Positions 1 to 64,000 of a stretch of 64,000 nt of DNA are shown piece by piece (position 1 is the stretch's first letter; the number at the start of each line of letters is the position of its first letter). The notes below the pieces were generated by a model. The model saw nothing but the letters and a program-made list of their open reading frames with translations. It did no database searches and was not told the origin of the DNA. Source of the stretch: Paludibacteraceae bacterium (GTDB lineage: Bacteria; Bacteroidota; Bacteroidia; Bacteroidales; Paludibacteraceae). The DNA lies in contig JAGCWA010000028.1 of assembly GCA_017962085.1 (NCBI GenBank), positions 62,001 through 126,000 on the forward strand. Reading direction: 5' to 3'. The position numbers were made by a program, and so were the translations under genes.

Positions 1-84
1 AATCTCACCGTTCACATCTGTCACCACCACCTTCAAAGTGGTAGAACCGGCATCCAAGCCTATGTGATATATGTTATTCAACAT
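1..84 (-). CDS. Acyl-CoA dehydratase activase-like (BcrA/BadF family), 5' fragment
   Basis: Only the first 28 codons lie in the window, starting at ATG at 84 on the minus strand and running off the left edge. They contain GLDAGSTTLKVVV, the phosphate-1 loop of the ASKHA ATPase fold as seen in activators of 2-hydroxyacyl-CoA dehydratases and benzoyl-CoA reductases. In Bacteroidetes this N-terminus usually belongs to a very large (about 1400 residue) activase fused to dehydratase-like domains; that fusion cannot be checked here. Another ASKHA kinase such as a sugar kinase is possible, but the GSTT...VV spacing favours the BcrA family. Confidence 0.7.
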   Translation of the reverse strand, partial: MLNNIYHIGLDAGSTTLKVVVTDVNGEI

Positions 85-521
85 AAAATAAATCGATTTG
101 GCGCGAAAGTACGAAAACTTTTGCCTTAAAAAAATTATATGCGCCTTCGTTTTACTCCATTCGTCAATAAATAGACATAGAACAACTTCCCCCAACAGAG
201 AGAAATGGCACAAATGAGGAAGAAATAAAAGTGCGGTATCCCAATGTTCACAAGGGGGGAAGCACAGACAAGAATTACAGTAAGGTGCCCCCATCCCGTC
301 CATAAAACAGAATGGCCATTAAAATTAATTTATATATATCAAGAAATAGAACATAATCCACAAAAGCATGGGGAAAAAATTTGTTGCAGAAACGTACAAG
401 CACTAAATTTGGCGAATCGTTCCCACAAAATGAACGACCTCTCCAAAATCGGGTAATGGGTTCTCCCGACGAGGAGAGAGATATATTCAGAACCCGCCTT
501 TTATTTTATAGATTTTACTAT
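85..521. other. Divergent intergenic region
   Basis: This gene-free stretch of 437 bases lies between the minus-strand activase and the plus-strand cargo gene. It is AT-rich. Short open frames here (244-456, and the 5' extension of the next gene from 381) lack ribosome-binding context and protein-like composition. A variant -7 box on the minus strand (TACTTTCG, about 103-110) could serve the activase. I see no convincing -33/-7 pair for the plus-strand gene. The 3' part holds the hairpin listed separately. Confidence 0.5.
458..510 (+). promoter_or_regulatory. Leader hairpin followed by T-rich run
   Basis: GGGTTCT (458-464) pairs perfectly with AGAACCC (489-495), and an inner CTCC/GGAG stem (463-466/473-476) is an alternative. 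The stem is followed by GCCTTTTATTTTA and ends about 25 nt before the start codon at 522. The arrangement resembles an intrinsic terminator or attenuator in the leader. No function is shown. Confidence 0.35.
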
Positions 522-2009
522 ATGAGAAAAGTAGGTTTACTCTTTTTTGCGCTCGCTTCATGCTGCGCTAGTGCGTTTGCGGGTGACGCATACTATCTTA
601 TTAAAGATGGAAAATTCCAGAACGGCGTAACTTTCGCTCCGTTCGAGGATGACGAAAAAACAGACAACGTGATCGAAGAGGGAGACGGTTACGCAACCAT
701 CAAGCACCTTGGTGGTTTCGAGAAGACCCTTGAGACAAGATTATCAGGAATGGACTTCAACATCGGTGGAAAGACCATGGTTATCGAGTATATGGTTGAT
801 GGCATGGACATTTACAACGATGAGAACGGTATCAACGGTGGAAACACTTGCGAGGCTATCTCAAAGCCAACAATCATCATCGAGTGCTTTGACGAAGAAG
901 GCATGTCATGGTTGGACAAGTTCAGTGATGCGACCAATTCAAAAGAGCACCTTCTGAACAAAATTTCCATCGACGGAAAATCAGAAGGATGCGACACGAA
1001 ATGGCAAACATACAGAGAGTATGCTTACCCTTGCAAAAGCAACGCACAGGTGAAAAACATTCTCATCGCATACAAGAGGGAAGTTCCAAAGATTTCAGAA
1101 AGCGTATTGAAAATCAAGAACTTCTACTTCGAGAACGATTATGACAACTACCCAATTTACGGTTGCCAATTCTTGGGAGGTAACTTGTACGAGGAATTCC
1201 AACCATTGTCAGGTATCACTGATGAGTCCATCACTAAGTTGCTCTATCAAGACGGTCTCGCATTACGTTGGGACAGAACCTTATTGCCAGTAGACAGAAA
1301 GGATGCTCAGTTGTTCATCTCTTACGAGGGTGAGCTCAGCGATGGTTCAGGAGTTCCTGCTTCTGAGGTCAATGCGACTTTGGTTATTTTGTCTCCTGCA
1401 TCACAATACAAAGAAGGTTATCCTTACTCAATCTGGTTCGATACAATTCCATTGCCAGAAGAGGCTGCAAAGGAAGGAAAGATTAAAGTAGAATGTCTTG
1501 CAAAGCACTACGGAAAAGAGGTATCATACACCTTGGTAGGAAACGTGAACGGAATTAATCAAGACGAGCTCCTCCCTATCTACATCTCATTCGACAACAG
1601 CACAGAGGCTGTCCCTGCATTCAAGGATTCCATCATCAATGGTACTTGGACCAAAGAAGTGGGCGAAGTCGATGTTCCAGCAGGCGCAAAGAGCATTTTC
1701 GTAGAGTTCCGCCAGAACGAGAAAGTTTCTTACCTTGTAGACAAGTTCTTGATCACTTACAAGAGCAAGAATGGTGTCGCTACTGTTAACGGTGACGGAA
1801 CCACCTTGTCTATCTACCCTAACCCAGTTCTCGACGAGATCGCATTCTATGGCATCGATGAGATCCAAAGCGTAGAGGTTGTTTCCTTGAACGGTGCGGT
1901 TAAGGCTTGCAAGGTAGTGAACAACAAAGTGAACGTTTCTAGCTTGGCAGCTGGCGAATACGCTATCATCGTCAACAAGAACATCACTGGCAAGTTCATC
2001 AAGAAATAA
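522..2009 (+). CDS. Secreted protein with T9SS C-terminal sorting domain
   Basis: Start chosen at 522 because it gives a clean signal peptide (MRKVGLLFFALASCCASAFAG); the frame is open back to 381 but that extension is not protein-like. The mature protein is about 475 residues, with no domain I can name in the main body. The last 74 residues (from about 422) are a type A T9SS sorting domain: the TLSIYPNPV motif, two further beta repeats (VEVVSLNG..., LAAGEYAIIV) and a basic KFIKK end. Established knowledge of TIGR04183-type domains predicts export through SprA, cleavage and surface attachment or release. Codon choice favours T-ending codons (TCT, GCT, GTT) more than the neighbours, suggesting high expression. 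It is monocistronic, with a strong terminator right after it. Confidence 0.85.
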   Translation: MRKVGLLFFALASCCASAFAGDAYYLIKDGKFQNGVTFAPFEDDEKTDNVIEEGDGYATIKHLGGFEKTLETRLSGMDFNIGGKTMVIEYMVDGMDIYNDENGINGGNTCEAISKPTIIIECFDEEGMSWLDKFSDATNSKEHLLNKISIDGKSEGCDTKWQTYREYAYPCKSNAQVKNILIAYKREVPKISESVLKIKNFYFENDYDNYPIYGCQFLGGNLYEEFQPLSGITDESITKLLYQDGLALRWDRTLLPVDRKDAQLFISYEGELSDGSGVPASEVNATLVILSPASQYKEGYPYSIWFDTIPLPEEAAKEGKIKVECLAKHYGKEVSYTLVGNVNGINQDELLPIYISFDNSTEAVPAFKDSIINGTWTKEVGEVDVPAGAKSIFVEFRQNEKVSYLVDKFLITYKSKNGVATVNGDGTTLSIYPNPVLDEIAFYGIDEIQSVEVVSLNGAVKACKVVNNKVNVSSLAAGEYAIIVNKNITGKFIKK

Positions 2010-2030
2010 TCGCTAAGATTATAACTCCCA

Positions 2031-2069
2031 AAGCGGGAAGACGACCAATCGTCTTCCCGCTTTTCTTTT
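2031..2069 (+). terminator. Intrinsic terminator of the T9SS cargo gene
   Basis: A 13-bp perfect stem (2032-2044 with 2049-2061) with a CCAA loop is followed by TTTCTTTTG. It lies 22 nt after the stop codon at 2009. Confidence 0.92.
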
Positions 2070-2112
2070 GCCCTTTCCCAAAAGGATATGACAGTCGAAA
2101 ATTTTTCGCATT

Positions 2113-2142
2113 TTTGTTTTGTGATTTTTTTTCAGATATTTG
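2113..2142 (+). promoter_or_regulatory. Bacteroidetes-type promoter for a candidate small RNA
   Basis: TTTG (2113-2116), an 18-nt spacer and GATATTTG (2135-2142; one mismatch to TAnnTTTG). Predicted start is near 2149. It faces a short transcript ending at the hairpin at 2192-2213, with no credible reading frame between. Confidence 0.5.
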
Positions 2143-2145
2143 TAT

Positions 2146-2220
2146 GGGCAATTTACAAAGGGCGCGGCCTTCCAAGCTCCTCTTGCCTAAAAGCGATGAT
2201 TCACCTCATCGCTTTTTTGT
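2146..2220 (+). ncRNA. Candidate small RNA, about 70-75 nt
   Basis: Between the promoter at 2113-2142 and a terminator the sequence folds on itself: GGGCAA (2146-2151) pairs with TTGCCT (2183-2188), enclosing AAGG/CCTT (2158-2161/2168-2171), and the transcript would end in the hairpin AGCGATGA/TCATCGCT (2192-2199/2206-2213) plus six T. I do not recognise an RNA family. Evidence is by eye only. An alternative is that this is a short untranslated leader with an unrelated terminator. Confidence 0.45.
2191..2220 (+). terminator. Intrinsic terminator
   Basis: An 8-bp perfect stem (2192-2199/2206-2213) with a 6-nt loop is followed by TTTTTTGTT. It has no coding gene directly upstream; the nearest (ending at 2009) already has its own terminator. 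Confidence 0.85.
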
Positions 2221-2597
2221 TATAGAGAAGAAACAACAACACGGGGAAAACCATAAAACTGAAACACGAACATGGAATTTGAAGGATTATCCCTCAAGAA
2301 TCGCATGGAGTAACGCTCTAAAATCAGCAACAGATTCAACTGACATGAAAAAGGAGATAAATTCAGGACCCAGTCTTTTAGAATTACTCAGAAAATAGCC
2401 GTTAGAATCCACACAACAAAAGCGAGAGAACCGCCAAGGCTTCCCGCTTCGATTTCACCACTTTATCTGCCCATATTCGCATTTTCGACTCGTCGCCCAT
2501 GCATCCCTGACGACACCCTCACAAAAACGCGGCAGAGAGGAGAAAAAAGGATGACGGGAGTGCCGTTATGGATTAAGGATTTCAACCCATAATCACA
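2221..2597. other. Gene-free stretch downstream of trkH
   Basis: Nothing recognisable is seen in about 377 bases apart from a weak inverted repeat (TTATGG/CCATAA, 2563-2594 region) just past the 3' end of trkH, which may help end that transcript. A 94-codon open frame covering 2114-2398 overlaps the candidate small RNA and looks random. Confidence 0.4.
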
Positions 2598-4064
2598 TCA
2601 CCTCAGCTTCCAGAAATGGGAGGTGAAGAGCAACAAGATTGTATAGATTTCCAAACGGCCAATCAGCATCAACACCGAAAGCACCCACTTACCAGCGATA
2701 GGCACATCAGCGAAATTAGCCGCAGGACCTGTGATACCGAAACCTGGTCCATTGTTCGAGATGGCGGAAAGACAGGAGCCAAACGCCGTGTCAAAGTCCA
2801 GGCCTGTCATCGTCAGGACGAACGTCCCCGCCAAAAAGAGTAAGGCGAAGATGAAGAAGAAAGCCAAGACACGCACCACCAATTCCATCGACATCAATCG
2901 GGAGGAGACCTTCAAAGGGAGAATAGCGTTAGGATGGGAATGCAGACGCAGCTCATTCCCCGCATTCTTCACAGCGATGATGAGACGAATCAGTTTCGCA
3001 CCTCCACTGGAGGAGCCCGCACAGGCGCCACTGAACATCATAATGGCGGTAGGAATCCAGAAAGGAGCACCCCACCCGACATAGTCGCAATAACTGCCCT
3101 GATAGCCACAAGAGGAAAAGATGCTCGTCACATGAAACAGAGCCGCCCTAAAAGCACCCTCATAAGTGGAAGGCATCTGCGCCGTCAACACATGGCAAGG
3201 GTTTTTCACCAACAAAATATAAAAGATAAAGACAAGCACCAACGTGAAAATACCATACCAGTGAAACTCCTCATTGACACGGAAGACCTTCCAATCCCCC
3301 GTACTCGCCATGAAATAAAGTGCGAAGTTCACACCCGCCAAGAACATGAAAATAGAAGCCACATACTCCAAATAAGGGGAGTTGAAATAGGCGAAGTTAG
3401 CCTGATGCGTACTGAACCCACCCGTCCCGACGGTTGTCATGGAATGGCACACCGCATCATAGAGAGACATCGGTCCGATAAAGTAGAACAAGGCACAAAC
3501 GACTGTCAACACGGCATATATGAGGAAGATACCCCTGGCCGTCTCCTGCGTCTTCGGACGAAGCTTACGCATGGAAACACTCGTGGCCTCCGTGGAGAAC
3601 AACTGCGCGTTATTTCGGTTATAGGAAGGAAGCAAGGCGATGGAAAACAACATGATACCCAATCCGCCCATCCATTGCTGCACACTGCGCCAGAAGAGGA
3701 TACCATGGGGTTGCTCCTCGATATTATTCAGCACCGAAGCCCCCGTCGTCGTAAAACCGGACATCGTCTCGAAAAACGCATCCGCCACCGTGTCGGTCGT
3801 CCCGTAGATGATGAACGGGAGCATACCGAAAAGGGAGAAGACCACCCATGCTCCGGAAATGATGATATAACAATCCTTTCGGGTCAGAGAGCCTCTGTTT
3901 TTCCTATTGGACAAGAAAAGGAATCCACCGCAGGCACCAGCCATGCACGTAGGCACCAGCAAGGCAAACAAATCCGCCTCGCCATAGCAAAGCGAAACAA
4001 TGGTGGAGAGCGCCATGAACATAGCCTCCATCAAAAGGAGAACGCCAAAAACCTTTTTTTTCAT
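2598..4064 (-). CDS. trkH: Potassium uptake channel subunit TrkH/KtrB type
   Basis: 488 residues, the usual length for TrkH. The protein is a polytopic inner-membrane K+ translocator with four M1-P-M2 repeats. The four selectivity-filter loops are visible: TTTGASV, TVGTGGFST, SSCGYQG and SNNGPGFG, each with the filter glycine. In other bacteria the pore is gated by the cytoplasmic NAD(H)/ATP-binding TrkA ring; no trkA lies nearby. It is the last gene of a probable rbfA-lolC-trkH unit, 28 nt after the lolC-like stop. K+ import is also a classic c-di-AMP target, and a diadenylate cyclase is encoded at 17815. Confidence 0.93.
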   Translation of the reverse strand: MKKKVFGVLLLMEAMFMALSTIVSLCYGEADLFALLVPTCMAGACGGFLFLSNRKNRGSLTRKDCYIIISGAWVVFSLFGMLPFIIYGTTDTVADAFFETMSGFTTTGASVLNNIEEQPHGILFWRSVQQWMGGLGIMLFSIALLPSYNRNNAQLFSTEATSVSMRKLRPKTQETARGIFLIYAVLTVVCALFYFIGPMSLYDAVCHSMTTVGTGGFSTHQANFAYFNSPYLEYVASIFMFLAGVNFALYFMASTGDWKVFRVNEEFHWYGIFTLVLVFIFYILLVKNPCHVLTAQMPSTYEGAFRAALFHVTSIFSSCGYQGSYCDYVGWGAPFWIPTAIMMFSGACAGSSSGGAKLIRLIIAVKNAGNELRLHSHPNAILPLKVSSRLMSMELVVRVLAFFFIFALLFLAGTFVLTMTGLDFDTAFGSCLSAISNNGPGFGITGPAANFADVPIAGKWVLSVLMLIGRLEIYTILLLFTSHFWKLR

Positions 4065-4092
4065 CTTATTACCAACACTCCATTTAAAGAAA

Positions 4093-5319
4093 CTAAGTGG
4101 TTTTCCGCCCCATATACTTTGTCGGGAACCATGAGATAAGCAAACCTATCAGCAGGGAAGAGAGCAGGACGACCACAACATCAGAGAAACTAATGCTAAT
4201 CGGATATGCGTCCACAACAAAACCTCCATCCTCACCATTACCAAGCTTGATAACTCCCAACCACTTCTGCAAACCGCAGAGAATCAATCCTATAGAAACA
4301 CCTATAATCGTTCCGAACACGGATATCAGCCAACCCTCCAGCAAGAAGACACGGCGGACAAATCCGTTGGTGGCTCCCATGTTGCGCAAGGTGTCGATAT
4401 CCTCCTTCTTCTCCAATATCAGCATGGTGAGCGACCCCACCAGATTGAACACCGCTATCAGTAGAATAAAGACCAAGATGAGGAAGGAAATCCACTTCTC
4501 TATCTTCATCATCCGATAGAAATCCTCATGTTGCTGCTCCTTTCCCTGCACCTTGAACGATGGGCCCAATGTTTCGGACACCGCACGCAAAGCCTCGTCC
4601 ACATCGACATTCGGACTCAATTTAAGCTCCAGCGACGTGACCTCATCCTCCGCATACCCCAACAACCTGCGGGCGAAAGAGAGATCCACAAAAGCATATT
4701 TGGAGTCGATTTCCAACTGGTTGGTCCCATAGATACCCACGACGAACAACTGCTGCTCCTCGAAGCCCTTCTCAGGATTCGCCAAGTTGATCTGCACATT
4801 ATGTTTAGGCACGTATAAGGAGACGGGGCGGGTGAAACCCAACGCCACATCAATCTGATTGGCCAGTGCCCCTCCGATGACCATACCGTATTCATCTTCT
4901 TCCCGCAAGACAAACTGACCCACCTGCATCACCTCGTTCACGTTCGTCAGCCGGGCGTACGAGTCGGAGACGCCCTTCACCGTGACCATCGTCTGCCGCT
5001 CATCATTCCGAATCAAGGCATTCTCCTCCAGGACATCGCAAGCGACCTCCACGAAATCGAGGGATTTCACCTTCTGGACACGCTCGTCCGAAACGCTGAA
5101 ACTCTTTCCCTCGACCGCAGTGATCCTAACATCAGGATCGAAAGCATTGAACAAGTCCTGGATCAGTTGCTGGAAGCCATTGTAGCCAGAGAGCACACAA
5201 ATCAGGGCCATCGTAGCCACACAGATGCCACCCGCACAGATGGAGGAGATGACATTGATGGCATTATGGTCTTTGCGTGAAAAAAGATACCTTAAAGCTA
5301 TGAATAACTGTAGCCTCAT
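4093..5319 (-). CDS. LolC/LolE-type lipoprotein-release ABC permease
   Basis: 408 residues with the family topology: one N-terminal membrane helix after MRLQLFIALRYLFSRK, a large periplasmic MacB-like domain (about 45-265) and three C-terminal FtsX-type helices ending in SWFPTKYMG. The family extracts outer-membrane lipoproteins from the inner membrane using the ATPase LolD. A LolD-like ATPase is encoded far away at 18581, the common Bacteroidetes arrangement. The ATG overlaps the rbfA stop as ATGA, so translation is probably coupled. LolC versus LolE identity cannot be separated because Bacteroidetes often carry a single type. Confidence 0.88.
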   Translation of the reverse strand: MRLQLFIALRYLFSRKDHNAINVISSICAGGICVATMALICVLSGYNGFQQLIQDLFNAFDPDVRITAVEGKSFSVSDERVQKVKSLDFVEVACDVLEENALIRNDERQTMVTVKGVSDSYARLTNVNEVMQVGQFVLREEDEYGMVIGGALANQIDVALGFTRPVSLYVPKHNVQINLANPEKGFEEQQLFVVGIYGTNQLEIDSKYAFVDLSFARRLLGYAEDEVTSLELKLSPNVDVDEALRAVSETLGPSFKVQGKEQQHEDFYRMMKIEKWISFLILVFILLIAVFNLVGSLTMLILEKKEDIDTLRNMGATNGFVRRVFLLEGWLISVFGTIIGVSIGLILCGLQKWLGVIKLGNGEDGGFVVDAYPISISFSDVVVVLLSSLLIGLLISWFPTKYMGRKTT

Positions 5320-5660
5320 TTCTTATCCAAACCCAAAAGGCGGTCTATATTCTCCAGATAGTCGAGCGAATCATCCAGGAAGAAATGCAGTTCAGGCACC
5401 TGACGCAGTTGGTAACGGGTACGCTGGGAGAGGTCGTACCGAATCGACTTGGTAGCCCCCTGTATCATCTCCAGGAACTCCGTCTGCTTCTCACTTGGGA
5501 AAATGCTCAAGTAAACCTTGGCGACGCTAAGGTCAGGCGACACGGAAACCGACGTCACGGAAATCAGCACCCCACCCTGGGACTTCGTGAACTTCTGAAA
5601 AATATCGCCCAATTCCTTTTGGACGAGCCTATCTATCTTGTTTTTTCTTGTTGATTCCAT
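5316..5660 (-). CDS. rbfA: Ribosome-binding factor A
   Basis: 114 residues, typical RbfA length. The N-terminal KNKIDRLVQKELGDIFQ helix and VSVSPDLSVAKVYLSIF strand with its central Asp-Leu-Ser match the KH-like fold that binds the immature 30S subunit during 16S 5'-end processing and cold adaptation. It heads the minus-strand unit with the lolC-like permease (4-nt overlap) and trkH, driven from the palindromic -7 region at 5680-5699, which leaves a 5' leader of only about 20 nt. Confidence 0.95.
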   Translation of the reverse strand: MESTRKNKIDRLVQKELGDIFQKFTKSQGGVLISVTSVSVSPDLSVAKVYLSIFPSEKQTEFLEMIQGATKSIRYDLSQRTRYQLRQVPELHFFLDDSLDYLENIDRLLGLDKK

Positions 5661-5679
5661 CGCATTCTAAACATTAATA

Positions 5680-5699
5680 ATTACCTTTGCAAAGGTAAT
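5680..5699. promoter_or_regulatory. Palindromic divergent -7 region between rbfA and dprA
   Basis: ATTACCTTTG followed directly by its exact reverse complement forms a perfect 20-bp palindrome. It places a TACCTTTG (-7, TAnnTTTG) box on each strand: 5682-5689 for dprA and 5690-5697 read backwards for rbfA. A weak -33-like TTTA lies 21 nt away for the rbfA direction; none is clear for dprA. Confidence 0.6.
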
Positions 5700-5772
5700 A
5701 TAAAAATCGTATCTGTGGTAAAGCGAAGGCAAGACTACCAAAAATACGGAAATTTCTATTTGTTTACACAGC

Positions 5773-6885
5773 ATGGAACAAGATTTATTGTATCAAATCG
5801 CCCTGACGATGGCGAAAGGCGTGGGCACCCATACCATCAGAAAACTCGTCGGCATATTAGGCAGTGAAAAAGAGGTGATCCAATGTCCGCACAAGGAGTT
5901 GGAGAACATTCCGGGAATCGGCACCATAACCGCCAAAAGCATCAAAGACCCACTGCTCCTGAAACGGGCGGAGAAAGAGATCCGTTTCCTGCAAAAGGCA
6001 GGTGCGAAAGCGATTCCTTTCAGCGACGAAGAATACCCTCAACGGATGAAGGAGTGCGTCGACGCCCCCTACATCTTGTACACGAAAGGGGAGATGTCAA
6101 TGAACGGAGACCACTTCATCGGAATCGTCGGCACACGCAAGATGAGTCCCTACGGGAAGTCCGTCTGCGAAGAAATAATCACCTCCCTGGCTAAGAAATA
6201 CCCGGACTTGAGCGTCATCAGCGGACTCGCTTACGGAGTGGACGGATGCGCCCATAAAAAGGCGGTGGATTTAGGCATCCAGACAATCGGTGTGGTCGGA
6301 CACGGACTCGACATGATCTACCCCGCAAGGCATAGGGCATTGTCGTACAAAATGATGGAGAGGGGTGGCATCGTGACGGAGTTCCGCTCGGAATGCATTG
6401 TGGACAAGAAAAACTTTGTCTCCAGGAACCGTATCATCGCCGGACTATGTGACGTCATCCTCGTCGTGGAGTCCGGGGAGAAGGGAGGGGCTCTCTTCAC
6501 CGCAGAATTCGCCAACTCATACAACAAGGACGTATGCGCCATACCCGGACGCATAGGAGACCCCTACTCGGCGGGGTGCAACAAACTTATCAAAAGCAAC
6601 CAAGCGACCATGGTGGAGAGTGCGGAGGAGATCGAACAGCTGATGAACTGGGACATCAAAGAAAAGGAACAACCCTCCATGAACATATCCCGCTTCATGC
6701 AATTGACAGACCAAGAGAGGATCATCGTGGAGGCGCTTCAGATGGACGAAAAAATGGACATGAACCAACTGACGAGGAAAACAGCGATCCCCTTCAGCCA
6801 ATTATCCTCCCTGCTTTTCGACATGGAGATGAAGGACCTCGTCTGCTCGGCTCCCGGCAACATCTACTTCCTACCCAGGCACTAA
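5773..6885 (+). CDS. dprA: DNA processing protein DprA/Smf
   Basis: 370 residues. An N-terminal helix-hairpin-helix segment (IPGIGTITAKSI, about 47-58) precedes the Rossmann-like core with the signature GIVGTRKMSPYG, VISGLAYGVDGCAH, VVGHGLDMIYP and GGALFTAEFA, and ends in a winged-helix-like DprA C-domain. DprA binds incoming single-stranded DNA and loads RecA during natural transformation. The gene is single, facing rbfA, and converges on the TonB-domain gene. Confidence 0.96.
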   Translation: MEQDLLYQIALTMAKGVGTHTIRKLVGILGSEKEVIQCPHKELENIPGIGTITAKSIKDPLLLKRAEKEIRFLQKAGAKAIPFSDEEYPQRMKECVDAPYILYTKGEMSMNGDHFIGIVGTRKMSPYGKSVCEEIITSLAKKYPDLSVISGLAYGVDGCAHKKAVDLGIQTIGVVGHGLDMIYPARHRALSYKMMERGGIVTEFRSECIVDKKNFVSRNRIIAGLCDVILVVESGEKGGALFTAEFANSYNKDVCAIPGRIGDPYSAGCNKLIKSNQATMVESAEEIEQLMNWDIKEKEQPSMNISRFMQLTDQERIIVEALQMDEKMDMNQLTRKTAIPFSQLSSLLFDMEMKDLVCSAPGNIYFLPRH

Positions 6886-6890
6886 CAACA

Positions 6891-6926
6891 AAAAAAGGGA
6901 CGTTGGATCCATTCTCCAACGCCCCT
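6891..6926. terminator. Terminator between convergent dprA and TonB-domain gene
   Basis: A stem of AGGG-CGTTGGA with TCCAACG-CCCT (6896-6907/6915-6926) has a 7-nt loop. Read on the minus strand it is followed by TTTTTTTGTTGTT, so it terminates the TonB-domain gene best; it may also stop dprA transcripts. Confidence 0.82.
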
Positions 6927-6951
6927 CTGAATTTATTCACGCAGACTGCAT

Positions 6952-7365
6952 CTACTTTTCCAGAACCTTATTAGGCAAATGGAATACTATCGGCAACGTC
7001 AGCGCGGTACGTACTTCCTTCCCATCCTTCATGGCTGGTGTCCACTTAGGCATGTTGCGCACCACACGCATCGCCTCTTCGTCCAAGGCGTTAGTAACAC
7101 CTTTCTCCACCTTCACATTTTGAATGGAGCCATCCGTTTCGACCACAAACGAGACAAAGACCTTGCCTATCTCGTTGTTCTTTACGGCCGATTCAGGATA
7201 TTTCACATTAGCTTGCAAATAGCTCGCCAGCGCATCGTTTCCACCAGGGAATGAAGCCTTCTTGATGAGACCATCCTTATCCGAGGCAAACGAAAAAGTG
7301 GCACAGCACACAAAGGCGAAGAAAGCCAAAACTATTTTCCAATTAAAACGATTCATAACAGTCAT
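6952..7365 (-). CDS. Secreted TonB C-terminal domain protein
   Basis: 137 residues; the start could also be the Met at 7356 (MNRFNWK...). A signal peptide (KIVLAFFAFVCCATFSFAS) is followed by one TonB-C domain with YPESAVKNNEIGKVFVSFVVETDGSIQNVKV and ALDEEAMRVVRNMPKWTPA. Energy-transducing TonB has an uncleaved anchor and a proline-rich spanner; both are absent, so this is probably a periplasmic TonB-C domain protein rather than a full TonB. It sits 13 nt behind the nucleoside kinase gene and probably shares its transcript. Confidence 0.85.
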   Translation of the reverse strand: MTVMNRFNWKIVLAFFAFVCCATFSFASDKDGLIKKASFPGGNDALASYLQANVKYPESAVKNNEIGKVFVSFVVETDGSIQNVKVEKGVTNALDEEAMRVVRNMPKWTPAMKDGKEVRTALTLPIVFHLPNKVLEK

Positions 7366-7378
7366 TGCACTTTAAAGA

Positions 7379-9052
7379 TTAATAAGAGAACGTACTGCCT
7401 CCCAAGAACTCGCGCAACAGCGAGGTGAACGGAATCTCCGTCTCCTGGATAGGACTGAAATACTTCAGGAAGTTCTGCAGCCTATGCACTTCGGAATACT
7501 CCACACAATTCTGCGGAACCTCCGACAAGATCGGCTCAGCGAACTTCTTCAAAACGCTCAGCTCAAAAATCAGAGCCGAGTTGAACATCGCATCCGCATT
7601 CTCCTGGTAAGGGAAGATCCACTTCTCCTCACCCGCATTCACCTTCGGCCAACGGCTGATGGTATCGAGTGCGGAATAGCCACGGTACTTATAGTCACGG
7701 ATAATACGACGAAGCAATCGGTTATCCGTCGTCGGTATCCAGTTGTGATTATCGAACGAGATGGTCGTCAACGCCGACACGTACACCTTGAACTTACGCT
7801 CCGAAGGGATTTCCGAAGTGAGGGTCGGGTTCAAGGCATGGATACCCTCCACCACCAAGATATCATTCGGCCCCAGTTTAATCGTATTGCCCCTGTATTC
7901 TCGCTGTCCCGTCTCGAAATTGAACGTAGGGAGACTCACCTCCTCACCCGCCAACATCTTCTTCAGATGATCATTGAAAAGTTCCAGATCGAGCGCATAG
8001 AGAGACTCAAAGTCATAGTCGCCATGCTCATCCCGTGGAGTCTTGTCGCGTGACACGAAATAATCGTCCATCGAGAGAGGCGTAGGCCGCCTCCCATTCA
8101 CCGCAAGAGCAATACTCAGACGCTTACTGAAAGTGGTTTTACCAGAAGAGGAAGGCCCCGAAACCAAGACCAGTTTCACTGTGCCTCGCTCACAGATATC
8201 GTCCGCTATCTTCGTGATCTTCTTCTCCTGCAGAGCCTCCGCGATCTTGATCACGTCAGACATGACACGCTTCTTCTGGATCAACGAATTCATGTTCCCC
8301 ACATTGCTGAGGCCCATGATCTCATTCCATTCGGTATATTCGCTGAAGGTTTCGAACAACTTGTCCTGGTTCACCTCCTCGCTCAGTTTGGTGGTATCCT
8401 TTCTATCCGGCACACGGAGGAACATTCCATCCTTGTAAGGGGTCAGGTCGAAGACATCCACATAACCCGTGGAAGGCGCCAAAGGACCGATGTACCAATC
8501 CATCAGTCCATCCAACTCATAGACCTTCGTATACAATTCGCCCAAAGACTTCAGCAGGAGGGAAACATCGGTAGCCCCACGCTTCTCGAATGCGGCGATC
8601 GCCTCCTCGGTAGGAATCATACGCATGACGAACGGATAGTCCATCGCAATGATCTTCCGCATCTCCTCCTTGATACGCTCCGTCAACTCCGTAGTGATCT
8701 TCTGATCCGACCTTAACAGCTTACAGTAATAGCCATTGGCGATCGGGTGATCCAAACGGATTTCCGCCCCCGGGAACAAGGTGTAAAAGGCCTTGCACAA
8801 AATAAAAGACAAAGAACGCACGTAGGCACGTCTGCCCGCAGGCACATCATTGCTCTGGAACTCTATTCTTTTCGGATTATATATCTTAAACTTCAAATCG
8901 CGCGTCACATTGTTCACCTGAACAACGAAAGGCTTCCCATTCAACGGCACATTCAAATCCTTGTATACATCCAACAAACTTGTACCCATAGGGTAGCTGT
9001 ACTTCCTTTGTGTATTCACGCAAAAAACATCAACCATGTTACTCATAATCAA
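7379..9052 (-). CDS. TGS/ThrRS-like domain nucleoside kinase (uridine kinase family)
   Basis: 557 residues. The N-terminus resembles the TGS and second additional domains of threonyl-tRNA synthetase (YPMGTSLLDVYKDLN; LDHPIANGYYCKLL), and the C-terminal half is a P-loop kinase of the phosphoribulokinase/uridine kinase family: VSGPSSSGKTTFSKRL (Walker A), PLSMDDYFVSRDKTPRDEHGDYDF and ILVVEGIHALN. This two-part architecture is the Bacteroidetes/Firmicutes form annotated as nucleoside kinase; the substrate is probably uridine/cytidine, but this is not proven for the family. Starts at 9046 or 9037 are equally possible. It is probably co-transcribed with the TonB-domain gene. Confidence 0.9.
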   Translation of the reverse strand: MIMSNMVDVFCVNTQRKYSYPMGTSLLDVYKDLNVPLNGKPFVVQVNNVTRDLKFKIYNPKRIEFQSNDVPAGRRAYVRSLSFILCKAFYTLFPGAEIRLDHPIANGYYCKLLRSDQKITTELTERIKEEMRKIIAMDYPFVMRMIPTEEAIAAFEKRGATDVSLLLKSLGELYTKVYELDGLMDWYIGPLAPSTGYVDVFDLTPYKDGMFLRVPDRKDTTKLSEEVNQDKLFETFSEYTEWNEIMGLSNVGNMNSLIQKKRVMSDVIKIAEALQEKKITKIADDICERGTVKLVLVSGPSSSGKTTFSKRLSIALAVNGRRPTPLSMDDYFVSRDKTPRDEHGDYDFESLYALDLELFNDHLKKMLAGEEVSLPTFNFETGQREYRGNTIKLGPNDILVVEGIHALNPTLTSEIPSERKFKVYVSALTTISFDNHNWIPTTDNRLLRRIIRDYKYRGYSALDTISRWPKVNAGEEKWIFPYQENADAMFNSALIFELSVLKKFAEPILSEVPQNCVEYSEVHRLQNFLKYFSPIQETEIPFTSLLREFLGGSTFSY

Positions 9053-9097
9053 CTCTAATTACTTACATTCAACAAAAAAAGACCTCGTCTTTCTACT

Positions 9098-9577
9098 CTA
9101 AAATCCGGACTCGTACAAATCGAACTCCTTCATAAAGGCCTTCATGTTGTCCAAGAAAACCTTTTCCTTCTCAGCGGACCGCAATGCGAAATCCATCTTG
9201 ACCGAATTCACGCGATTCTCCAAATATTCGCCACTCTCGCCCGCCTTAATGGCATCCAGCACCGGCGGAAAATCATTCTCGTAGAAAGAGAGATACGTGG
9301 AAACGAAATTCACGGCAGCCTGCCGACACGCATCATTCCCACTACAATCCGACATACCTTGAAGGGTCTCCAACGAAGACTTGGCCGCATCATAGCCCAC
9401 CATGTACGATTCATTCACCTTCCCATAATCAATCGGGGAAGAAAGTGTCTCCACAAAGCGGTTGTGCGCCTGCACTACCGAACTAACCTCTTTCGAAACC
9501 TTCTCGAAATAGTCCGCTGGAACGGTACATGCCACCATCGAAAACGCCAGCACGAGTCCTAAAAACAAATTTTTCAT
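9098..9577 (-). CDS. Hypothetical lipoprotein
   Basis: 159 residues with a type II signal peptide: MKNLFLGLVLAFSMVAC, the lipobox Cys at residue 17. The rest is helical and acidic with two close cysteines (CSGNDAC, about 89-95) and no domain I can name. It ends 45 nt before the nucleoside kinase start and may head that transcript. Divergent from nadB. Confidence 0.75.
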   Translation of the reverse strand: MKNLFLGLVLAFSMVACTVPADYFEKVSKEVSSVVQAHNRFVETLSSPIDYGKVNESYMVGYDAAKSSLETLQGMSDCSGNDACRQAAVNFVSTYLSFYENDFPPVLDAIKAGESGEYLENRVNSVKMDFALRSAEKEKVFLDNMKAFMKEFDLYESGF

Positions 9578-9741
9578 TAATCTCCAATAATTAAACTCAA
9601 CATTTATAGGGTGCTATTACTATCACATGCATAAAGATATAAAAACTTATGAAAAAAAAAGCATTCATGAAGATTTTGATACAAAAGAAAATTAAATTTG
9701 TAATACAATAGAGAAAAAGAGTATCAAAACACACAAGGTAT

Positions 9742-11376
9742 ATGACGAAAAAATATGATTTCTTAGTTATCGGTTCCGGCATCGCGGGCATGAGTTTCGC
9801 CCTGAAGGTGGCCCACAAAGGCAAGGTTGCCATCTTATGCAAGACCGAAATGGAGGAGGCGAACACGCACTATGCGCAAGGTGGCGTGGCTTCCGTGACT
9901 AAACCAACCGACGAATTCGAACATCACGTGATCGACACCCTCATCGCAGGCGACGGTATCTGCGACGAAGCGGTCGTACGCAAAGTAGTGGAGGGCGCAC
10001 CTGAACAGATCAAGCAATTGGTGTCATGGGGCGTCGATTTTGACAAGAACGAAAAAGGAGACTATGACCTGCACAAAGAGGGCGGCCACTCCGACTTCCG
10101 CATCCTCCACCACAAGGATAATACAGGCGAGGAGATCCAAAAGAGTCTGATCAAGGCGGTCAAGAACCACCCGAACATCGATGTATACGACCAACACTTC
10201 GCCATCGAAATCATCACGCAACACCATCTGGGACAATTGGTGAAGCACACCACCCCGAACATCGAATGTTACGGAGCCTACGTTTTGGACATCCGCACCA
10301 ACCATGTGCACACCTTCCTCTCGAAGATCACCATGATGGCCACGGGCGGTATCGGTAACATCTACCAGACAACAACCAACCCACCAGTAGCCACGGGCGA
10401 CGGTATCTCCATGGTCTACCGCGCCAAGGGATTGGTGGAGGATATGGAGTTCGTTCAATTCCACCCTACCGCACTCTATCATCCGGGCGACCGCCCATCC
10501 TTCCTCATCACAGAGGCGATGCGTGGCTACGGAGGCATCCTGCGCAACAAGAAGGGCGAAGCCTTCATGAAGAAATACGACTCCAGAGGCTCCCTCGCAC
10601 CACGCGATGTCGTCGCACGCGCCATAGACAATGAGATGAAGATCACGGGTGACGAGCATGTCTACCTCGACGTGACGCACAAAGACCCGGAGACCACGAA
10701 AAGGGAGTACCCGACCATCTACAACAAATGCCTCTCTATCGGCATCGACATCACCAAGGATTATATCCCTGTGGCACCGGCGGCGCACTACCTCTGCGGA
10801 GGAATCAAGGTGGACATGAACGCAAGGACCAGCATCCACAACCTCTATGCGGCAGGCGAATGCTCCCGCACCGGATTGCACGGTGCCAACCGTTTGGCCT
10901 CCAACTCCCTTATCGAGGCGGTGGTCTATGCCGACGCAGCCGCGAAGGATGCGCTCAAATACCTGCCAGCCATCTCATGGAACGAGGAGATACCGGAATG
11001 GAACGACGAAGGAACATCCCTCAACGAGGAGATGGTGCTCATCACCCAAAGCGAGAAGGAGGTGAACCAAATCATGAACGCCTACGTGGGCATCGTACGG
11101 TCGAACCTACGTCTGAAGAGAGCCTACGACCGTCTGGAAATACTCTATAGGGAAACAGAAAACCTATTCCAAAGATCTGTCGTCTCCAAAGAAATATGTG
11201 AGCTGAGAAACATCATCAACACGGCATACCTGGTCATCAAGGCCGCTTCGCAGCGGAAAGAGAGCCGAGGCCTGCACTACACGATAGATTATCCGAAGAA
11301 GAATTCCCACATGAACCTCTACGACACGGACGAATTACTTCGCATGGGTGAGAGCCAAAACAACCAAAAGGAGTAG
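9742..11376 (+). CDS. nadB: L-aspartate oxidase
   Basis: 544 residues. FAD-binding GSGIAGMSFALKVA lies at the N-terminus, with the fumarate-reductase-like signature residues HYAQGGVA, GHSDFRILHHKDNTG, TGGIGNIY, DMEFVQFHPTALY, PRDVVARAID and GLHGANRLASNSLIEA. NadB oxidises L-aspartate to iminoaspartate, the first step of de novo NAD synthesis, and hands it to quinolinate synthase NadA. nadA and nadC are not in the window. The 3' end overlaps the convergent zinc-ribbon gene by 42 nt. Confidence 0.97.
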   Translation: MTKKYDFLVIGSGIAGMSFALKVAHKGKVAILCKTEMEEANTHYAQGGVASVTKPTDEFEHHVIDTLIAGDGICDEAVVRKVVEGAPEQIKQLVSWGVDFDKNEKGDYDLHKEGGHSDFRILHHKDNTGEEIQKSLIKAVKNHPNIDVYDQHFAIEIITQHHLGQLVKHTTPNIECYGAYVLDIRTNHVHTFLSKITMMATGGIGNIYQTTTNPPVATGDGISMVYRAKGLVEDMEFVQFHPTALYHPGDRPSFLITEAMRGYGGILRNKKGEAFMKKYDSRGSLAPRDVVARAIDNEMKITGDEHVYLDVTHKDPETTKREYPTIYNKCLSIGIDITKDYIPVAPAAHYLCGGIKVDMNARTSIHNLYAAGECSRTGLHGANRLASNSLIEAVVYADAAAKDALKYLPAISWNEEIPEWNDEGTSLNEEMVLITQSEKEVNQIMNAYVGIVRSNLRLKRAYDRLEILYRETENLFQRSVVSKEICELRNIINTAYLVIKAASQRKESRGLHYTIDYPKKNSHMNLYDTDELLRMGESQNNQKE

Positions 11377-11574
11377 AGCGAGGAAAATCATACAACGATG
11401 GAAGAGGGGTAACTTAAAGCGTTTCCCCTCTTTCTTTTTGCTCGGGTCCAAGTGCTCGGCACTACCCTCCGCATTCGACGAGGAGGGTTGGCTCTTCTCG
11501 CCCACCTTACGCCCGCAACTCAAGCAATACTTGGAGCCTTCAGGCAATTCCGATCCACAATTGTAGCAACGCAT
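11335..11574 (-). CDS. Zinc-ribbon membrane peptide
   Basis: 79 residues. The N-terminus is a zinc ribbon (CYNCGSELPEGSKYCLSCG, two CxxC knuckles), followed by a polar linker (about 25-55) and one C-terminal membrane helix (CMIFLALLLLVVLALTH). Such zinc_ribbon_2 proteins are common and mostly uncharacterised. It lies 6 nt after the sulfatase gene and is the last gene of the murF cluster; its 3' end overlaps nadB by 42 nt on the opposite strand. Confidence 0.85.
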   Translation of the reverse strand: MRCYNCGSELPEGSKYCLSCGRKVGEKSQPSSSNAEGSAEHLDPSKKKEGKRFKLPLFHRCMIFLALLLLVVLALTHAK

Positions 11575-11580
11575 ATCGTA

Positions 11581-13395
11581 TTATCTTTTAGCTAAATCAT
11601 CGTACAGACACTGCAGGAAAGCCTTCCCCGAGTGGAGCAGCGTATCATTGTCACTCCGCTGCGGTGCGCCGGAGGCATTGTCGAAAATCGCCACACCACG
11701 ATGGTCGATCATGCCAAATCCGTCCGGGAAAGCGTAGTATGCGAACTTATGGGTCCGCTGCCCGAATATATTTTTACTGAAGATAAAATCATCCGCAGGC
11801 AAATCCAACTGCGCCAACAACGTGCGCGCCAAATCCATCTGCGAGCATATCGTATCCACCCGCATCGGTTGTTGCTTTAGAGCGCCACCTAACCAAAGCA
11901 TAGGAATCTCATGCCGTGCGACACACGAGCTGGACAAATCGTTCGGATAGCGGAAGGCATGGTCAGGCATGATGACCAGCAACAGGTCCTTCCACACCTC
12001 CCTTTGGCGAAGCTGCTCGACAAAACTCCCGATGCAACTGTCCGTATAGGCGACTGCGTTAAGATACGGATGTTCCAACCTATGCATCGGCACATCGAAC
12101 GGTTCATGGCTGTTCAGCGTCAGGATGGTTTTAAAGAACGGACGGTGGTCCTCCCCGTCAATATCCTTCAGGAGGCGGTTCAACACCACATGGTCGTACG
12201 CACCCCACTTGGCGGACATCTCAGAATGGCCGAAATCCTTTTCCGTGATGATCTTCTCAAAGCCGGAAGTGATGAGGTAAGAGTGCAGATTCGTGAAGTT
12301 ATCATCTCCGCCATAGAAGAAGGCCAAATCATAGCCAGCTTGTTTCAAGGAGAACGGTATTTTAGCTATATTCTGCGTCTTAGCAGGGTATTTCATCACC
12401 GAAGAGGTTGGTTGTGCGGGATAACCGCTCAGAATCGAAACCAAGCCCCTATCCGTGCGGAAACTATTCGCATAGTAGCGGGTGAAGAGAAGTCCTTCCG
12501 ACATCAGGCGGTCAAGATTAGGCGCAACACCCTTTTCCCCGCCTAGCGTCTCTATCACATTCGAACCGATACCCTCCATGATCAGGAAGATAATGTTCGG
12601 GCGATCGGTATTCAGCAGGCGAACCGTGGTGGAATCCCCCTCGACAGGAAGCAAAGGAAGAATCCCCTCATGCGCCTCCTCGTCCGGCATGAAACGATAT
12701 TGATCGTCGAACCGCTTGGAAGAGAAACAAGCACTGATGAAGTTCCAGGTAGGGTTAATCGCCGCATGATTCAAAAAAATATCCTTGCTGAAATAACACC
12801 TGCCCGCATTCATCGTGGAGACACCCACACCGCCCCTTATGGCGATGAACATCACGCCCCCTAGGAGCAAGAGGGGGAGCAACGCCACATAAGCCTTCCC
12901 CGAAAAGGAGAAAAAGCGTTTGTGCAATTTAAGATACGTCCACACGGAACCGCCTAGGAAGAGCGTGAAAAGAAGCAATGCGGAGATATACTCCTTCGCC
13001 GTACCACTCGCCGCCGCATCCTTAGGCGACGACAGATAAAAGAGAGGGGTGGCATCGAGACGGAAGCCCCAATACTTGTACAGGAAAAGGTCTGAGACCA
13101 AAACCAACATGCCAAAAGTGAGGAAGATAATGGTGAGGACCTTCGTGATATTCCCAAAGATACGATCCTTGGAGAAGAAACAAGAGACCAATAGCACAAC
13201 TAATATCGGCAGGGTAAAATAACCCGCCATGGAAAGGTCCATCGAGAACCCATGGAGATTGGTCAGCAACCACTCCCCAAAAGAATGGCGGCATGCGCTA
13301 TCCCAATGGAACAACAGGAAGATAGGTTTCTGTAAAACAAAAAGAACCACCCAAAAGAGGTATACGAAAAGAAGAGATTTCAATCTGGACTTCAT
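11581..13395 (-). CDS. LTA-synthase-like membrane sulfatase/phosphoglycerol transferase
   Basis: 604 residues: five N-terminal membrane helices (about 8-190), then an extracytoplasmic sulfatase-fold domain. Catalytic elements visible are IIFLIMEGIGSN (metal-binding Glu274), the nucleophile Thr314 in NSFRTDRGLVS, FYGGDDNFTN and VIMPDHAFRYP. In Gram-positives this family polymerises lipoteichoic acid; in Bacteroidetes it is thought to move phosphoglycerol- or phosphoethanolamine-type groups on envelope glycans or lipids, but the substrate is unknown. It follows murF and a small membrane protein in one minus-strand unit, in keeping with an envelope role. Confidence 0.88.
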   Translation of the reverse strand: MKSRLKSLLFVYLFWVVLFVLQKPIFLLFHWDSACRHSFGEWLLTNLHGFSMDLSMAGYFTLPILVVLLVSCFFSKDRIFGNITKVLTIIFLTFGMLVLVSDLFLYKYWGFRLDATPLFYLSSPKDAAASGTAKEYISALLLFTLFLGGSVWTYLKLHKRFFSFSGKAYVALLPLLLLGGVMFIAIRGGVGVSTMNAGRCYFSKDIFLNHAAINPTWNFISACFSSKRFDDQYRFMPDEEAHEGILPLLPVEGDSTTVRLLNTDRPNIIFLIMEGIGSNVIETLGGEKGVAPNLDRLMSEGLLFTRYYANSFRTDRGLVSILSGYPAQPTSSVMKYPAKTQNIAKIPFSLKQAGYDLAFFYGGDDNFTNLHSYLITSGFEKIITEKDFGHSEMSAKWGAYDHVVLNRLLKDIDGEDHRPFFKTILTLNSHEPFDVPMHRLEHPYLNAVAYTDSCIGSFVEQLRQREVWKDLLLVIMPDHAFRYPNDLSSSCVARHEIPMLWLGGALKQQPMRVDTICSQMDLARTLLAQLDLPADDFIFSKNIFGQRTHKFAYYAFPDGFGMIDHRGVAIFDNASGAPQRSDNDTLLHSGKAFLQCLYDDLAKR

Positions 13396-13414
13396 AGGGA
13401 TTCCTCTTTAAAAT

Positions 13415-13864
13415 TTAGACAGTGGCACTTGCGTTCGACCTTCGCTCGGAAACGATCATCAGCGCCTCCTCCCGCACCACGTCAGGCAACTGTATTTCTC
13501 GAGTCTGAAGGCTTTTCAGCCAACCGGCCACATCAAAATCCTTCATGGTATAAAGCACGTTCTGGAACTGCGAGATCTCCTCGTCCGTATAGCTGGAAGG
13601 CTCTCTGTTCGCAAAGACATCCAACTCCTCATCGTCGTAATAGACCGCCTTCATCTTAGTGTTCAAGAGCGAATCACGCTCGCAGACCGCATGTTGTCCG
13701 CAGCACTCGCCCGAGGCGATCTTCTCCTTCCGTATACGTTCCTTCCGCTCCTCCTCCGTCTCCTCCTCAACAGGAGGCAAAGCCTTCTTCTTACGGTTAT
13801 GGACATAGAAGAGATAGGAGAAGAAAATCGAAAAGAAAATTACCAATAAGGCTATCTGTTTCAT
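13415..13864 (-). CDS. Conserved small membrane-anchored protein
   Basis: 149 residues: one N-terminal membrane helix (about 4-21), a charged stretch rich in Glu, Arg and Lys (PPVEEETEEERKERIRKEK), then ECCGQHAVCERDSLL with three cysteines and an acidic C-terminal domain. I have the impression that the CCGQH...CE motif recurs in Bacteroidetes proteins next to murF, but no function is known to me; metal or redox chemistry is possible. Gap to murF is 12 nt, so it is co-transcribed. Confidence 0.75.
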   Translation of the reverse strand: MKQIALLVIFFSIFFSYLFYVHNRKKKALPPVEEETEEERKERIRKEKIASGECCGQHAVCERDSLLNTKMKAVYYDDEELDVFANREPSSYTDEEISQFQNVLYTMKDFDVAGWLKSLQTREIQLPDVVREEALMIVSERRSNASATV

Positions 13865-13876
13865 GGCAATCGGTCA

Positions 13877-15142
13877 TTACAGATTATCGATACAAGAGGT
13901 CAGTTTCATACTATTAGACCCCTTCACAAGGACAAGCGAAGAGGATATCGGGTTCGCCTTTAGGTACTCGTTCAGTTGGTCGACCGAATCGAACTTCAAA
14001 GCGTCAGCGCTCGTCTTAGCGAATTCAGGACCGATTAAGAAAGCCTGTTTCAGATGCAGGGCTGGCAACATATCCACAATCTTCTGATGCTCCACCTCGC
14101 TGACATGGCCCAGCTCCTTCATGTCGCCCAGAACAACCACCTTGCTCTCAGCGACCATCTTCCCGAAATTATCGAGGGCGGCCGACATACTAGTAGGGTT
14201 TGCATTATAGGCGTCGATGATTAGATCATTGGAAGCAGTCTTCTTATATTGGGAGCGGCTGTTCGTCGGCGCATATTGGGAGATAGCCTCCACGATATCC
14301 TGCGGATCGACACCGAAGTAGGAACCCACAGCAATGCTCGCCAGCACGTTCTCAAAATTATAGGCACCGATCAGCTGGGTTTGGATATCATAACCATTCC
14401 AACAGATATGCAGGAAAGGATCGCAACCCACCAATTCCGCAGAGAGCGGAGAACCCGCCCCGTAAGGGATACGGTCCATACCCAAAGACTTCTCCTCCAA
14501 AATAGGATTAGCGCAATGATAAAATACCTTTCCGTTATGAGTCCGCAGGTAATCATACAACTCGCACTTCGTCTTGACCACACCTTCGAAAGAGCCGAAG
14601 CCAAGGATATGAGCGGTACCGATGTTCGTGATCAAGCCGAAATCAGGATGGGCGATGTTCACCAGCTCCTCGATGTCTCCAGGGTGGCTCGCACCCATTT
14701 CGACGATAGCCAGTTCATGTTCTTTCTTGATGGACAAGAGGGTCAACGGAACACCGATTTGGTTGTTCAGGTTACCCTTCGTATAGGTCAGATTAAACTT
14801 TTTGCTCAAGACAGAAGCGAGCAACTCCTTGGTCGTCGTTTTACCGTTACTACCCGTAACACCGATGATTTTCAGGCCCAACTGTTTGCGGTGGTACTCA
14901 GCCAGACGTTGCAAGGTCCTCAAGCAATCATCGACCAACAAGATCCGATTACCGTCCGCATACTCCGGCTCATCCACGAAGGCATAAGCACAACCCTGTT
15001 CGATAGCGGCGCTCGCGAACTTATTACCATCAAAGTTACCGCCCTTCAAGGCGAAGAACAAAGAATCTTTAGGGCAACTCCTGCTGTCGGTTGTCACAAG
15101 CGGGAAGCGCGAGAATATATCATAAATGCTTTGAATATCCAT
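13877..15142 (-). CDS. murF: UDP-MurNAc-tripeptide--D-Ala-D-Ala ligase
   Basis: 421 residues. The Mur ligase pattern is complete: N-terminal TTDSRSCPKDSLFFALKG, the ATP loop GVTGSNGKTTTKELL, VEMGASHPGDIE, the central INIAHPDFGLITNIGTAH-like region and C-terminal DAYNANPTSM and LGDMKELG. MurF adds D-Ala-D-Ala to complete the cytoplasmic peptidoglycan precursor. It lies directly after gldJ, with a bidirectional terminator in the 71-nt gap. Confidence 0.96.
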   Translation of the reverse strand: MDIQSIYDIFSRFPLVTTDSRSCPKDSLFFALKGGNFDGNKFASAAIEQGCAYAFVDEPEYADGNRILLVDDCLRTLQRLAEYHRKQLGLKIIGVTGSNGKTTTKELLASVLSKKFNLTYTKGNLNNQIGVPLTLLSIKKEHELAIVEMGASHPGDIEELVNIAHPDFGLITNIGTAHILGFGSFEGVVKTKCELYDYLRTHNGKVFYHCANPILEEKSLGMDRIPYGAGSPLSAELVGCDPFLHICWNGYDIQTQLIGAYNFENVLASIAVGSYFGVDPQDIVEAISQYAPTNSRSQYKKTASNDLIIDAYNANPTSMSAALDNFGKMVAESKVVVLGDMKELGHVSEVEHQKIVDMLPALHLKQAFLIGPEFAKTSADALKFDSVDQLNEYLKANPISSSLVLVKGSNSMKLTSCIDNL

Positions 15143-15169
15143 AACGAAAAGAATAAACTATCAGTAACA

Positions 15170-15200
15170 AAAAAAGCCCCTACGAGAGGGGCTTTTTTTT
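15170..15200. terminator. Terminator between gldJ and murF
   Basis: AGCCCC/GGGGCT (15175-15180/15188-15193) with a 7-nt loop is flanked by an A-run on the left and eight T on the right. On the minus strand the A-run becomes the T-tract after the gldJ stop codon, so gldJ is likely to end here and murF to depend on read-through or its own promoter. Confidence 0.85.
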
Positions 15201-15213
15201 CTATGAGATTACA

Positions 15214-16779
15214 TTATCTTACATCTCCATCCTCAGCACCTACCTTGCTCATCGCGCAACGGAAACCGATATCGCTACGAGACTCAGTCTGCTCAAGATA
15301 TCTTCTCTGACCTGGGTTCAACCAGTAAGAACGGTCTTTCCAACCACCACCCTTGTATACGCGGGAAGTATTAGAAACCTTAGAGGTCAAGAAGCTCTCC
15401 TTGTCGCTCTCCGGATCTGGATCGTACAACTTCTTAGTAGAAACGTCAGGATCCGTAACGACAGTCCATTCTGTTCTGTTCAATGCGCTACCAGCGTCAC
15501 CATCCTTGTAGTTACGAACATCCAACTTAGCGTAACCTGCAGGATCCTCAGCCTTGTCAACTGGGTAAGCGAATACCACACGACCCAAGCTATCGATTTG
15601 AGGAACTTTCACGTTCACACCATCGATGGTAGTCTCTTCCTTAACAGGAACCTTATATTCGTTACCACGGAATGGGTTGTACTCTTGTACATCGTCGCTA
15701 GACAACACACGATAAACATCCATTACCCACTCGTTTACGTTACCAGCCATACAATAGAGGCCGAACTCATTTGGCCAGAAAGCGTCCACTGGAGCCGTGA
15801 TAGTAGCATGGTCGTTCAAGTGACCACCCATACCCATCATATCGCCTCGACCACGAACGTAGTTGGCATACATTTGACCTTTAACCTTCTTGCTTGGGTT
15901 ACGCATTTGGTGACCGTACCAAGGATAAATCTTTCTCTCTTGGTAGTTCTCCTCGCCCTCGATAGCCTTTGTTCCGTAAGCAGCGTACTCCCACTCAGCC
16001 TCGGTCGGGAGACGATACTTCGGCATCAAAATACCGTCGGACATATTTGTCTTTCTAACATTTCCATAAACGTCAGTCACTGGCTTCTTACCATCAGTTG
16101 GCTTATAGTCAGACTTCATCAAATACTTCTGAGTACTGAACACTTGGTTCTGAGCGATATCGTTAGGGTCAGTGTTACCCTTCAAAGCTTGGAAGTCAGG
16201 ATATTGGATGATACCCTTGGAAGCCATTCTCATCTCGTTCACACGGTCAGTACGCCAGATACAATAATCAGAGCACTGCTCCCAGTTAACACCTACAACA
16301 GGATACCAGTTGTAAGCGACGTGTGAGAAATAGAAGTCCAAATATGGCTCGTTGTAAGCCAACTCCTCTCTCCAAACCAATGTGTCTGGATAAGCTTTCT
16401 CAACATATTCAGGAGTATTGTGGAAGACGTTGCCCATCCAATAGAGGTACTCACGCCAGTTCACATTTGAAATCTCATATTTATCCATATAGAAGGAAGC
16501 AACGGTCACACGTCTCGGGATGTTGTTCCAATCACCAATCACATCTTCAATCACACGGCCTTGCGTAAAGGTACCACCCTCGATGAATACCATTCCCGGA
16601 GGGGTTTCCTGTACATAACCATTCACAACCTGGAATCCGCCATTCTCCTTGTCATTGTATTTCCAACCTGTAGCGTTTGATTCCTTCGAGTCTTTCAACT
16701 TTTTTTCTCCGCACGAAGCCAATGTAACACCAGCTAACATCAACAACGCCGCAGTCTTCAAAAAATTTACGTGTCTCAT
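15214..16779 (-). CDS. gldJ: T9SS/gliding lipoprotein GldJ
   Basis: 521 residues with a lipobox (LAGVTLASC, Cys23). The mature part is an FGE/SUMF1-like fold: PPGMVFIEGGTFTQGRV, RVTVASFYMDKYEISN, YRLPTEAEWEYAAYG, NEFGLYCMAGNVNEWVMDVYR and RVYKGGGWKDRSYWLNPGQRR. The DWNNIPRRVTV and REYLYWM segments and the long mid-insert are features of GldJ rather than the shorter GldK/PorK. In flavobacteria GldJ is needed for the T9SS-linked gliding motor and stabilises GldK; here it serves the T9SS. No sulfatase-activating Cys pair is seen. A -7 box (TATCTTTG on the minus strand, 16904-16911) lies about 125 nt upstream. Confidence 0.85.
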   Translation of the reverse strand: MRHVNFLKTAALLMLAGVTLASCGEKKLKDSKESNATGWKYNDKENGGFQVVNGYVQETPPGMVFIEGGTFTQGRVIEDVIGDWNNIPRRVTVASFYMDKYEISNVNWREYLYWMGNVFHNTPEYVEKAYPDTLVWREELAYNEPYLDFYFSHVAYNWYPVVGVNWEQCSDYCIWRTDRVNEMRMASKGIIQYPDFQALKGNTDPNDIAQNQVFSTQKYLMKSDYKPTDGKKPVTDVYGNVRKTNMSDGILMPKYRLPTEAEWEYAAYGTKAIEGEENYQERKIYPWYGHQMRNPSKKVKGQMYANYVRGRGDMMGMGGHLNDHATITAPVDAFWPNEFGLYCMAGNVNEWVMDVYRVLSSDDVQEYNPFRGNEYKVPVKEETTIDGVNVKVPQIDSLGRVVFAYPVDKAEDPAGYAKLDVRNYKDGDAGSALNRTEWTVVTDPDVSTKKLYDPDPESDKESFLTSKVSNTSRVYKGGGWKDRSYWLNPGQRRYLEQTESRSDIGFRCAMSKVGAEDGDVR

Positions 16780-16903
16780 AGCACTATAATAAAATAAGAT
16801 AATGTTTCATTTAATAATTATATAACTTCTCTTTTGCAGTTTTATTGCCCCACTCAACCTCAAAATTCAACAGCACAATCAATTTCGCGACTGAAGTAGT
16901 GGA

Positions 16904-16956
16904 CAAAGATATATATTTTCTATTTTTGCAAAAAAGTTTTTAGGGATATTTTTTTG
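16904..16956. promoter_or_regulatory. Back-to-back promoters of gldJ and folP
   Basis: Minus strand: TATCTTTG (16911-16904) with TTTG at 16932-16929, 17-nt spacer, for gldJ. Plus strand: TTTG (16925-16928), 20-nt spacer and TTTTTTTG (16949-16956), one mismatch to TAnnTTTG, for folP. The two upstream boxes adjoin, so the RNA polymerases would compete. Confidence 0.5.
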
Positions 16957-17012
16957 CATTTTTTAATATTAGGTCCGTCCAAAAGCGGAAAATTCATTAC
17001 ATAATTAATTGT

Positions 17013-17822
17013 ATGACAGCAACTTACAATAAAAACACACCCCAAGTGATGGGGATAATAAATATTACGCCGGATTCCTTCTTCAAGGATAGCCGATGTG
17101 AAACCAAAGATGCCATCCTGTCAAAAATCGAACAATTCATCAAGGAGGGCGCCACCATTTTCGACATCGGAGCCTGCTCCACCCGTCCGGGAAGCGCCCC
17201 GGTCGACGAAAAAGAGGAAATATCCAGAATGAGGAAGGCATTAGAAACCATCAGGAGCGCATACCCGGACATCTGCCTCTCCATAGACACCTTCCGGGCC
17301 AGCGTCGCCCGCATGTCGGTGGAAGAATTCGGAGCGCAAATCATCAACGACGTATATGGAAGCGACCCAAAGATGGCGGAGACCGTGGTCAAATTGGACT
17401 GCTCCTATGTATTTACACATTCCCTTGAAGTGGATTCCTCCTCTCCGGAGGAACTAATCAGAAAAATTTTCGCTTTCTTTGCAGAAGGAATCAAAGCACT
17501 GCAGGAGAAAGGCGCCCGCAAAATCATCATCGACCCCGGATTCGGTTTCGGAAAGACAATGGACCAAAACTTTGCACTGCTATCCCTACAGCAGGAGCTG
17601 AAGTCGCTGGGGTACCCTCTCTTAGTGGGCATTTCAAGAAAAAGGATGATCTGGCAGACGCTGGACATCACCCCCGAAGAGGCATTGAACGGAACCACAG
17701 TACTGAACACCTTGTCACTGATCGCAGGGGCAGACATTCTGCGGGTACATGACGTGAAAGAAGCGAAACAATGCGTCGACCTATATACGCGTTATTATAA
17801 TAACAAGGTACAAAATGATTAG
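17013..17822 (+). CDS. folP: Dihydropteroate synthase
   Basis: 269 residues. The TIM-barrel signatures are present: MGIINITPDSFF, EGATIFDIGACSTRPGS, INDVYGS, IIIDPGFGFGKT and VGISRKRMIW. The enzyme joins 6-hydroxymethyl-dihydropterin pyrophosphate with p-aminobenzoate in folate synthesis and is the sulfonamide target. The last eight bases overlap the cdaA start (ATGATTAG), so the two are translationally coupled. folP next to cdaA recurs in Bacteroidetes. Confidence 0.97.
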   Translation: MTATYNKNTPQVMGIINITPDSFFKDSRCETKDAILSKIEQFIKEGATIFDIGACSTRPGSAPVDEKEEISRMRKALETIRSAYPDICLSIDTFRASVARMSVEEFGAQIINDVYGSDPKMAETVVKLDCSYVFTHSLEVDSSSPEELIRKIFAFFAEGIKALQEKGARKIIIDPGFGFGKTMDQNFALLSLQQELKSLGYPLLVGISRKRMIWQTLDITPEEALNGTTVLNTLSLIAGADILRVHDVKEAKQCVDLYTRYYNNKVQND

Positions 17823-18597
17823 ACTGATCGATTACATAGACATTTTTTTAGTCACTTGTCTGCTCTACAAGACCTATAAGGTCCTGCGGGGAACGGTCGC
17901 CATGCGCATCTTCCTAGGCATACTCTTCTTCGTCATCGCATGGCTGGTCGTGAACTTTGTCTTCCAAATGCAACTGTTGGGAGGCATCATGAACCAGATC
18001 GTCAACGTGGGAGCCATCGCGCTCATCGTGCTTTTCCAGGATGAGATACGGCAGACGCTATCCCGAATCGGAACCGGGCGCGACAAAGTGTCATCGTTCA
18101 TCAACAAATTGTTCTCCGCCAACCCATCCCAACTGGTCGACGCTGAAGTAATGCAGATCATCATCGCCTGTAAGAACATGGCGAAAAGGCGGGTGGGCGC
18201 ACTCATCGTATTCGAGAAATCGAAAGACCTAAAAACCATCGAAGTGACGGGCGACATCATCAACGCGGAGATCAACGCCCGCCTCATCGAAAACATATTC
18301 TTCAAGAACTCGCCGCTACATGACGGGGCGATGATCATCTCCAAAAACAAGATAACAGCGGCAGGCTGTATTCTACCCGTCTCGCACAACTTCGACCTAC
18401 CCAAGGAGATCGGACTACGCCATAGGGCAGCAGTAGGCCTCTCCGAAAAAACCGATGCGATGGTCATCATCATCTCAGAAGAGACGGGAAGAATATCCTA
18501 CGCCCAAAACGGCAAACTCAAAATCAATATAACCCCTGAGGAGTTGGAATCTATCCTGACCAATAAAATGGAAGAGTATTATGATAATAGCAAATAA
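17815..18597 (+). CDS. cdaA: Diadenylate cyclase CdaA (c-di-AMP synthase)
   Basis: 260 residues. Three N-terminal membrane helices (about 5-75) and a DAC domain carrying both catalytic motifs: HDGAMII (DGA at 170-172) and [12 protein letters not shown] (RHR at 202-204). The enzyme makes c-di-AMP from two ATP; known targets in other phyla are K+ transport and osmolyte balance. It overlaps folP by 8 nt at its start and the ABC ATPase gene by 17 nt at its end, a tight three-gene unit. The usual activator CdaR and the phosphodiesterase are not in the window. Confidence 0.96.
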
Positions 18598-19237
18598 CAT
18601 CACCAAATCATTCGGGCAATTCACCGCGCTGCGTGGTGTGAACCTATCCATCGAGAAGGGGGAATTCGTCTCCATCATCGGTGCGAGCGGCGCGGGCAAG
18701 ACCACACTGCTACAGATCCTAGGCACGCTGGACAAGCCCGACATGGGCGAGGTGACCATCAACGGAACAAATGTCTTCTCCCTATCGGATGACGAGCAAG
18801 CGGCTTTCCGCAACAAACACATCGGCTTCGTCTTCCAATTCCACCAACTCCTGCCGGAATTCACCGCCCTGGAGAACATCATGATCCCCGCCCTGATCGC
18901 AAAGAGAGAGAAATCCGAGGCGGAACGGGAGGCGAAGGAGCTGCTCGCCTTCATGAACCTGAGCGAAAGGGCCGACCATAAGCCAAGCGAGCTATCGGGA
19001 GGAGAGAAGCAGCGGGTCGCCGTGGCGCGCGCCCTCATCAACAAACCGGACGTCCTGCTCGCCGACGAACCGACAGGAAGCCTTGATTCAAAGAACAAAC
19101 AGGACATCCATCGATTGTTCTGCCAACTGCAAAAAGAGATGGGGCAGACGCTCGTCGTGGTCACGCATGACATGGAGATGGCCTCCGGCTCGGGAAGGAT
19201 CATCAACATGCAGGACGGAAGAATCATTGAGAATTAA
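18581..19237 (+). CDS. lolD: LolD-type ABC transporter ATPase
   Basis: 218 residues of MacB/LolD type: Walker A GASGAGKT (34-41), Q-loop [12 protein letters not shown], signature [15 protein letters not shown] and Walker [13 protein letters not shown], with the H-loop VVTHDMEMA. It would energise a FtsX-like permease such as the LolC/E-like protein at 4093-5319. MacB- or FtsE-type partners remain possible. Its start is inside the cdaA 3' end (17-nt overlap). The stop codon lies in a 14-bp tandem repeat. Confidence 0.88.
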
Positions 19238-19266
19238 GAGTTATGAATTAAGAGTTATGAATTAAG
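19231..19266. repeat. Period-7/14 tandem repeat at the lolD 3' end
   Basis: GAATTAAGAGTTAT is repeated twice and then begins a third time. The lolD stop TAA is inside the first unit. Similar heptad tracts occur at 21071-21103, 31346-31380 and 40351-40385. Confidence 0.8.
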
Positions 19267-19274
19267 TTTATGGG

Positions 19275-19306
19275 GTTGGCAAACTCAACAAAAAATAATA
19301 CCTTCG
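19275..19306 (+). promoter_or_regulatory. Promoter of yebC
   Basis: GTTG (19275-19278), a 20-nt spacer and TACCTTCG (19299-19306; one mismatch to TAnnTTTG), about 55 nt upstream of the yebC start. A second weak box, GACATTTG, lies about 10 nt further on. Confidence 0.5.
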
Positions 19307-19366
19307 CGTGACATTTGGTCACGAAAGACGGCAAGATAAAAACATACAATAACTAATAATAATAAA

Positions 19367-20098
19367 ATGGGAAGAGCTTTTGAATACCGTAAAGCAAGAA
19401 TTTTTGCGAGGAACGCCCGATTATCCAAGACGTTCACCCGCATCTCTAAGGAAATAACCATTAGCGTCAAGGCCAGCGGTGCGGATCCATCCTCCAACTC
19501 ACGTCTCCGCATGCTCCTGCAGAAAGCGAAAGCGGAGTGTATGCCGAAAGACAGCGTAGACCGCGCCATCAAGAAGGCGACCGACAAGGACGCCGCTGAT
19601 TTCAAGGAGATCATCTACGAGGGATATGGTCCTGGCGGAGTAGCAGTCTTGGCAGTGGCCGCGACAGATAACAATACACGCACCGTCTCCAACGTGCGCT
19701 CTTATTTCAACAAACACGGAGGTAGCCTCGGCACATCCGGCAGCCTCGCATTCCTCTTCGAGCACAAATGCGTGTTCAAAGTAGCGGAGAAAGAGGGAGC
19801 GGACCTCGAAGAACTGGAGTTGGAGTTGATCGACTTCGGGGTGGAAGAGGTATTCAAGGACGACGAGACCGGAGAAATCATCATCGAAGGTGCGTTCGAG
19901 AATAACTCTAAGATCCAATCCTACTTGGAGGACAATGGGTTCGAGATCAAGGACGTGGAATTCATCTACGCTCCTAACGACACGAAGGAGATCACCGCAG
20001 AACAGCGTGAGACCCTCAACAAGCTCCTCGACAAGTTGGACGAGGACGACGATATCTCCATCGTGTTCACCAACGTGAAAGAAGAGGACGAGGAATAA
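19367..20098 (+). CDS. yebC: YebC/PmpR-family protein
   Basis: 243 residues, full length. The family N-terminus is MGRAFEYRKARIFARN (other phyla have GHSKW...), followed by FTRISKEITISVKASGADPSSNSRLR, MPKDSVDRAIKKA and IYEGYGPGGVAV. YebC proteins bind DNA as regulators in some bacteria, and in others relieve ribosome stalling at polyproline, like mitochondrial TACO1. The C-terminus is acidic. It has its own promoter and a strong terminator, so it is monocistronic. Confidence 0.95.
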   Translation: MGRAFEYRKARIFARNARLSKTFTRISKEITISVKASGADPSSNSRLRMLLQKAKAECMPKDSVDRAIKKATDKDAADFKEIIYEGYGPGGVAVLAVAATDNNTRTVSNVRSYFNKHGGSLGTSGSLAFLFEHKCVFKVAEKEGADLEELELELIDFGVEEVFKDDETGEIIIEGAFENNSKIQSYLEDNGFEIKDVEFIYAPNDTKEITAEQRETLNKLLDKLDEDDDISIVFTNVKEEDEE

Positions 20099-20132
20099 TA
20101 TCCGCCCCCTCACGACAAACAATGACTATACA

Positions 20133-20170
20133 AGCGACGGAGCTTTGCGGTTCCGTCGCTATTTTTTTTA
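20133..20170 (+). terminator. Intrinsic terminator of yebC
   Basis: A 9-bp stem (20133-20141/20152-20160) is followed by ATTTTTTTTAG. Confidence 0.92.
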
Positions 20171-20446
20171 GGGATTCCGGCATATTCCACACCTGCGCAC
20201 CACGGGGAGGCGAACTCACAGCACCCAATAACATGGGCAAAAAAGACATAATAAACAAGAAGAAACAACACCCAAAGGAGTATAACAATCTTTTTTCTCA
20301 AAAAAATTTAAACGAATCTAAAAAAAATAGAATATAAAAAATTGTGATTCCAATTTTTTGTTATATTTGCACTGTCAAACCTGCAAAGGCGGGTTTCGTG
20401 TTATATGATCGAATTTTATTGTTTAACTTTTTAATTTATTTACAAA
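20171..20446. other. Intergenic region with unexplained GC-rich block, promoter and leader hairpin
   Basis: The first part (20171-20245) is GC-rich, with CACCTGCGCACC and GGGGAGGCG, unlike the AT-rich remainder, and contains nothing I can name. TATATTTG (20362-20369), with ATTG at 20341-20344 (17 nt apart), is the likely promoter of the lipoprotein gene. Its leader holds AACCTGC/GCGGGTT (20379-20385/20390-20396), a 7-bp hairpin with one G-U pair. Confidence 0.5.
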
Positions 20447-20905
20447 ATGAAAAAGATTTTTAATTTGGCAGTGATTTTCGCAGCTTTGACTGCTGCTTTC
20501 ACTTTCGCATCTTGCGGTGACGACGATGACAAGGCAGACGAGAACTCTACTTTCACTTCCATGCAAGTTTCTACTGGTGAGAAGTATTCTTTCTCTAACA
20601 AACAAAACGCAGTTTCTGGTTGGATCAAGGTTACTGCAGCTTCTGCAGGTTCTGTAACTTTCGAGCTCACTTGCGACGGAACAGATCAAAAGAACGAGGA
20701 GATCACTCTTTCTGACGCTGGTACTTCTTACTTGATCCTCAGCGAGGGTAAACTCGTTACTTCTTTCCAAGCTAACGCAGTAGAGAACGCTGACAAGGTT
20801 ATCATCGCTTTGATGGCAGGAACTCAAAAGTTGGGTGACGGAAACGTTAACACTCCGATCAAGAACACTGGCAAGGCTGGTGAGACTTTGTTCGGCAAGA
20901 AATAA
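20447..20905 (+). CDS. Small abundant lipoprotein, probably surface-exposed
   Basis: 152 residues with a lipobox (FTFASC, Cys24) followed at once by GDDDDKADE. A run of acidic residues just after the lipid Cys is the lipoprotein export signal described for surface lipoproteins of Capnocytophaga and Bacteroides, so export to the cell surface is inferred. The mature part is beta-rich, in the style of immunoglobulin-like folds, with no domain I can name. Codons are strongly skewed to T-ending forms (GCT, TCT, ACT, GTT), unlike neighbouring housekeeping genes, and it has its own promoter, leader hairpin and UUCG terminator; all fit a highly expressed monocistronic gene. Confidence 0.85.
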   Translation: MKKIFNLAVIFAALTAAFTFASCGDDDDKADENSTFTSMQVSTGEKYSFSNKQNAVSGWIKVTAASAGSVTFELTCDGTDQKNEEITLSDAGTSYLILSEGKLVTSFQANAVENADKVIIALMAGTQKLGDGNVNTPIKNTGKAGETLFGKK

Positions 20906-20928
20906 TCACTGCTGAATTAAGCAAATCA

Positions 20929-20957
20929 AAAAGCGGGCTTCGGTCCGCTTTTTTTGT
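20929..20957 (+). terminator. UUCG-tetraloop terminator
   Basis: AAGCGGGC (20931-20938), TTCG, GTCCGCTT (20943-20950), one G-U pair, then TTTTTG. The C(UUCG)G tetraloop gives an unusually stable hairpin. Confidence 0.93.
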
Positions 20958-21070
20958 GCCTTATATGATCATCGTCTCTACAATTTATCATTCCAGGGAC
21001 GCAAAACAAACAATCCCCCTCTGCCCCCATCTAAACGGAAAAGCCTTGCACACCCAATTTTCCAAACATT

Positions 21071-21103
21071 TAATTCTTACCCTTAACTCTTAATCCTTAA
21101 TTT
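21071..21103. repeat. Degenerate heptad tract
   Basis: ATTCTTA, CCCTTAA, CTCTTAA and TCCTTAA follow each other with exact 7-bp phase. This is the same family as the tracts at 19231, 31346 and 40351, in the inverse orientation to the flanking plus-strand genes. Confidence 0.65.
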
Positions 21104-21151
21104 ACACTTTCCCCTCCAATAGCCCACCAAATAAAACTTCCACACGCCCAA

Positions 21152-21184
21152 ATTGCTTTTTTTAGAATTATTTCATTAATTTTG
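21152..21184 (+). promoter_or_regulatory. Promoter of ruvA-sprA
   Basis: ATTG (21152-21155), a 21-nt spacer and TAATTTTG (21177-21184), an exact TAnnTTTG. Predicted leader is about 20 nt. Confidence 0.6.
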
Positions 21185-21211
21185 CAAACTAAAATATAAC
21201 TTAGAGATAGA

Positions 21212-21790
21212 ATGTACGAATATATCAAAGGCAGAGTCGAGGAACTGAGTCCCGCCATGGCCATCATAGAGGCCAATCAGGTCGGGTACGCGGTGAACAT
21301 CTCGCTGAACACCTATGCGGCGCTGGAGGGCAAGGCGGAGGCTAAGCTCTACATCCATGAGGCCATACGCGAGGACGCCTTCACGCTCTACGGTTTCGCA
21401 GAAAAAGCGGAACGAGACCTCTTCCTTCTGCTCATATCCGTATCAGGCGTTGGCGCCAACACCGCCAGGATGATACTATCCTCCTTCTCTGTACCCGAAT
21501 TGGAGGCCATCATCAGCGGAGAGAACGTCAGCCAACTCAAGGCGGTAAAAGGCATCGGACTGAAAACCGCCCAGAGAATCATCGTTGACCTGAAAGACAA
21601 AGTGGGGAAAGAAACGTCTCCGTTGGGCGCACAGATACAGACGAACAACAACAGAGAAGAGGCGCTCACCGCTTTGGTCTTGTTAGGGTTCAACAGAAGT
21701 GCTTCCGCGAAGGTGGTCGACAAAATCATTGCAAGCGACCCGACAATTTCGCTAGAAAAAATCATCAAGGACGCACTAAAACAGCTTTGA
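21212..21790 (+). CDS. ruvA: Holliday junction helicase subunit RuvA
   Basis: 192 residues: an N-terminal OB fold (MYEYIKGRVEELSPAMAIIE, GVGYAV-like NQVGYAV, LYGFAEKAERDLF), the two helix-hairpin-helix motifs (SVSGVGANTARMIL and AVKGIGLKTAQRIIVDLKDK) and the C-terminal domain that contacts RuvB. It binds four-way junctions and guides branch migration. It is immediately upstream of sprA, as is also recorded in flavobacteria. Confidence 0.97.
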   Translation: MYEYIKGRVEELSPAMAIIEANQVGYAVNISLNTYAALEGKAEAKLYIHEAIREDAFTLYGFAEKAERDLFLLLISVSGVGANTARMILSSFSVPELEAIISGENVSQLKAVKGIGLKTAQRIIVDLKDKVGKETSPLGAQIQTNNNREEALTALVLLGFNRSASAKVVDKIIASDPTISLEKIIKDALKQL

Positions 21791-21822
21791 CTTCGTTTCC
21801 TAATCAGAAAGAAAGACAGACA

Positions 21823-24800
21823 TTGAAGAAATTAAATAGACATAATATATTCATAGCCGCGTCGCTTTGTGGAATACTTGCCTTCTCGGCATTCGCACAA
21901 GGGGATGGGAATGTTTCCCTCCCGAAACCATCCGACAGAAAGCCAACCCTTGCCGACCCGCAAGAGGACACGACCAGCTTGCGCTATCCCCTCAAGAAGC
22001 AGGAGATGGTCACCTATGACGACTTCACCCAGAAATCCTCCATGGACCTCGCCAATCCGAGCAACATGAGCACAGACGTAGACTACGACCCGGAGAGCGG
22101 GTTCTACATCTACCGAACAAAAATAGGCGAGATGGAGGTGTCGACACCATTCGTACTCAGCGAAGACGAATACAGGGCGCATGCGTTGAAGGAGTCCATG
22201 AACAACTATTGGGCAGAAAAAGCTAAAACCAACACGGAGGGTGGCAACAAGTTCACCCCAGGCGAGATACAAATCGGTTTAGGCAAGCAGGGAGAGAAGA
22301 TATTCGGTCCGGGTGGTGTGCAACTGAAGACACAAGGGTCTGTCGAACTGCCATTCGGTTTCACCATCACAAAGAGAAAGAACCCGGCCATCTCCGAGCG
22401 TAACAGAAAAAACACGACGTTCGACTTCGATTGTAAGATTCAATTGTCAGCCACTGGAAATGTGGGAGATAAGATCAATTTCAACATCAACTACAACACC
22501 GAAGCTACCTTTAACGCAGACCAACGACTCATCAACCTGGGTTACAAGGGAGAAGAGGATGACATACTCCAATTAGTCGAGGCTGGTAACGTCAAACTAC
22601 CGCTCTCCTCATCACTTATCACGGGAAGCACAGACCTGTTCGGATTCCGTACAGACCTGCAATTCGGCAAACTGAAGGTATCCGCTGTCGTATCCCAACA
22701 ACAATCTGAGCGAAAGAACATCTCAACTCAAGGGGCGCAAACCACTGATTTTGAGATTAGGGCCACGCAATACGAGGAGAATAGGCACTTCTTCCTCTCC
22801 ACCTACTTCTACGACCACTATGATGAGTGGGCGAAGAACGCGCCTAATCCGCAGTCAGGAATCGTCATCAACAAAGTGGAAATCTGGACAACGAACTCTT
22901 CCAACTCATCGTCCAACAACACCACGATGCGAAACATAATCGCGCTACGCGACCTTGCGGAGACATACGATGGCGAAGGTCAATCGGAATCATGGCCTAG
23001 CAACGCCAACGGAAACCTCTACAGCACCATCAGCACCAACAAGGCATTACGAGACATACAAACCGCCTCCAACGAGATGTCCAACCTCGTCATCGACGGT
23101 CAAGACTACCAATCGGCAAAAGAATACGAAATACTCAACAACGCCAAGTTGTTGCGGGAGTCAGAGTATACGCTCAACTCTGAATTGGGATACGTATCCC
23201 TGAAGAGCAGCGTCTCATCGGACAACATCGTCGCCGTGGCATACGAATACACGCAAGGAGGAAAGACTTACAAGGTCGGAGAGTTGACCACAAGCACAAC
23301 CGACACGGCAAGCACATCGACAAAAAACTTGTTCGTGAAGTTGATAAAGGGTTCCATACCTGCACCTAACAACAAGCGGCTATGGAATCTCGCCATGAAG
23401 AACATCTACTCATTAGGTGCCTATAACATACAGGAAGACAACTTCAAGGTGGAGGTCAAATATTACTATCAAAGCGATTCGACTACCCAATATCTGAACT
23501 ATATACCGGCGTTGGGTAACAAAAACCTGTTGCGCGTCTTGAACATGGACCGACTGAACAAACGGTTGAACGCAATGCCGGACGGCTATTTCGACTTCAT
23601 CAGAGGCTATACGGTAGACCCGACGACAGGAAGGATCATATTCCTCTCCACCCGTCCGTTCGACAAGGGCATCAGAGCCGGATACAACAATATGGCGGGC
23701 GTGGATAAATTCACCTATCCTGAGTTGTATGACTCCACCCTCACAGTGGCAAAAGAGTATACGGAGAAAGACAAATACCTCATAACAGGTAAATACAGCT
23801 CATCTTCCGGATCGGAAATCAGACTCGGTGCCACCAACGTGGCAAGAGGTTCCGTGAGAGTCACCGCCGGCGGAAGAACGTTGGTGGAGGGCACAGGATA
23901 CACGGTGGACTATAACCTGGGTATCGTAAAGATCCTGGATGAGATAGCGCTTTCGTCCAACTCCCCAATCAATGTCTCCCTTGAAAGCGAGTCCTTCTTC
24001 AACACACAAAGGAAATCACTCATAGGAACGAACATGGAGTATGAGTTCTCCGACAAATTCAGTTTGGGAGGAACATTGCTCCACCTGTCCGAGAAACCGC
24101 TGACCCAAAAAATCGGCATGGGCAACGAGCCAATCTCCAACACGATATGGGGAATGAACGGAACATTCAAGTCCGATTGGCAATGGTTGACTTCAGTCAT
24201 CGACAAGATACCATTGGTGGATGCGAAGGCACCTTCTTCCGTTGCCCTTTCAGGGGAATTCGCACAGATGATCCCTGGCCACAGCAAGGCCGTCAACCAA
24301 GAGGATGAGGGAACATCATACATAGACGACTTCGAAGGAACCGAGTCGTCCATCAATATCAAACACCCTACATCATGGGTTTTAGCAAGTACGCCAAAAA
24401 TTACCAGCGGACCACTCAAAGACAAACACTTCATCAGGGAGAGTGATAGCTACTGGGGGCAACAGCTCAGCGCGACAGACCTCACGAACGTGGGATATGG
24501 ACTGAACAGGGCACATCTGGCATGGTACTATATCGACCAAATATTCACCAGATCAAGCTCCAACACGCCTGACCACATCAAGAAGGACAAGGAGCAACTC
24601 TCCAACCACTATGTTCGTCAAGTGGACGAGAGAGAAATATACCAAGACAAAGATCCAATCGTCGGAGAGTCCACAACCATGCAAACCCTCCACCTGCACT
24701 ACTATCCGAAAGAGAGAGGTCAATACAACCTGGATATCTCAGGAATGGGTCCAGACGGTTACCTGACTAATCCAGAAGACCGCTGGGGAGGTGTCATGCG

Positions 24801-27800
24801 CAAATTGGACAACACCAACTTCGAAACATCAAACGTGGAATATCTCGAATTCTGGTTGATGGACCCATTCGTCTATTCAGACATGAACACAACATCAGGT
24901 CTATTGGTCTTCAACTTGGGTAATGTGTCGGAGGATATCCTAAAAGATGGTCGGAAAGCGTTCGAGAACGGATTACCTACCTCCAACAACAACGCCGCTG
25001 TCGACACCACCATTTGGGGACGCGTGCCAAGGCTGACAACGTTGACGAACTCCTTCGACAACGCCAACCTCAACCAACAAGACCTTGGATTGGACGGATT
25101 GTCCAACGAAGAGGAATTGCGCTTCGCCAGCTCCTACTCCAAATACTACAGGGAGATAAACGCTAAAGTGAGTGCGACAACCAAACAGAGATGGAACAAA
25201 GCGCCATTCTCCCCTCTCAACGACCCAGCGGGTGATAACTACCACTACTACAGAGGATCGGACTATGACGACATTGAAGCAAGCATCTTTGACAGATACA
25301 AATACTACAACGGAACAGACGGCAACTCGACGGCCAGCGACGATAAGTTCACCTCCTCCGCCACAACATCGCCTGATGCGGAAGACCTGAACGGAGATAA
25401 CACGCTAAACGAATCGGAGCAGTACTTCGAGTATATCGTGAACATAGACAAGTCCATCTTCCAAAACGAGGCAGAATGGGAGGAGAACTATATCACCAAC
25501 ATGGTGGAATCGCCAGTGGAGCTGAAAAACGGCGACAAGGAGAACATCAAATGGTATCAATTCAGAATACCGATCAAGACTCCTAAAAAGCGTGCAGAGG
25601 GAGGAATATCCGACTTCCGTTCCATCCGTTACATCCGTATGTACATGACCGGCTTCCAAGAGGAGGAGCACCTGCGTTTCGGAGAATTCCAACTGGTGCG
25701 CACCGATTGGCGCATTTACGAGAAAAACGACAGGCTAGTGGACAATAGCATATACGCGAAGTTACGCGGAACAGGAAAGATTGACATCTCCTCCGTATGC
25801 TACGAAAAAGACCAAAGGAAGAAACCTGTAGGATACAAACTACCTCCAGGCATCAAGCAAACCATCGACCCTAGCCAAAGCCAAATCAGGGAAGAGAACG
25901 AGCAATCAATGGTTTTGCGTATAGACAGCCTCGAGCCTAACGACGTGCGGGCAGTATACAAGACCGCTGCGTTAGACACTCGTCAGTACAAACGCTTCAA
26001 GATGTTCGTACATGCGGAAGAGTATATCGACGGGGAGAACATACCAGACAATAGAATCTATGCGTTCGTACGCTTCGGATCAGACTTCACGGAGAACTAC
26101 TACGAGTACAAGATTCCATTGAAGATGACCCAAGCCGGAGCCATCGACGCCAACCAGATTTGGCCAAAAGAGAACAATTTCGACTTCTCGTTCGAGCAAC
26201 TGACCAACCTCAAACTGGAGAGGGACAGGAAGAAAGTGTCCGGCCAAGCGAAATACAACGAAGCATACACCAAGATGGACGGGCACAACACCATGGCGGT
26301 GATGGGTTCACCATCCTTTGGAGATATCACATCCATGATGATCGGTATCATCAACGAAGACAATGTATCGCACAATGCGGAGATATGGGTCAATGAGATG
26401 CGTATGTCAGGCTACAACGAGGAAGGCGGTTGGGCAGCCGTGGCCAACTTGGGCATCGTATTCTCCGACTTGGGATCGTTCTCATTGGGCGGACAAATCG
26501 AGACGGTAGGCTTCGGTAATATCGAGGATAACGTGATGGAAAGGAACCAGGACGACTTCTACGAGTACAACCTCGCGGCCGCCATCCAATTGGGTAAATT
26601 CTTCCCTGAGAAAGCGAAGGTCAACATGCCGTTCTCCTACACGCGCACACACCAACGCACCTCACCGAAATACGATCCGATGAACACGGACGTCGAACTG
26701 AAGAAGACACTCGACAACTACGATTCGGATGCGATAAAGGACTCCATCAAAGAGATGTCCCAAACCAACAAGATATACAAGAGCTATGCGCTCAACAATG
26801 TGCGTGTGGGCATAACAAGCAAGAAACCGATGCCGTACGACCCAGCCAACTTCTCATTCAGTTTGGGTTACAACAAATCGGAGGAGGTGAACCCTGAACT
26901 GGAATACGAAAACATCCAGAACTACAAAGGCATGTTCAACTACGTGTACTCCATCAACCCGAAACCGGTGGAGCCGTTCAAGAAGGTCAAGATATTCAAG
27001 TCCCCATATCTGAAGCTATTCAGGGATTTCAACTTCTACTACGTGCCTAAGAACATCGCGTTCGGTACCTCCATGACACGCTACTACGAGGAGGCTCAAA
27101 TGAGGAACTACATGCAGCCAATCGTCAAGGATACCACCTTCCAATACATGACGTTCGACAAGAACTGGCAATGGGACAGAACGTCTGATATCAAATGGGA
27201 CTTGACAAGGAACCTCAAGGTAAGTTTGTCCACCGCCACCAACTCCGAAATCGCCGAGATTATCAGGACGGAAGAAGAGGATGGCGAGAGACTGATCAAC
27301 ATACCGATCAACAAGCAATACTTGGACGACATCGGCTACTACGATTGGTACGACAAGTGGAAAGACACTGTATGGTACAGCATCAAGCACTTCGGAGAGC
27401 CAGTATCCTACGAGCAGAAATTCAACATCTCGTATAACATTCCAATCAACAAGCTTCCGCACTTGGATTGGATCACCTCCAATGCCTCATACTCCGCCTT
27501 CTACCAATGGGACAAGGGAACGGTCTTGGTATTGGGTGAAGCCCCTGTGACGGGTAATATCATAGAGAACCAGAGGAACTGGAACGGAGACGTGCGCTTC
27601 AATTTCGAAACGTTATACAACAAATTCCCTCGTCTGAAGGAAATCAACAAGAAATTCAGCAAAACGCCTACGACCAACACCAAGAAGAAAGACTCCAAAG
27701 ACGAGAAGACAGCTGATAAGCCGAAGAGCTACGAAAGGAAGAACATGAGGCTGAAAGCTGGTAACAAAACACGTATCAGCCACAGATTGGGATCTCTCAA

Positions 27801-29343
27801 ACTGAAGGTGGCGGTAAAAGACTCGACAGGAAAAGAATTCCCAGTGAAGTTCTCATCCATCGACGCGAACGTCATCAACGTCACCAGTAGTGTGGACCTG
27901 AACGACGTGACGATGGTCATCACAGTCGACAACAAAGGTGATAAGGGATTCTACAAAGGTCTCGAATACTCCGCTCGATTCCTCATGATGGTGAGAAACA
28001 TAAGCTTCAACTATCGCCATGGAGATGTGCTCGAAATCGGTGGCTATAGGCCTACCAGCGGATTCCTCGGACAAGACTGCGACGATCCGGGCTACGACTT
28101 CACATTCGGATTCTACAACACCAACAAGTTCATCCACAATGCCTACGAGCGTGACTCAGTATTGCTTATGGACGGCAAAATCACTACGCCTATCGTGAGG
28201 TCCATCTCGCAGAACCTCACCGCGAAAGCGCAACTGGAACCGTTGCCGAACCTGAAAATAGATTTGAACGCATCTTGGATGAAGAACAACCAGGATGACA
28301 TCTACTACATGTACGGATATTCGGACGATTGGAACATGAAGGAATTCTCCGGAACATACTCCAGGACCTGCATCTCCATACGCACCGCCTTCAAATCCAA
28401 CGAAGCGAACTCAGAGGTGTTCGAGGAATTCTTGCGCAATAGAAGAACTATCCAAAGCAGGATATACAGACAAGTGGGTGACATGAACAGCAACGGGAAA
28501 CCGAACTTCGTGAATCCAAGCGGTGCCGACGTGCTTGTTCCTGCCTTCTATGCGGCCTACATGAAGAAGAATGCGGACGATGTGGACTTGAACTACATAC
28601 CAAGCGGAAACTTCAAAAGCATGGTAACTTCCCTCATACCAAACTGGAAGCTGACATGCAGTTCCATGATGCGTATCGAACCAATCAGGAAAGCGTTCAA
28701 ATCATTCAATTTGAACCACGCCTACAAGAGCACCTACAGTGTAGGTCCTTACAGCTCCTTATTGGAATGGACGAACAACATCTACGGAAACGACCGTTAC
28801 GGAACGAGCGGAGAGTACGAGGAATTCAACAACGTCACCTCCAAATACGATATCAGCTCCGTCAGCATCAGCGAGCAATTCGCACCATTCTTTGGTGTGG
28901 ACGCAAGCTTGAAAAACAGTTTGAGCATGAAATGCGAGTTCAAGAGATCACGTAACGTACAATTGGATATTCCGGGCAACCAGATACTCGAGTCCACCAG
29001 CAAGGAGTTGGTGATCGGTTCAGGTTACCGTTTCGACGACATCGGCATGATCATCAACCTCGGCAAGCAACAGAAGAAGATAAAGAACGACCTGAACCTG
29101 CGAGGAGACCTCTCGTTCAAGAACACGGACGCATACATCCGCATCATCGACGAGGCATTCTCCCAATTGAGCAGCGGCTTGCGTTCACTCGCCTTGAAAC
29201 TCTCCGCCGATTACTTATTCAGCGAAAGACTGAACGTCAAGCTCTACTTCGATTGCAAGTCCAGCACGCCGAAAGTGTCTGAGGGATTCCCTATCATCAC
29301 TACAGATTTCGGTATCGCCTTTAAGATTAATTTGACGAGATAG
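21823..29343 (+). CDS. sprA: T9SS translocon SprA/Sov
   Basis: About 2506 residues; the largest gene in the window. SprA is the 36-strand outer-membrane barrel through which all T9SS cargo crosses. Seen here: a signal peptide (KKLNRHNIFIAASLCGILAFSAFAQ), the SprA N-terminal repeats with SYIDDFEGTESSINIKHPTSW and the later NTTSGLLVFNLGNVSEDI region, long beta-rich stretches and an aromatic-rich end (GIAFKINLTR). The start is not ATG: TTG at 21823 begins directly at the signal peptide. An upstream in-frame TTG at 21787 overlaps the ruvA stop and would add 12 polar residues. No ATG fits, so coupling to ruvA translation is likely. Confidence 0.93.
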   Translation: MKKLNRHNIFIAASLCGILAFSAFAQGDGNVSLPKPSDRKPTLADPQEDTTSLRYPLKKQEMVTYDDFTQKSSMDLANPSNMSTDVDYDPESGFYIYRTKIGEMEVSTPFVLSEDEYRAHALKESMNNYWAEKAKTNTEGGNKFTPGEIQIGLGKQGEKIFGPGGVQLKTQGSVELPFGFTITKRKNPAISERNRKNTTFDFDCKIQLSATGNVGDKINFNINYNTEATFNADQRLINLGYKGEEDDILQLVEAGNVKLPLSSSLITGSTDLFGFRTDLQFGKLKVSAVVSQQQSERKNISTQGAQTTDFEIRATQYEENRHFFLSTYFYDHYDEWAKNAPNPQSGIVINKVEIWTTNSSNSSSNNTTMRNIIALRDLAETYDGEGQSESWPSNANGNLYSTISTNKALRDIQTASNEMSNLVIDGQDYQSAKEYEILNNAKLLRESEYTLNSELGYVSLKSSVSSDNIVAVAYEYTQGGKTYKVGELTTSTTDTASTSTKNLFVKLIKGSIPAPNNKRLWNLAMKNIYSLGAYNIQEDNFKVEVKYYYQSDSTTQYLNYIPALGNKNLLRVLNMDRLNKRLNAMPDGYFDFIRGYTVDPTTGRIIFLSTRPFDKGIRAGYNNMAGVDKFTYPELYDSTLTVAKEYTEKDKYLITGKYSSSSGSEIRLGATNVARGSVRVTAGGRTLVEGTGYTVDYNLGIVKILDEIALSSNSPINVSLESESFFNTQRKSLIGTNMEYEFSDKFSLGGTLLHLSEKPLTQKIGMGNEPISNTIWGMNGTFKSDWQWLTSVIDKIPLVDAKAPSSVALSGEFAQMIPGHSKAVNQEDEGTSYIDDFEGTESSINIKHPTSWVLASTPKITSGPLKDKHFIRESDSYWGQQLSATDLTNVGYGLNRAHLAWYYIDQIFTRSSSNTPDHIKKDKEQLSNHYVRQVDEREIYQDKDPIVGESTTMQTLHLHYYPKERGQYNLDISGMGPDGYLTNPEDRWGGVMRKLDNTNFETSNVEYLEFWLMDPFVYSDMNTTSGLLVFNLGNVSEDILKDGRKAFENGLPTSNNNAAVDTTIWGRVPRLTTLTNSFDNANLNQQDLGLDGLSNEEELRFASSYSKYYREINAKVSATTKQRWNKAPFSPLNDPAGDNYHYYRGSDYDDIEASIFDRYKYYNGTDGNSTASDDKFTSSATTSPDAEDLNGDNTLNESEQYFEYIVNIDKSIFQNEAEWEENYITNMVESPVELKNGDKENIKWYQFRIPIKTPKKRAEGGISDFRSIRYIRMYMTGFQEEEHLRFGEFQLVRTDWRIYEKNDRLVDNSIYAKLRGTGKIDISSVCYEKDQRKKPVGYKLPPGIKQTIDPSQSQIREENEQSMVLRIDSLEPNDVRAVYKTAALDTRQYKRFKMFVHAEEYIDGENIPDNRIYAFVRFGSDFTENYYEYKIPLKMTQAGAIDANQIWPKENNFDFSFEQLTNLKLERDRKKVSGQAKYNEAYTKMDGHNTMAVMGSPSFGDITSMMIGIINEDNVSHNAEIWVNEMRMSGYNEEGGWAAVANLGIVFSDLGSFSLGGQIETVGFGNIEDNVMERNQDDFYEYNLAAAIQLGKFFPEKAKVNMPFSYTRTHQRTSPKYDPMNTDVELKKTLDNYDSDAIKDSIKEMSQTNKIYKSYALNNVRVGITSKKPMPYDPANFSFSLGYNKSEEVNPELEYENIQNYKGMFNYVYSINPKPVEPFKKVKIFKSPYLKLFRDFNFYYVPKNIAFGTSMTRYYEEAQMRNYMQPIVKDTTFQYMTFDKNWQWDRTSDIKWDLTRNLKVSLSTATNSEIAEIIRTEEEDGERLINIPINKQYLDDIGYYDWYDKWKDTVWYSIKHFGEPVSYEQKFNISYNIPINKLPHLDWITSNASYSAFYQWDKGTVLVLGEAPVTGNIIENQRNWNGDVRFNFETLYNKFPRLKEINKKFSKTPTTNTKKKDSKDEKTADKPKSYERKNMRLKAGNKTRISHRLGSLKLKVAVKDSTGKEFPVKFSSIDANVINVTSSVDLNDVTMVITVDNKGDKGFYKGLEYSARFLMMVRNISFNYRHGDVLEIGGYRPTSGFLGQDCDDPGYDFTFGFYNTNKFIHNAYERDSVLLMDGKITTPIVRSISQNLTAKAQLEPLPNLKIDLNASWMKNNQDDIYYMYGYSDDWNMKEFSGTYSRTCISIRTAFKSNEANSEVFEEFLRNRRTIQSRIYRQVGDMNSNGKPNFVNPSGADVLVPAFYAAYMKKNADDVDLNYIPSGNFKSMVTSLIPNWKLTCSSMMRIEPIRKAFKSFNLNHAYKSTYSVGPYSSLLEWTNNIYGNDRYGTSGEYEEFNNVTSKYDISSVSISEQFAPFFGVDASLKNSLSMKCEFKRSRNVQLDIPGNQILESTSKELVIGSGYRFDDIGMIINLGKQQKKIKNDLNLRGDLSFKNTDAYIRIIDEAFSQLSSGLRSLALKLSADYLFSERLNVKLYFDCKSSTPKVSEGFPIITTDFGIAFKINLTR

Positions 29344-29363
29344 TAGAAGATTATAGGCTATGA

Positions 29364-29380
29364 AACGTCGGTTCGACGTT
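29364..29380 (+). other. Perfect 7-bp hairpin after sprA
   Basis: AACGTCG/CGACGTT (29364-29370/29374-29380) with a GTT loop lies 20 nt after the sprA stop and just before the terminator. It has no T-tract of its own and may protect the mRNA end. Confidence 0.55.
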
Positions 29381-29394
29381 ATCAATGGAAAAGA

Positions 29395-29428
29395 AAGGGG
29401 ATGTCAGATGGCATCCCCTTCTCTTTGA
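29395..29428 (+). terminator. Probable terminator of ruvA-sprA
   Basis: AAGGGGATG/CATCCCCTT (29395-29403/29412-29420) with an 8-nt loop is followed by CTCTTTG, a weak T-tract. Confidence 0.75.
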
Positions 29429-29655
29429 CCCCTCAATCCCCAAGTGAGCAACCGCCCCGCACAATACAAATCGCACAGAAAACGATGAAACTTCTGTAAA
29501 ATATATTTGGAATATTGAGAAAATAATCTACATTTGTGTTGATAATCTATAAAATCATTTAAAAGCGTAAAAAAGTAATAGTATTAAACTAATGTGGCAG
29601 ATAAACCCTGTCATGCCCCATCTGTGGGGAAAAACAAAAGGAAGGAGACACACAA
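29429..29655. other. Intergenic region with leader of the following gene
   Basis: It contains a textbook promoter (29506-29536) and a leader of about 115 nt with a short hairpin CCCCA/TGGGG (29616-29620/29625-29629). A 30-codon frame from 29592 overlapping the next start is probably chance. Confidence 0.5.
29506..29536 (+). promoter_or_regulatory. Consensus Bacteroidetes promoter
   Basis: TTTG (29506-29509), a 19-nt spacer and TACATTTG (29529-29536), exact matches to both boxes. Confidence 0.75.
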
Positions 29656-30591
29656 ATGAGTTCAGCATTAAAAGAATTAAATGAAACGTTAGGATTCAAG
29701 AGCAACGACGTTTTCTTATACGGATTTCAACGAAACACACTCGTAATCATACACGAAGATGAGAATAACAGGATATGCGTATCGGTAAGATTCCCCATCG
29801 AGCTTGACGAAAGCGACATGGAGAGGATCAAATCCTGGGAGAAAGATGGATACGCGAAGAAGGTCGGAAATGATCCAGATGACAAAACCAGCGTAGACTT
29901 CGAGTTCAAATCCTCCAACAAAGACAAAATCAAAGAAGTATTAGAGGACATCTCCGGGTACACCGCCGAGAAATATCCCGAGGCTAAAATCCAATGTTAC
30001 GGGAAGGATTGCACGGAAGACACGAACATAGACATATACGAGGTGAATGGTATTCCAATCCCTCTATGCGAGAAATGCGCCCAGGAGTTGGAAAAAGATC
30101 TCGAGAAGGCCAACATAGAGGAGGAAGCAGCACCTGGTAATTACCTTCGGGGATTTTTGGGAGCAGCCCTTTTCTCCATACCAGGCATATTAGTATCCTT
30201 CATATTCATTATGTTAGGAAAGATTGCGGCCATCGCAGGATTCGTCTACTATCTCCTCGCCCACAAAGGATACCTTTGGGCCAAAGGCAAATACGATAAA
30301 ATCGGTGTCCTGATCATTTCCGTCACGAGCCTTTTGTTCGTGGTTATCGGAACATACATAAGTGTCGTAGCCGACATAGCATTTGAGATGAAAAAAATCG
30401 ACGAACTTGCGGATAAACCGATGTCTGATTTATTCTTATATGCATTTGCGTTCGCACAAACACCTGATGTCGCAAGCGACATCAAAAAAGACATCTATTT
30501 GGCGTTGTTCGTATGCGGAATCTGTATTGTCTTATACGCTTTCCAAGCCTTCAAATCGGCAGGACAGAAATTGACGATCAAGAAGGGATAA
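29656..30591 (+). CDS. Unidentified membrane protein with a zinc-knuckle-like segment
   Basis: 311 residues. A soluble N-terminal domain (1-112) has alternating strands (DVFLYGFQRNTLVIIHED, ICVSVRFPIEL). Next comes CYGKDC...CEKCAQ (about 116-142), four cysteines spaced like a small zinc-binding finger, then four membrane helices (about 165-185, 190-210, 216-240, 275-295) and a basic tail. I recognise no family. It has a clear Shine-Dalgarno AGGAG 8 nt before ATG, rare in this phylum, a perfect promoter and its own terminator. The Shine-Dalgarno and the protein style suggest acquisition from another phylum, but this is inference. Confidence 0.8.
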   Translation: MSSALKELNETLGFKSNDVFLYGFQRNTLVIIHEDENNRICVSVRFPIELDESDMERIKSWEKDGYAKKVGNDPDDKTSVDFEFKSSNKDKIKEVLEDISGYTAEKYPEAKIQCYGKDCTEDTNIDIYEVNGIPIPLCEKCAQELEKDLEKANIEEEAAPGNYLRGFLGAALFSIPGILVSFIFIMLGKIAAIAGFVYYLLAHKGYLWAKGKYDKIGVLIISVTSLLFVVIGTYISVVADIAFEMKKIDELADKPMSDLFLYAFAFAQTPDVASDIKKDIYLALFVCGICIVLYAFQAFKSAGQKLTIKKG

Positions 30592-30614
30592 GAGAATTCT
30601 GAAATCAAAAAAAC

Positions 30615-30657
30615 AGGGCATCATCGCAAATGACATGTGATGATGCCCTATTTCTTT
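30615..30657 (+). terminator. Long-stem terminator
   Basis: A 14-bp stem (30615-30628/30636-30649, one mismatch) with a 7-nt loop is followed by ATTTCTTTG. It ends the membrane-protein transcript and lies near the 3' end of the convergent carbonic-anhydrase-like gene. Confidence 0.85.
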
Positions 30658-30726
30658 GCGTCGCACAAATCCGCCGAAACGGATCATGGAGCGAACCCAA
30701 CGGAAGGGACTACCCTACTCCCCGAT

Positions 30727-31242
30727 TCACTCTTTATACCAACTTGCATACATTCGATAGTTGTTGGAGATCTTATGGATCATCTCCTTGGTCTGTTCCG
30801 GAGAGACATCCTTCAGTTTCTTGGCAGGCACGCCCGCATAGAGGCTACCGGGTTCGACCACGGTATTAGGCGTGATAAGCGCATTCGCAGCCACGATGGA
30901 ATTCTCGCCGATCACCGCGCCATCCAAAATGGTGGAGCCCATTCCTACCAAGACGTTGTCACAGATCTTCGCCCCATGGATGGTAGCATTATGACCCACA
31001 GAAACATTATCTCCGATCTCGATGGTGGATTTCTGGTAGAGCGTATGGAGCACGCTGCCATCCTGTATATTCACATTCTTACCAATGCGGATGGAGTTCA
31101 CATCTCCCCGCAAAACCGTATTGAACCAAATGCTACAACCCTCACCTATCTCCACATCCCCAATCACAGTCGCATTCTCCGCCAAGAAAACATCCTCGGC
31201 TATCTTAGGGGTGAATCCCCTCACTGATTTAATCAAAGCCAT
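30727..31242 (-). CDS. Gamma-carbonic-anhydrase-like hexapeptide protein
   Basis: 171 residues from the ATG at 31242 (MALIKSVRGFTPKI); the frame is open further upstream but that part is not conserved-looking. It is a left-handed beta-helix with repeated hexapeptides (IGDVEIGEGCSIWFNTVLRGDVNSIRIG, NVNIQDGSVLHT). The zinc-ligand histidines typical of gamma-class enzymes appear in SVLHT, VGHNATIHG. Members are called YrdA/PaaY-like; activity is carbonic anhydrase in some, thioesterase or unknown in others. The upstream region has the three-arm inverted repeat at 31308-31348. Confidence 0.9.
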   Translation of the reverse strand: MALIKSVRGFTPKIAEDVFLAENATVIGDVEIGEGCSIWFNTVLRGDVNSIRIGKNVNIQDGSVLHTLYQKSTIEIGDNVSVGHNATIHGAKICDNVLVGMGSTILDGAVIGENSIVAANALITPNTVVEPGSLYAGVPAKKLKDVSPEQTKEMIHKISNNYRMYASWYKE

Positions 31243-31307
31243 AATATAAATTTTACAATTAACGAAAAAAGGAAGGCACAACCATAATCGCAAAGTATCA
31301 TCCCTTC

Positions 31308-31348
31308 CCCTATAGAAAATTATAGGGAGATGCACATCCCCCTATAAT
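31308..31348. promoter_or_regulatory. Three-arm alternative stem region
   Basis: CCCTATA (31308-31314), TATAGGG (31321-31327) and CCCTATA (31340-31346) allow two mutually exclusive stems; the second extends to 9 bp (ATTATAGGG/CCCTATAAT). It lies between the TlpA-like gene and the carbonic-anhydrase-like gene on the minus strand. No T-tract follows in either direction. Confidence 0.4.
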
Positions 31349-31380
31349 TCCTAAATCCTAAATTCTAACTCTTAATTCTT
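31346..31380. repeat. Heptad tract at the 3' end of the TlpA-like gene
   Basis: ATTCCTA, AATCCTA, AATTCTA, ACTCTTA and ATTCTTC run in 7-bp phase and include the stop codon (minus strand 31374-31372) and last codons of the gene. Read on the gene strand it begins GAATTAAGAGTTA, identical to the start of the tract at lolD. Confidence 0.7.
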
Positions 31381-32781
31381 CTTCGCTTTACGCTTCACGA
31401 GTTCCTCCTCCAGAATCATGTCCAAGGTCTGCATATCGATCTTCTTAGCGATGATCTTTCTGTCCTTGTTCAGCAAGTAAACACCTGGAGTGGCGGAAGT
31501 ATCATAGAACTCCCAGAAGTAAGACTCGCGGTAAGGGTCCCACACGTTGACCCAATCCTGCATATGGTTCTTCTCCACAAACTTCATCCACTCGTCGCGG
31601 TCCGTCTGCGTGTAGCAAGCGAAGACCTCGAAACCCTTGTCTTTCCATTTCGTGTAGACCGAGTCGTGAAGTACTGGAGTAGTCTTCTTGCAATGTCCGC
31701 AAGAAGGCTCGAAGAAATAAACCAACACGCACTCCGCCGTGATGTCGGAGAGTTTCTTCACCCTATTGGTCGAATCGAGCATTGTGAGCATATAGGCCTT
31801 ATCGCCCACCAAGTTGTAGCGGATTTTCTTAGCCTCCTTACGGAGAGACTCCACCCAAGCGGAATCAGCCCACTTGGCTTGTCCGGAGAAGTAATACTTC
31901 TCAGCGAGACGCAACCAAAGTTTATCCATACCCATCATCTTACTGGAGATACCATAGTTGATCATCTTGCTCGTCATCACCTGGAAAGTAAGCGTATCGC
32001 ACTTACTGCGCTCGATCAGGTCGATAGCAGCCTCCGCCAACGTATCAGGATCCTGCAACACATGCTTGGAAATGAAACCGTCCACCATGGAAGGGAAGAA
32101 CGGAGTACGCAAGAAACGAGGGTCGCACAAATTGACGTTGTCGAAATAATGATGCTTAAAGTATTGATAGCGAGTGAACGCACGGATAGAGTCCGGCACC
32201 TCTTCAAACGAAGGAGTCTCAACAGGAATAGTAGCCTTGACGTAAGCGCCAAGGAAATTACCCTTGTTGCGATCGATCATATCGTGTTGGTACTTCATCA
32301 CCTTCTCCGTCATCTTGTCGAAAGTATCATAGAACTTCGTAGAATCGATCTTCTTTTCCTTGTACTTCTTTTGCAACTCGATACGTTCCGTGTTCATCTG
32401 GATGAGGAATTTCCTCAAGTTTTGGAATTCAGTACTTTCAGCAGAACCTGAAACAACCGCCTCGTCAATATTCGAAGTATCGACGGAAACTTTGATGTTC
32501 TGATCTGAGCCGACCATCATATCGAAGTACTTCTCCGCATTAAAGTAGATGATATAGATACCCTCTTCCAACTTATCCTTGCCAGAGAAAGTACCATTTC
32601 CCTTTCCGTCCAACTTCAGGGTATCGCGGGAGTAGGTCTTCCCGTTCATGTGATACGCCAGATAAGCTGGCTCGTTCTTCATGTTCTTCACATTCAGCTG
32701 AATCTTATAGCCTGCGCCCACTGCCAAAGAGAAAGCAGCGGATAGCGACAATGTCGCCAAAATCATACACAATCTTTTCAT
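31372..32781 (-). CDS. TlpA-like thioredoxin-fold protein with DUF4369/DUF5106-type N-terminal part
   Basis: 469 residues from the ATG at 32781, chosen because it yields a signal peptide (MKRLCMILATLSLSAAFSLAVGAG). An N-terminal beta domain (KIQLNVKNMKNEPAYLAYHMNGKTYSRD) is of the DUF4369 kind, a helical middle follows, and the C-terminus is a thioredoxin fold with active site PSCGHCKK, then ATPGVYLLNKDRKI with the cis-Pro. Bacteroidetes use such periplasmic proteins for disulfide reduction, for example in cytochrome c maturation; the substrate here is unknown. It is preceded by the aminopeptidase gene with a 44-nt gap. Confidence 0.88.
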   Translation of the reverse strand: MKRLCMILATLSLSAAFSLAVGAGYKIQLNVKNMKNEPAYLAYHMNGKTYSRDTLKLDGKGNGTFSGKDKLEEGIYIIYFNAEKYFDMMVGSDQNIKVSVDTSNIDEAVVSGSAESTEFQNLRKFLIQMNTERIELQKKYKEKKIDSTKFYDTFDKMTEKVMKYQHDMIDRNKGNFLGAYVKATIPVETPSFEEVPDSIRAFTRYQYFKHHYFDNVNLCDPRFLRTPFFPSMVDGFISKHVLQDPDTLAEAAIDLIERSKCDTLTFQVMTSKMINYGISSKMMGMDKLWLRLAEKYYFSGQAKWADSAWVESLRKEAKKIRYNLVGDKAYMLTMLDSTNRVKKLSDITAECVLVYFFEPSCGHCKKTTPVLHDSVYTKWKDKGFEVFACYTQTDRDEWMKFVEKNHMQDWVNVWDPYRESYFWEFYDTSATPGVYLLNKDRKIIAKKIDMQTLDMILEEELVKRKAKKN

Positions 32782-32825
32782 GACTCTATTCCAAAAAATT
32801 TTCGCTAAATTAATGAATTTATTTA

Positions 32826-34586
32826 TCAACGACCAATAACGGAAGTCATTTTACCCAACCATTTTAACGTTTTTTTATCGAAGATGGCAGGAGAGAGAGT
32901 CTCCCACACCCGTTTATGGTATTCGTTCACCCAATTCAATTCTTCGTCCGTAAGGAGTCCGACATCTATCAAACCGGCATCATAAGGGAACAACGTAAGG
33001 GTCTCGAAACGCAGGAAACGTCCGAATTCGCTTCGTTCACCCTCCGCCACCGCCACCAAATTCTCGATACGGATACCATGCTTTCCCTCCCGATAGACAC
33101 CTGGTTCGTCGGAAAGCACCATGCCGGGGAGCAAAGAGACGCCATTTTGCACCTTTCGGATATTTTGAGGACCCTCATGCACACAAAGGAAATGTCCGAC
33201 GCCATGACCCGTTCCATGACCATAATCCGCACCAGCCCGCCACAAAGGCATCTTCGCCAGCACATCCAGCTGAGCACCCTGCGTGCCCTCCGGGAAATGA
33301 GCCATCGCCACCGCAATATGCCCCTTCAGGACCAGTGTATAATCGCGCCGTTGCTCCGTCGTAGGCGTGCCGAAGCAGACCGTGCGGGTGATATCCGTCG
33401 TGCCATGGAGGTAATTACCGCCCGAATCGACCAGCAGCAAGCCATCTTTGCCAATCACCGCATTTGACTCCTCCGTGGCGCTATAATGGACCACCGCCCC
33501 ATGTGCGGCATAGCCAGCGATGGTGGAGAAGCTCTCACAGACAAAGTCCTGTTGTCCATACCTATGCCTCAACAAGATATCTGCGACATCCATTTCCGTC
33601 AGGCGTTCCCCCTCCCCTATTCGTTCATACAGTTCCGAAAAGGCATTCGAGAGCGCCACGCCATCCTTCCGCATCGCAAGGCGGAAACCGGAGAGTTCAG
33701 TATCATTCTTGCAAGCCTTCAGCAAGGCGACCGGAGAGGTCTCGACAACCTTTCGGCAAGCGATCCATTCCGCCAGGGTGGAGTTCGTCTTGGAAGGGTC
33801 AACGGAAAGCGTGAAATCCTTCGGCAAGGAAGCCACGTATGAAAAGACACTGTCGTATGGTTTCAAGTCAATACTCTGCTCTGCAAGGGATTTCCGCAAA
33901 GAGGCAGAGACACACTGCTCCTCCGCGAATAGCACCGTCCTTTCCCTGCCCACCACCGCATAGGCGACAGCCACAGGATTATACGGAGTATCGGCGGCAC
34001 GTATGTTCAACGTCCACGCCACCTCATCCAAAGCGCACAGCAGAAGAGCATCCGCATCCGTCTTGGAGAAGATCATTTCACGCTTCTCCCGATGCGACAA
34101 ACCCGTGATCTCAACAGGCAAACTATATAGCGATGTACGTTTCCTCGGGACCCCCTCATCCCACAGCGGGGAGAGATCAGAGACCACAAGGATGCCATAA
34201 TCTTCAAAGAAAGAGCGGTACGACTCCACGTTTCGGGCAGAGAAGCACGAGCCATCGAAGCCCACGACATTGCCCTTGGACAACTTACCTGCAATCCAAT
34301 TCAGGAACGAAGGTGTATCCGACAGGCCATCCTTGAAAAGCGTAATGCCGGAGCCCGACAATTGGGTAGCCGCCTGCAGATAGTAGCGGGAATCCGTCCA
34401 GAGCCCCGCCTCGTCCGACAAGACCACCAACGTGCCTGCGGAACCTGTGAAACCTGAGATGTATTGCCTCAACTTCCACTCCTCAGGCGGATATTCACTC
34501 AGATGCGGATCCTCGGAAGGGACGATATAGGCGTCCACCCCCAACTCCGCCATCCGTTTTCTGACAACATCCAGTTTATTGTTCAT
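32826..34586 (-). CDS. Xaa-Pro aminopeptidase (M24B family)
   Basis: 586 residues, the long three-domain aminopeptidase P form. Two creatinase-like N-terminal domains are followed by a pita-bread catalytic domain in which the metal ligands are visible: LLVDSGGNYLHGTTDITRT (two Asp), GTGHGVGHFLCVHEGP (His), SDEPGVY (Glu) and IRIENL (Glu). It removes N-terminal residues preceding proline, likely in the cytoplasm since no signal peptide is present. It is 8 nt behind the pseudouridine synthase gene. Confidence 0.95.
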   Translation of the reverse strand: MNNKLDVVRKRMAELGVDAYIVPSEDPHLSEYPPEEWKLRQYISGFTGSAGTLVVLSDEAGLWTDSRYYLQAATQLSGSGITLFKDGLSDTPSFLNWIAGKLSKGNVVGFDGSCFSARNVESYRSFFEDYGILVVSDLSPLWDEGVPRKRTSLYSLPVEITGLSHREKREMIFSKTDADALLLCALDEVAWTLNIRAADTPYNPVAVAYAVVGRERTVLFAEEQCVSASLRKSLAEQSIDLKPYDSVFSYVASLPKDFTLSVDPSKTNSTLAEWIACRKVVETSPVALLKACKNDTELSGFRLAMRKDGVALSNAFSELYERIGEGERLTEMDVADILLRHRYGQQDFVCESFSTIAGYAAHGAVVHYSATEESNAVIGKDGLLLVDSGGNYLHGTTDITRTVCFGTPTTEQRRDYTLVLKGHIAVAMAHFPEGTQGAQLDVLAKMPLWRAGADYGHGTGHGVGHFLCVHEGPQNIRKVQNGVSLLPGMVLSDEPGVYREGKHGIRIENLVAVAEGERSEFGRFLRFETLTLFPYDAGLIDVGLLTDEELNWVNEYHKRVWETLSPAIFDKKTLKWLGKMTSVIGR

Positions 34587-34594
34587 GGCGACGA

Positions 34595-35509
34595 TTATTT
34601 GCGGACGAAACGAGCCATTTTCTCAGGCAATTCCGCCTCGAAGGTCATGAGCTTAGTCGTGATCGGATGACGGAACGTGATGGATGAAGCGTGCAAGCCG
34701 ATACGGCCGATAGGGGAAGTGGAACCCCCATATTTCTTGTCACCGATGATCGGATGACCGATGCTTTGCATATGCACACGTATCTGGTTCTTGCGTCCGG
34801 TCAGCAACAAAACCTTCAGGAAGGTGTAGCCGTTCAACCGTTTCACCACCTCATAGCGGGTAATCGACTCCATGCCCCCATTGTCGAAGTCAGAAGAATA
34901 GACCTTTTTAGACTTAGGGTCCTCGTTCAGCCACGTGCGGATCTCCCCCTCATCCTTCTCGACCACGCCCTCGACGATAGCGTAGTAGACCTTGCTTTTG
35001 ACGTCCCGTTGCCAATTACGTTGCATCAGCATCTGGGCCTCCTTCTGCTTCGCGAAGATCAGCACGCCGGACGTCTCACGATCCAAGCGATGGACCACGT
35101 ACAAGCGGTTGCTCCTGCTCTGTTTCTTGAGGTGGTTCAGCACCACACGGAAAGCCGTATAATCCTCCTGCTTATCCGTAGCGACGGACAACACGCCCTC
35201 CGACTTGTTCACCACGACGAGATAATCATCCTCGAACAAAACGGAGACACGGCTACTCTTCAAGCCCGTAGCCTCCTTGGCGAAATCGACGGCGACGACA
35301 TCCCCCGGACGAAGCGCATAGTCATACTGCGTCTTCACCTGGTTATTCACGAAGACCTGCCCGCGCGACAAAACACGCTTCAGCGCAGTTTTACTCATGC
35401 TACCGATCTTTTTCGCGACGAAATCGGAAAGGATAGCCTCCTCCTTCACATGGAAAGTGACGATTTTACTTTTTTCCTCCCTACGAGAGGAACTTCCTCT
35501 TGTTAACAT
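34595..35509 (-). CDS. RluA-family 23S rRNA pseudouridine synthase
   Basis: 304 residues: an N-terminal S4-like RNA-binding region (KTALKRVLSRGQVFVNNQVKTQYDYALRPGDVV) and a RluA catalytic domain with HRLDRETSGVLIFAK (catalytic Asp). Also seen are LLTGRKNQIRVHMQSIGHPIIGDKKYG and IGLHASSITFRHP. RluA versus RluD specificity cannot be read off. It heads the minus-strand run with aminopeptidase P. Confidence 0.93.
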   Translation of the reverse strand: MLTRGSSSRREEKSKIVTFHVKEEAILSDFVAKKIGSMSKTALKRVLSRGQVFVNNQVKTQYDYALRPGDVVAVDFAKEATGLKSSRVSVLFEDDYLVVVNKSEGVLSVATDKQEDYTAFRVVLNHLKKQSRSNRLYVVHRLDRETSGVLIFAKQKEAQMLMQRNWQRDVKSKVYYAIVEGVVEKDEGEIRTWLNEDPKSKKVYSSDFDNGGMESITRYEVVKRLNGYTFLKVLLLTGRKNQIRVHMQSIGHPIIGDKKYGGSTSPIGRIGLHASSITFRHPITTKLMTFEAELPEKMARFVRK

Positions 35510-35698
35510 ATAGATGAATTTTTACCACAAAAGTAAAGAAAAACACCATAGCAACGTAAAAAAAAGCAACTGAATCAACCGCAACAGATTCGTTGAAGAA
35601 AAAAAGCGGATTTTAGAGCGATTCATTCAGGAAAAAAGCCTATATTTAACAAATTTTTCTCTCGTAGTATTGTTTGACGAAAAATAGATTGATGTGGC

Positions 35699-37642
35699 AT
35701 GAGTTATCTGAGATTTGACAAGACGTTATTAACTAACTTGGAGCAATCCCAACAAAGGGAGATGTTGCGCACCAACAAGTCAGGAGCCTATCATTGCACA
35801 ACCATAATAGACTGTAACACAAGAAAATATCACGGATTATTAGTGACCCCCGTAAGGAACTTGGACAACGACAACCATGTCCTCCTGTCATCCTTGGACG
35901 AGACAGTGATACAGCATGGGGCCGAATTCAACCTAGGCATTCACAAATACAACGGAGACTATTATGCCCCGCTTGGTCATAAGTACCAAAGGGAATTCAA
36001 GTTCGACATCGTCCCTTCCGAAGTATACAGGGTGGGAGGAGTCATCCTTTCCAAAGAAAAGGTGTTCGTGTCGTTCGAAGACAGAATCCTGATAAAATAC
36101 ACGTTGCTTGACGCACACTCGGAGACCATCCTACGGTTCAAACCATTCCTGGCCTTCAGGAACGTGAACGAGCTATGCATGGAGAACGATAAGATAAACA
36201 CCTCCTACGAAGAGGAGGAGAACGGTATCTCCATGTGCCTCTACCAAGGCTACCCAAGGCTCTTCATGCAATTCAACAAGCCCGTTCAATTCGTCTCCCA
36301 GCCTAGCTGGAACAAAGGAATCGAGTACTTCAAGGAGATGGAACGTGGCTACTACTACAAAGAAGACTTGTTCGTCCCAGGATATTTCGAATTGCCCATC
36401 AAGAAAGGGGAATCCGTCATCTTCTCCGCAGGCGTCAGTCAAGCGGACTGTCCGAAACTATCGGAGATATGCTTCGATGAAATCACAAGGAGAACCACCC
36501 GTACGAGCTTCTTCAACTGTCTGAAGAACTCCGCCCAACAACTCTTCTGCAGGAAGAACCCTGAAGAGCTATACCTGTTGGCCGGTTATCCATGGTTCAA
36601 ATGCAGGGCGAGGGATATGTTCATCTCCCTACCGGGAGTTTCGCTCGCATTCGACGACACGTCCGGCTTCCAGAAGATCATGAACACCATGATTCCCGCC
36701 ATCCGTAACTTCATGAACGGTAAGCCTATCGAGCGGGACGTGGAAGGCTTGGACCAACCAGACGTGCTGCTTTGGGTGACATGGGCGCTGCAGGAATACG
36801 GCAAGGCGACCTCCAAAGAGGAGCTTTGGAACCTTTACGGAGACATCCTGAAAGAGATCGTGGAATTCATCCTGCGGCAAAGGCACCCGAACCTCTTCGT
36901 ACATGACAACGCCCTGTTGTTCTCCAACGGATGGGAGACACCAGTGACATGGATGGACGCCACCTTCAACGGGAAACCCGTCACACCAAGAAGCGGTTAC
37001 ATCGTGGAGATCAACGCATTGTGGTACAATGCGCTACGATTCATCGCAGACCTCACCATGGACTTCGGGGAGGAACATTTCTCGGAGACCCTCACCAACT
37101 ATGCGAACAGAGTGCAGGAGAGTTTCTCCGCCACCTTCTGGAATGGCTATTACCTCTACGACTTCGTCAGCGGCAACTACAAAGAGCTGTCGGTTCGTCC
37201 GAACATGATATTCGCCGCTTCCCTCAAATACTCTCCGCTGGAGAACAAGCAGAAGAAAGCGATCGTGGACATCGCCACAAAGGAGTTATTCACCCCTAAG
37301 GGCCTCCGCTCATTGAGTCCGAAAAGCCCTAACTACAGAGGATCCTGCGAAGGGAACGAAGACACCCGCACCTTCTCCAAACACCAAGGCGCCGCATGGC
37401 CATGGTTGCTCGGTCCGTACGTGGAGGCTTACCTCAGCGTATACAAGAACAGCGGCATATTCTTTGCGGAAAGGGCGCTCATCGGCATAGAGGAAGAGAT
37501 GTTCGTCGGATGTATCGGAACGCTCTGCGAGATGTACGACGGCAACCCGCCTTACAAAGGAAGGGGAGGTCTGTCGTTCGCGATGAACGTCGCAGAGACA
37601 CTACGCACAATCAAGAACCTAAAGAACCACAAGAAAGACTAA
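35699..37642 (+). CDS. GH133 glycogen debranching enzyme (amylo-alpha-1,6-glucosidase)
   Basis: 647 residues, usual length for the prokaryotic family. The N-terminal beta domain starts SGAYHCTTIIDCNTRKYHGLLV, and the C-terminal (alpha/alpha)6 barrel contains the GYPWFKCRARDMFISLPG acid region (usually GYPWF...GRDT), DVLLWVTWALQEY and WMDATFNGKPVTPRSGYIVEINALWYNAL. It hydrolyses branch stubs in glycogen. It is followed at 11 nt by a GT4 synthase and a GH57 enzyme, the same order as the alpha-glucan cluster I know from Bacteroides thetaiotaomicron (BT4303-4305 region). No signal peptide is seen, so it is cytoplasmic. Confidence 0.93.
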   Translation: MSYLRFDKTLLTNLEQSQQREMLRTNKSGAYHCTTIIDCNTRKYHGLLVTPVRNLDNDNHVLLSSLDETVIQHGAEFNLGIHKYNGDYYAPLGHKYQREFKFDIVPSEVYRVGGVILSKEKVFVSFEDRILIKYTLLDAHSETILRFKPFLAFRNVNELCMENDKINTSYEEEENGISMCLYQGYPRLFMQFNKPVQFVSQPSWNKGIEYFKEMERGYYYKEDLFVPGYFELPIKKGESVIFSAGVSQADCPKLSEICFDEITRRTTRTSFFNCLKNSAQQLFCRKNPEELYLLAGYPWFKCRARDMFISLPGVSLAFDDTSGFQKIMNTMIPAIRNFMNGKPIERDVEGLDQPDVLLWVTWALQEYGKATSKEELWNLYGDILKEIVEFILRQRHPNLFVHDNALLFSNGWETPVTWMDATFNGKPVTPRSGYIVEINALWYNALRFIADLTMDFGEEHFSETLTNYANRVQESFSATFWNGYYLYDFVSGNYKELSVRPNMIFAASLKYSPLENKQKKAIVDIATKELFTPKGLRSLSPKSPNYRGSCEGNEDTRTFSKHQGAAWPWLLGPYVEAYLSVYKNSGIFFAERALIGIEEEMFVGCIGTLCEMYDGNPPYKGRGGLSFAMNVAETLRTIKNLKNHKKD

Positions 37643-37653
37643 GAAAATAGACT

Positions 37654-38919
37654 ATGAGAGCATTAATGTTTGGTTGGGAATTTCCTCCGCATATCTTAGG
37701 AGGTTTAGGAACAGCGAGTTACGGACTCACCCGTGGCATGTCTGCGCAAAAGGACATGCAAATCACCTTCGTGTTGCCTAAACCATGGGGAGATGAAGAC
37801 CAAAGTTTTCTTCGAATCATCGCGGCGAACAAGGTACCGGTGGTTTGGAGAGACCCTAACTGGGACTACCTGAACCAAGAGCTAGCGGGAAGGTTGAGCC
37901 CAGACGAGTACTACCGTATGCGTGCCTGCATACAGGAGGATAACAACCATATCGGCACGAACGGCATCGGCTCCATTGAGTTCTCGGGACGATACCCCGA
38001 CAACCTGCAGGAGGAGATACGCAACTATGACGCGGTCGCAGGTGTCGTGAGCCGCGCTTTAGACTTCGACATCATACACTCGCACGACTGGCTGACATAC
38101 CCCGCCGGCGTGCACGCCAAATACGTGTCGGGCAAACCGCTCGTCATCCACGTCCACGCCACCGACTTCGACCGAAGCCGAGGCAACGTGAACCCTACCG
38201 TCTACAGCATCGAGAAGGCGGGTATGGACCATGCGGACCATATCATCACCGTAAGCAACAAGACAAGGGATACGGTCATTGACCAATACCACATAGACCC
38301 CGCAAAAGTGACCACGGTGCACAATGCGGTGGAGCCGCTCAGCCCGGAAATCCAGGCCATCCAACCTCACCACAACACGAAGGACAAGGTGGTCACCTTC
38401 TTGGGACGTATCACCATGCAAAAGGGTCCTGAGTACTTCGTCGAGGCTGCCCACAAGGTGTTGCAGAAGACCAAGAACGTGCGCTTCGTCATGGCCGGCA
38501 GCGGTGACATGATGGAGAAGATGATCAGCATGGTGGCCTACAAGAACATAGGCGACCGCTTCCACTTCACAGGGTTCCTGAAAGGCACGGAGGTCTACGA
38601 GATACTGAAATCGAGTGACGTCTACATCATGCCATCCGTATCGGAGCCATTCGGCATCTCTCCTTTGGAGGCGATGCAGGTAGGTGTGCCGACCATCGTC
38701 TCCAAACAGTCAGGCTGCGCCGAGATCCTCAGCAACGCTATCAAGATAGACTACTGGGACATAGACGCAATGGCGAACGCAATTTACTCCATCATCACCT
38801 ACCCCGCCATGTACGATTACCTGAAAACGGAAGGGAAGAAAGAGGTGGACGGAATCGTCTGGGAGAACGCGGCTTGGAAAGTGCGCGACATCTATGACAG
38901 AGTATTAGGATTGAAATAA
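37654..38919 (+). CDS. GT4 glycosyltransferase, glycogen-synthase-like
   Basis: 421 residues with a GT-B fold. N-terminal FGWEFPPHILGGLGTASYGLTRGM is the glucan-synthase-like glycine loop, then IIHSHDWLTYPAG, LVIHVHATDFDRSRG and C-terminal FLGRITMQKGPEYFVEAA and EPFGISPLEAMQVGVPTIVS, the nucleotide-sugar site with its Glu pair. Likely transfers glucose from UDP/ADP-glucose during glycogen metabolism, judged from its place between the debranching enzyme and the GH57 gene. Confidence 0.9.
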   Translation: MRALMFGWEFPPHILGGLGTASYGLTRGMSAQKDMQITFVLPKPWGDEDQSFLRIIAANKVPVVWRDPNWDYLNQELAGRLSPDEYYRMRACIQEDNNHIGTNGIGSIEFSGRYPDNLQEEIRNYDAVAGVVSRALDFDIIHSHDWLTYPAGVHAKYVSGKPLVIHVHATDFDRSRGNVNPTVYSIEKAGMDHADHIITVSNKTRDTVIDQYHIDPAKVTTVHNAVEPLSPEIQAIQPHHNTKDKVVTFLGRITMQKGPEYFVEAAHKVLQKTKNVRFVMAGSGDMMEKMISMVAYKNIGDRFHFTGFLKGTEVYEILKSSDVYIMPSVSEPFGISPLEAMQVGVPTIVSKQSGCAEILSNAIKIDYWDIDAMANAIYSIITYPAMYDYLKTEGKKEVDGIVWENAAWKVRDIYDRVLGLK

Positions 38920-38939
38920 CAAATAACAACATAGGCAAA

Positions 38940-40361
38940 ATGAGAACAATATGCTTTTACTTTCAGATACACCAGCCCTTCAGACTGAAGAGATATAGGT
39001 TCTTCGACATCGGCATGGATCATTACTACTACGATGACTACGCCAACGAGGAGATCATACGCCGCATCGCCGAACGTTGCTACCTGCCTGCCAACCAGAC
39101 CATCCTACAAATGATCAAGGAGACGGGAGGAAAGTTCAAGGTGGCCTTCTCCATCTCGGGAATCGCCTTGGAGCAACTGGAGCTTTACGCACCGGAGGTG
39201 ATCGACTCCTTCAAGGAACTGGCACAGACAGGCTGTGTGGAATTCCTGGCGGAGACATTCGCCCACTCCCTATCGAGTCTGGAAGAGGACAGCGACGAAT
39301 TCGAGCTGCAAGTGAAGATGCATGCGAACAAGATACAAAGTCTCTTCGGCTACAAACCGACCTCCTTCCGTAACACCGAGCTCATCTACTCAGACGACAT
39401 CGGAAGGCGGGTGGCCAACATGGGCTTCAAAGGCATGATCACCGAAGGCGCCAAGCACGTATTGGGATGGAAAAGCCCGAACTACGTCTATTGTTGCGCC
39501 AGCAACCCACGCCTCAAGCTATTGCTCAAGAACTACAAACTGAGCGACGACATCACCTTCCGCTTCTCAGACTGGAGCTGGGATCAGTTCCCGCTGACGG
39601 CCGACAAGCTAATCAATTGGATATCAGCCTGTCCAAAAGAAGAAGATGTCTTCAACCTCTTCATGAACTACGAGACGTTCGGTGAGCTGCAAAGCAAGGA
39701 GACGGGCATCTTCGAGTTCCTGAAAGCGATACCGCGCATGGCGGAGAAAGCGGACATCAATTTCGAGACGCCAGCCAACCTCTTCAGCAAGAAGAAACCG
39801 ATCGACCGCATCGACGTCCCTTACACCATCTCATGGGCGGACGAGGAGCGAGACACCTCCGCATGGCTCGGAAACGAGCTGCAACGGTCGGCTTTCAACA
39901 TATTGTACAGCATCCGTGACAAAGTGCGACTCTGCACCGACAGGAAGATCCTGCAGGACTGGTATTACCTCCAGACCTCCGACCATTTCTACTACATGAG
40001 CACCAAGCACTTCTCCGACGGAGCGGTACACAACCATTTCAGTCCGTACGAGACCCCGTTCGAGGCCTTCACCAACTACATGAACGTACTTAGCGACTTC
40101 ATGATCCGCGTCAGGGAGAAGTTCCCGGAGGGAGTGGACGTGGAGGAACTCAACTCACTCATGAAGACCATCAACGCCCAAGGGAAGATCATCGCCCAAT
40201 TGGAGCAGGAGAAAAACGACACCTCCACCCAAAGCGAGGCTAAAGCCAAGAAAGGGAAGGTGGAATGCAAGGCGCAAAAGGTCACCAAAGAGAAGAAGAG
40301 CACCGCGAAAAAGGGGAAGAGCACCGCTTCCACCCCAAAGGCTAAGAAGTCAATAGCCTAG
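38940..40361 (+). CDS. GH57 alpha-amylase-like protein with Lys-rich tail
   Basis: 473 residues. GH57 landmarks: FYFQIHQPFRLK (motif 1 His), GCVEFLAETFAHSL (motif with Glu), FRNTELIYSDDI (the nucleophile-Glu region, expected around here) and FMNYETFGELQSKE. GH57 enzymes act as 4-alpha-glucanotransferases or amylases. The C-terminal 60 residues are low-complexity and very basic (KAKKGK, KSTAKKGKSTAS repeats), an extension outside the catalytic fold that resembles histone-H1-like or polyanion-binding tails. The stop codon is within a heptad repeat. Confidence 0.88.
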   Translation: MRTICFYFQIHQPFRLKRYRFFDIGMDHYYYDDYANEEIIRRIAERCYLPANQTILQMIKETGGKFKVAFSISGIALEQLELYAPEVIDSFKELAQTGCVEFLAETFAHSLSSLEEDSDEFELQVKMHANKIQSLFGYKPTSFRNTELIYSDDIGRRVANMGFKGMITEGAKHVLGWKSPNYVYCCASNPRLKLLLKNYKLSDDITFRFSDWSWDQFPLTADKLINWISACPKEEDVFNLFMNYETFGELQSKETGIFEFLKAIPRMAEKADINFETPANLFSKKKPIDRIDVPYTISWADEERDTSAWLGNELQRSAFNILYSIRDKVRLCTDRKILQDWYYLQTSDHFYYMSTKHFSDGAVHNHFSPYETPFEAFTNYMNVLSDFMIRVREKFPEGVDVEELNSLMKTINAQGKIIAQLEQEKNDTSTQSEAKAKKGKVECKAQKVTKEKKSTAKKGKSTASTPKAKKSIA

Positions 40362-40385
40362 GCAATAGACATTAGACTTTAGTTG
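40351..40385. repeat. Heptad tract at the 3' end of the GH57 gene
   Basis: CAATAGC, (CTAGG)CAATAGA, CATTAGA and CTTTAGT follow with 7-bp phase and contain the gene's TAG stop (40359-40361). Confidence 0.55.
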
Positions 40386-40451
40386 TTGGGGTGCTAAGTT
40401 TTGCACTCCAATAAAAATCCGGCAAGGCGCAAAAGATAATTTGCATTATTC

Positions 40452-40483
40452 GTTGTCGATTATGAAATCATTTTATACCTTTG
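40452..40483 (+). promoter_or_regulatory. Promoter of tRNA-Pro
   Basis: GTTG (40452-40455), a 20-nt spacer and TACCTTTG (40476-40483), an exact -7 box ending 10 nt before the tRNA. Confidence 0.7.
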
Positions 40484-40493
40484 CGGCGGATTT

Positions 40494-40569
40494 CGGGGTG
40501 TAGCGCAGTTGGTAGCGCGTTACGTTCGGGACGTAGAGGTCGCCCGTTCGAGCCGGGTCACCCCGACCA
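40494..40569 (+). tRNA. tRNA-Pro (anticodon CGG)
   Basis: 76 nt with encoded CCA. The acceptor stem CGGGGTG pairs with CACCCCG. The D arm is GCGC...GCGC, the anticodon stem TTACG/CGTAG with loop TTCGGGA (CGG at 34-36, G37), and the T arm GCCCG-TTCGAGC-CGGGT. The C1 start and G37 agree with proline tRNA. Confidence 0.96.
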
Positions 40570-40570
40570 C

Positions 40571-40611
40571 AAGTCTTTGCAACTCATCATGAATCGCAAA
40601 GACTTTTTTTA
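40571..40611 (+). terminator. Terminator after tRNA-Pro
   Basis: A perfect 10-bp stem AAGTCTTTGC/GCAAAGACTT (40571-40580/40596-40605) is followed by TTTTTATT. Confidence 0.9.
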
Positions 40612-40678
40612 TTGGCAGGTTCCATATTGCAGAACACGCCTAATCGTCATAACCAAAGAAGAAGCGAGGAGAGAACAC

Positions 40679-41173
40679 ATGAGAAAGATCAGATGCCCCA
40701 AATGTGAACAATTCATCAGATTCGAGGATAGCCGCATAGAGCCAGGCGCATCCATCATCATCCAATGCGACAACTGCGGGAAGAAATTCAGCATACGATT
40801 CAAGCCTAAAGAGGAGAAGAAGGAGGACTACACCTACGGCTGCATCATCGTCGTGGAGAACGTGTTCTGCCACAAGCAGGTCATCCCGCTACAACTCGGG
40901 GAGAACATGTTCGGAAGACGCTGTCCCGGCACCGTCATCTCCTCGCCCATCGACACCAACGACACCAGCATGGACAGGATGCACTGCATCGTCCACGTGG
41001 AGATGGACAAGGCGGGTAACATCATCCATAAAGTGGAAGACTACGACAGCCTCGTCGGCACCTTCGTGATGAACGAAATCCTGCAGAAAAAGGAGAAGAG
41101 GATTGTCCACGAAGGGGAGATCATCACTTTGGGAGCGACCACCCTCATCCTCAAAACAGGTGCGCCAGACTAA
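40679..41173 (+). CDS. Zinc-ribbon plus FHA domain protein
   Basis: 164 residues from the ATG at 40679, which has GAGGAGAG just upstream; the longer frame from 40481 runs through the tRNA and is not coding. The N-terminus is an MJ0042-type zinc ribbon (IRCPKCEQFIRF, IQCDNCGKKFSIRF), and the C-terminal half an FHA domain (GRRCPGTVISSP, SMDRMHCIVHVEMD, VEDYDSLVGTFVMNE). FHA domains read phosphothreonine, so a link to a Ser/Thr kinase is possible, but none is encoded nearby. The core Arg and Ser/His of the phosphopeptide pocket seem present (GRR, S..H). Confidence 0.85.
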   Translation: MRKIRCPKCEQFIRFEDSRIEPGASIIIQCDNCGKKFSIRFKPKEEKKEDYTYGCIIVVENVFCHKQVIPLQLGENMFGRRCPGTVISSPIDTNDTSMDRMHCIVHVEMDKAGNIIHKVEDYDSLVGTFVMNEILQKKEKRIVHEGEIITLGATTLILKTGAPD

Positions 41174-41406
41174 TCAACCAACCGCATAAGCGTTCCGTTC
41201 CACCGCTTCGGAACCACCTCAAGATGCCCCATTCAAACAAATATTGAAAAAATCCAAGCATATATCCCCCGATAATCAAGGATAAGTTACAGAATTTTAT
41301 GTATTTTTGTCGAATGACTACACGGGAGGAACACAATTTTCTTCCCAATAGTCAGTTAAGTAATATGGGGAGACCCAACTAGGAATAACATCTTTGGTAA
41401 ACAGTA
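41174..41406. other. Leader region of porW
   Basis: No gene is seen. An exact -7 box TATTTTTG (41302-41309) lacks a clear -33 box. It would give a leader of about 90 nt. A short inverted repeat (TTCCG/CGGAA, about 41192-41212) is near the FHA gene end. Confidence 0.45.
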
Positions 41407-44400
41407 ATGTTAAGGACAAAAAACACCTACATATTGTTCGGTCTAATGGCAATTCTGACATTAGCGGGCTGTGACATGAAGAAAAACACTTGGTTCAACA
41501 GAAAGCACCAAGCGTTGAACACGAAATACAACGTCTATTACAATGCGAACGAGTCCTTCAAAAAAGGGAACAAGAGGATTGAGGAAGCATATCAACCCGA
41601 CTATTCCCACGTGATTCCCGTGTTCGCCGTGAGCGACGCATCCACGAAAGGGGCTGGAACGGGAGACATGAACAAGGCGGTGGAGAAATGCGAGCAGGCC
41701 ATCCAGAAACGCTCCATGCAGAAGAAGCCGAAGAAGGACTACAGCAAGATGCGTGACCCTAACTACGTATCATTCTACAATCAAGAAGAGTTCAACTCCT
41801 ACATGGACGAAGTATACATGCTGATGGGCAAATCCAAATACTACGCCAACGATTACTTGGCGGCCTCAGCCACCTTCACCTACGTCACCAAGCACTTCTC
41901 GCAAGACCAAAGACTCGTCACGGAAGCGAACATCTGGAAAGCGCGCGCCATGAAAGAGATGGACTGGATCTACGAGGCTGACGAAATACTTAAACGAATC
42001 GACCCGGAAGAGATCGACCCATCGCTCGTCAACCTATACAACGGAGCCATGGCGGACCTGCTCGTCACCCAACGAGAATACAAAGCGGCGCTCCCCTACC
42101 TGGAGAAGGCGGCAGACACAGAAAAAGACCGTTTACAACGGACTAGATTTAACTTCGTGTCCGCACAGATTTACCAACTATTAGGAGAAAAAGAAAAGGC
42201 TTTCACCCTCTACGAGAAGGTCATAAAGGCAAACCCGCCTTACCAAATGTCCTTCAACGCCAAGATAAGGGAGACCGAAGTGGTGGGCGGTAAGCAATCC
42301 ACGGAATCGCTCGTCAACCGTCTCCTCAAGATGGCCAAGAACAAAAACAACGAGGACTATTTGGATCAGATCTACTATGCGATCGGTAACATATACCTCG
42401 CCAAGAAAGATACCACCAAGGCAGTGGAGAACTACCTATTGTCCGCAGAGAAAAGCACTCGCAACGGCAAAGAGAAGGCACAGACGCTCATCACACTCGG
42501 AGACATCTACTACGAACGTCCTGACTATGTGTTGGCTCAACCATGCTTCTCGGAAGCTTCTTCCCTGATAGACCATAAGCATGACGACTACGTCAGAGTA
42601 TCCCGCCTCGCCTCCGTATTGGACGAGCTGGTGCAGAACTACAACACCTACAAGCTGCAGGATAGCTTGCTCATACTCTCCACCGCAAGCAAAGGCGACC
42701 TCACCGCCGCCATCAACAGACAGATCGCCAAAATCATAGAGGAGGAGAAGAAAGAGAGGGAACGCCGCCAGAAAGAATACGAGGAGCAGAAACAACTGGA
42801 GCTTGAAATCGAAAACATGGCGGTCATGGATAAACGAGCCTTGGGCAACACGGAAGGCTCCACATGGTATTTCTACGTCAAAAGCACAGTGGACAAGGGA
42901 AAGCTGGAATTCCGCAAGAAATTCGGACAAAGACGTTTGGAAGACAACTGGAACCGTAAAAACAAAACCATCGCTGTCTTCTCGGAAGAATCCCTGTCGG
43001 ACATGATAGACATGGACGCGCTAACCATAGAAAGCGATGACGAAGAGACGAAAGATGAGACGAACGGAGCGAACAAACAAGCGGTGGCAAACGAATCCAA
43101 CCCTAAGCGCCCCGAATATTACTTGAAACAAATTCCTTTCACGGAAGAACAGAAAAAGACCTCTAACGAGCAACTCGCCGACGCTCTCTTCAACTTGGGC
43201 GTCATCTACGACGAGAAACTGAACGACTACGAGAAGGCCTTCGAAGCCTTCGAGGAGTTCGCCAAACGCTATCCGAACGATCCGCGCACGGCGGACGGTT
43301 TCTATTGCTGCTACAGAATCGCAGGCAAGATGAACGACGCCCAACTCACCGACAAATACAGGAACATACTGCTCACGGACTACCCGGACAGCAAGTATGC
43401 GAAGATACTCTCACAACCGGACTTCAAGGCGAAACTTGAGAAGATGAAGGATGTACAGGATTCCCTCTACGAGAGGACGTACGCCGCCTTCCTCAACGGC
43501 CATTTCAACGAAGTGAAGGCGAACACCGCCTACATGGAGACTAACTACCCAGTATCTTCCCTCATGCCTAAATTCTTGTTGCTGAACGCATTGAGCGTCG
43601 GAAAGACCGAAGGGAAAGACACCTTCGCCGTGGCGCTCAATAACTTGTTGGAACGCTATCCAAGCAGCGACGTATCCTCCATGGCGAAGGATATTCTCGC
43701 CCTCATCAACCAAGGAAACAACCCGGAGCAGGGCACATCAACGGGCGGACTCATGTCCCTCCGCGAGGAGACCCGGAAAGAAGAGGCTGAACAAAACGGA
43801 GTGGTCGAGAACAAAGGCTTCACCGTTAGCTTCAACTCCCCTTACATCTTCGTGATCATCACAGACACCACGAAGGTCAACTCCAACAAACTCCTCTACG
43901 AAACCGCCACCTACAATTTCACGAAGTTCCTCATCAAGGACTTCGATCTGGACATCAAGAACGGTATATTATCCGTATCTGGACTCGACAACTACGAGGA
44001 GGCGCTCTGGTACATCAACGGTGTGATCGCCGACAAAGGCATACAATCCGTTCTCAGCGGGACAGACTACAAGTACTTGCTCATCACGCCAGAGAACCTG
44101 GAGCTGATCGGCAACGGATACACCGTGGAACAATACGAGAAGTTCTACAGAGAGAATATCGCAGGCAAAAACAAACGCTCCAACAAGACCAACATCGAAC
44201 TTGTCGGAGAGCAACCTAAAGAAGAGGCGGCAACCTCCACCCAAAAAATCGACACGAAAGAGGGTGAAGACCTGAACGGAGCGAAAACAACATCCGCACC
44301 AAAAGAGACTACGCAGACAAACGCTCCAGCCTCAGAAACAAAGGTGGATGAGACGAAGCCGACGGCTGAAGTAGGAAACGAGAAGAAAGAATCCTCCGCT

Positions 44401-44910
44401 CAACCGGAAGAGAAGAACAATGTTCAACCGGAGGAGAAGAAGGACAATGCGCTCACCGAAACCAAGGAGGAGGCTAAGGAAGAAGCCGACAAGACGGTCA
44501 AAGAGCAACCTAAGAAGGAGTTGAGGAAATACAAGGGACTCTACACCTATGACCCTGCATCATCCCACTGCCTCGTCATCATCGTCAACCAAGGGAAGGC
44601 GAATGAGGCCGAGGTGATAAAAGCGCTGAACGAATACAACAAGAACAACCAAGCCTTGTTGAACCTGCATGTGGAGACCACTTCATCCAAGGCCTTCCCG
44701 CAGATGTTCGTGATCGGCGACATGCCATCGTCGGAAATAGGAATGTCCTACCTTACCCAATTCGTAAAAAGCGCGGAGGTGAAGAATGCGTTCGGGAACA
44801 CTCCTTACCGCAACATCGTCATTTCCAAAGACAACCTACAAGTACTGAAGGAGAGCGGTAACATCAATGTTTACATGGAATTGTACAAACGATTATACCT
44901 AAAAAGATAG
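41407..44910 (+). CDS. porW: T9SS TPR lipoprotein PorW/SprE
   Basis: 1167 residues. Lipobox LTLAGC (Cys22), then KKNTWFNRKHQALNTKYNVYYNANESFKKG, the conserved N-terminal block of SprE/PorW proteins. About ten tetratricopeptide repeats follow (for example AALPYLEKAADTEKDRLQRTRFNFVSAQIYQLLGEKEKAFTLYEKV area, 220-460 and 600-800). Two late beta/alpha modules (around 815-925 and 1050-1165) both contain a pattern of the type hydrophobic-VIIV...N...ALNEYN. Between them is a low-complexity stretch rich in Lys, Glu, Thr and Ala (about 940-1040), making this longer than flavobacterial SprE (about 870). PorW links the PorKLMN motor to the translocon. porX starts 3 nt after its stop. Confidence 0.88.
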   Translation: MLRTKNTYILFGLMAILTLAGCDMKKNTWFNRKHQALNTKYNVYYNANESFKKGNKRIEEAYQPDYSHVIPVFAVSDASTKGAGTGDMNKAVEKCEQAIQKRSMQKKPKKDYSKMRDPNYVSFYNQEEFNSYMDEVYMLMGKSKYYANDYLAASATFTYVTKHFSQDQRLVTEANIWKARAMKEMDWIYEADEILKRIDPEEIDPSLVNLYNGAMADLLVTQREYKAALPYLEKAADTEKDRLQRTRFNFVSAQIYQLLGEKEKAFTLYEKVIKANPPYQMSFNAKIRETEVVGGKQSTESLVNRLLKMAKNKNNEDYLDQIYYAIGNIYLAKKDTTKAVENYLLSAEKSTRNGKEKAQTLITLGDIYYERPDYVLAQPCFSEASSLIDHKHDDYVRVSRLASVLDELVQNYNTYKLQDSLLILSTASKGDLTAAINRQIAKIIEEEKKERERRQKEYEEQKQLELEIENMAVMDKRALGNTEGSTWYFYVKSTVDKGKLEFRKKFGQRRLEDNWNRKNKTIAVFSEESLSDMIDMDALTIESDDEETKDETNGANKQAVANESNPKRPEYYLKQIPFTEEQKKTSNEQLADALFNLGVIYDEKLNDYEKAFEAFEEFAKRYPNDPRTADGFYCCYRIAGKMNDAQLTDKYRNILLTDYPDSKYAKILSQPDFKAKLEKMKDVQDSLYERTYAAFLNGHFNEVKANTAYMETNYPVSSLMPKFLLLNALSVGKTEGKDTFAVALNNLLERYPSSDVSSMAKDILALINQGNNPEQGTSTGGLMSLREETRKEEAEQNGVVENKGFTVSFNSPYIFVIITDTTKVNSNKLLYETATYNFTKFLIKDFDLDIKNGILSVSGLDNYEEALWYINGVIADKGIQSVLSGTDYKYLLITPENLELIGNGYTVEQYEKFYRENIAGKNKRSNKTNIELVGEQPKEEAATSTQKIDTKEGEDLNGAKTTSAPKETTQTNAPASETKVDETKPTAEVGNEKKESSAQPEEKNNVQPEEKKDNALTETKEEAKEEADKTVKEQPKKELRKYKGLYTYDPASSHCLVIIVNQGKANEAEVIKALNEYNKNNQALLNLHVETTSSKAFPQMFVIGDMPSSEIGMSYLTQFVKSAEVKNAFGNTPYRNIVISKDNLQVLKESGNINVYMELYKRLYLKR

Positions 44911-44913
44911 AAG

Positions 44914-46461
44914 ATGAAGAAAGATAGGATTCTCTGGGCTGATGACGAAATAGATCTGCTTAAAGCACACATCCTCTTTCTCGAGGCGAAAGGCTACGAG
45001 GTGGTGTGCGTCAACAATGGTAAAGATGCGGTGCAATGTTGCAAAGACCAACATTTTGACATCATATTCCTCGACGAAAACATGCCGGGTCTCAGCGGAT
45101 TGGAAGCCCTCTCCCTTATCAAGGAGAAGGACACCAGCGTGCCCGTCGTCATGATCACCAAAAGCGAGGAGGAGAACCTGATGGAGCAAGCCATCGGAAA
45201 ACAAATCGCAGACTATCTGATCAAGCCAGTCAACCCGAACCAGATCCTGCTTTCCATCAAAAAGAACATCAACAAGACGGAGATTGTCTCCTCCACCACC
45301 ACGGACGACTACCGTACCGAGTTCGCCAAGATAGGTATGCTCATCAACGAAGCCTCCCAATTCGAGGATTGGGCCGAGGTGTATAAGAAGCTGGTATACT
45401 GGGAGATACAATTGGAGAACGCAGACAGTCAAATGCAAGATCTGCTGCGGATGCAAAAGGAAGAGGCCAACTCCACCTTCGTGAAACATATCAAAAAGAA
45501 CTACGAGGATTGGTTCGCACCGGACGCCCAACGTCCGATGCTCAGCCACGAGCTCTTCAAGAAATGCATCTTCCCAATATTGGACAACGGAGAGAAGGTG
45601 TTCCTCATCATACTGGACAACTTCCGCTTAGACCAATGGAGGGTAATCAAAGACCTGCTATCCAATGATTTCGTCGTGGAGAATGAAGAGCTGTACAGCA
45701 GCATCCTCCCGACAGCGACGCAATACGCAAGGAATGCGATCTTCGCCGGACTACTCCCTGCGCAGATCAAGAAGATGTTCCCTCAATACTGGGTGGAAGA
45801 GGGCGATGACGAGGGGAAAAACATCTACGAGAAAGAGTTGCTACAATCCCAGATAGACCGTTACAGAAAGAAATACACCTTCTCCTACCACAAAATCAAC
45901 GACCCTTCAGCAGGAGAGAAACTCGTCACGGAACTTCCCCAACACATTGGCAAGCAACTGAATGTGGCCGTATACAACTTCGTGGACATGCTTTCACATG
46001 CCCGCACGGACTCCAAGATGATCCGAGAGCTCGCCTCCTCGGAAGCCGCCTATCGTTCGCTCACCAAGTCGTGGTTCCAGCATTCGCCTATACTGGACCT
46101 CTTCAAGGCCCTGGCACAGCAGGACGTCAAAATCATGATCACGACCGACCATGGCACGATCCGAGCGGACAAAGCCATCCGCGTGATCGGAGACAAGAAC
46201 ACCAACACGAACCTACGATACAAAATCGGCAAGAACCTGGATTACAATCCGAAAGAGGTGATGGCCATCAAACAGCCGGAGAAGATCGGTCTGCCTACCC
46301 TCAATGTCAGCTCGACCTACATCTTCGCGGGGAACAACGATTTCTTCGCATACCCCAACAACTACAACTACTACGTGTCCTACTACAAGAACACCTTCCA
46401 ACACGGAGGCATCTCCATCGAGGAGATGATCATACCGATCGTGACGCTACGCCGGAAATGA
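44914..46461 (+). CDS. porX: T9SS regulator PorX (response regulator with PglZ domain)
   Basis: 515 residues. Receiver domain 1-120: acidic pocket D10, D11, E12; phosphoacceptor D54 in IFLDENMPG; MITKSEEE and the conserved Lys in ADYLIKPVNP. A helical linker follows, then a PglZ (alkaline-phosphatase superfamily) domain from about 200 to the end with IILDNFRLDQW, TQYARNAIFAG, DMLSHARTDSKM and ITTDHGTI, the metal site. PorX is known to respond to PorY and act with SigP on T9SS genes, and its PglZ domain cleaves cyclic oligonucleotides. It has no DNA-binding domain. The immediate coupling with porW indicates co-expression; the end overlaps the convergent kinase gene by 15 nt. Confidence 0.94.
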   Translation: MKKDRILWADDEIDLLKAHILFLEAKGYEVVCVNNGKDAVQCCKDQHFDIIFLDENMPGLSGLEALSLIKEKDTSVPVVMITKSEEENLMEQAIGKQIADYLIKPVNPNQILLSIKKNINKTEIVSSTTTDDYRTEFAKIGMLINEASQFEDWAEVYKKLVYWEIQLENADSQMQDLLRMQKEEANSTFVKHIKKNYEDWFAPDAQRPMLSHELFKKCIFPILDNGEKVFLIILDNFRLDQWRVIKDLLSNDFVVENEELYSSILPTATQYARNAIFAGLLPAQIKKMFPQYWVEEGDDEGKNIYEKELLQSQIDRYRKKYTFSYHKINDPSAGEKLVTELPQHIGKQLNVAVYNFVDMLSHARTDSKMIRELASSEAAYRSLTKSWFQHSPILDLFKALAQQDVKIMITTDHGTIRADKAIRVIGDKNTNTNLRYKIGKNLDYNPKEVMAIKQPEKIGLPTLNVSSTYIFAGNNDFFAYPNNYNYYVSYYKNTFQHGGISIEEMIIPIVTLRRK

Positions 46462-47292
46462 TTTCCCCTTGTGATATGCCGCCAAGGCATCCATGGGCCG
46501 CCCCTCGATAGTGCGCACGACATACCCGTAACATCCGGCCACCTCCCGTAGAATATCCGAAAAATGGGAGGCGATGGAGCCTACAAAGCCCATATCACGC
46601 ACATTCGTAGGATACTGCAACACATTGCGCTCAAAAAAGGCGACAAAAGATTTCTCCACAACAGACTTGCAATACGGCAACTCCACATTCTCCGCCAAGA
46701 AACGGGAGAATGTAGCCAAGAAACGATTAGGGAAACTGCCCCTGTAGACACCATCCATAATCGTCTTACGGTCAGACCCATACCATTTCCAGAACCGTTC
46801 ACACACATCCACGGGGGCACATCCCTTCAGAACATCCCCGACCAATTGCCGGCCCATGGTCGCCCCACTCCCCTCGTCGCCAAGCACATAACCCAACGGA
46901 GGAACATTGCTCACCACAACAGAGCCATCATAATGACAGGAATTGGAACCCGTACCCATAATGCACGCGATACCCGCCTCGTCACCCAACGTGGCACGGC
47001 ACGCCGCGAACAGGTCGCTATGCGCCTCCACCCTAGCCTTCGGAAAGAGGGAAGAGAGTATCTCGACGAAAAGAGGCTCGTAATCCGCCACACACCCTGC
47101 CCCGTAATAGTAGACGGAGTCGACAGCGGACGGAACACACATGCCGCAGGAACGCCTCAACTCCTCCCGTATGGCATCCGCATCCATGAAAAAAGGGTTG
47201 ATCCCCGCCAGCTCGGCAGAGAGATATGTACCATCCTCCTTGACCAAACGGACATCCGTCTTGGTGGAGCCCGCATCAAAAATCAAAAACAT
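46447..47292 (-). CDS. BadF/BadG-type N-acetylglucosamine kinase-like ATPase
   Basis: 281 residues from the ATG at 47292. The frame is open to 47484 but the reading MFLIFDAGSTKTDVRLV is the natural N-terminus. ASKHA elements: DAGSTKTD (phosphate 1), MGTGSNS (phosphate 2) and GDEGSGATMGRQL (adenosine region). Proteins of this type in Bacteroidetes are annotated as N-acetylglucosamine kinases, likely acting in amino-sugar or peptidoglycan recycling. Overlaps the end of porX by 15 nt on the other strand. Confidence 0.87.
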   Translation of the reverse strand: MFLIFDAGSTKTDVRLVKEDGTYLSAELAGINPFFMDADAIREELRRSCGMCVPSAVDSVYYYGAGCVADYEPLFVEILSSLFPKARVEAHSDLFAACRATLGDEAGIACIMGTGSNSCHYDGSVVVSNVPPLGYVLGDEGSGATMGRQLVGDVLKGCAPVDVCERFWKWYGSDRKTIMDGVYRGSFPNRFLATFSRFLAENVELPYCKSVVEKSFVAFFERNVLQYPTNVRDMGFVGSIASHFSDILREVAGCYGYVVRTIEGRPMDALAAYHKGKSFPA

Positions 47293-47440
47293 AAGATTAA
47301 GTATTGATCCTCCACAAATGTAAGGAAAATTATCGTGCCAGCTCCTATTCGTCATACGAAATGAATCACCATTCACCACAATAAAACCACCCTTACTCTG
47401 AAAAATGACACGCAATAGGGAAAAAGATTGAAAAAAAATA

Positions 47441-47448
47441 TAACTTTG
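47441..47448 (+). promoter_or_regulatory. -7 box upstream of the PepSY-like lipoprotein gene
   Basis: TAACTTTG matches TAnnTTTG exactly; no clear -33 box. The leader would be only about 20 nt. Confidence 0.4.
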
Positions 47449-47474
47449 AGGAGACAAACATAAAAGCGAAACAT

Positions 47475-48299
47475 ATGAGGACATCCATAGTTAAAGCATT
47501 CCTTTTCGGATTGGCATGCACAAGTCTGATCGCCTGCAACGACGTCAACGAATCCCAGCTTCCTAAACAAGCCGCACAGTTCCTTTCGGAGCATTACAGC
47601 GATGTGCCTATCACCCAAATCATGGATACCATCACACAGATGGGGTACACCGCCATCCTGGAGAACGGCACGGAAATCGATTTCGACGAGAACGGCGAGT
47701 GGGAGGAGATCAACTTCAAAAAGACCGAAGTGCCGGCATCCATCCTCCAGTCATTGCCTCCAACCATGTCCTCCTACATAAAAGAGAACTACCCGGAAGC
47801 CAGCATCCGAAAAATCACCAAGAAGAACTTCGGGCGGAACAAACTCATCTACAGGGTCGCTTTCAACAAACCGAACAAGATCGAACTGTGCTTCACCAAA
47901 GAGGGGGAACTCATCAGCAACGACCCGCAAGACAAACGGGTGCCATCGGTGGCAAGGAATATCATCAGCCTATTCGATGGTGCGGAAATATCGACCGTCT
48001 ACGTGGATGTGGACGGAGACTTCGAGATTGAATTGGACGATAAAACAGAAATAGAGTTTGACAGGAAAGGCAATTGGTACGCCATCAAAACAAAGAACAA
48101 AGCGTTCCCGGAGAAGTTCATGAAACAGATCCCTAACGCGATGACCAAATACGTGGCGAAGAAATACCCTGACCAATTCATCCGAAAGATCGAGAAGAAA
48201 AGCTACGGCTACCGTATCAGACTGAACAAGCCGAACGACATCGAACTATGTTTCACCAAAAACGGAATCCTCATCAACGAAGAGTCCGAAAACGAATGA
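47475..48299 (+). CDS. PepSY-like (DUF2874-type) double-domain lipoprotein
   Basis: 274 residues with a lipobox (CTSLIAC, Cys21). Two similar halves each carry the PepSY-like/BLIP-like pattern: one with EIDFDENGEWEEINFKK, PTMSSYIKENYPEASIRKITKKN, KIELCFTKEGELI; the other with EIEFDRKGNWYAIKTKN, NAMTKYVAKKYPDQFIRKIEKK, DIELCFTKNGILI. The family is common in Bacteroidetes periplasm/outer membrane; it may inhibit or bind peptidases, but function is not established. The next gene starts 4 nt later. Confidence 0.88.
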   Translation: MRTSIVKAFLFGLACTSLIACNDVNESQLPKQAAQFLSEHYSDVPITQIMDTITQMGYTAILENGTEIDFDENGEWEEINFKKTEVPASILQSLPPTMSSYIKENYPEASIRKITKKNFGRNKLIYRVAFNKPNKIELCFTKEGELISNDPQDKRVPSVARNIISLFDGAEISTVYVDVDGDFEIELDDKTEIEFDRKGNWYAIKTKNKAFPEKFMKQIPNAMTKYVAKKYPDQFIRKIEKKSYGYRIRLNKPNDIELCFTKNGILINEESENE

Positions 48300-48303
48300 T
48301 GAC

Positions 48304-49176
48304 ATGATGAACCGACTCACAACCATATTGCTGATTGCAGCGCTATCCATTCCGGGTGCCTTTGCGGCAGGCAAAAAATCAGCCAAAGAGCAACCCGCCG
48401 CCCAAGGGCAACAACAGAGCAGCGCCTATAGGGAAGACCAGATCGCAAGGAAAAAGGCGATCCTGAAATTCAAAACCGTTTTCGTGGAGGGTGGTTCCTT
48501 CACCATGGGATGCACGGCCGAGCAGGAAGACGAATGTTTTCCTCCTGAAAAACCGGCACACCCAGTATTCGTGAGAAGTTTCGCCATCTGTAAATACTGC
48601 GTCACACAAAGGCAATGGAGGGAGGTCATGGGTAAAAACCCAAGCGACGTGCGCGACGAAGACTTCCCCGTCACCAACATATCCTGGGATGACGCCCAAA
48701 AATTCATCGCCAAACTCAACAACTTCATGGGGACAAGCTACCGTCTCCCAACCGAGGCGGAATGGGAGTTCGCCGCAAGGGGCGGAATCTACTCGGAAAG
48801 CAAGAAATATAGCGGCAGCGAAGAATGCAGAATGGTCGCTTGGTACAAGGATAACGCCGGGGAACTTCGCCCGAACGGCAAACGGAAAGGCAACGAAATC
48901 GGTCTCTTCGACATGAGCGGCAACGTCTGGGAATGGTGCTCCGACTGGTACGGTCCTTACCCTACCGATACGGAGACCGAGCAAATCAACCCAGAGGGTG
49001 CGTCCGAAGGAAAAGAACGTGTCGTCAGAGGTGGTTACTTCGAAGGCCCCGCCATCTTCTGCCGCGTCTCCTGCAGGAACAAGAGCGAACCGAGCTACGC
49101 CTCCAGCATCATCGGTCTGCGACTGGCGACCGACTTCACGGACGATGCGGAGAAATCGAGCGAGATGGAGCCATAA
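48304..49176 (+). CDS. FGE/SUMF1-fold secreted protein
   Basis: 290 residues (a start at 48307 is also possible). A signal peptide ends at AFA. The FGE domain covers about 55-285: FVEGGSFTMGC, RSFAICKYCVTQRQWREVMGKNPS, YRLPTEAEWEFAARGG, GLFDMSGNVWEWCSDWYGPY, RVVRGGYFEGP and FCRVSCRNKSEPSYASSIIGLRLA. A CxxxC pair occurs near the place where true formylglycine-generating enzymes keep their redox cysteines, but spacing differs, so catalysis is uncertain. It forms a pair with the PepSY-like lipoprotein and resembles the fold of GldJ without being GldJ/GldK. Confidence 0.87.
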   Translation: MMNRLTTILLIAALSIPGAFAAGKKSAKEQPAAQGQQQSSAYREDQIARKKAILKFKTVFVEGGSFTMGCTAEQEDECFPPEKPAHPVFVRSFAICKYCVTQRQWREVMGKNPSDVRDEDFPVTNISWDDAQKFIAKLNNFMGTSYRLPTEAEWEFAARGGIYSESKKYSGSEECRMVAWYKDNAGELRPNGKRKGNEIGLFDMSGNVWEWCSDWYGPYPTDTETEQINPEGASEGKERVVRGGYFEGPAIFCRVSCRNKSEPSYASSIIGLRLATDFTDDAEKSSEMEP

Positions 49177-49280
49177 GCATTCACACCATGCCTGCGTTGA
49201 GAAACATACCCCACCCTCTCATCGGGCGAAGGGACTTCATACAACCACGGCAGGAGACGAGATAAATTTTTCGTAAAATA

Positions 49281-49311
49281 TTTGCAAGTACAGAAAAAAG
49301 CGGTATCTTTG
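49281..49311 (+). promoter_or_regulatory. Promoter of tRNA-Lys
   Basis: TTTG (49281-49284), a 19-nt spacer and TATCTTTG (49304-49311): both boxes exact. Confidence 0.78.
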
Positions 49312-49343
49312 CACCGCCTTTGAAAAATAAGGCAAATGAGGGA

Positions 49344-49419
49344 GAGCTAGTAGCTCAGCTGGTAGAGCACATCCCTTTTAAGGATGGGGTCTTGGGTTCG
49401 AGCCCCAACTGGCTCACCA
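49344..49419 (+). tRNA. tRNA-Lys (anticodon TTT)
   Basis: 76 nt with encoded CCA. Acceptor GAGCTAG pairs with CTGGCTC (one G-U), D arm GCTC...GAGC, anticodon stem CATCC/GGATG with loop CTTTTAA (anticodon TTT), T arm TTGGG-TTCGAGC-CCCAA. Confidence 0.97.
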
Positions 49420-49420
49420 A

Positions 49421-49452
49421 AGCGATCAAGGTTTCTTGGTCGCTTTTTTTTG
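49421..49452 (+). terminator. Terminator after tRNA-Lys
   Basis: A 10-bp stem AGCGATCAAG/CTTGGTCGCT (49421-49430/49435-49444; one G-U) with a GTTT loop is followed by TTTTTTTTG. Confidence 0.92.
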
Positions 49453-49576
49453 TTACTTTTAGGACAGGCATCCCCATTTGTTGGTACTCTTCTCTGTTTC
49501 CTTTTGTAATTCTTCTTCCTTTGTCTCCTTTTTATCGTTTTTTGTTCTTAAATTTGTCTCAAAAATATGGATTGAG

Positions 49577-50785
49577 ATGAAATATTTAATCATACTCGGA
49601 GACGGTATGGCGGACGAGCCAATCGCCTCTTTAGGGAATAAGACAATTCTACAGGCTGCCAACATCCCGACGATGGATATGCTGGCGAAAAAAGGACGAA
49701 ATGGCCTCTTGTCCACTGTGCCTCCCGGATACCACCCGGGAAGCGAAATCGCTAACCTTACGGTGCTTGGCTACGACGTGAAGAAGGTGTTCGAGGGACG
49801 TGGTTCCTTGGAGGCCGCCAGCATGGGCGTGGACATCGAACCGGGCGAGATGGCGATGCGTTGCAACATCATCTGCGTGCAGGACGGTAAGATAAAGAAC
49901 CATTCTGCGGGACATATCTCCAACGAGGAGGCCTACCAGTTGATCAACTACCTCAACGAGGAACTGGGCGACGACAAGGTGCGCTTCTTCCCAGGCGTCT
50001 CCTACCGTCACTTGCTGAAGATAAAGGGCGGCGACAAGCATGTCTCCTGCACCCCTCCGCACGATGTGCCGGGAACTCCTTTCAAGGATGTCATGGTGAA
50101 GGCGGATTGCCCGGAGGCGGAGCCTACCGCTAAGTTGTTGAACGATTTGATCCTCCGCTCCATGGGGATCCTTCCGAAGCATCCGGTCAACGTGAAACGT
50201 GTGGCGGAGGGCAAGGATCCCGCCAATAGCATCTGGCCTTGGTCGGCCGGCTACAAGCCTAGCATGAAGACGTTGATGGAGACTTACGGGCTGAAAAGCG
50301 GTGCGGTTATCTCTGCCGTCGACTTGATCCGTGGTATTGGCGTATACGCCGGACTGAAATCCATTGAGGTGGAGGGCGCTACGGGTCTGTATGACACCAA
50401 CTACGAAGGCAAGGCGCAGGCCACGATCGACGCGCTGAAGGAGAACGACTTCGTCTACCTCCACATCGAGGCGAGCGACGAGGCCGGACACGAGGGTGAC
50501 GTGGCGCTAAAACTGAAGACGGTGGAGTACCTAGAGAACCGTGTGGTGAAACCAATCTACGAGGAGGTCTCCAAGTGGGACGAGCCAGTGGCGATCGCCA
50601 TCTTGCCGGACCATCCGACCCCTTGCAGGCTGAAGACGCATATCTCCGCCCCAATTCCGTTCCTGATCTACTACCCTGGCATCGAACCGGACGCGGTGGA
50701 ACGCTACGACGAGGAGTCCGCAAAGGCAGGCGCCTACGGTGTGATGGAGGGCGATGAATTCATCAAGACATTGTTAAACAAATAA
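49577..50785 (+). CDS. apgM: ApgM-type cofactor-independent phosphoglycerate mutase
   Basis: 402 residues from the ATG at 49577; the frame extends to 49478 but that part is not protein-like. Alkaline-phosphatase superfamily signatures: IILGDGMADEP (metal/Ser region), GYHPGSEIANLTVLGYD (nucleophile Ser), EASDEAGHEGD and AILPDHPTPC (metal ligands). It is the archaeal-type 2,3-bisphosphoglycerate-independent mutase; in Bacteroidetes this protein is often found with thrA and thrC, where it has been proposed to act as homoserine kinase. Neither thr gene is next to it here. A -7 box TAAATTTG (49549-49556) lies just upstream. Confidence 0.93.
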   Translation: MKYLIILGDGMADEPIASLGNKTILQAANIPTMDMLAKKGRNGLLSTVPPGYHPGSEIANLTVLGYDVKKVFEGRGSLEAASMGVDIEPGEMAMRCNIICVQDGKIKNHSAGHISNEEAYQLINYLNEELGDDKVRFFPGVSYRHLLKIKGGDKHVSCTPPHDVPGTPFKDVMVKADCPEAEPTAKLLNDLILRSMGILPKHPVNVKRVAEGKDPANSIWPWSAGYKPSMKTLMETYGLKSGAVISAVDLIRGIGVYAGLKSIEVEGATGLYDTNYEGKAQATIDALKENDFVYLHIEASDEAGHEGDVALKLKTVEYLENRVVKPIYEEVSKWDEPVAIAILPDHPTPCRLKTHISAPIPFLIYYPGIEPDAVERYDEESAKAGAYGVMEGDEFIKTLLNK

Positions 50786-50791
50786 AACAAT

Positions 50792-51148
50792 ATGACCATG
50801 AAGAAATTTGTTATTTTGACGTTGTTGGCTCTGCTGTCCACACTGCTCTCTTCCTGCACGGATTCACCGAGCGAGGTGGCTAAGAAGTTCTCCCAAGCGG
50901 TAGCTACGGGACAGGTGGAAGAGGCGAAGAAATATTGCACCGAGAGCACGGCCAAAATGCTGGACATGTCTGCCGCATTGGGAGGCATGACGGAGAATCC
51001 GAACTACAAGATGAATATCTTGCGTGATTCAATCGTCGACAACCTTGCCTACGTCTTCTTCACGGAAAACGACAGCGACATGGAGCAGGTGATGAAGCTT
51101 AACAAAATCGATGGAGAGTGGAAGGTCTCTATGAGCGGTAAAAAATAA
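50792..51148 (+). CDS. DUF4878-type small lipoprotein
   Basis: 118 residues (116 if the second Met, 50798, is used). A lipobox (LLSTLLSSC) is followed by SPSEVAKKFSQAVATGQVEEAKKYCTESTAKMLDM and a beta-rich end (IDGEWKVSMSGKK), the pattern of DUF4878/NTF2-like lipoproteins. It is 6 nt after apgM, and its stop overlaps the next start (TAATG), so the three form one unit. Function unknown. Confidence 0.85.
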   Translation: MTMKKFVILTLLALLSTLLSSCTDSPSEVAKKFSQAVATGQVEEAKKYCTESTAKMLDMSAALGGMTENPNYKMNILRDSIVDNLAYVFFTENDSDMEQVMKLNKIDGEWKVSMSGKK

Positions 51149-51771
51149 TGCCTTTCTCTATCCGTAATGCGCTATTGGCAGTAGGATGCCTCGTCGCATC
51201 CGCATGTTCTAGTCCGTCAGGTGGTTCGCCATCGGACGGACTTCCTTTTGTTGAGGTTGATTCCATGCGGAGCGGCGACTTGGTCTGCCGGCTAGGCAAT
51301 GGCTATTTCTCGGGCATTTTCAGACGCTTCTCGGGCGAGTCCGAACGCTTCTCCCACATTGGGGTCTTCCATCGAGAAGGGGACTCTTGCTTCGTAATCC
51401 ATGCGGATGCGGACGAGCTGAATGGTGTCGGCTCCGTGAGGATGGAGAGTCTGTCCGAATTCCTGCGACAGTCTCACGACCACCAATTCTACCGTTTCAC
51501 AACCGATTCAATCAGATGCGGCGTCGATTTGATAGCCCACGACTATTTCCGGCAAGGAATCCCCTTCGACAACCGATTTGACCTCGCCAGCAACTCTTCC
51601 CTCTATTGCACGGAATTGGTCGCCGTCGCAATTAACAGAGCGACTCATAAAGACTCCACCATAGCACCCTTCTCCCTGTCGGAATCCTTTTGCTATTATA
51701 GGATCGATGACATCCTAAATTGCGGTTTACTTGAGCCCATTCCAGGAGAGGGGGGAACCTCTCGTCAATGA
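51148..51771 (+). CDS. YiiX-type permuted NlpC/P60 hydrolase
   Basis: 207 residues. The lipobox is LVASAC (Cys20). The permuted papain-like core reads MRSGDLVCRLGNG, FSHIGVFHREGD (catalytic His), and then NSSLYCTELVAVAIN (catalytic Cys followed by Glu), the circularly permuted order of YiiX/YebB proteins. Relatives cleave amide or ester bonds in cell-wall peptides or lipids; substrate unknown. Start ATG overlaps the preceding stop. Confidence 0.85.
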   Translation: MPFSIRNALLAVGCLVASACSSPSGGSPSDGLPFVEVDSMRSGDLVCRLGNGYFSGIFRRFSGESERFSHIGVFHREGDSCFVIHADADELNGVGSVRMESLSEFLRQSHDHQFYRFTTDSIRCGVDLIAHDYFRQGIPFDNRFDLASNSSLYCTELVAVAINRATHKDSTIAPFSLSESFCYYRIDDILNCGLLEPIPGEGGTSRQ

Positions 51772-52061
51772 TTTATTAACATTCAGCACCTCACAGAACA
51801 ACATTGTAAAATAAATGCGTTTTATTTAATATTTATTTATGCTCAATATCTAATTTATAAGCACAAATAATTTGATTATTACATCAAGAACGATTAACTT
51901 TGTTCATGTTTTTAGGGTAGTTTAATGCATGCATGTAGGGTAGTGAAATATCTATCAACTTCTATCCGGATGATTAGATGTTTAATTGCGGATGTTCAGG
52001 GAATTATGGACTTCCCCCGTTCATCTCAGTATTTTAGTAAGTCCTGTAAAAATTTTACTTT
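51772..52061. other. Intergenic region and long leader of the DUF3472 gene
   Basis: AT-rich, no gene. The promoter is at 51871-51902. The leader (about 150 nt) has a direct repeat TAGGGTAGT (51913-51921 and 51936-51944) flanking the palindrome ATGCATGCAT (51925-51934). Confidence 0.55.
51871..51902 (+). promoter_or_regulatory. Promoter of the DUF3472 T9SS cargo gene
   Basis: TTTG (51871-51874), a 20-nt spacer and TAACTTTG (51895-51902), both boxes exact. Confidence 0.75.
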
Positions 52062-54089
52062 ATGTTCAAAAATTGTTTAGCAACGGGGATGCGAGCTTGT
52101 GCCGTAGGTTTGCTCTCAATGAGTTTTTTTAATGTGAGTGCGGCGTCTAATTCGATTGTCAAGTTACCTGCCATTATTCTTAACTGCGACGATCAAAATG
52201 GGGCCCTTGACCAAAGATTGTCGGACATGGTTGTCTCCACAATCAGTGTGAAGGACGGTGCGAACTACACCTACTACTGCGCTATGCAGTGGGGATTGAC
52301 ACATGTGAAAGATGACGGGACTTTGGAATCCGAGGAGTGCGGTTATACCGGATTACAACAACTGGGTGACGGCAGACATGTCGCTATTTTCTCCAACTGG
52401 AATCCAAAAGTGAGATGGAACGGTGAGTCTATCTCTTCCTCTACATCAAGGTTTATCGGAGACGATGCAATTACCGTAACAATCGGTAATGAAACCCTGA
52501 AGACATTTGACAGATCATGGGACAAACTGAAAGGTGACTCTATCTACTGCTACAGCCACGATGGAATCGTCCGTTTCTACACCTATCCTAACGGTACACT
52601 TCCAAGCGTATCGTACCAAAACGGAAATTGGATTGAGGGCGACAACATGGAGCTCTTGTTCCAATCTACGGAAAGCACAGTAATTTCTTACGAGCAAGCC
52701 AACGAAATCTCTTACGGAATCAAACCTTTCTCCGGCGAAGGCAGGGGATTGCAGTCTTTCTACAACTTGGACTGGCAAGAGAATAACTGGTATACTTTCG
52801 TGACGAAATTCTGGCAAGACGGAGACAACACGAAGATCGGATTCTGGCTGCTTGACCACAGCGCGTCAACTTGGTCTCACTACATCACGATGATCTATCC
52901 TGAGCGCAACGTTTACGCCACCGCTCCTTTATACTCGTTCCTTGAGAACTATGTGCCAACAGATGGATCTGTAAGGTCTATGTATGCGGCCCCTAAATTC
53001 GCTCGCCTTCTTTCGGGTGATTGGTATTACAAAGGGAAAGGATTGGTTTATGCTTCCGGCAGCGGCAAGGATTTCAACGAGAACTACGTCGCTCGTGTGG
53101 AGAATGCCACTTTCTACATGCAAGCTGGTGGTACGGAGAATGATCACTCAGAACTCGACCAACGTCAATCCATCGATTACACTGACTTCTACAGCACTAA
53201 CTACTCTCTTGTAGCGTCTCTCTTCGACCCAATCGCAATCCAGTCTATCGCTTACGAGAACGGTTCCCTCGTTTGGGACATCGCAACTGACAAGTTGCCT
53301 CAGTTCTCCTATGAGTACAAGATCTCCAAAATAGTTAGGGATCAGGATTCTGTCTACTTCGTCCCTGTCTTCGAGGGCTCTGCTATTGACCCTGATTGCA
53401 GAAGCAAAGAGATCGACCTCTCCGACTTGGAGCCAGGTCAATACGACATTCAACTTACTGTATATGACATCAATGGCAACAAGTCCACTTCTGCTTTCCC
53501 TTGGTATGTTAACAAGGAGACTGAGCCTTCTTGCGTAGAGATGATGTACAGCTTCACCCCTCAATACGGAGGTTTGCTTGTTGAAGTTCCTATCGAGCAA
53601 AACAACACGGAGGTTAACTTGAAGATCGAGGATGAGCAAGGCAACGTGGTATCTCAGTTCAACAGCCCTATGAGCGTTGGCTATGGCCAAAACTCCGCTA
53701 CCGTTTACCTGAACACCCAGAACCTTTCTCTGACTGAGAAATACTATTTCACTGCTTCTTTGAACGACAAGTCTTGCAAGTCTAAGTTCTCTGTAATCAA
53801 CGGTGCTTACGACGGCGACGAGCCTGTCGCAGACAATGTACAAGGAATCAAGTACATCTACGCTAACTGCAGCAGCGCCGTGCTCGGATTCGAGGCCTTG
53901 GAAGAGACTACCGCAACAGTGATTATTTCTTCCATCTGGGGCTGGACGGCTAAAACGGAGACTATCCAACTGCAAAAGGGATTGAATCCATATGTGATTA
54001 ACTGCTATGGTCTCTCTGTTGGCCAAACATTCACCGTCAATGTGCTTGTTGGTGGTCAAAACTATAGCGAGATGTTCATCGTTAAATAA
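52062..54089 (+). CDS. Secreted DUF3472 protein with T9SS-like C-terminal domain
   Basis: 675 residues. A signal peptide (CAVGLLSMSFFNVSA) precedes a DUF3472-like domain (about 80-310): GYTGLQQLGDGRHVAIFSNW, NWYTFVTKFWQDGDNTKIGFWLLD and PLYSFLENYVPTDGSVRSMYAAP. Beta-sandwich-like middle parts follow (WDIATDKLPQFSYEYKISK, EPGQYDIQLTVYDINGNKS). The last 80 residues (GIKYIYANCSSAVLGFEAL...TATVIISSIWGWTAKTETIQLQKGLN...GQTFTVNVLVGGQNYSEMFIVK) have the strand order and basic end of a T9SS sorting domain, although the YPNP motif is absent. T-ending codons dominate, as in the cargo gene at 522, suggesting high expression. The natural ligand is unknown; carbohydrate binding is plausible. Confidence 0.8.
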   Translation: MFKNCLATGMRACAVGLLSMSFFNVSAASNSIVKLPAIILNCDDQNGALDQRLSDMVVSTISVKDGANYTYYCAMQWGLTHVKDDGTLESEECGYTGLQQLGDGRHVAIFSNWNPKVRWNGESISSSTSRFIGDDAITVTIGNETLKTFDRSWDKLKGDSIYCYSHDGIVRFYTYPNGTLPSVSYQNGNWIEGDNMELLFQSTESTVISYEQANEISYGIKPFSGEGRGLQSFYNLDWQENNWYTFVTKFWQDGDNTKIGFWLLDHSASTWSHYITMIYPERNVYATAPLYSFLENYVPTDGSVRSMYAAPKFARLLSGDWYYKGKGLVYASGSGKDFNENYVARVENATFYMQAGGTENDHSELDQRQSIDYTDFYSTNYSLVASLFDPIAIQSIAYENGSLVWDIATDKLPQFSYEYKISKIVRDQDSVYFVPVFEGSAIDPDCRSKEIDLSDLEPGQYDIQLTVYDINGNKSTSAFPWYVNKETEPSCVEMMYSFTPQYGGLLVEVPIEQNNTEVNLKIEDEQGNVVSQFNSPMSVGYGQNSATVYLNTQNLSLTEKYYFTASLNDKSCKSKFSVINGAYDGDEPVADNVQGIKYIYANCSSAVLGFEALEETTATVIISSIWGWTAKTETIQLQKGLNPYVINCYGLSVGQTFTVNVLVGGQNYSEMFIVK

Positions 54090-54118
54090 TATTCTCCTAT
54101 AATTCAAACACTTATGGG

Positions 54119-54155
54119 AAGGGGGTGTATCCTTGGGATATACCCCCTTTTCTTA
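54119..54155 (+). terminator. Terminator of the DUF3472 gene
   Basis: A 12-bp stem (54119-54130/54138-54149, one G-U) with a 7-nt loop is followed by TTCTTATG. Confidence 0.85.
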
Positions 54156-54491
54156 TGCTCTAGGTGAAACCCTACGTAACAGGGGCAACACATTCATCAC
54201 TACGCAAAAAAACATCAGCGACTTACATGCTAAAGAGTCTATCTACCTTAAACACCCCGACTTTTACATTAATTGCCATATCGATTGTATTTTTTAAGCA
54301 ATAATAAATATATTTGTGAAATCGCATTGCCGAATCCGTCGCCATAGACGCACGGATAGAAGCTACGAGCCACAAGGGAAAGTTCCTCCTCGCCGGACGC
54401 TCTCCCCCACTCTTTGCCAGCCTTGTGACTGACAAGGGCGAAGCCGTGCCCGACTGGTGTGTTCCTAGCATGAAATATATCGTTGAAACCA
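54156..54491. other. Intergenic region with GC-rich leader block
   Basis: An AT-rich start holds the promoter at 54284-54316. From 54320 to 54475 the sequence becomes GC-rich, containing CACAAGG/CCTTGTG (54383-54389/54420-54426) as a long-range stem. The minus strand here reads as a peptide of about 50 residues with plausible composition, but no start, so either a structured leader or a decayed gene fragment. Confidence 0.45.
54284..54316 (+). promoter_or_regulatory. Promoter of the Sel1/A2M gene pair
   Basis: ATTG (54284-54287), a 21-nt spacer and TATATTTG (54309-54316), an exact -7 box. It gives a leader of about 165 nt. Confidence 0.6.
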
Positions 54492-55673
54492 ATGGATAAC
54501 AATATCTTAGGCTGTACTGTAATCATATACCCTGATTGTGACGAGTCCGAAGAGAAGAAATTAGAGCGGGACAGGATCGGGAAGGAATTTCGTACCCTAA
54601 TCTGGGGAGAAGACGGAGAGGGCGGCATCGCCCAAAAACTGAAGGATATCCCCTACGAACCATACGGTAATGATTTGGAATTCATATTGTTGGATTTTCA
54701 AGTCACCCCGACAGCGTATGTGCGCGATGCGATAAAGGATGTGGACGGTTATAGCAAAAAGGAAAAGTCCATAGGCGTCAACATCATCATTGAGGAGGAT
54801 TTCTTCACCTTGTCCCAAGAGGAACAATTCAATCATGTGAAAAGGGCGATTCTAAGCAGATTAGACATGCTCAAAAGAACCGTCACGAGGAGAAAATTGG
54901 ATACTGACATCGATAAATTGACAAGTACAGTCGATGACCTCCTGAAGGGTCCGCTGACCTCCACAACCCACAAGGAGCCTGCCAACAGGGTGGATCCGCC
55001 GGAGCCAATCGAACCGATTTGTGCGCTGACCCCCAAAAGCAAGGAGAGTGAAGAGGAGGTGGCCAAGCTCATTGAGCTGGCAGAACAGGGGGATGCCGTG
55101 GCGCTAAAAAGAGTGGCGGATTGTTACTACGATGGCATCGGCATCGAGCTGGACCTCACGAAAGCGGCGGAGTGGTATGGCAAGATAGTTGAGCAAGGGG
55201 ATCCAGAGGTGCTGAGACGAATAGGCTTCTGCCATTACCAGAAAAGAGAGTTTGAGAAGGCCTTGGAATTATGGCGGGAAGCCGCGGCGCAAGGGAGTGT
55301 GGTGGCCTATCGGAATTTGGGCAACTGCTATAATTTCGGATGTGGTGTGGACCGAAATTGTGAGAAGGCGGTTGAACTGTACACCATAGCGGCGGAGCAA
55401 GGGGATGCAATAGCGCAATACAACCTGGCTTACAGCTACCATAGTGGCGAAGGCGCTCGGAAGGATGAAGCGAAAGCCGCAGAATGGTACGCGAAGGCTG
55501 CCGAGCAAGGCCTTGCCGAAGCGCAGTACAGCTTGGGCATCCGCTACTTTAAAGGGGAAGGCGTTCCCGTAGATTATGAGAAAGCGGCGGAATGGTGCAA
55601 GAAAGCCGCCAAGCAAGGGGACAAACAGGCAAGTAGCCTTTTGCGGTATTTGCGCAAATACAAACTGTCATAA
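54483..55673 (+). CDS. Sel1-repeat protein with unidentified N-terminal domain
   Basis: 396 residues (393 from the second Met at 54492). Residues 1-150 form an alpha/beta domain (NILGCTVIIYPDCDESEEKK, LEFILLDFQVTPTAYVRDAI, GVNIIIEEDFFTLSQEEQFNHVKRAILSRLDMLKRTV) with no signal peptide, so it is cytoplasmic; I do not recognise it. After a proline-rich linker come about six Sel1 repeats (185-385: AKLIELAEQGDAVALKRVADCYYDG, AAEWYAKAAEQGLAEAQYSLG and so on), which mediate protein-protein contacts. The general look, a small strand/helix domain ending in a helix with Leu/Lys, resembles immunity proteins of polymorphic-toxin systems, but this is only a suspicion. The A2M gene starts 11 nt after its stop. 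Confidence 0.8.
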   Translation: MKPMDNNILGCTVIIYPDCDESEEKKLERDRIGKEFRTLIWGEDGEGGIAQKLKDIPYEPYGNDLEFILLDFQVTPTAYVRDAIKDVDGYSKKEKSIGVNIIIEEDFFTLSQEEQFNHVKRAILSRLDMLKRTVTRRKLDTDIDKLTSTVDDLLKGPLTSTTHKEPANRVDPPEPIEPICALTPKSKESEEEVAKLIELAEQGDAVALKRVADCYYDGIGIELDLTKAAEWYGKIVEQGDPEVLRRIGFCHYQKREFEKALELWREAAAQGSVVAYRNLGNCYNFGCGVDRNCEKAVELYTIAAEQGDAIAQYNLAYSYHSGEGARKDEAKAAEWYAKAAEQGLAEAQYSLGIRYFKGEGVPVDYEKAAEWCKKAAKQGDKQASSLLRYLRKYKLS

Positions 55674-55684
55674 AGAAAAAAAAT

Positions 55685-58600
55685 ATGAGGAATTTTACAC
55701 TACTCCTTTTAGTTTGGCTATCATGGACAGCCACCTTCGGATCATCCCCCAATTTTTATAAGGACTATTACAGCCCTGTTTATGTCTTCCGACTCAATAA
55801 TGAATTGACGGATGAAGTGTTTTCGCACGCATCGGACGACAATATTAAAATCTCCGATGAGGTTTTCTCGAAGATCGTGGAAGGCAATATGTTAGTGGCT
55901 CAGTTTGAAGAGAAATATTCTTTTTCAAGAACGAAACTCAGGGTGGATTCAATGGCGCCTGGCAACTATCTCCTGGCCCGTTTGGATGGGAAGAGAATCT
56001 CTTATGATTATCACGCTGTCTCTCCTTTCCGAATCGCCTTGTCGAAGGATAACGAGAAACTGACTTTCTTTTTGTATGATAGCTTAGGACATGTCTTGCC
56101 GGATGCGGAGGTTTCTATAAATGACAAACCGATGCCTTATAATGCTACGACGCAACGTTATGAAACGAAAAAACAGTATGTTCATGCCAATGTGCGCATT
56201 TCCCATCAGGGAAATCTTTTCTATTATAATGTTGCTCAGGATCGATATCGGCGTGAGAATTCGCCCAATCGAAAGAATGGGTTTTCTAAGTTCTTCATCA
56301 CAGTGGGTCGTGTCGTGAAGGATCCCGTGGTCTCTGTCAGAGAGGAGGATCCCGTGGGTTATGTGGCTAAGTTTGGACGCTTGGCTTGGAAAATAGGTGA
56401 CCGCATTGATGGCTACAATGAAGACAATGAATATGATTATCGCAGTGAATTCAGGGAGTACTATAACTACGATACGGGAGAGTATATGGATTTGGAAGAA
56501 TTGGAAGATCGGGATTGGCTCCGTTATCACAAAGTGATGAAAAAATGTGTAAGGCGCGATCTACGACATAACCGCGAGATGGATTGGGAAGAAAAACGTT
56601 TTTATGATCGTTATGGGAATAGCAAGACAAGGCGTAGATCAAAGATAAGCGGCGGTGTGGTATTGGGCCAGCCGAAGTACAAACCGAATGATACCGTCCG
56701 CGTGAAGGGATCTATCTACCGGAAGAACCGTCGATACAATCGTCCGGTGTCAGTTTGGCTTACGGATAATAATAGGCTGAAAAAACGATTGAAACCCTGT
56801 GCCGATGGTGTTTATACGTATGATTTTGTTTTGACCGATTCCCTGAAGTTGCAGTTGGACAAAAGATACTATGTCTCTTTTGTGGGTAAAAGAAAAAAAT
56901 GGGAATTTTGTACCGGCTTCACGTACGAGGATTACGTTTTGCATGACGCCACTTTGGAGGCATCGTACGACCAACCCACCTATTATAAGGGGGATAGCAT
57001 CCGTGTGAAGGTAAAGGCGAAGGATGCCAATGGACTTCCTCTCGCGGATGCTTTGGTGAAGGTTACCCTCCAATTGAAAGGAATAGATTCACTTTTGGAG
57101 ATGCGCTCCTACTATTCCGTGGAACTCGCCACTCAAAGTATGGTGACCAATGGGAAGGAGGATTTGACTTTTGCTTTCCCTCCTTCAATCGCAGGGGGGA
57201 ACAATATTGTATTCGCTGCCGAGGTGACACTTTCCATGCCGGATGGAAAGGTGGAGGAGAAAAGGCTGTCCAATCAAAAATATTACACAGGGAAGCATAG
57301 TATAGACATCTCACTCAGTCGGGATTCTCTTTGGGCGGTGGCTCAATACAATGGCAAAGACACGGTCGGCAAGGCCGCTGTTTTTGTGAGGGATCTCTTT
57401 GGCAACCAAATCCATCTGTTGGACACCCTGTTGCCTTGCAAATTACGCGTGGAGCCATCTTACGCCAGCTATTTGTTCAAGATGGCTCACGCTTCAGAAT
57501 ATTATAAGGTTCCCTCTTCCGCCTCTATGGTGTCCGTACAATGGAAGCAATCGGGAGACAGTCTCATCCCTTCGATTACCAATTTATTGCACCTGCCGAT
57601 GGTGTGTTATGTGGTCAAGGATGGAGAGTTGATCTTTAAGGGCAATGACAAGGAGTTGCCCGCCTTCTATCCTTGGGATAGGGAGAAATCCTATGTTCTG
57701 AAATCCAATGTGCTTTGGGCAGGGCAAGTCATGGAATATGAGGATGTTGTTCGTGTGCCAAGCAAGCGACAGCTGCATATTGCGGTGGATGAACCTTCCG
57801 TGATTGTCCCGGGAATGAGTTGCGAGATGGAGGTGCAGGTGACCGATGCGGAGGGAAAACCTGTGAAGGGAGCCGATGTGACCGCCTATGCCGTCAATAG
57901 CCAATTCAAAGCGAAATCACCCAACTGGAATCATTCAGGCAACTATCGGGATATCCCGATGGTAGACTACAAAAAGGAATTGTGGACGACGCCTTCTGCT
58001 TATTTGAATAGTGCCTACCACTCCGCATGGAGAAAGATTGATGCCATCGACACGATAGCTTTCTATTCTATTCGCTATCCTGCGCGCGATTCCATCCATC
58101 AGTATAGCTACTATCCGGAAGATTCCATCACACAGATATCTCCGCTTCTATGCAAAGATGGTGATGTGCAGGATGTGCATATCGCATACATTGATGATGT
58201 GCCTTGTTTTATCATGTCTGAAAATATTCCTTTTTCTTTCGCTATCACTCCCAATGAATACCATCGCATCCGATTAAGGACAAAAACGGCGGAATATACC
58301 ATAGACTCCGTAAAAGTGGAGGCCAACAAACGTACGATTCTGAGTGTTGACGTCAACACGACCTCCCCGTTTGTGAAGAAGGAAGAGAGAGATGGTCAAC
58401 TGACCGATAAGGAGTTGGAGCAATTGAAACCTTACATCATGCTCTTCGAGAAATCCGAATATTATCCGCAAGGGCAATTGGTGAGAGAGGATGGCTCACT
58501 TCTTTTTGTCAACGAGGGAAAGAACATTAATCGTTCAGGGTCAATCATCCTTAAACGCTTTGCGGGACCGATATTGGATTCGGTTCGTTGGATGACTAAA

Positions 58601-61597
58601 TATTTCGATGTGAAGACGAAGGTGGACCACAATCTTGTTTACTCGTATGACACTGTCAATCATCGGCCGGTAACCCGGGTGGCCGAGGAAAAGGATTTCC
58701 CGCAGTTACTTTACACGACTAACCACAATTCTCTGAATGGAGGGTTGTGGACGTTGGAGCGGATGGAGAGGGTGCAGCGGCAGAAAAATGGCTCAACGGA
58801 GAAACCGCAGGTGTACGCTTTGCTGCGGGATTATCCGAAGGAGAAGAAGTCGGGTAATTATCTGGAGCTTCGATCCGATAAACCAATTTATCGTTGCGTG
58901 TTGATTCCATATAAAAACTATGCGTCATTTGCAGTGACAGAGACCCAATCTTGGTATTATAGGAATCTTCAGAGATTCGAGGACATAGAAGCGGGTCTAT
59001 ACCGTGCCTATTTGATGAACGAAGATACCACCTGCTATCGGTTGGACTCAGTGAAAGTGGAGCCGAATAAACGTTTCATGGTTCGTTTTGACACGAAAAA
59101 GGATCGCATTATGGCTGATTCGTTCGCTTTTCGCTTGAGAAATCTTCTCACATATACTGCCAAAGGGTGGCGTGATAGTCTTGCCTTTGACCAAGCGGAG
59201 AGATTGTTGTCCCGATACCTTTGGACCAACGATCCTCTTCCGTTCGTGGCTTTGCGTGATTCTAGCGTGAAGAATGGATATGACATGCTGGAAATCGAAG
59301 TTGGTCCTCACCGGAAAAAAGATATTACAGGTTCGACATGCCAAGTCAGTTCATCACCCATTGCATCAGTTGAGCAAGCCCTGCAAGGTCGTGTATCAGG
59401 GCTTCGAGTCACTGCTGCAAGTGGTCAGACTGGAAGTTCCTCTGCGATTAAAATTAGAGGGGTCTCATCGTTGACTGGTAGTTCCTCTCCACTCTTTGTG
59501 GTGGATGGAATGCCACTTTTGGGAGATGATCTGTCTAAGATTAATCCCGCTGATATCTGGTCTATGGAGGTGTTGAAGGATGCCTCAGCCACCGCCATTT
59601 ACGGTAGCCGTGCGGCGAATGGTGTGGTTATGATAACAACAAAGAAAGGCAGCAAAAATTCTGAGGCAAAGGAGGAATCGACTGATTACGCTACGCTTCG
59701 CACCCACTTCTCCGACCAAGGTTTCTGGAAGCCGGCATTGACGACCGACAAGGAGGGTAAGGTGCGCTTTGCTGTCACCTTCCCGGATAATATTACCCGT
59801 TGGCAGACAATCTATTTGGCGGATGCGCCTGTCAAGAAATATATTGCTACAGGTTCTACCGAGGGTTCCATCAAATCCTTTGTGCCACTCTCTGCCAGAT
59901 TATACCTGCCTGAGTTCCTGGTGCAGGGGGATATCTGCATGGCACGTGGCAAGGTGATGAACTATGTGCAAGACACAGTGCAGTTGACCAGCTCCTTCTC
60001 CGTGAACGACTCTTTGATCGCCACCTATCCACACCGTTGCGCTTCGACGTTGACCGATACGCTCCAACTCTCTGCCAAGGCAGATTCACTCTCCGTGGTT
60101 TATCAATTCGTTTCGGAGAACCGTTTCAACGATGGAGAGAGACGGAAGGTGAAGATTATCCCGCAGGGCGTCACCTGTACCGATGGACGCTTCGCCATCT
60201 TGCGTGACACGTTGCGGATGTCACTTCAGTCGGAGAAGACGGATAGCGTGACGATCCGTGTGATGAGCACGCAGTCTGATTTGTTGCAGGACGAGGTCTC
60301 CATGCTGACGCATTATCCATACGGATGCAATGAGCAAACCGCCTCTAAACTGATTGGTTTCATGACGGCCAACCAGAACCCGAACCTCACGAAACATCAA
60401 CGCAGAACGAACGAGAAGAAGATCGAAGAACTTGTAAAGACCTTGAAGGAGAGACAATTGATGAATGGACTTTGGGGGTGGTGGAAATTCGACGAATCAA
60501 GCTATTGGATTAGTCGCTACATTGTGGAGACGCTTCAGAAATATCACATCGACTTCCCGAAGAATAGAACAATAGAGACATGTAAAGATCGAATCAGTGA
60601 AAACAGATCAGCCGCTGATAAGCTGTTCGGCTTGTCGGTGCTCCATTCGTTAGGCGAGAAGATGGATTATCAGACCCTAGTGGGCAGTCTGGATACTGTG
60701 AAAAACCTGACGCTCCAAGAGCGCTTGGACTTGGCTGAACTCAAGGCGAAATGTGGCTTGCCGGTTGATTACGAATGGTTGAATAAGTATCGCGAAGAGA
60801 CGATGAATGGATCTGTCTATTACAAGTTTAATAATGGCCAATATGTGTATGACAACGATATGATGAACACGTTGCAGGTTTATCGCATCCTACAAGCCGA
60901 TTCTCTCAGGGATTCCAAAGCCGAGAGGCAGAAGATACGCGACTATTTCTACAACCAAAAAGCGCTTAGCCGCACCTCCCACTGGCGCAACACGTACGAG
61001 TCGGCCATGATTCTCCGCACCTTGTCGAATGACATGAAGCAAAGCTTGGGAGAGGGCAAAAAGATAGTACGTTTCTCAGGCGCCATGCAGGAGGAGATAG
61101 ACCAGTTCCCGTATGAACGGAAAGTACCGGCGAATGGAGTGCTCTCCATCTCTCAGAATGGCACATCACCGGTCTATCTCTCCGTTTCTTCCACCTATTG
61201 GGATCGTCCCGACAAGGCGAAAGGGAGAGGATTCTCCATCCAAACCAGCTTCTCCGATTCCGTTTTGATGATAAGCGAGCGAGTGAAGATGAATGTGGTG
61301 GTGACGGTCGAGAAGGATGCGGACTACGTGCTGATTCATGTGCCGATCCCTGCAGGTTGCACCTATGCGAGCAAAGAACGGAGTTGGGAAAACAACGAAG
61401 TCTACAGGGAATACTACAAGGAGCACACGAATATCTTCTGCTCGAAACTGAATCGGGGCGTCTATGAGTTTACGATAGAGCTAGTCCCTTACACTCAAGG
61501 CGATTATGTGCTTAATCCAGCCAAGGTGGAGCAGATGTATTCCCCTGAGTTCAATGCTTGTACGGAGATGAAGAGGGTGAAAATCGGAGGGAAATAA
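55685..61597 (+). CDS. Alpha-2-macroglobulin with an internal SusC-type TonB plug domain
   Basis: 1970 residues. An N-terminal signal peptide without a lipobox Cys (MRNFTLLLLVWLSWTATFGS) is followed by macroglobulin domains, with the MG2 pattern GQPKYKPNDTVRVKGSIYRKN around 325-345 and ASYDQPTYYKGDSIRVKVKAKD near 425. Residues about 1210-1326 are a full SusC/RagA-like plug (SVEQALQGRVSGLRVT, SSSPLFVVDGMPL, INPADIWSMEVLKDASATAIYGSRAANGVVMITT) without the 22-strand barrel. A2M resumes at HFSDQGFWKPALTTDKEGKVRFAVTFPDNITRW, then the thioester GCNEQ (Cys1548-Gln1551; GCGEQ in animals, GCLEQ in E. coli), the alpha/alpha barrel and receptor-type end. Bacterial A2M traps proteases in the envelope. 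The plug occupies the place expected for the bait region. Lower GC than the core genes. Confidence 0.9.
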   Translation: MRNFTLLLLVWLSWTATFGSSPNFYKDYYSPVYVFRLNNELTDEVFSHASDDNIKISDEVFSKIVEGNMLVAQFEEKYSFSRTKLRVDSMAPGNYLLARLDGKRISYDYHAVSPFRIALSKDNEKLTFFLYDSLGHVLPDAEVSINDKPMPYNATTQRYETKKQYVHANVRISHQGNLFYYNVAQDRYRRENSPNRKNGFSKFFITVGRVVKDPVVSVREEDPVGYVAKFGRLAWKIGDRIDGYNEDNEYDYRSEFREYYNYDTGEYMDLEELEDRDWLRYHKVMKKCVRRDLRHNREMDWEEKRFYDRYGNSKTRRRSKISGGVVLGQPKYKPNDTVRVKGSIYRKNRRYNRPVSVWLTDNNRLKKRLKPCADGVYTYDFVLTDSLKLQLDKRYYVSFVGKRKKWEFCTGFTYEDYVLHDATLEASYDQPTYYKGDSIRVKVKAKDANGLPLADALVKVTLQLKGIDSLLEMRSYYSVELATQSMVTNGKEDLTFAFPPSIAGGNNIVFAAEVTLSMPDGKVEEKRLSNQKYYTGKHSIDISLSRDSLWAVAQYNGKDTVGKAAVFVRDLFGNQIHLLDTLLPCKLRVEPSYASYLFKMAHASEYYKVPSSASMVSVQWKQSGDSLIPSITNLLHLPMVCYVVKDGELIFKGNDKELPAFYPWDREKSYVLKSNVLWAGQVMEYEDVVRVPSKRQLHIAVDEPSVIVPGMSCEMEVQVTDAEGKPVKGADVTAYAVNSQFKAKSPNWNHSGNYRDIPMVDYKKELWTTPSAYLNSAYHSAWRKIDAIDTIAFYSIRYPARDSIHQYSYYPEDSITQISPLLCKDGDVQDVHIAYIDDVPCFIMSENIPFSFAITPNEYHRIRLRTKTAEYTIDSVKVEANKRTILSVDVNTTSPFVKKEERDGQLTDKELEQLKPYIMLFEKSEYYPQGQLVREDGSLLFVNEGKNINRSGSIILKRFAGPILDSVRWMTKYFDVKTKVDHNLVYSYDTVNHRPVTRVAEEKDFPQLLYTTNHNSLNGGLWTLERMERVQRQKNGSTEKPQVYALLRDYPKEKKSGNYLELRSDKPIYRCVLIPYKNYASFAVTETQSWYYRNLQRFEDIEAGLYRAYLMNEDTTCYRLDSVKVEPNKRFMVRFDTKKDRIMADSFAFRLRNLLTYTAKGWRDSLAFDQAERLLSRYLWTNDPLPFVALRDSSVKNGYDMLEIEVGPHRKKDITGSTCQVSSSPIASVEQALQGRVSGLRVTAASGQTGSSSAIKIRGVSSLTGSSSPLFVVDGMPLLGDDLSKINPADIWSMEVLKDASATAIYGSRAANGVVMITTKKGSKNSEAKEESTDYATLRTHFSDQGFWKPALTTDKEGKVRFAVTFPDNITRWQTIYLADAPVKKYIATGSTEGSIKSFVPLSARLYLPEFLVQGDICMARGKVMNYVQDTVQLTSSFSVNDSLIATYPHRCASTLTDTLQLSAKADSLSVVYQFVSENRFNDGERRKVKIIPQGVTCTDGRFAILRDTLRMSLQSEKTDSVTIRVMSTQSDLLQDEVSMLTHYPYGCNEQTASKLIGFMTANQNPNLTKHQRRTNEKKIEELVKTLKERQLMNGLWGWWKFDESSYWISRYIVETLQKYHIDFPKNRTIETCKDRISENRSAADKLFGLSVLHSLGEKMDYQTLVGSLDTVKNLTLQERLDLAELKAKCGLPVDYEWLNKYREETMNGSVYYKFNNGQYVYDNDMMNTLQVYRILQADSLRDSKAERQKIRDYFYNQKALSRTSHWRNTYESAMILRTLSNDMKQSLGEGKKIVRFSGAMQEEIDQFPYERKVPANGVLSISQNGTSPVYLSVSSTYWDRPDKAKGRGFSIQTSFSDSVLMISERVKMNVVVTVEKDADYVLIHVPIPAGCTYASKERSWENNEVYREYYKEHTNIFCSKLNRGVYEFTIELVPYTQGDYVLNPAKVEQMYSPEFNACTEMKRVKIGGK

Positions 61598-61636
61598 GCG
61601 GTGAGATAGGGCGATGAAGGATTTAAAAATACTGGC

Positions 61637-62152
61637 ATGAAAAAATGTTTTTATATTTTCCAGCTAACATTTGTGGGCCTTGTTTTACTCCTTTTGTCGT
61701 CTTGCACGGCAACGCATTATTCCGCAAATCGTTATTTCAAGAAGAACCACAGAGCGACAGAAAGGTGGGTACATCGTTTGTATAAAAAGAATGGAAACGC
61801 TTTTTATATAAACTCCACATACTCCAATTACTCTTATGTGTGGACCTATAAAGATGATGGAATAGAAATCCGCGAATTGGTGGAAGGGAAGGTGCAGGGA
61901 AGGCGGACGTGCAAGGGGAAGCGGTTAAAGCAGTATGACGAAAAGGCATTGGCGGATGCGGAGAATGAACTGGAAGAGAAATGTCCGTGGGAGCTAGACG
62001 GAGATGAAGAGGGGTATATCATCCAAGTGAATGGCAAAGCCTATGAGTACAGTGGCGTTAGCAGTATAGATTGTATGAAAGAGAATGTATATGACTCCGA
62101 GTTTTTAAACGACTTTGTGTGTGCTATGCAATGTTTAATACAAAAAGATTAA
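61637..62152 (+). CDS. Hypothetical lipoprotein
   Basis: 171 residues with a clear lipobox (VLLLLSSC, Cys23). The mature part is polar and rich in Tyr, Lys and Glu, with GIEIRELVEGKVQGRRTCKGKRLKQYDEKALADAE and GYIIQVNGKAYEYSG. No family recognised. It is 40 nt after the A2M gene and may share its transcript. The next lipoprotein gene starts 6 nt later. Confidence 0.75.
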   Translation: MKKCFYIFQLTFVGLVLLLLSSCTATHYSANRYFKKNHRATERWVHRLYKKNGNAFYINSTYSNYSYVWTYKDDGIEIRELVEGKVQGRRTCKGKRLKQYDEKALADAENELEEKCPWELDGDEEGYIIQVNGKAYEYSGVSSIDCMKENVYDSEFLNDFVCAMQCLIQKD

Positions 62153-62157
62153 AGATT

Positions 62158-62616
62158 ATGGTACAGCTCAAGGCGGTCTATTTAAGAATGATTCTGGCTA
62201 TTATAATCCTAAGTCTAAATAATGGGTGTAGCCCTCAAAAGGATAAGTCCCAGAGTAATGAACAGGTTGAAAGTGTTCCGAAAGTGAATCTAAAAGGTAT
62301 TAATGATACATTTGTTGTTCACAAATTGGATTACGAAAAGATAATGCGTTACTACAATGTAGATTTTGGCTATGTAATGGTTGGTATTATTCTCAATGAT
62401 TCCGTTGTTGAAAAGATAAGGGAATTGGAGTCTCCCATAATAAAAATTGAATTTGATGATGGTTACAGAATAGCCAAGGGTATGAACCGTCTAAGTTCAC
62501 AACTCCCAATGGGATGTCGCTATTCCTATTGTTTAGATTCTATGAATCGAGTTAGCTTGGAAGGTGTGAAAGGTGATGAAATATATTTTGGGCTAGGAAT
62601 ACCGTTGGAGGAATAA
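62158..62616 (+). CDS. Hypothetical lipoprotein
   Basis: 152 residues from the ATG at 62158; the frame continues upstream into the previous gene's end (62119), but the later start gives a better signal sequence (VYLRMILAIIILSLNNGC). The lipobox is weak (LNNGC). The mature part is a small alpha/beta protein (KLDYEKIMRYYNVDFGYVMVGIILNDSVVEKI) without a known family. AT-rich coding sequence, unlike the core genes. Confidence 0.65.
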   Translation: MVQLKAVYLRMILAIIILSLNNGCSPQKDKSQSNEQVESVPKVNLKGINDTFVVHKLDYEKIMRYYNVDFGYVMVGIILNDSVVEKIRELESPIIKIEFDDGYRIAKGMNRLSSQLPMGCRYSYCLDSMNRVSLEGVKGDEIYFGLGIPLEE

Positions 62617-62717
62617 ACAATCACATATTTACTTCCTGCGAATCATTTGCCAAATTAAGGAATAACCCTTAATATAGCAACCATGGAAAGCAACGTTGGT
62701 GATTTAAAGGATAAAAA

Positions 62718-63587
62718 ATGAAAAATTTTTTGTTCGTAATATTTTTGTTGGTAAGTGTGAATATATATCCTCAAAAGGAGGTTAAATATATATATTCAGG
62801 TAGAGATTCTACCCTGACAATATCAGGCAAAGGATGGATTCAATCATCGGACGTAAATAAATATAGTAAAAAGTGTGTCCGTGTAATCATAAAAGAGGGT
62901 ATCGAAGGGATTCAATTCGGCTCATTTCTTGGGTTTAGATTCATGAAAGAGATACAACTTCCAAACACATTGCAATATATTGGGAAAGTTGCTTTTAGTA
63001 ATTGTTCTTCATTAAAATCCGTAAAGATTCCCCCCAAGGTTAAAGAATTGACAGAGTCATTTATAGGATGTGATAGTCTTAGACAAATAAGCTTTTCAGA
63101 TTCAATATATTTAGATTTGAGTACATTGGATAAATGTGGTTCATTAGAAAAATTGTCATTTAATTATCTGATAGGCCTTTCTAATTGTTATTTTGTGGGA
63201 TGTAAACAGATGGAGTATATTGAAGTAAAAGATAGTACAGGCGGTTATTATTCTTCAGATGGAGTGCTTTATTGTCGAAAGCTTTATTGCCCAAATCGTG
63301 TTTTGTATCCTCCTGCAAAAAAGGATAAATGCTATGTTTTCTCGGATACTATTAAGGAAATAACGATACTACAGAATCCATATATAGAAGAAATTCATGT
63401 CTCGGATGATATCCGTAAAATCAATTTGCTTCCTTGTGAAAACCTAAAATTAATCAAATCAAATAGTAAGATATATTATGACGGGAGAGGTGACAATTTG
63501 AAGATGGATAGTCTAGTGATACAAAAATATAGAGAAAGCGGACATCCAATGCCTTATGTCAGGGAAAAGCAATTGCATATCAGATAA
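62718..63587 (+). CDS. BspA-like leucine-rich-repeat surface protein
   Basis: 289 residues. A signal peptide (FLFVIFLLVSVNIYP) precedes IYSGRDSTLTISGKGWI and about six LRR_5 repeats, for example FRFMKEIQLPNTLQYIGKVAFSNCSSLKSVKIPPKVKEL and DSLRQISFSDSIYL. BspA-like repeats mediate adhesion and are frequent in host-associated Bacteroidales and in polymorphic-toxin neighbourhoods. It is very AT-rich. No T9SS domain or anchor is seen at the C-terminus, which ends abruptly next to the RHS fragment and may be truncated. Confidence 0.8.
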   Translation: MKNFLFVIFLLVSVNIYPQKEVKYIYSGRDSTLTISGKGWIQSSDVNKYSKKCVRVIIKEGIEGIQFGSFLGFRFMKEIQLPNTLQYIGKVAFSNCSSLKSVKIPPKVKELTESFIGCDSLRQISFSDSIYLDLSTLDKCGSLEKLSFNYLIGLSNCYFVGCKQMEYIEVKDSTGGYYSSDGVLYCRKLYCPNRVLYPPAKKDKCYVFSDTIKEITILQNPYIEEIHVSDDIRKINLLPCENLKLIKSNSKIYYDGRGDNLKMDSLVIQKYRESGHPMPYVREKQLHIR

Positions 63588-63607
63588 ATCCACGCCACCT
63601 GCCACCC

Positions 63608-63921
63608 CACTATGAGCTTACCACCCATTTGGGCAACGTGATGGCGGTGATATCGGATGAGGCATCCACTGCAGACGAGCCTACCATCGTTAGCCTTTCT
63701 GACTACTATCCGTATGGTATGACGGAGCCGGGAAGAAGTTATAGCAATGGGGTATACCGATCTGGATTTAATGGATTTGAGATAAATAAAGAAATTCAAC
63801 AAGAATGCTTAGATTTTAAAACATCCTTAATGCGGCTAAGGATCAGTTTGATACGATTAATCGTTTCCTTGAACAAACAAAGAAAACTGCTGAAAAATTT
63901 AAAGATGTAATAAAATTTTAA
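63608..63921 (+). pseudogene. RHS-core C-terminal fragment with frameshift
   Basis: The reading frame gives HYELTTHLGNVMAVISD, SDYYPYGMTEPGRSYSNG and YRSGFNG, the hallmark RHS-repeat-associated core end that precedes toxin tips. The frame is open from 63533 but no RHS repeats precede it; an LRR gene does. After GFNGFEINKEIQQECLDFK the frame changes at an A-run (63818-63821). The -1 frame continues as NILNAAKDQFDTINRFLEQ...KDVIKF and stops at 63921, so one base seems lost. Typical of an orphan RHS tip left after recombination. Confidence 0.75.
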
Positions 63922-63961
63922 TTATTAATGGCTGTTGACAATTAAAAGCAATAGTGTTTTT

Positions 63962-64000
63962 ATGTTTGAAGAATATCAAAATACAAGTGGTCAGGTAAGT
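63962..64000 (+). CDS. Start of a further gene, truncated by window end
   Basis: ATG at 63962 opens MFEEYQNTSGQVS and runs off the edge. It comes 40 nt after the RHS fragment, the usual position of an immunity gene, but 13 residues do not permit identification. Confidence 0.35.
   Translation, partial: MFEEYQNTSGQVS

What the first reader, a model, noticed from the sequence alone, without database searches (positions are those of the whole stretch)
55685..61597. Alpha-2-macroglobulin carrying a complete SusC-type plug domain where the bait region should be
Seen directly: one uninterrupted 1970-codon frame with MG domains, then about 115 residues that read as a SusC/RagA plug (VVDGMPL, INPADIWSMEVLKDASATAIYGSRAANGVV), then A2M domain and an intact GCNEQ thioester. 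No beta-barrel follows, so the plug cannot gate a channel of its own. Known: bait regions lie just before the A2M domain and, when cut, trigger thioester capture. Inference: the plug may serve as bait, as a docking piece for TonB or a SusC/SusD-type partner, or as a decoy for proteins that attack TonB receptors. I believe other Bacteroidetes MG2-containing proteins with plug domains exist in databases, but I know of no functional description.
Basis: partly seen in the sequence, partly recalled or inferred. Interest (0 to 1): 0.78.

Follow-up and report, generated by a model that had tools for sequence, protein, structure and literature searches.

The report
Protease trap baited with self-protein pieces
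A bacterial protease trap (an alpha-2-macroglobulin) carries, exactly where its protease bait should sit, a domain copied from the bacterium's own kind of nutrient-import gate, and some relatives carry pieces of other envelope proteins of their own in the same slot, which suggests that the bait may be built as a decoy of the proteins the cell needs to protect.

Summary
ORF 55685-61597 is one open 1970-codon frame; residues 1208-1326 are a SusC/RagA plug (TIGR04056 3e-45), then A2M domain, CNEQ thioester and MG10. The plug ends ten residues before the strand aligned with human A2M residue 730: the bait slot. It is no chimera: nine relatives show the same junction. Of 22 clade hits in 295 genomes of the order, 11 have a full plug; 3 more keep only the SusC N-terminal domain and TonB box. 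A2Ms of another order hold, in the same slot, plug (16 of 47 by profile), TonB boxes (21), and pieces matching their own TonB linker (5), GldN (4) and OmpA linker (4); the last three profiles hit nowhere else in 123 proteins. In the window's genus the plug's C-half is under purifying selection (dN/dS 0.39); its flanks are not detectably so. Best reading: self-mimic (decoy) bait, 0.42. Against it: all 12 slots with TonB, GldN or OmpA pieces lie in A2Ms without a thioester Cys, pieces do not track the single genome, and thioester-free carriers of the module favour TonB docking.

The parts
55685..61597 (+). A2M-like protein, 1970 aa, with SusC plug in the bait slot; N-terminal signal-peptide-like stretch without a Cys (no lipobox seen)
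   Evidence: signal peptide read from the sequence by eye only
57821..57940 (+). Ig/MG-like beta-sandwich (residues 713-752), Big_1/MG4-like, below Pfam cut-offs
59165..59341 (+). variable linker with degenerate TonB-box region (residues 1161-1219); dN/dS 0.84 (0.58-1.23)
59306..59662 (+). SusC/RagA plug (residues 1208-1326), no beta-barrel after it
59552..59644 (+). SusC/RagA signature TIGR04057 (residues 1290-1320), inside the constrained C-half of the plug
   Evidence: plug C-half 1261-1326 dN/dS 0.39, 0.23-0.61
59663..59689 (+). short variable linker after the plug (residues 1327-1335), dN/dS 1.09 on 11 codons only
59693..60004 (+). post-bait MG strand and A2M domain (residues 1337-1440); TLRTHFSDQGFWKP aligns with human A2M from residue 730
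60248..60544 (+). thioester-domain match (residues 1522-1620), borderline score
60326..60337 (+). thioester motif CNEQ (residues 1548-1551)
61274..61549 (+). bacterial A2M MG10 domain (residues 1864-1955)

Best explanation
It is a thioester-type bacterial alpha-2-macroglobulin whose bait slot is filled with the plug of a SusC-type TonB-dependent receptor taken from the cell's own lineage. Shown: position, SusC origin, recurrence, purifying selection on the plug's C-half, and that some A2Ms of another order hold pieces of TonB receptors, TonB linker, GldN and OmpA linker in the same slot, with genes of the TonB, GldN and OmpA kind in the same genomes. Inferred: the slot works as a self-mimic (decoy) bait. 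A protease that reaches the periplasm and would cut the exposed parts of the import and secretion machines cuts the mimic instead; the cut, in the plug without its protecting barrel or in the unconstrained linkers beside it, releases the thioester domain, which captures the protease covalently (in relatives without thioester only steric trapping could follow).
For: Slot identity: the core profile aligns from human A2M residue 730 (6tav_A), just after the bait region (bait 690-728 is recalled from UniProt), the plug ending 10 residues earlier. Recurrence: full plug in 28 of 40 A2Ms tabulated (39 belong to the window's clade, one, L156, is canonical; the set was gathered partly by similarity to P0001, so it is not a frequency). 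Order survey: 22 clade hits of 187 bits or more in 21 of 295 genomes, next hit 87 bits: 11 full plug, 3 NTE+TonB box with plug lost or decayed, 8 no SusC plug. Separate lineage: L156 falls with nine canonical A2Ms at 100/100 (three other canonical rows fell elsewhere on a long branch; the bootstrap had not settled) and has NTE-TonB box-plug in the slot. Mosaic: of 47 A2M slots from the order of G445, SusC-plug profile 16, TonB-box pattern 21, TonB linker 5, GldN 4, OmpA 4 (two of these four slots, L211 and L213, are identical over the last 60 residues); 38 of 47 have at least one, 12 of 47 one of TonB/GldN/OmpA; in the rest of the same 123 proteins plug 1, TonB 0, GldN 0, OmpA 0, box 3; 20 rounds of shuffled slots give means of 0.1, 0, 0.05, 0 and 1.45 per 123. 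Source genes in the same genomes: GldN in 5 of 5 searched, TonB in 5 of 5, OmpA-like in 4 of 4; Pfam confirmed one GldN (PF19841 1.5e-55), one TonB (PF03544 1.4e-8) and two OmpA (PF00691 1.5e-19, 1.7e-16). L181 holds both a TonB and a GldN piece. Rates: flanks 0.84 and 1.09 (intervals include 1), plug N-half 0.79 (includes 1), plug C-half 0.39 (0.23-0.61), A2M domain 0.15. CNEQ in 33 of 39 clade members, two others being cut off before it.
Against: No cleavage or capture was tested. The TonB, GldN and OmpA pieces are in another order, not in the window's protein; the own-genome search of residues 1000-1225 found no further self piece (one hit at E 0.12). All 12 slots with those pieces lie in A2Ms in which no CxEQ was found at the expected place (28 of 29 loci of that family have none). 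The own genome's gene is the best match in only 2 of 11 comparisons. One slot chosen because it held no known piece (L180) gave no source gene in 4 genomes; 9 of 47 slots matched nothing. The source profiles were chosen after seeing the pieces. 31 canonical A2Ms of the window's own order gave only 2 weak plug-profile hits (L048 independent E 0.014, L079 0.0016). Barrel-less plugs also occur in a TED-less MG family and a DUF4139 protein, where a thioester trap cannot be the reason. Conservation of the plug C-half could reflect folding alone.
Confidence: 0.42

Rival explanations
1. Docking module: NTE, TonB box and plug recruit the A2M (and other periplasmic proteins) to TonB or to the SusC machinery; the bait slot is simply a permissive insertion site. 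The window's copy is a derived form that lost NTE and TonB box.
For: A strict TonB-box pattern in 13 of 20 A2Ms with an NTE, including 3 of the 5 that have an NTE but no full plug (L108, L110, L112; not L041a, L117); TonB-box pattern in 21 of 47 slots of another order, several of them without NTE or plug and without thioester Cys; same module in a TED-less MG-plug family (matches of E<=1e-15 in 37 of 119 genomes by my count of the listing; 11 of 11 examined proteins have a plug match, L149 weak; about 8 have a TonB-box-like stretch before it by eye) and inside DUF4139 proteins (11 of 11 fetched, all picked because they hit the plug query). The TonB box is needed for SusC function (PMC7782687, passages read).
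Against: TonB box degenerate by eye in 10 of 11 close relatives including P0001 and its region shows no detectable constraint; TonB-linker, GldN and OmpA pieces in the same slot do not fit TonB docking; no gene family shared by more than 4 of 30 neighbourhoods apart from the A2M itself.
Confidence: 0.25
2. Recombination debris: the slot tolerates anything, its carboxypeptidase-like domain resembles the SusC NTE, and abundant SusC genes recombine into it; pieces then decay without function.
For: Graded decay of plug and NTE among members; flanks not detectably constrained; DUF4139 plugs that pair with the SusC plug of the same genome (three pairs, supports 99/91, 94/73, 97/51), which suggests repeated replacement; A2M genus plugs nest in the genus SusC/DUF4139 clade at 96/87; bait pieces in thioester-free A2Ms.
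Against: Plug as a whole dN/dS 0.52 (0.37-0.72), C-half 0.39, none of 1000 bootstrap replicates reaching 1; full plug in 11 of 11 close relatives including P0001; the pieces identified all come from envelope proteins, though the search was not unbiased.
Confidence: 0.25
3. The plug fills or gates a SusC barrel in trans.
For: SusC-invariant plug residues kept: IRG Arg 10 of 11, Tyr and Gly of the YG pair 11 of 11 in the close relatives.
Confidence: 0.04
4. Assembly chimera or chance.
For: None found.
Against: Same junction in nine relatives from independent genomes, strong profile scores.
Confidence: 0.01

Closest known systems
Bacterial type I alpha-2-macroglobulin (E. coli YfhM/ECAM, Salmonella A2M)
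   Same: A2M domain, TED with CxEQ, MG10, bait slot before the A2M strand
   Different: bait slot holds a receptor plug instead of a short disordered bait; no lipobox Cys seen; belongs to a clade far from canonical A2Ms
Complement C3/C5
   Same: a whole domain (anaphylatoxin) inserted in the same slot (position recalled; C3 and C5 chains match the core profile)
   Different: the insert is a TonB-receptor plug; no dedicated convertase known
SusC/RagA TonB-dependent receptors
   Same: plug of residues 1208-1326, SusC signature
   Different: no beta-barrel, NTE lost, TonB box degenerate
TED-less MG-plug proteins of the order (P0002 type)
   Same: MG2 domain, plug in the same slot, post-plug strand LRxTIYWxP..TD..G (read by eye; core-profile scores weak)
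   Different: end after the post-bait strand, no thioester domain
DUF4140/DUF4139 proteins with NTE and plug (L052)
   Same: barrel-less NTE-plug module in the same genome
   Different: unrelated host protein, no trap domains

Membership tests
Alpha-2-macroglobulin | A2M domain PF00207 | tested here: met
   45.4 bits, cut-off 21
Alpha-2-macroglobulin | thioester CxEQ in a TED | tested here: met
   CNEQ 1548-1551; TED 22.2 bits vs 22
Alpha-2-macroglobulin | bait-region domain PF07703 and MG2 PF01835 | tested here: not met
   no match up to E 1; canonical L051 of the same genome matches both
Alpha-2-macroglobulin | protease-triggered capture through the bait | not testable with these tools
   needs protein
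Alpha-2-macroglobulin | bacterial MG10 (C-terminal MG) domain | tested here: met
   61.1 bits, cut-off 26.2
SusC/RagA TonB-dependent receptor | plug domain | tested here: met
SusC/RagA TonB-dependent receptor | beta-barrel after the plug | tested here: not met
   plug is followed by the A2M domain; TIGR04056 matches only positions 88-210 of 981
SusC/RagA TonB-dependent receptor | NTE (PF13715) and TonB box | tested here: not met
   no NTE hit, box degenerate in P0001; present in relatives
Self-mimic bait (proposed) | slot pieces homologous to own envelope proteins, absent elsewhere in the protein | tested here: met
   SusC plug in the window protein; plug, TonB box, TonB, GldN, OmpA pieces in relatives; source profiles chosen after seeing the pieces
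Self-mimic bait (proposed) | pieces track the individual genome's own copy | tested here: not met
   own copy best in 2 of 11
Self-mimic bait (proposed) | carried by A2Ms with an intact thioester | tested here: inconclusive
   CNEQ in 33 of 39 members of the window's clade, CxEQ in 15 of 18 of the other order's non-f123 loci, but in 1 of 29 f123 loci, which hold all 12 slots with TonB/GldN/OmpA pieces

The most novel reading that the evidence does not exclude
Bacteroidota alpha-2-macroglobulins build their bait regions as mosaics of the cell's own exposed envelope-protein segments (TonB receptor NTE, TonB box and plug, TonB linker, GldN, OmpA linker), so that any protease able to cut the cell's import and secretion machines springs the trap; the window's protein is the extreme case in which a whole receptor plug is the bait.
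Probability: 0.4. Interest if true: 0.94.

Novelty: new variant of a known kind. Interest (0 to 1): 0.81.

Why it matters
Bait regions are usually described as disordered, and why a given bait has its sequence is, as far as I know, open. If baits copy the proteins they guard, bait sequence becomes readable: it would tell which envelope machines a bacterium must defend, give a simple evolutionary rule for protease traps, and explain why plug domains turn up in proteins without a barrel. It also makes the function of Bacteroidota A2Ms directly testable.

Tried and rejected
Tried without result: genome-contig scan with P0001 gave one weak Thermotogota relative only; viral-contig scan gave none; no gene family shared by more than 4 of 30 neighbourhoods; own-genome search with the stretch before the plug gave no second source; self-tracking of bait pieces not seen; slot L180 gave no source gene. 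Rejected: chimera; chance; plug as channel gate of the same protein (no barrel). Considered and kept as a rival: TonB docking. It was my leading reading until the TonB, GldN and OmpA pieces appeared.

Limits: clade members were gathered partly by similarity to P0001; DUF4139 and MG-plug examples were picked because they hit the plug or sat beside an A2M; the TonB-box patterns were written after seeing examples and miss variants (L054, L199 by eye); envelope-only origin of pieces was not tested without bias; the 47 slots are all 47 rows, from one order and mostly two families, and are not independent. In one search the plug profile includes the TonB box, so its 'two kinds' count overlaps. Slots were defined as 170 residues before the core; where the NTE lies further up it counts as 'rest'. 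The thioester column printed used a wrong offset and is replaced. Of 125 A2Ms two (L051, which could not be anchored, and L054, which lacks the core) were left out of the slot counts, so 123 were used.

Paper searches: no held paper contains TonB box with macroglobulin, MG2 domain with TonB-dependent receptor plug, macroglobulin with Bacteroidetes, TonB and plug, or alpha-2-macroglobulin with Bacteroidetes and plug domain; some searches were seen as listings, and no listed title or abstract start describes this. The library lacks most subscription papers.

Full report
CHECK. The frame 55685-61597 (+) is open over 1970 codons. Profiles confirm the plug at residues 1208-1326 (TIGR04056 E 3e-45; TIGR04057 64 bits, over its cut-off; Pfam Plug 63 bits, over its cut-off), A2M 1347-1434, a borderline thioester domain and MG10. 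The closest solved relatives of the insert are SusC and RagA plugs. PF01835 and PF07703 do not match. The thioester CNEQ is intact.

POSITION. A profile of the part after the plug (A3, 13 rows) aligns with human A2M from residue 730 (6tav_A): TLRTHFSDQGFWKP against TVRKYFPETWIWDL; C3 and C5 chains also match. By recall the human bait region is 690-728. The plug ends at residue 1326 and this strand starts at 1337, so the insert is in the bait slot, the one that holds the anaphylatoxin in complement (recalled).

REALITY. Of 15 other genomes of the genus searched, 10 have a relative of the A2M itself (nine close, some cut by contig ends, and a divergent one in G008); the other 5 have best matches of plug size only. 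One further close relative is in another genus of the family (G018). All 11 (P0001 and these ten) have the plug; nine of the ten show its junction with the A2M part, L054 ends at a contig end. Identity of P0001 to six full-length relatives: plug C-half 64-72 percent, stretch before the plug 37-47, post-plug linker 12-33, A2M domain 80-93.

SELECTION. On five disjoint pairs of orthologues: A2M domain 0.15, C-terminal rest 0.21, MG body 0.34, plug C-half 0.39 (95 percent 0.23-0.61), residues 1011-1160 0.47, plug N-half 0.79 (0.54-1.19), stretch with the former TonB box 0.84 (0.58-1.23), post-plug linker 1.09 (11 codons). So the plug core is kept and its immediate surroundings are not detectably constrained. 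SusC-invariant residues such as the IRG arginine (10 of 11) and the YG pair (11 of 11) remain. The counting method is simple (Nei-Gojobori) and recombination would disturb it.

CLADE. The core profile against 295 genomes of the order gives 22 hits of 187 bits or more in 21 genomes, the next hit being 87 bits. Of the 22, 11 have a full plug, 3 have the SusC N-terminal domain (NTE) and TonB box but a lost or decayed plug, 8 have no SusC plug. Several remote members carry NTE, TonB box and plug, that is the periplasmic front of SusC up to where its barrel would begin. In 296 genomes of the phylum (G000 and G199 among them again) three further clade members, all with plug, occur outside the order. 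One no-plug member, L117, has by eye a plug stretch of another receptor class. In the plug tree (60 rows) the 11 close-relative plugs are one group (97/88) inside a clade with genus SusC and DUF4139 plugs (96/87), while 13 remote A2M plugs lie outside; this fits a fresh plug taken from the lineage's own SusC. Long branches make deep joins unsure. The DUF4139 plugs pair with the SusC plug of the same genome in three cases.

SECOND LINEAGE. One canonical-type A2M (L156, genome G445) groups with nine canonical A2Ms at 100/100, three other canonical rows falling elsewhere on a long branch (the bootstrap had not fully settled), yet it has NTE, TonB box and plug in the same slot. In its order, 44 of 196 genomes have a related A2M, 47 matches in all. 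Of the 47 slots, 16 match the SusC plug profile (some only at its TonB-box end) and 21 a TonB-box pattern, against a mean of 0.5 for the pattern in shuffled slots of that set. Whether the two lineages gained the module separately or inherited it is not settled.

SELF MOSAIC. Other stretches of these slots match other genes of the same genomes: a GldN gene in 5 of 5 genomes searched (one tested by Pfam, PF19841 1.5e-55), TonB itself in 5 of 5 (one tested, PF03544 1.4e-8) and an OmpA-like protein in 4 of 4 (two tested, PF00691 1.5e-19 and 1.7e-16). With profiles built from these source genes, 5 of 47 slots match TonB, 4 GldN, 4 OmpA (E 7e-6 to 5e-18), 12 distinct slots in all, one with both TonB and GldN, two (L211, L213) nearly the same; the rest of 123 A2M proteins gives none, shuffled slots about none. 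Against this: the profiles were chosen after seeing the pieces; the own genome's gene is the best match in only 2 of 11 comparisons; slot L180 found no source; 9 of 47 slots matched nothing; and all 12 slots lie in A2Ms where no CxEQ was found at the expected place. 31 canonical A2Ms of the window's own order show only two weak plug hits. One of the two, L048, is the window genome's own second A2M; its stretch after a TonB-box-like piece resembles that of SusC, but the match is marginal (independent E 0.014).

OTHER CARRIERS. In the window's genome 14 plug matches (13 over the cut-off) include three in non-receptors: this protein, a DUF4139 protein with NTE and plug, and a 208-aa protein; the other 11 were not examined one by one and have frames of 646-1087 codons. 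A TED-less family with MG2 and plug followed by a strand like the post-bait one has matches of E 1e-15 or better in 37 of 119 genomes by my count; 11 proteins were looked at. These carriers have no thioester domain and speak for docking.

MECHANISM. I judge a self-mimic bait most likely (0.42). It explains the slot, the variety of self proteins, the loosened constraint in the linkers and, in the window's clade, the thioester. A plug without its barrel is likely to be loosely folded and easily cut (recalled, not tested). TonB docking (0.25) explains TonB-box retention and the thioester-free carriers but not GldN, OmpA or the TonB linker, and not the degenerate box in the window's genus. Recombination debris (0.25) explains decay and replacement but not the constraint on the plug core.

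LITERATURE. Of PMC7782687 I read passages: the SusC NTE is PF13715 with unknown role, the TonB box is required. Of PMC4498604 I read passages: cutting the disordered bait frees it and exposes the thioester. Other papers were seen as listings only.

Noticed in passing
L052:5268-7709 (own genome G000:C41): DUF4140/DUF4139 protein with SusC NTE and plug inserted inside DUF4139; 11 of 11 fetched proteins of this kind (picked by plug hits) carry a plug, and three pair with the SusC plug of the same genome in the tree.
   Followed up: partly
L050:6848-7474 minus (own genome G000:C48): 208-aa protein with Cys-rich N-terminus, possible membrane stretch (by eye) and a short plug-like end without barrel.
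   Followed up: no
L048:1-4071 (own genome G000:C41, contig end): second A2M of the window's genome; bait slot has a stretch resembling the TonB-box side of SusC (marginal score).
   Followed up: partly
L107:11109-13568: MG2-plug protein without thioester domain directly downstream of an A2M-plug gene; family widespread in the order.
   Followed up: partly
L040 residues 177-235: A2M with a second, short plug piece near its N-terminus as well as one in the bait slot.
   Followed up: no
L117 (G230), bait slot: bait slot with, by eye, a plug stretch of another TonB-receptor class, not detected by the SusC plug profile.
   Followed up: no
L176-L187, L208-L221, L226, L227 (family f123): canonical A2Ms, some with self-protein pieces in the slot, have no CxEQ at the expected place in 28 of 29 f123 loci (L173 is the exception).
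   Followed up: partly
L054 near residues 1195-1235: tandem duplication (YANDYDDIDLSW) next to an intact TonB box in the G003 relative of the window protein.
   Followed up: no
window 54483-55673: TTG-started ORF just upstream of the A2M gene that reads as Sel1-like; a Sel1-repeat gene (Pfam in L043) lies beside the A2M gene in three relatives (L043, L046, L047).
   Followed up: partly
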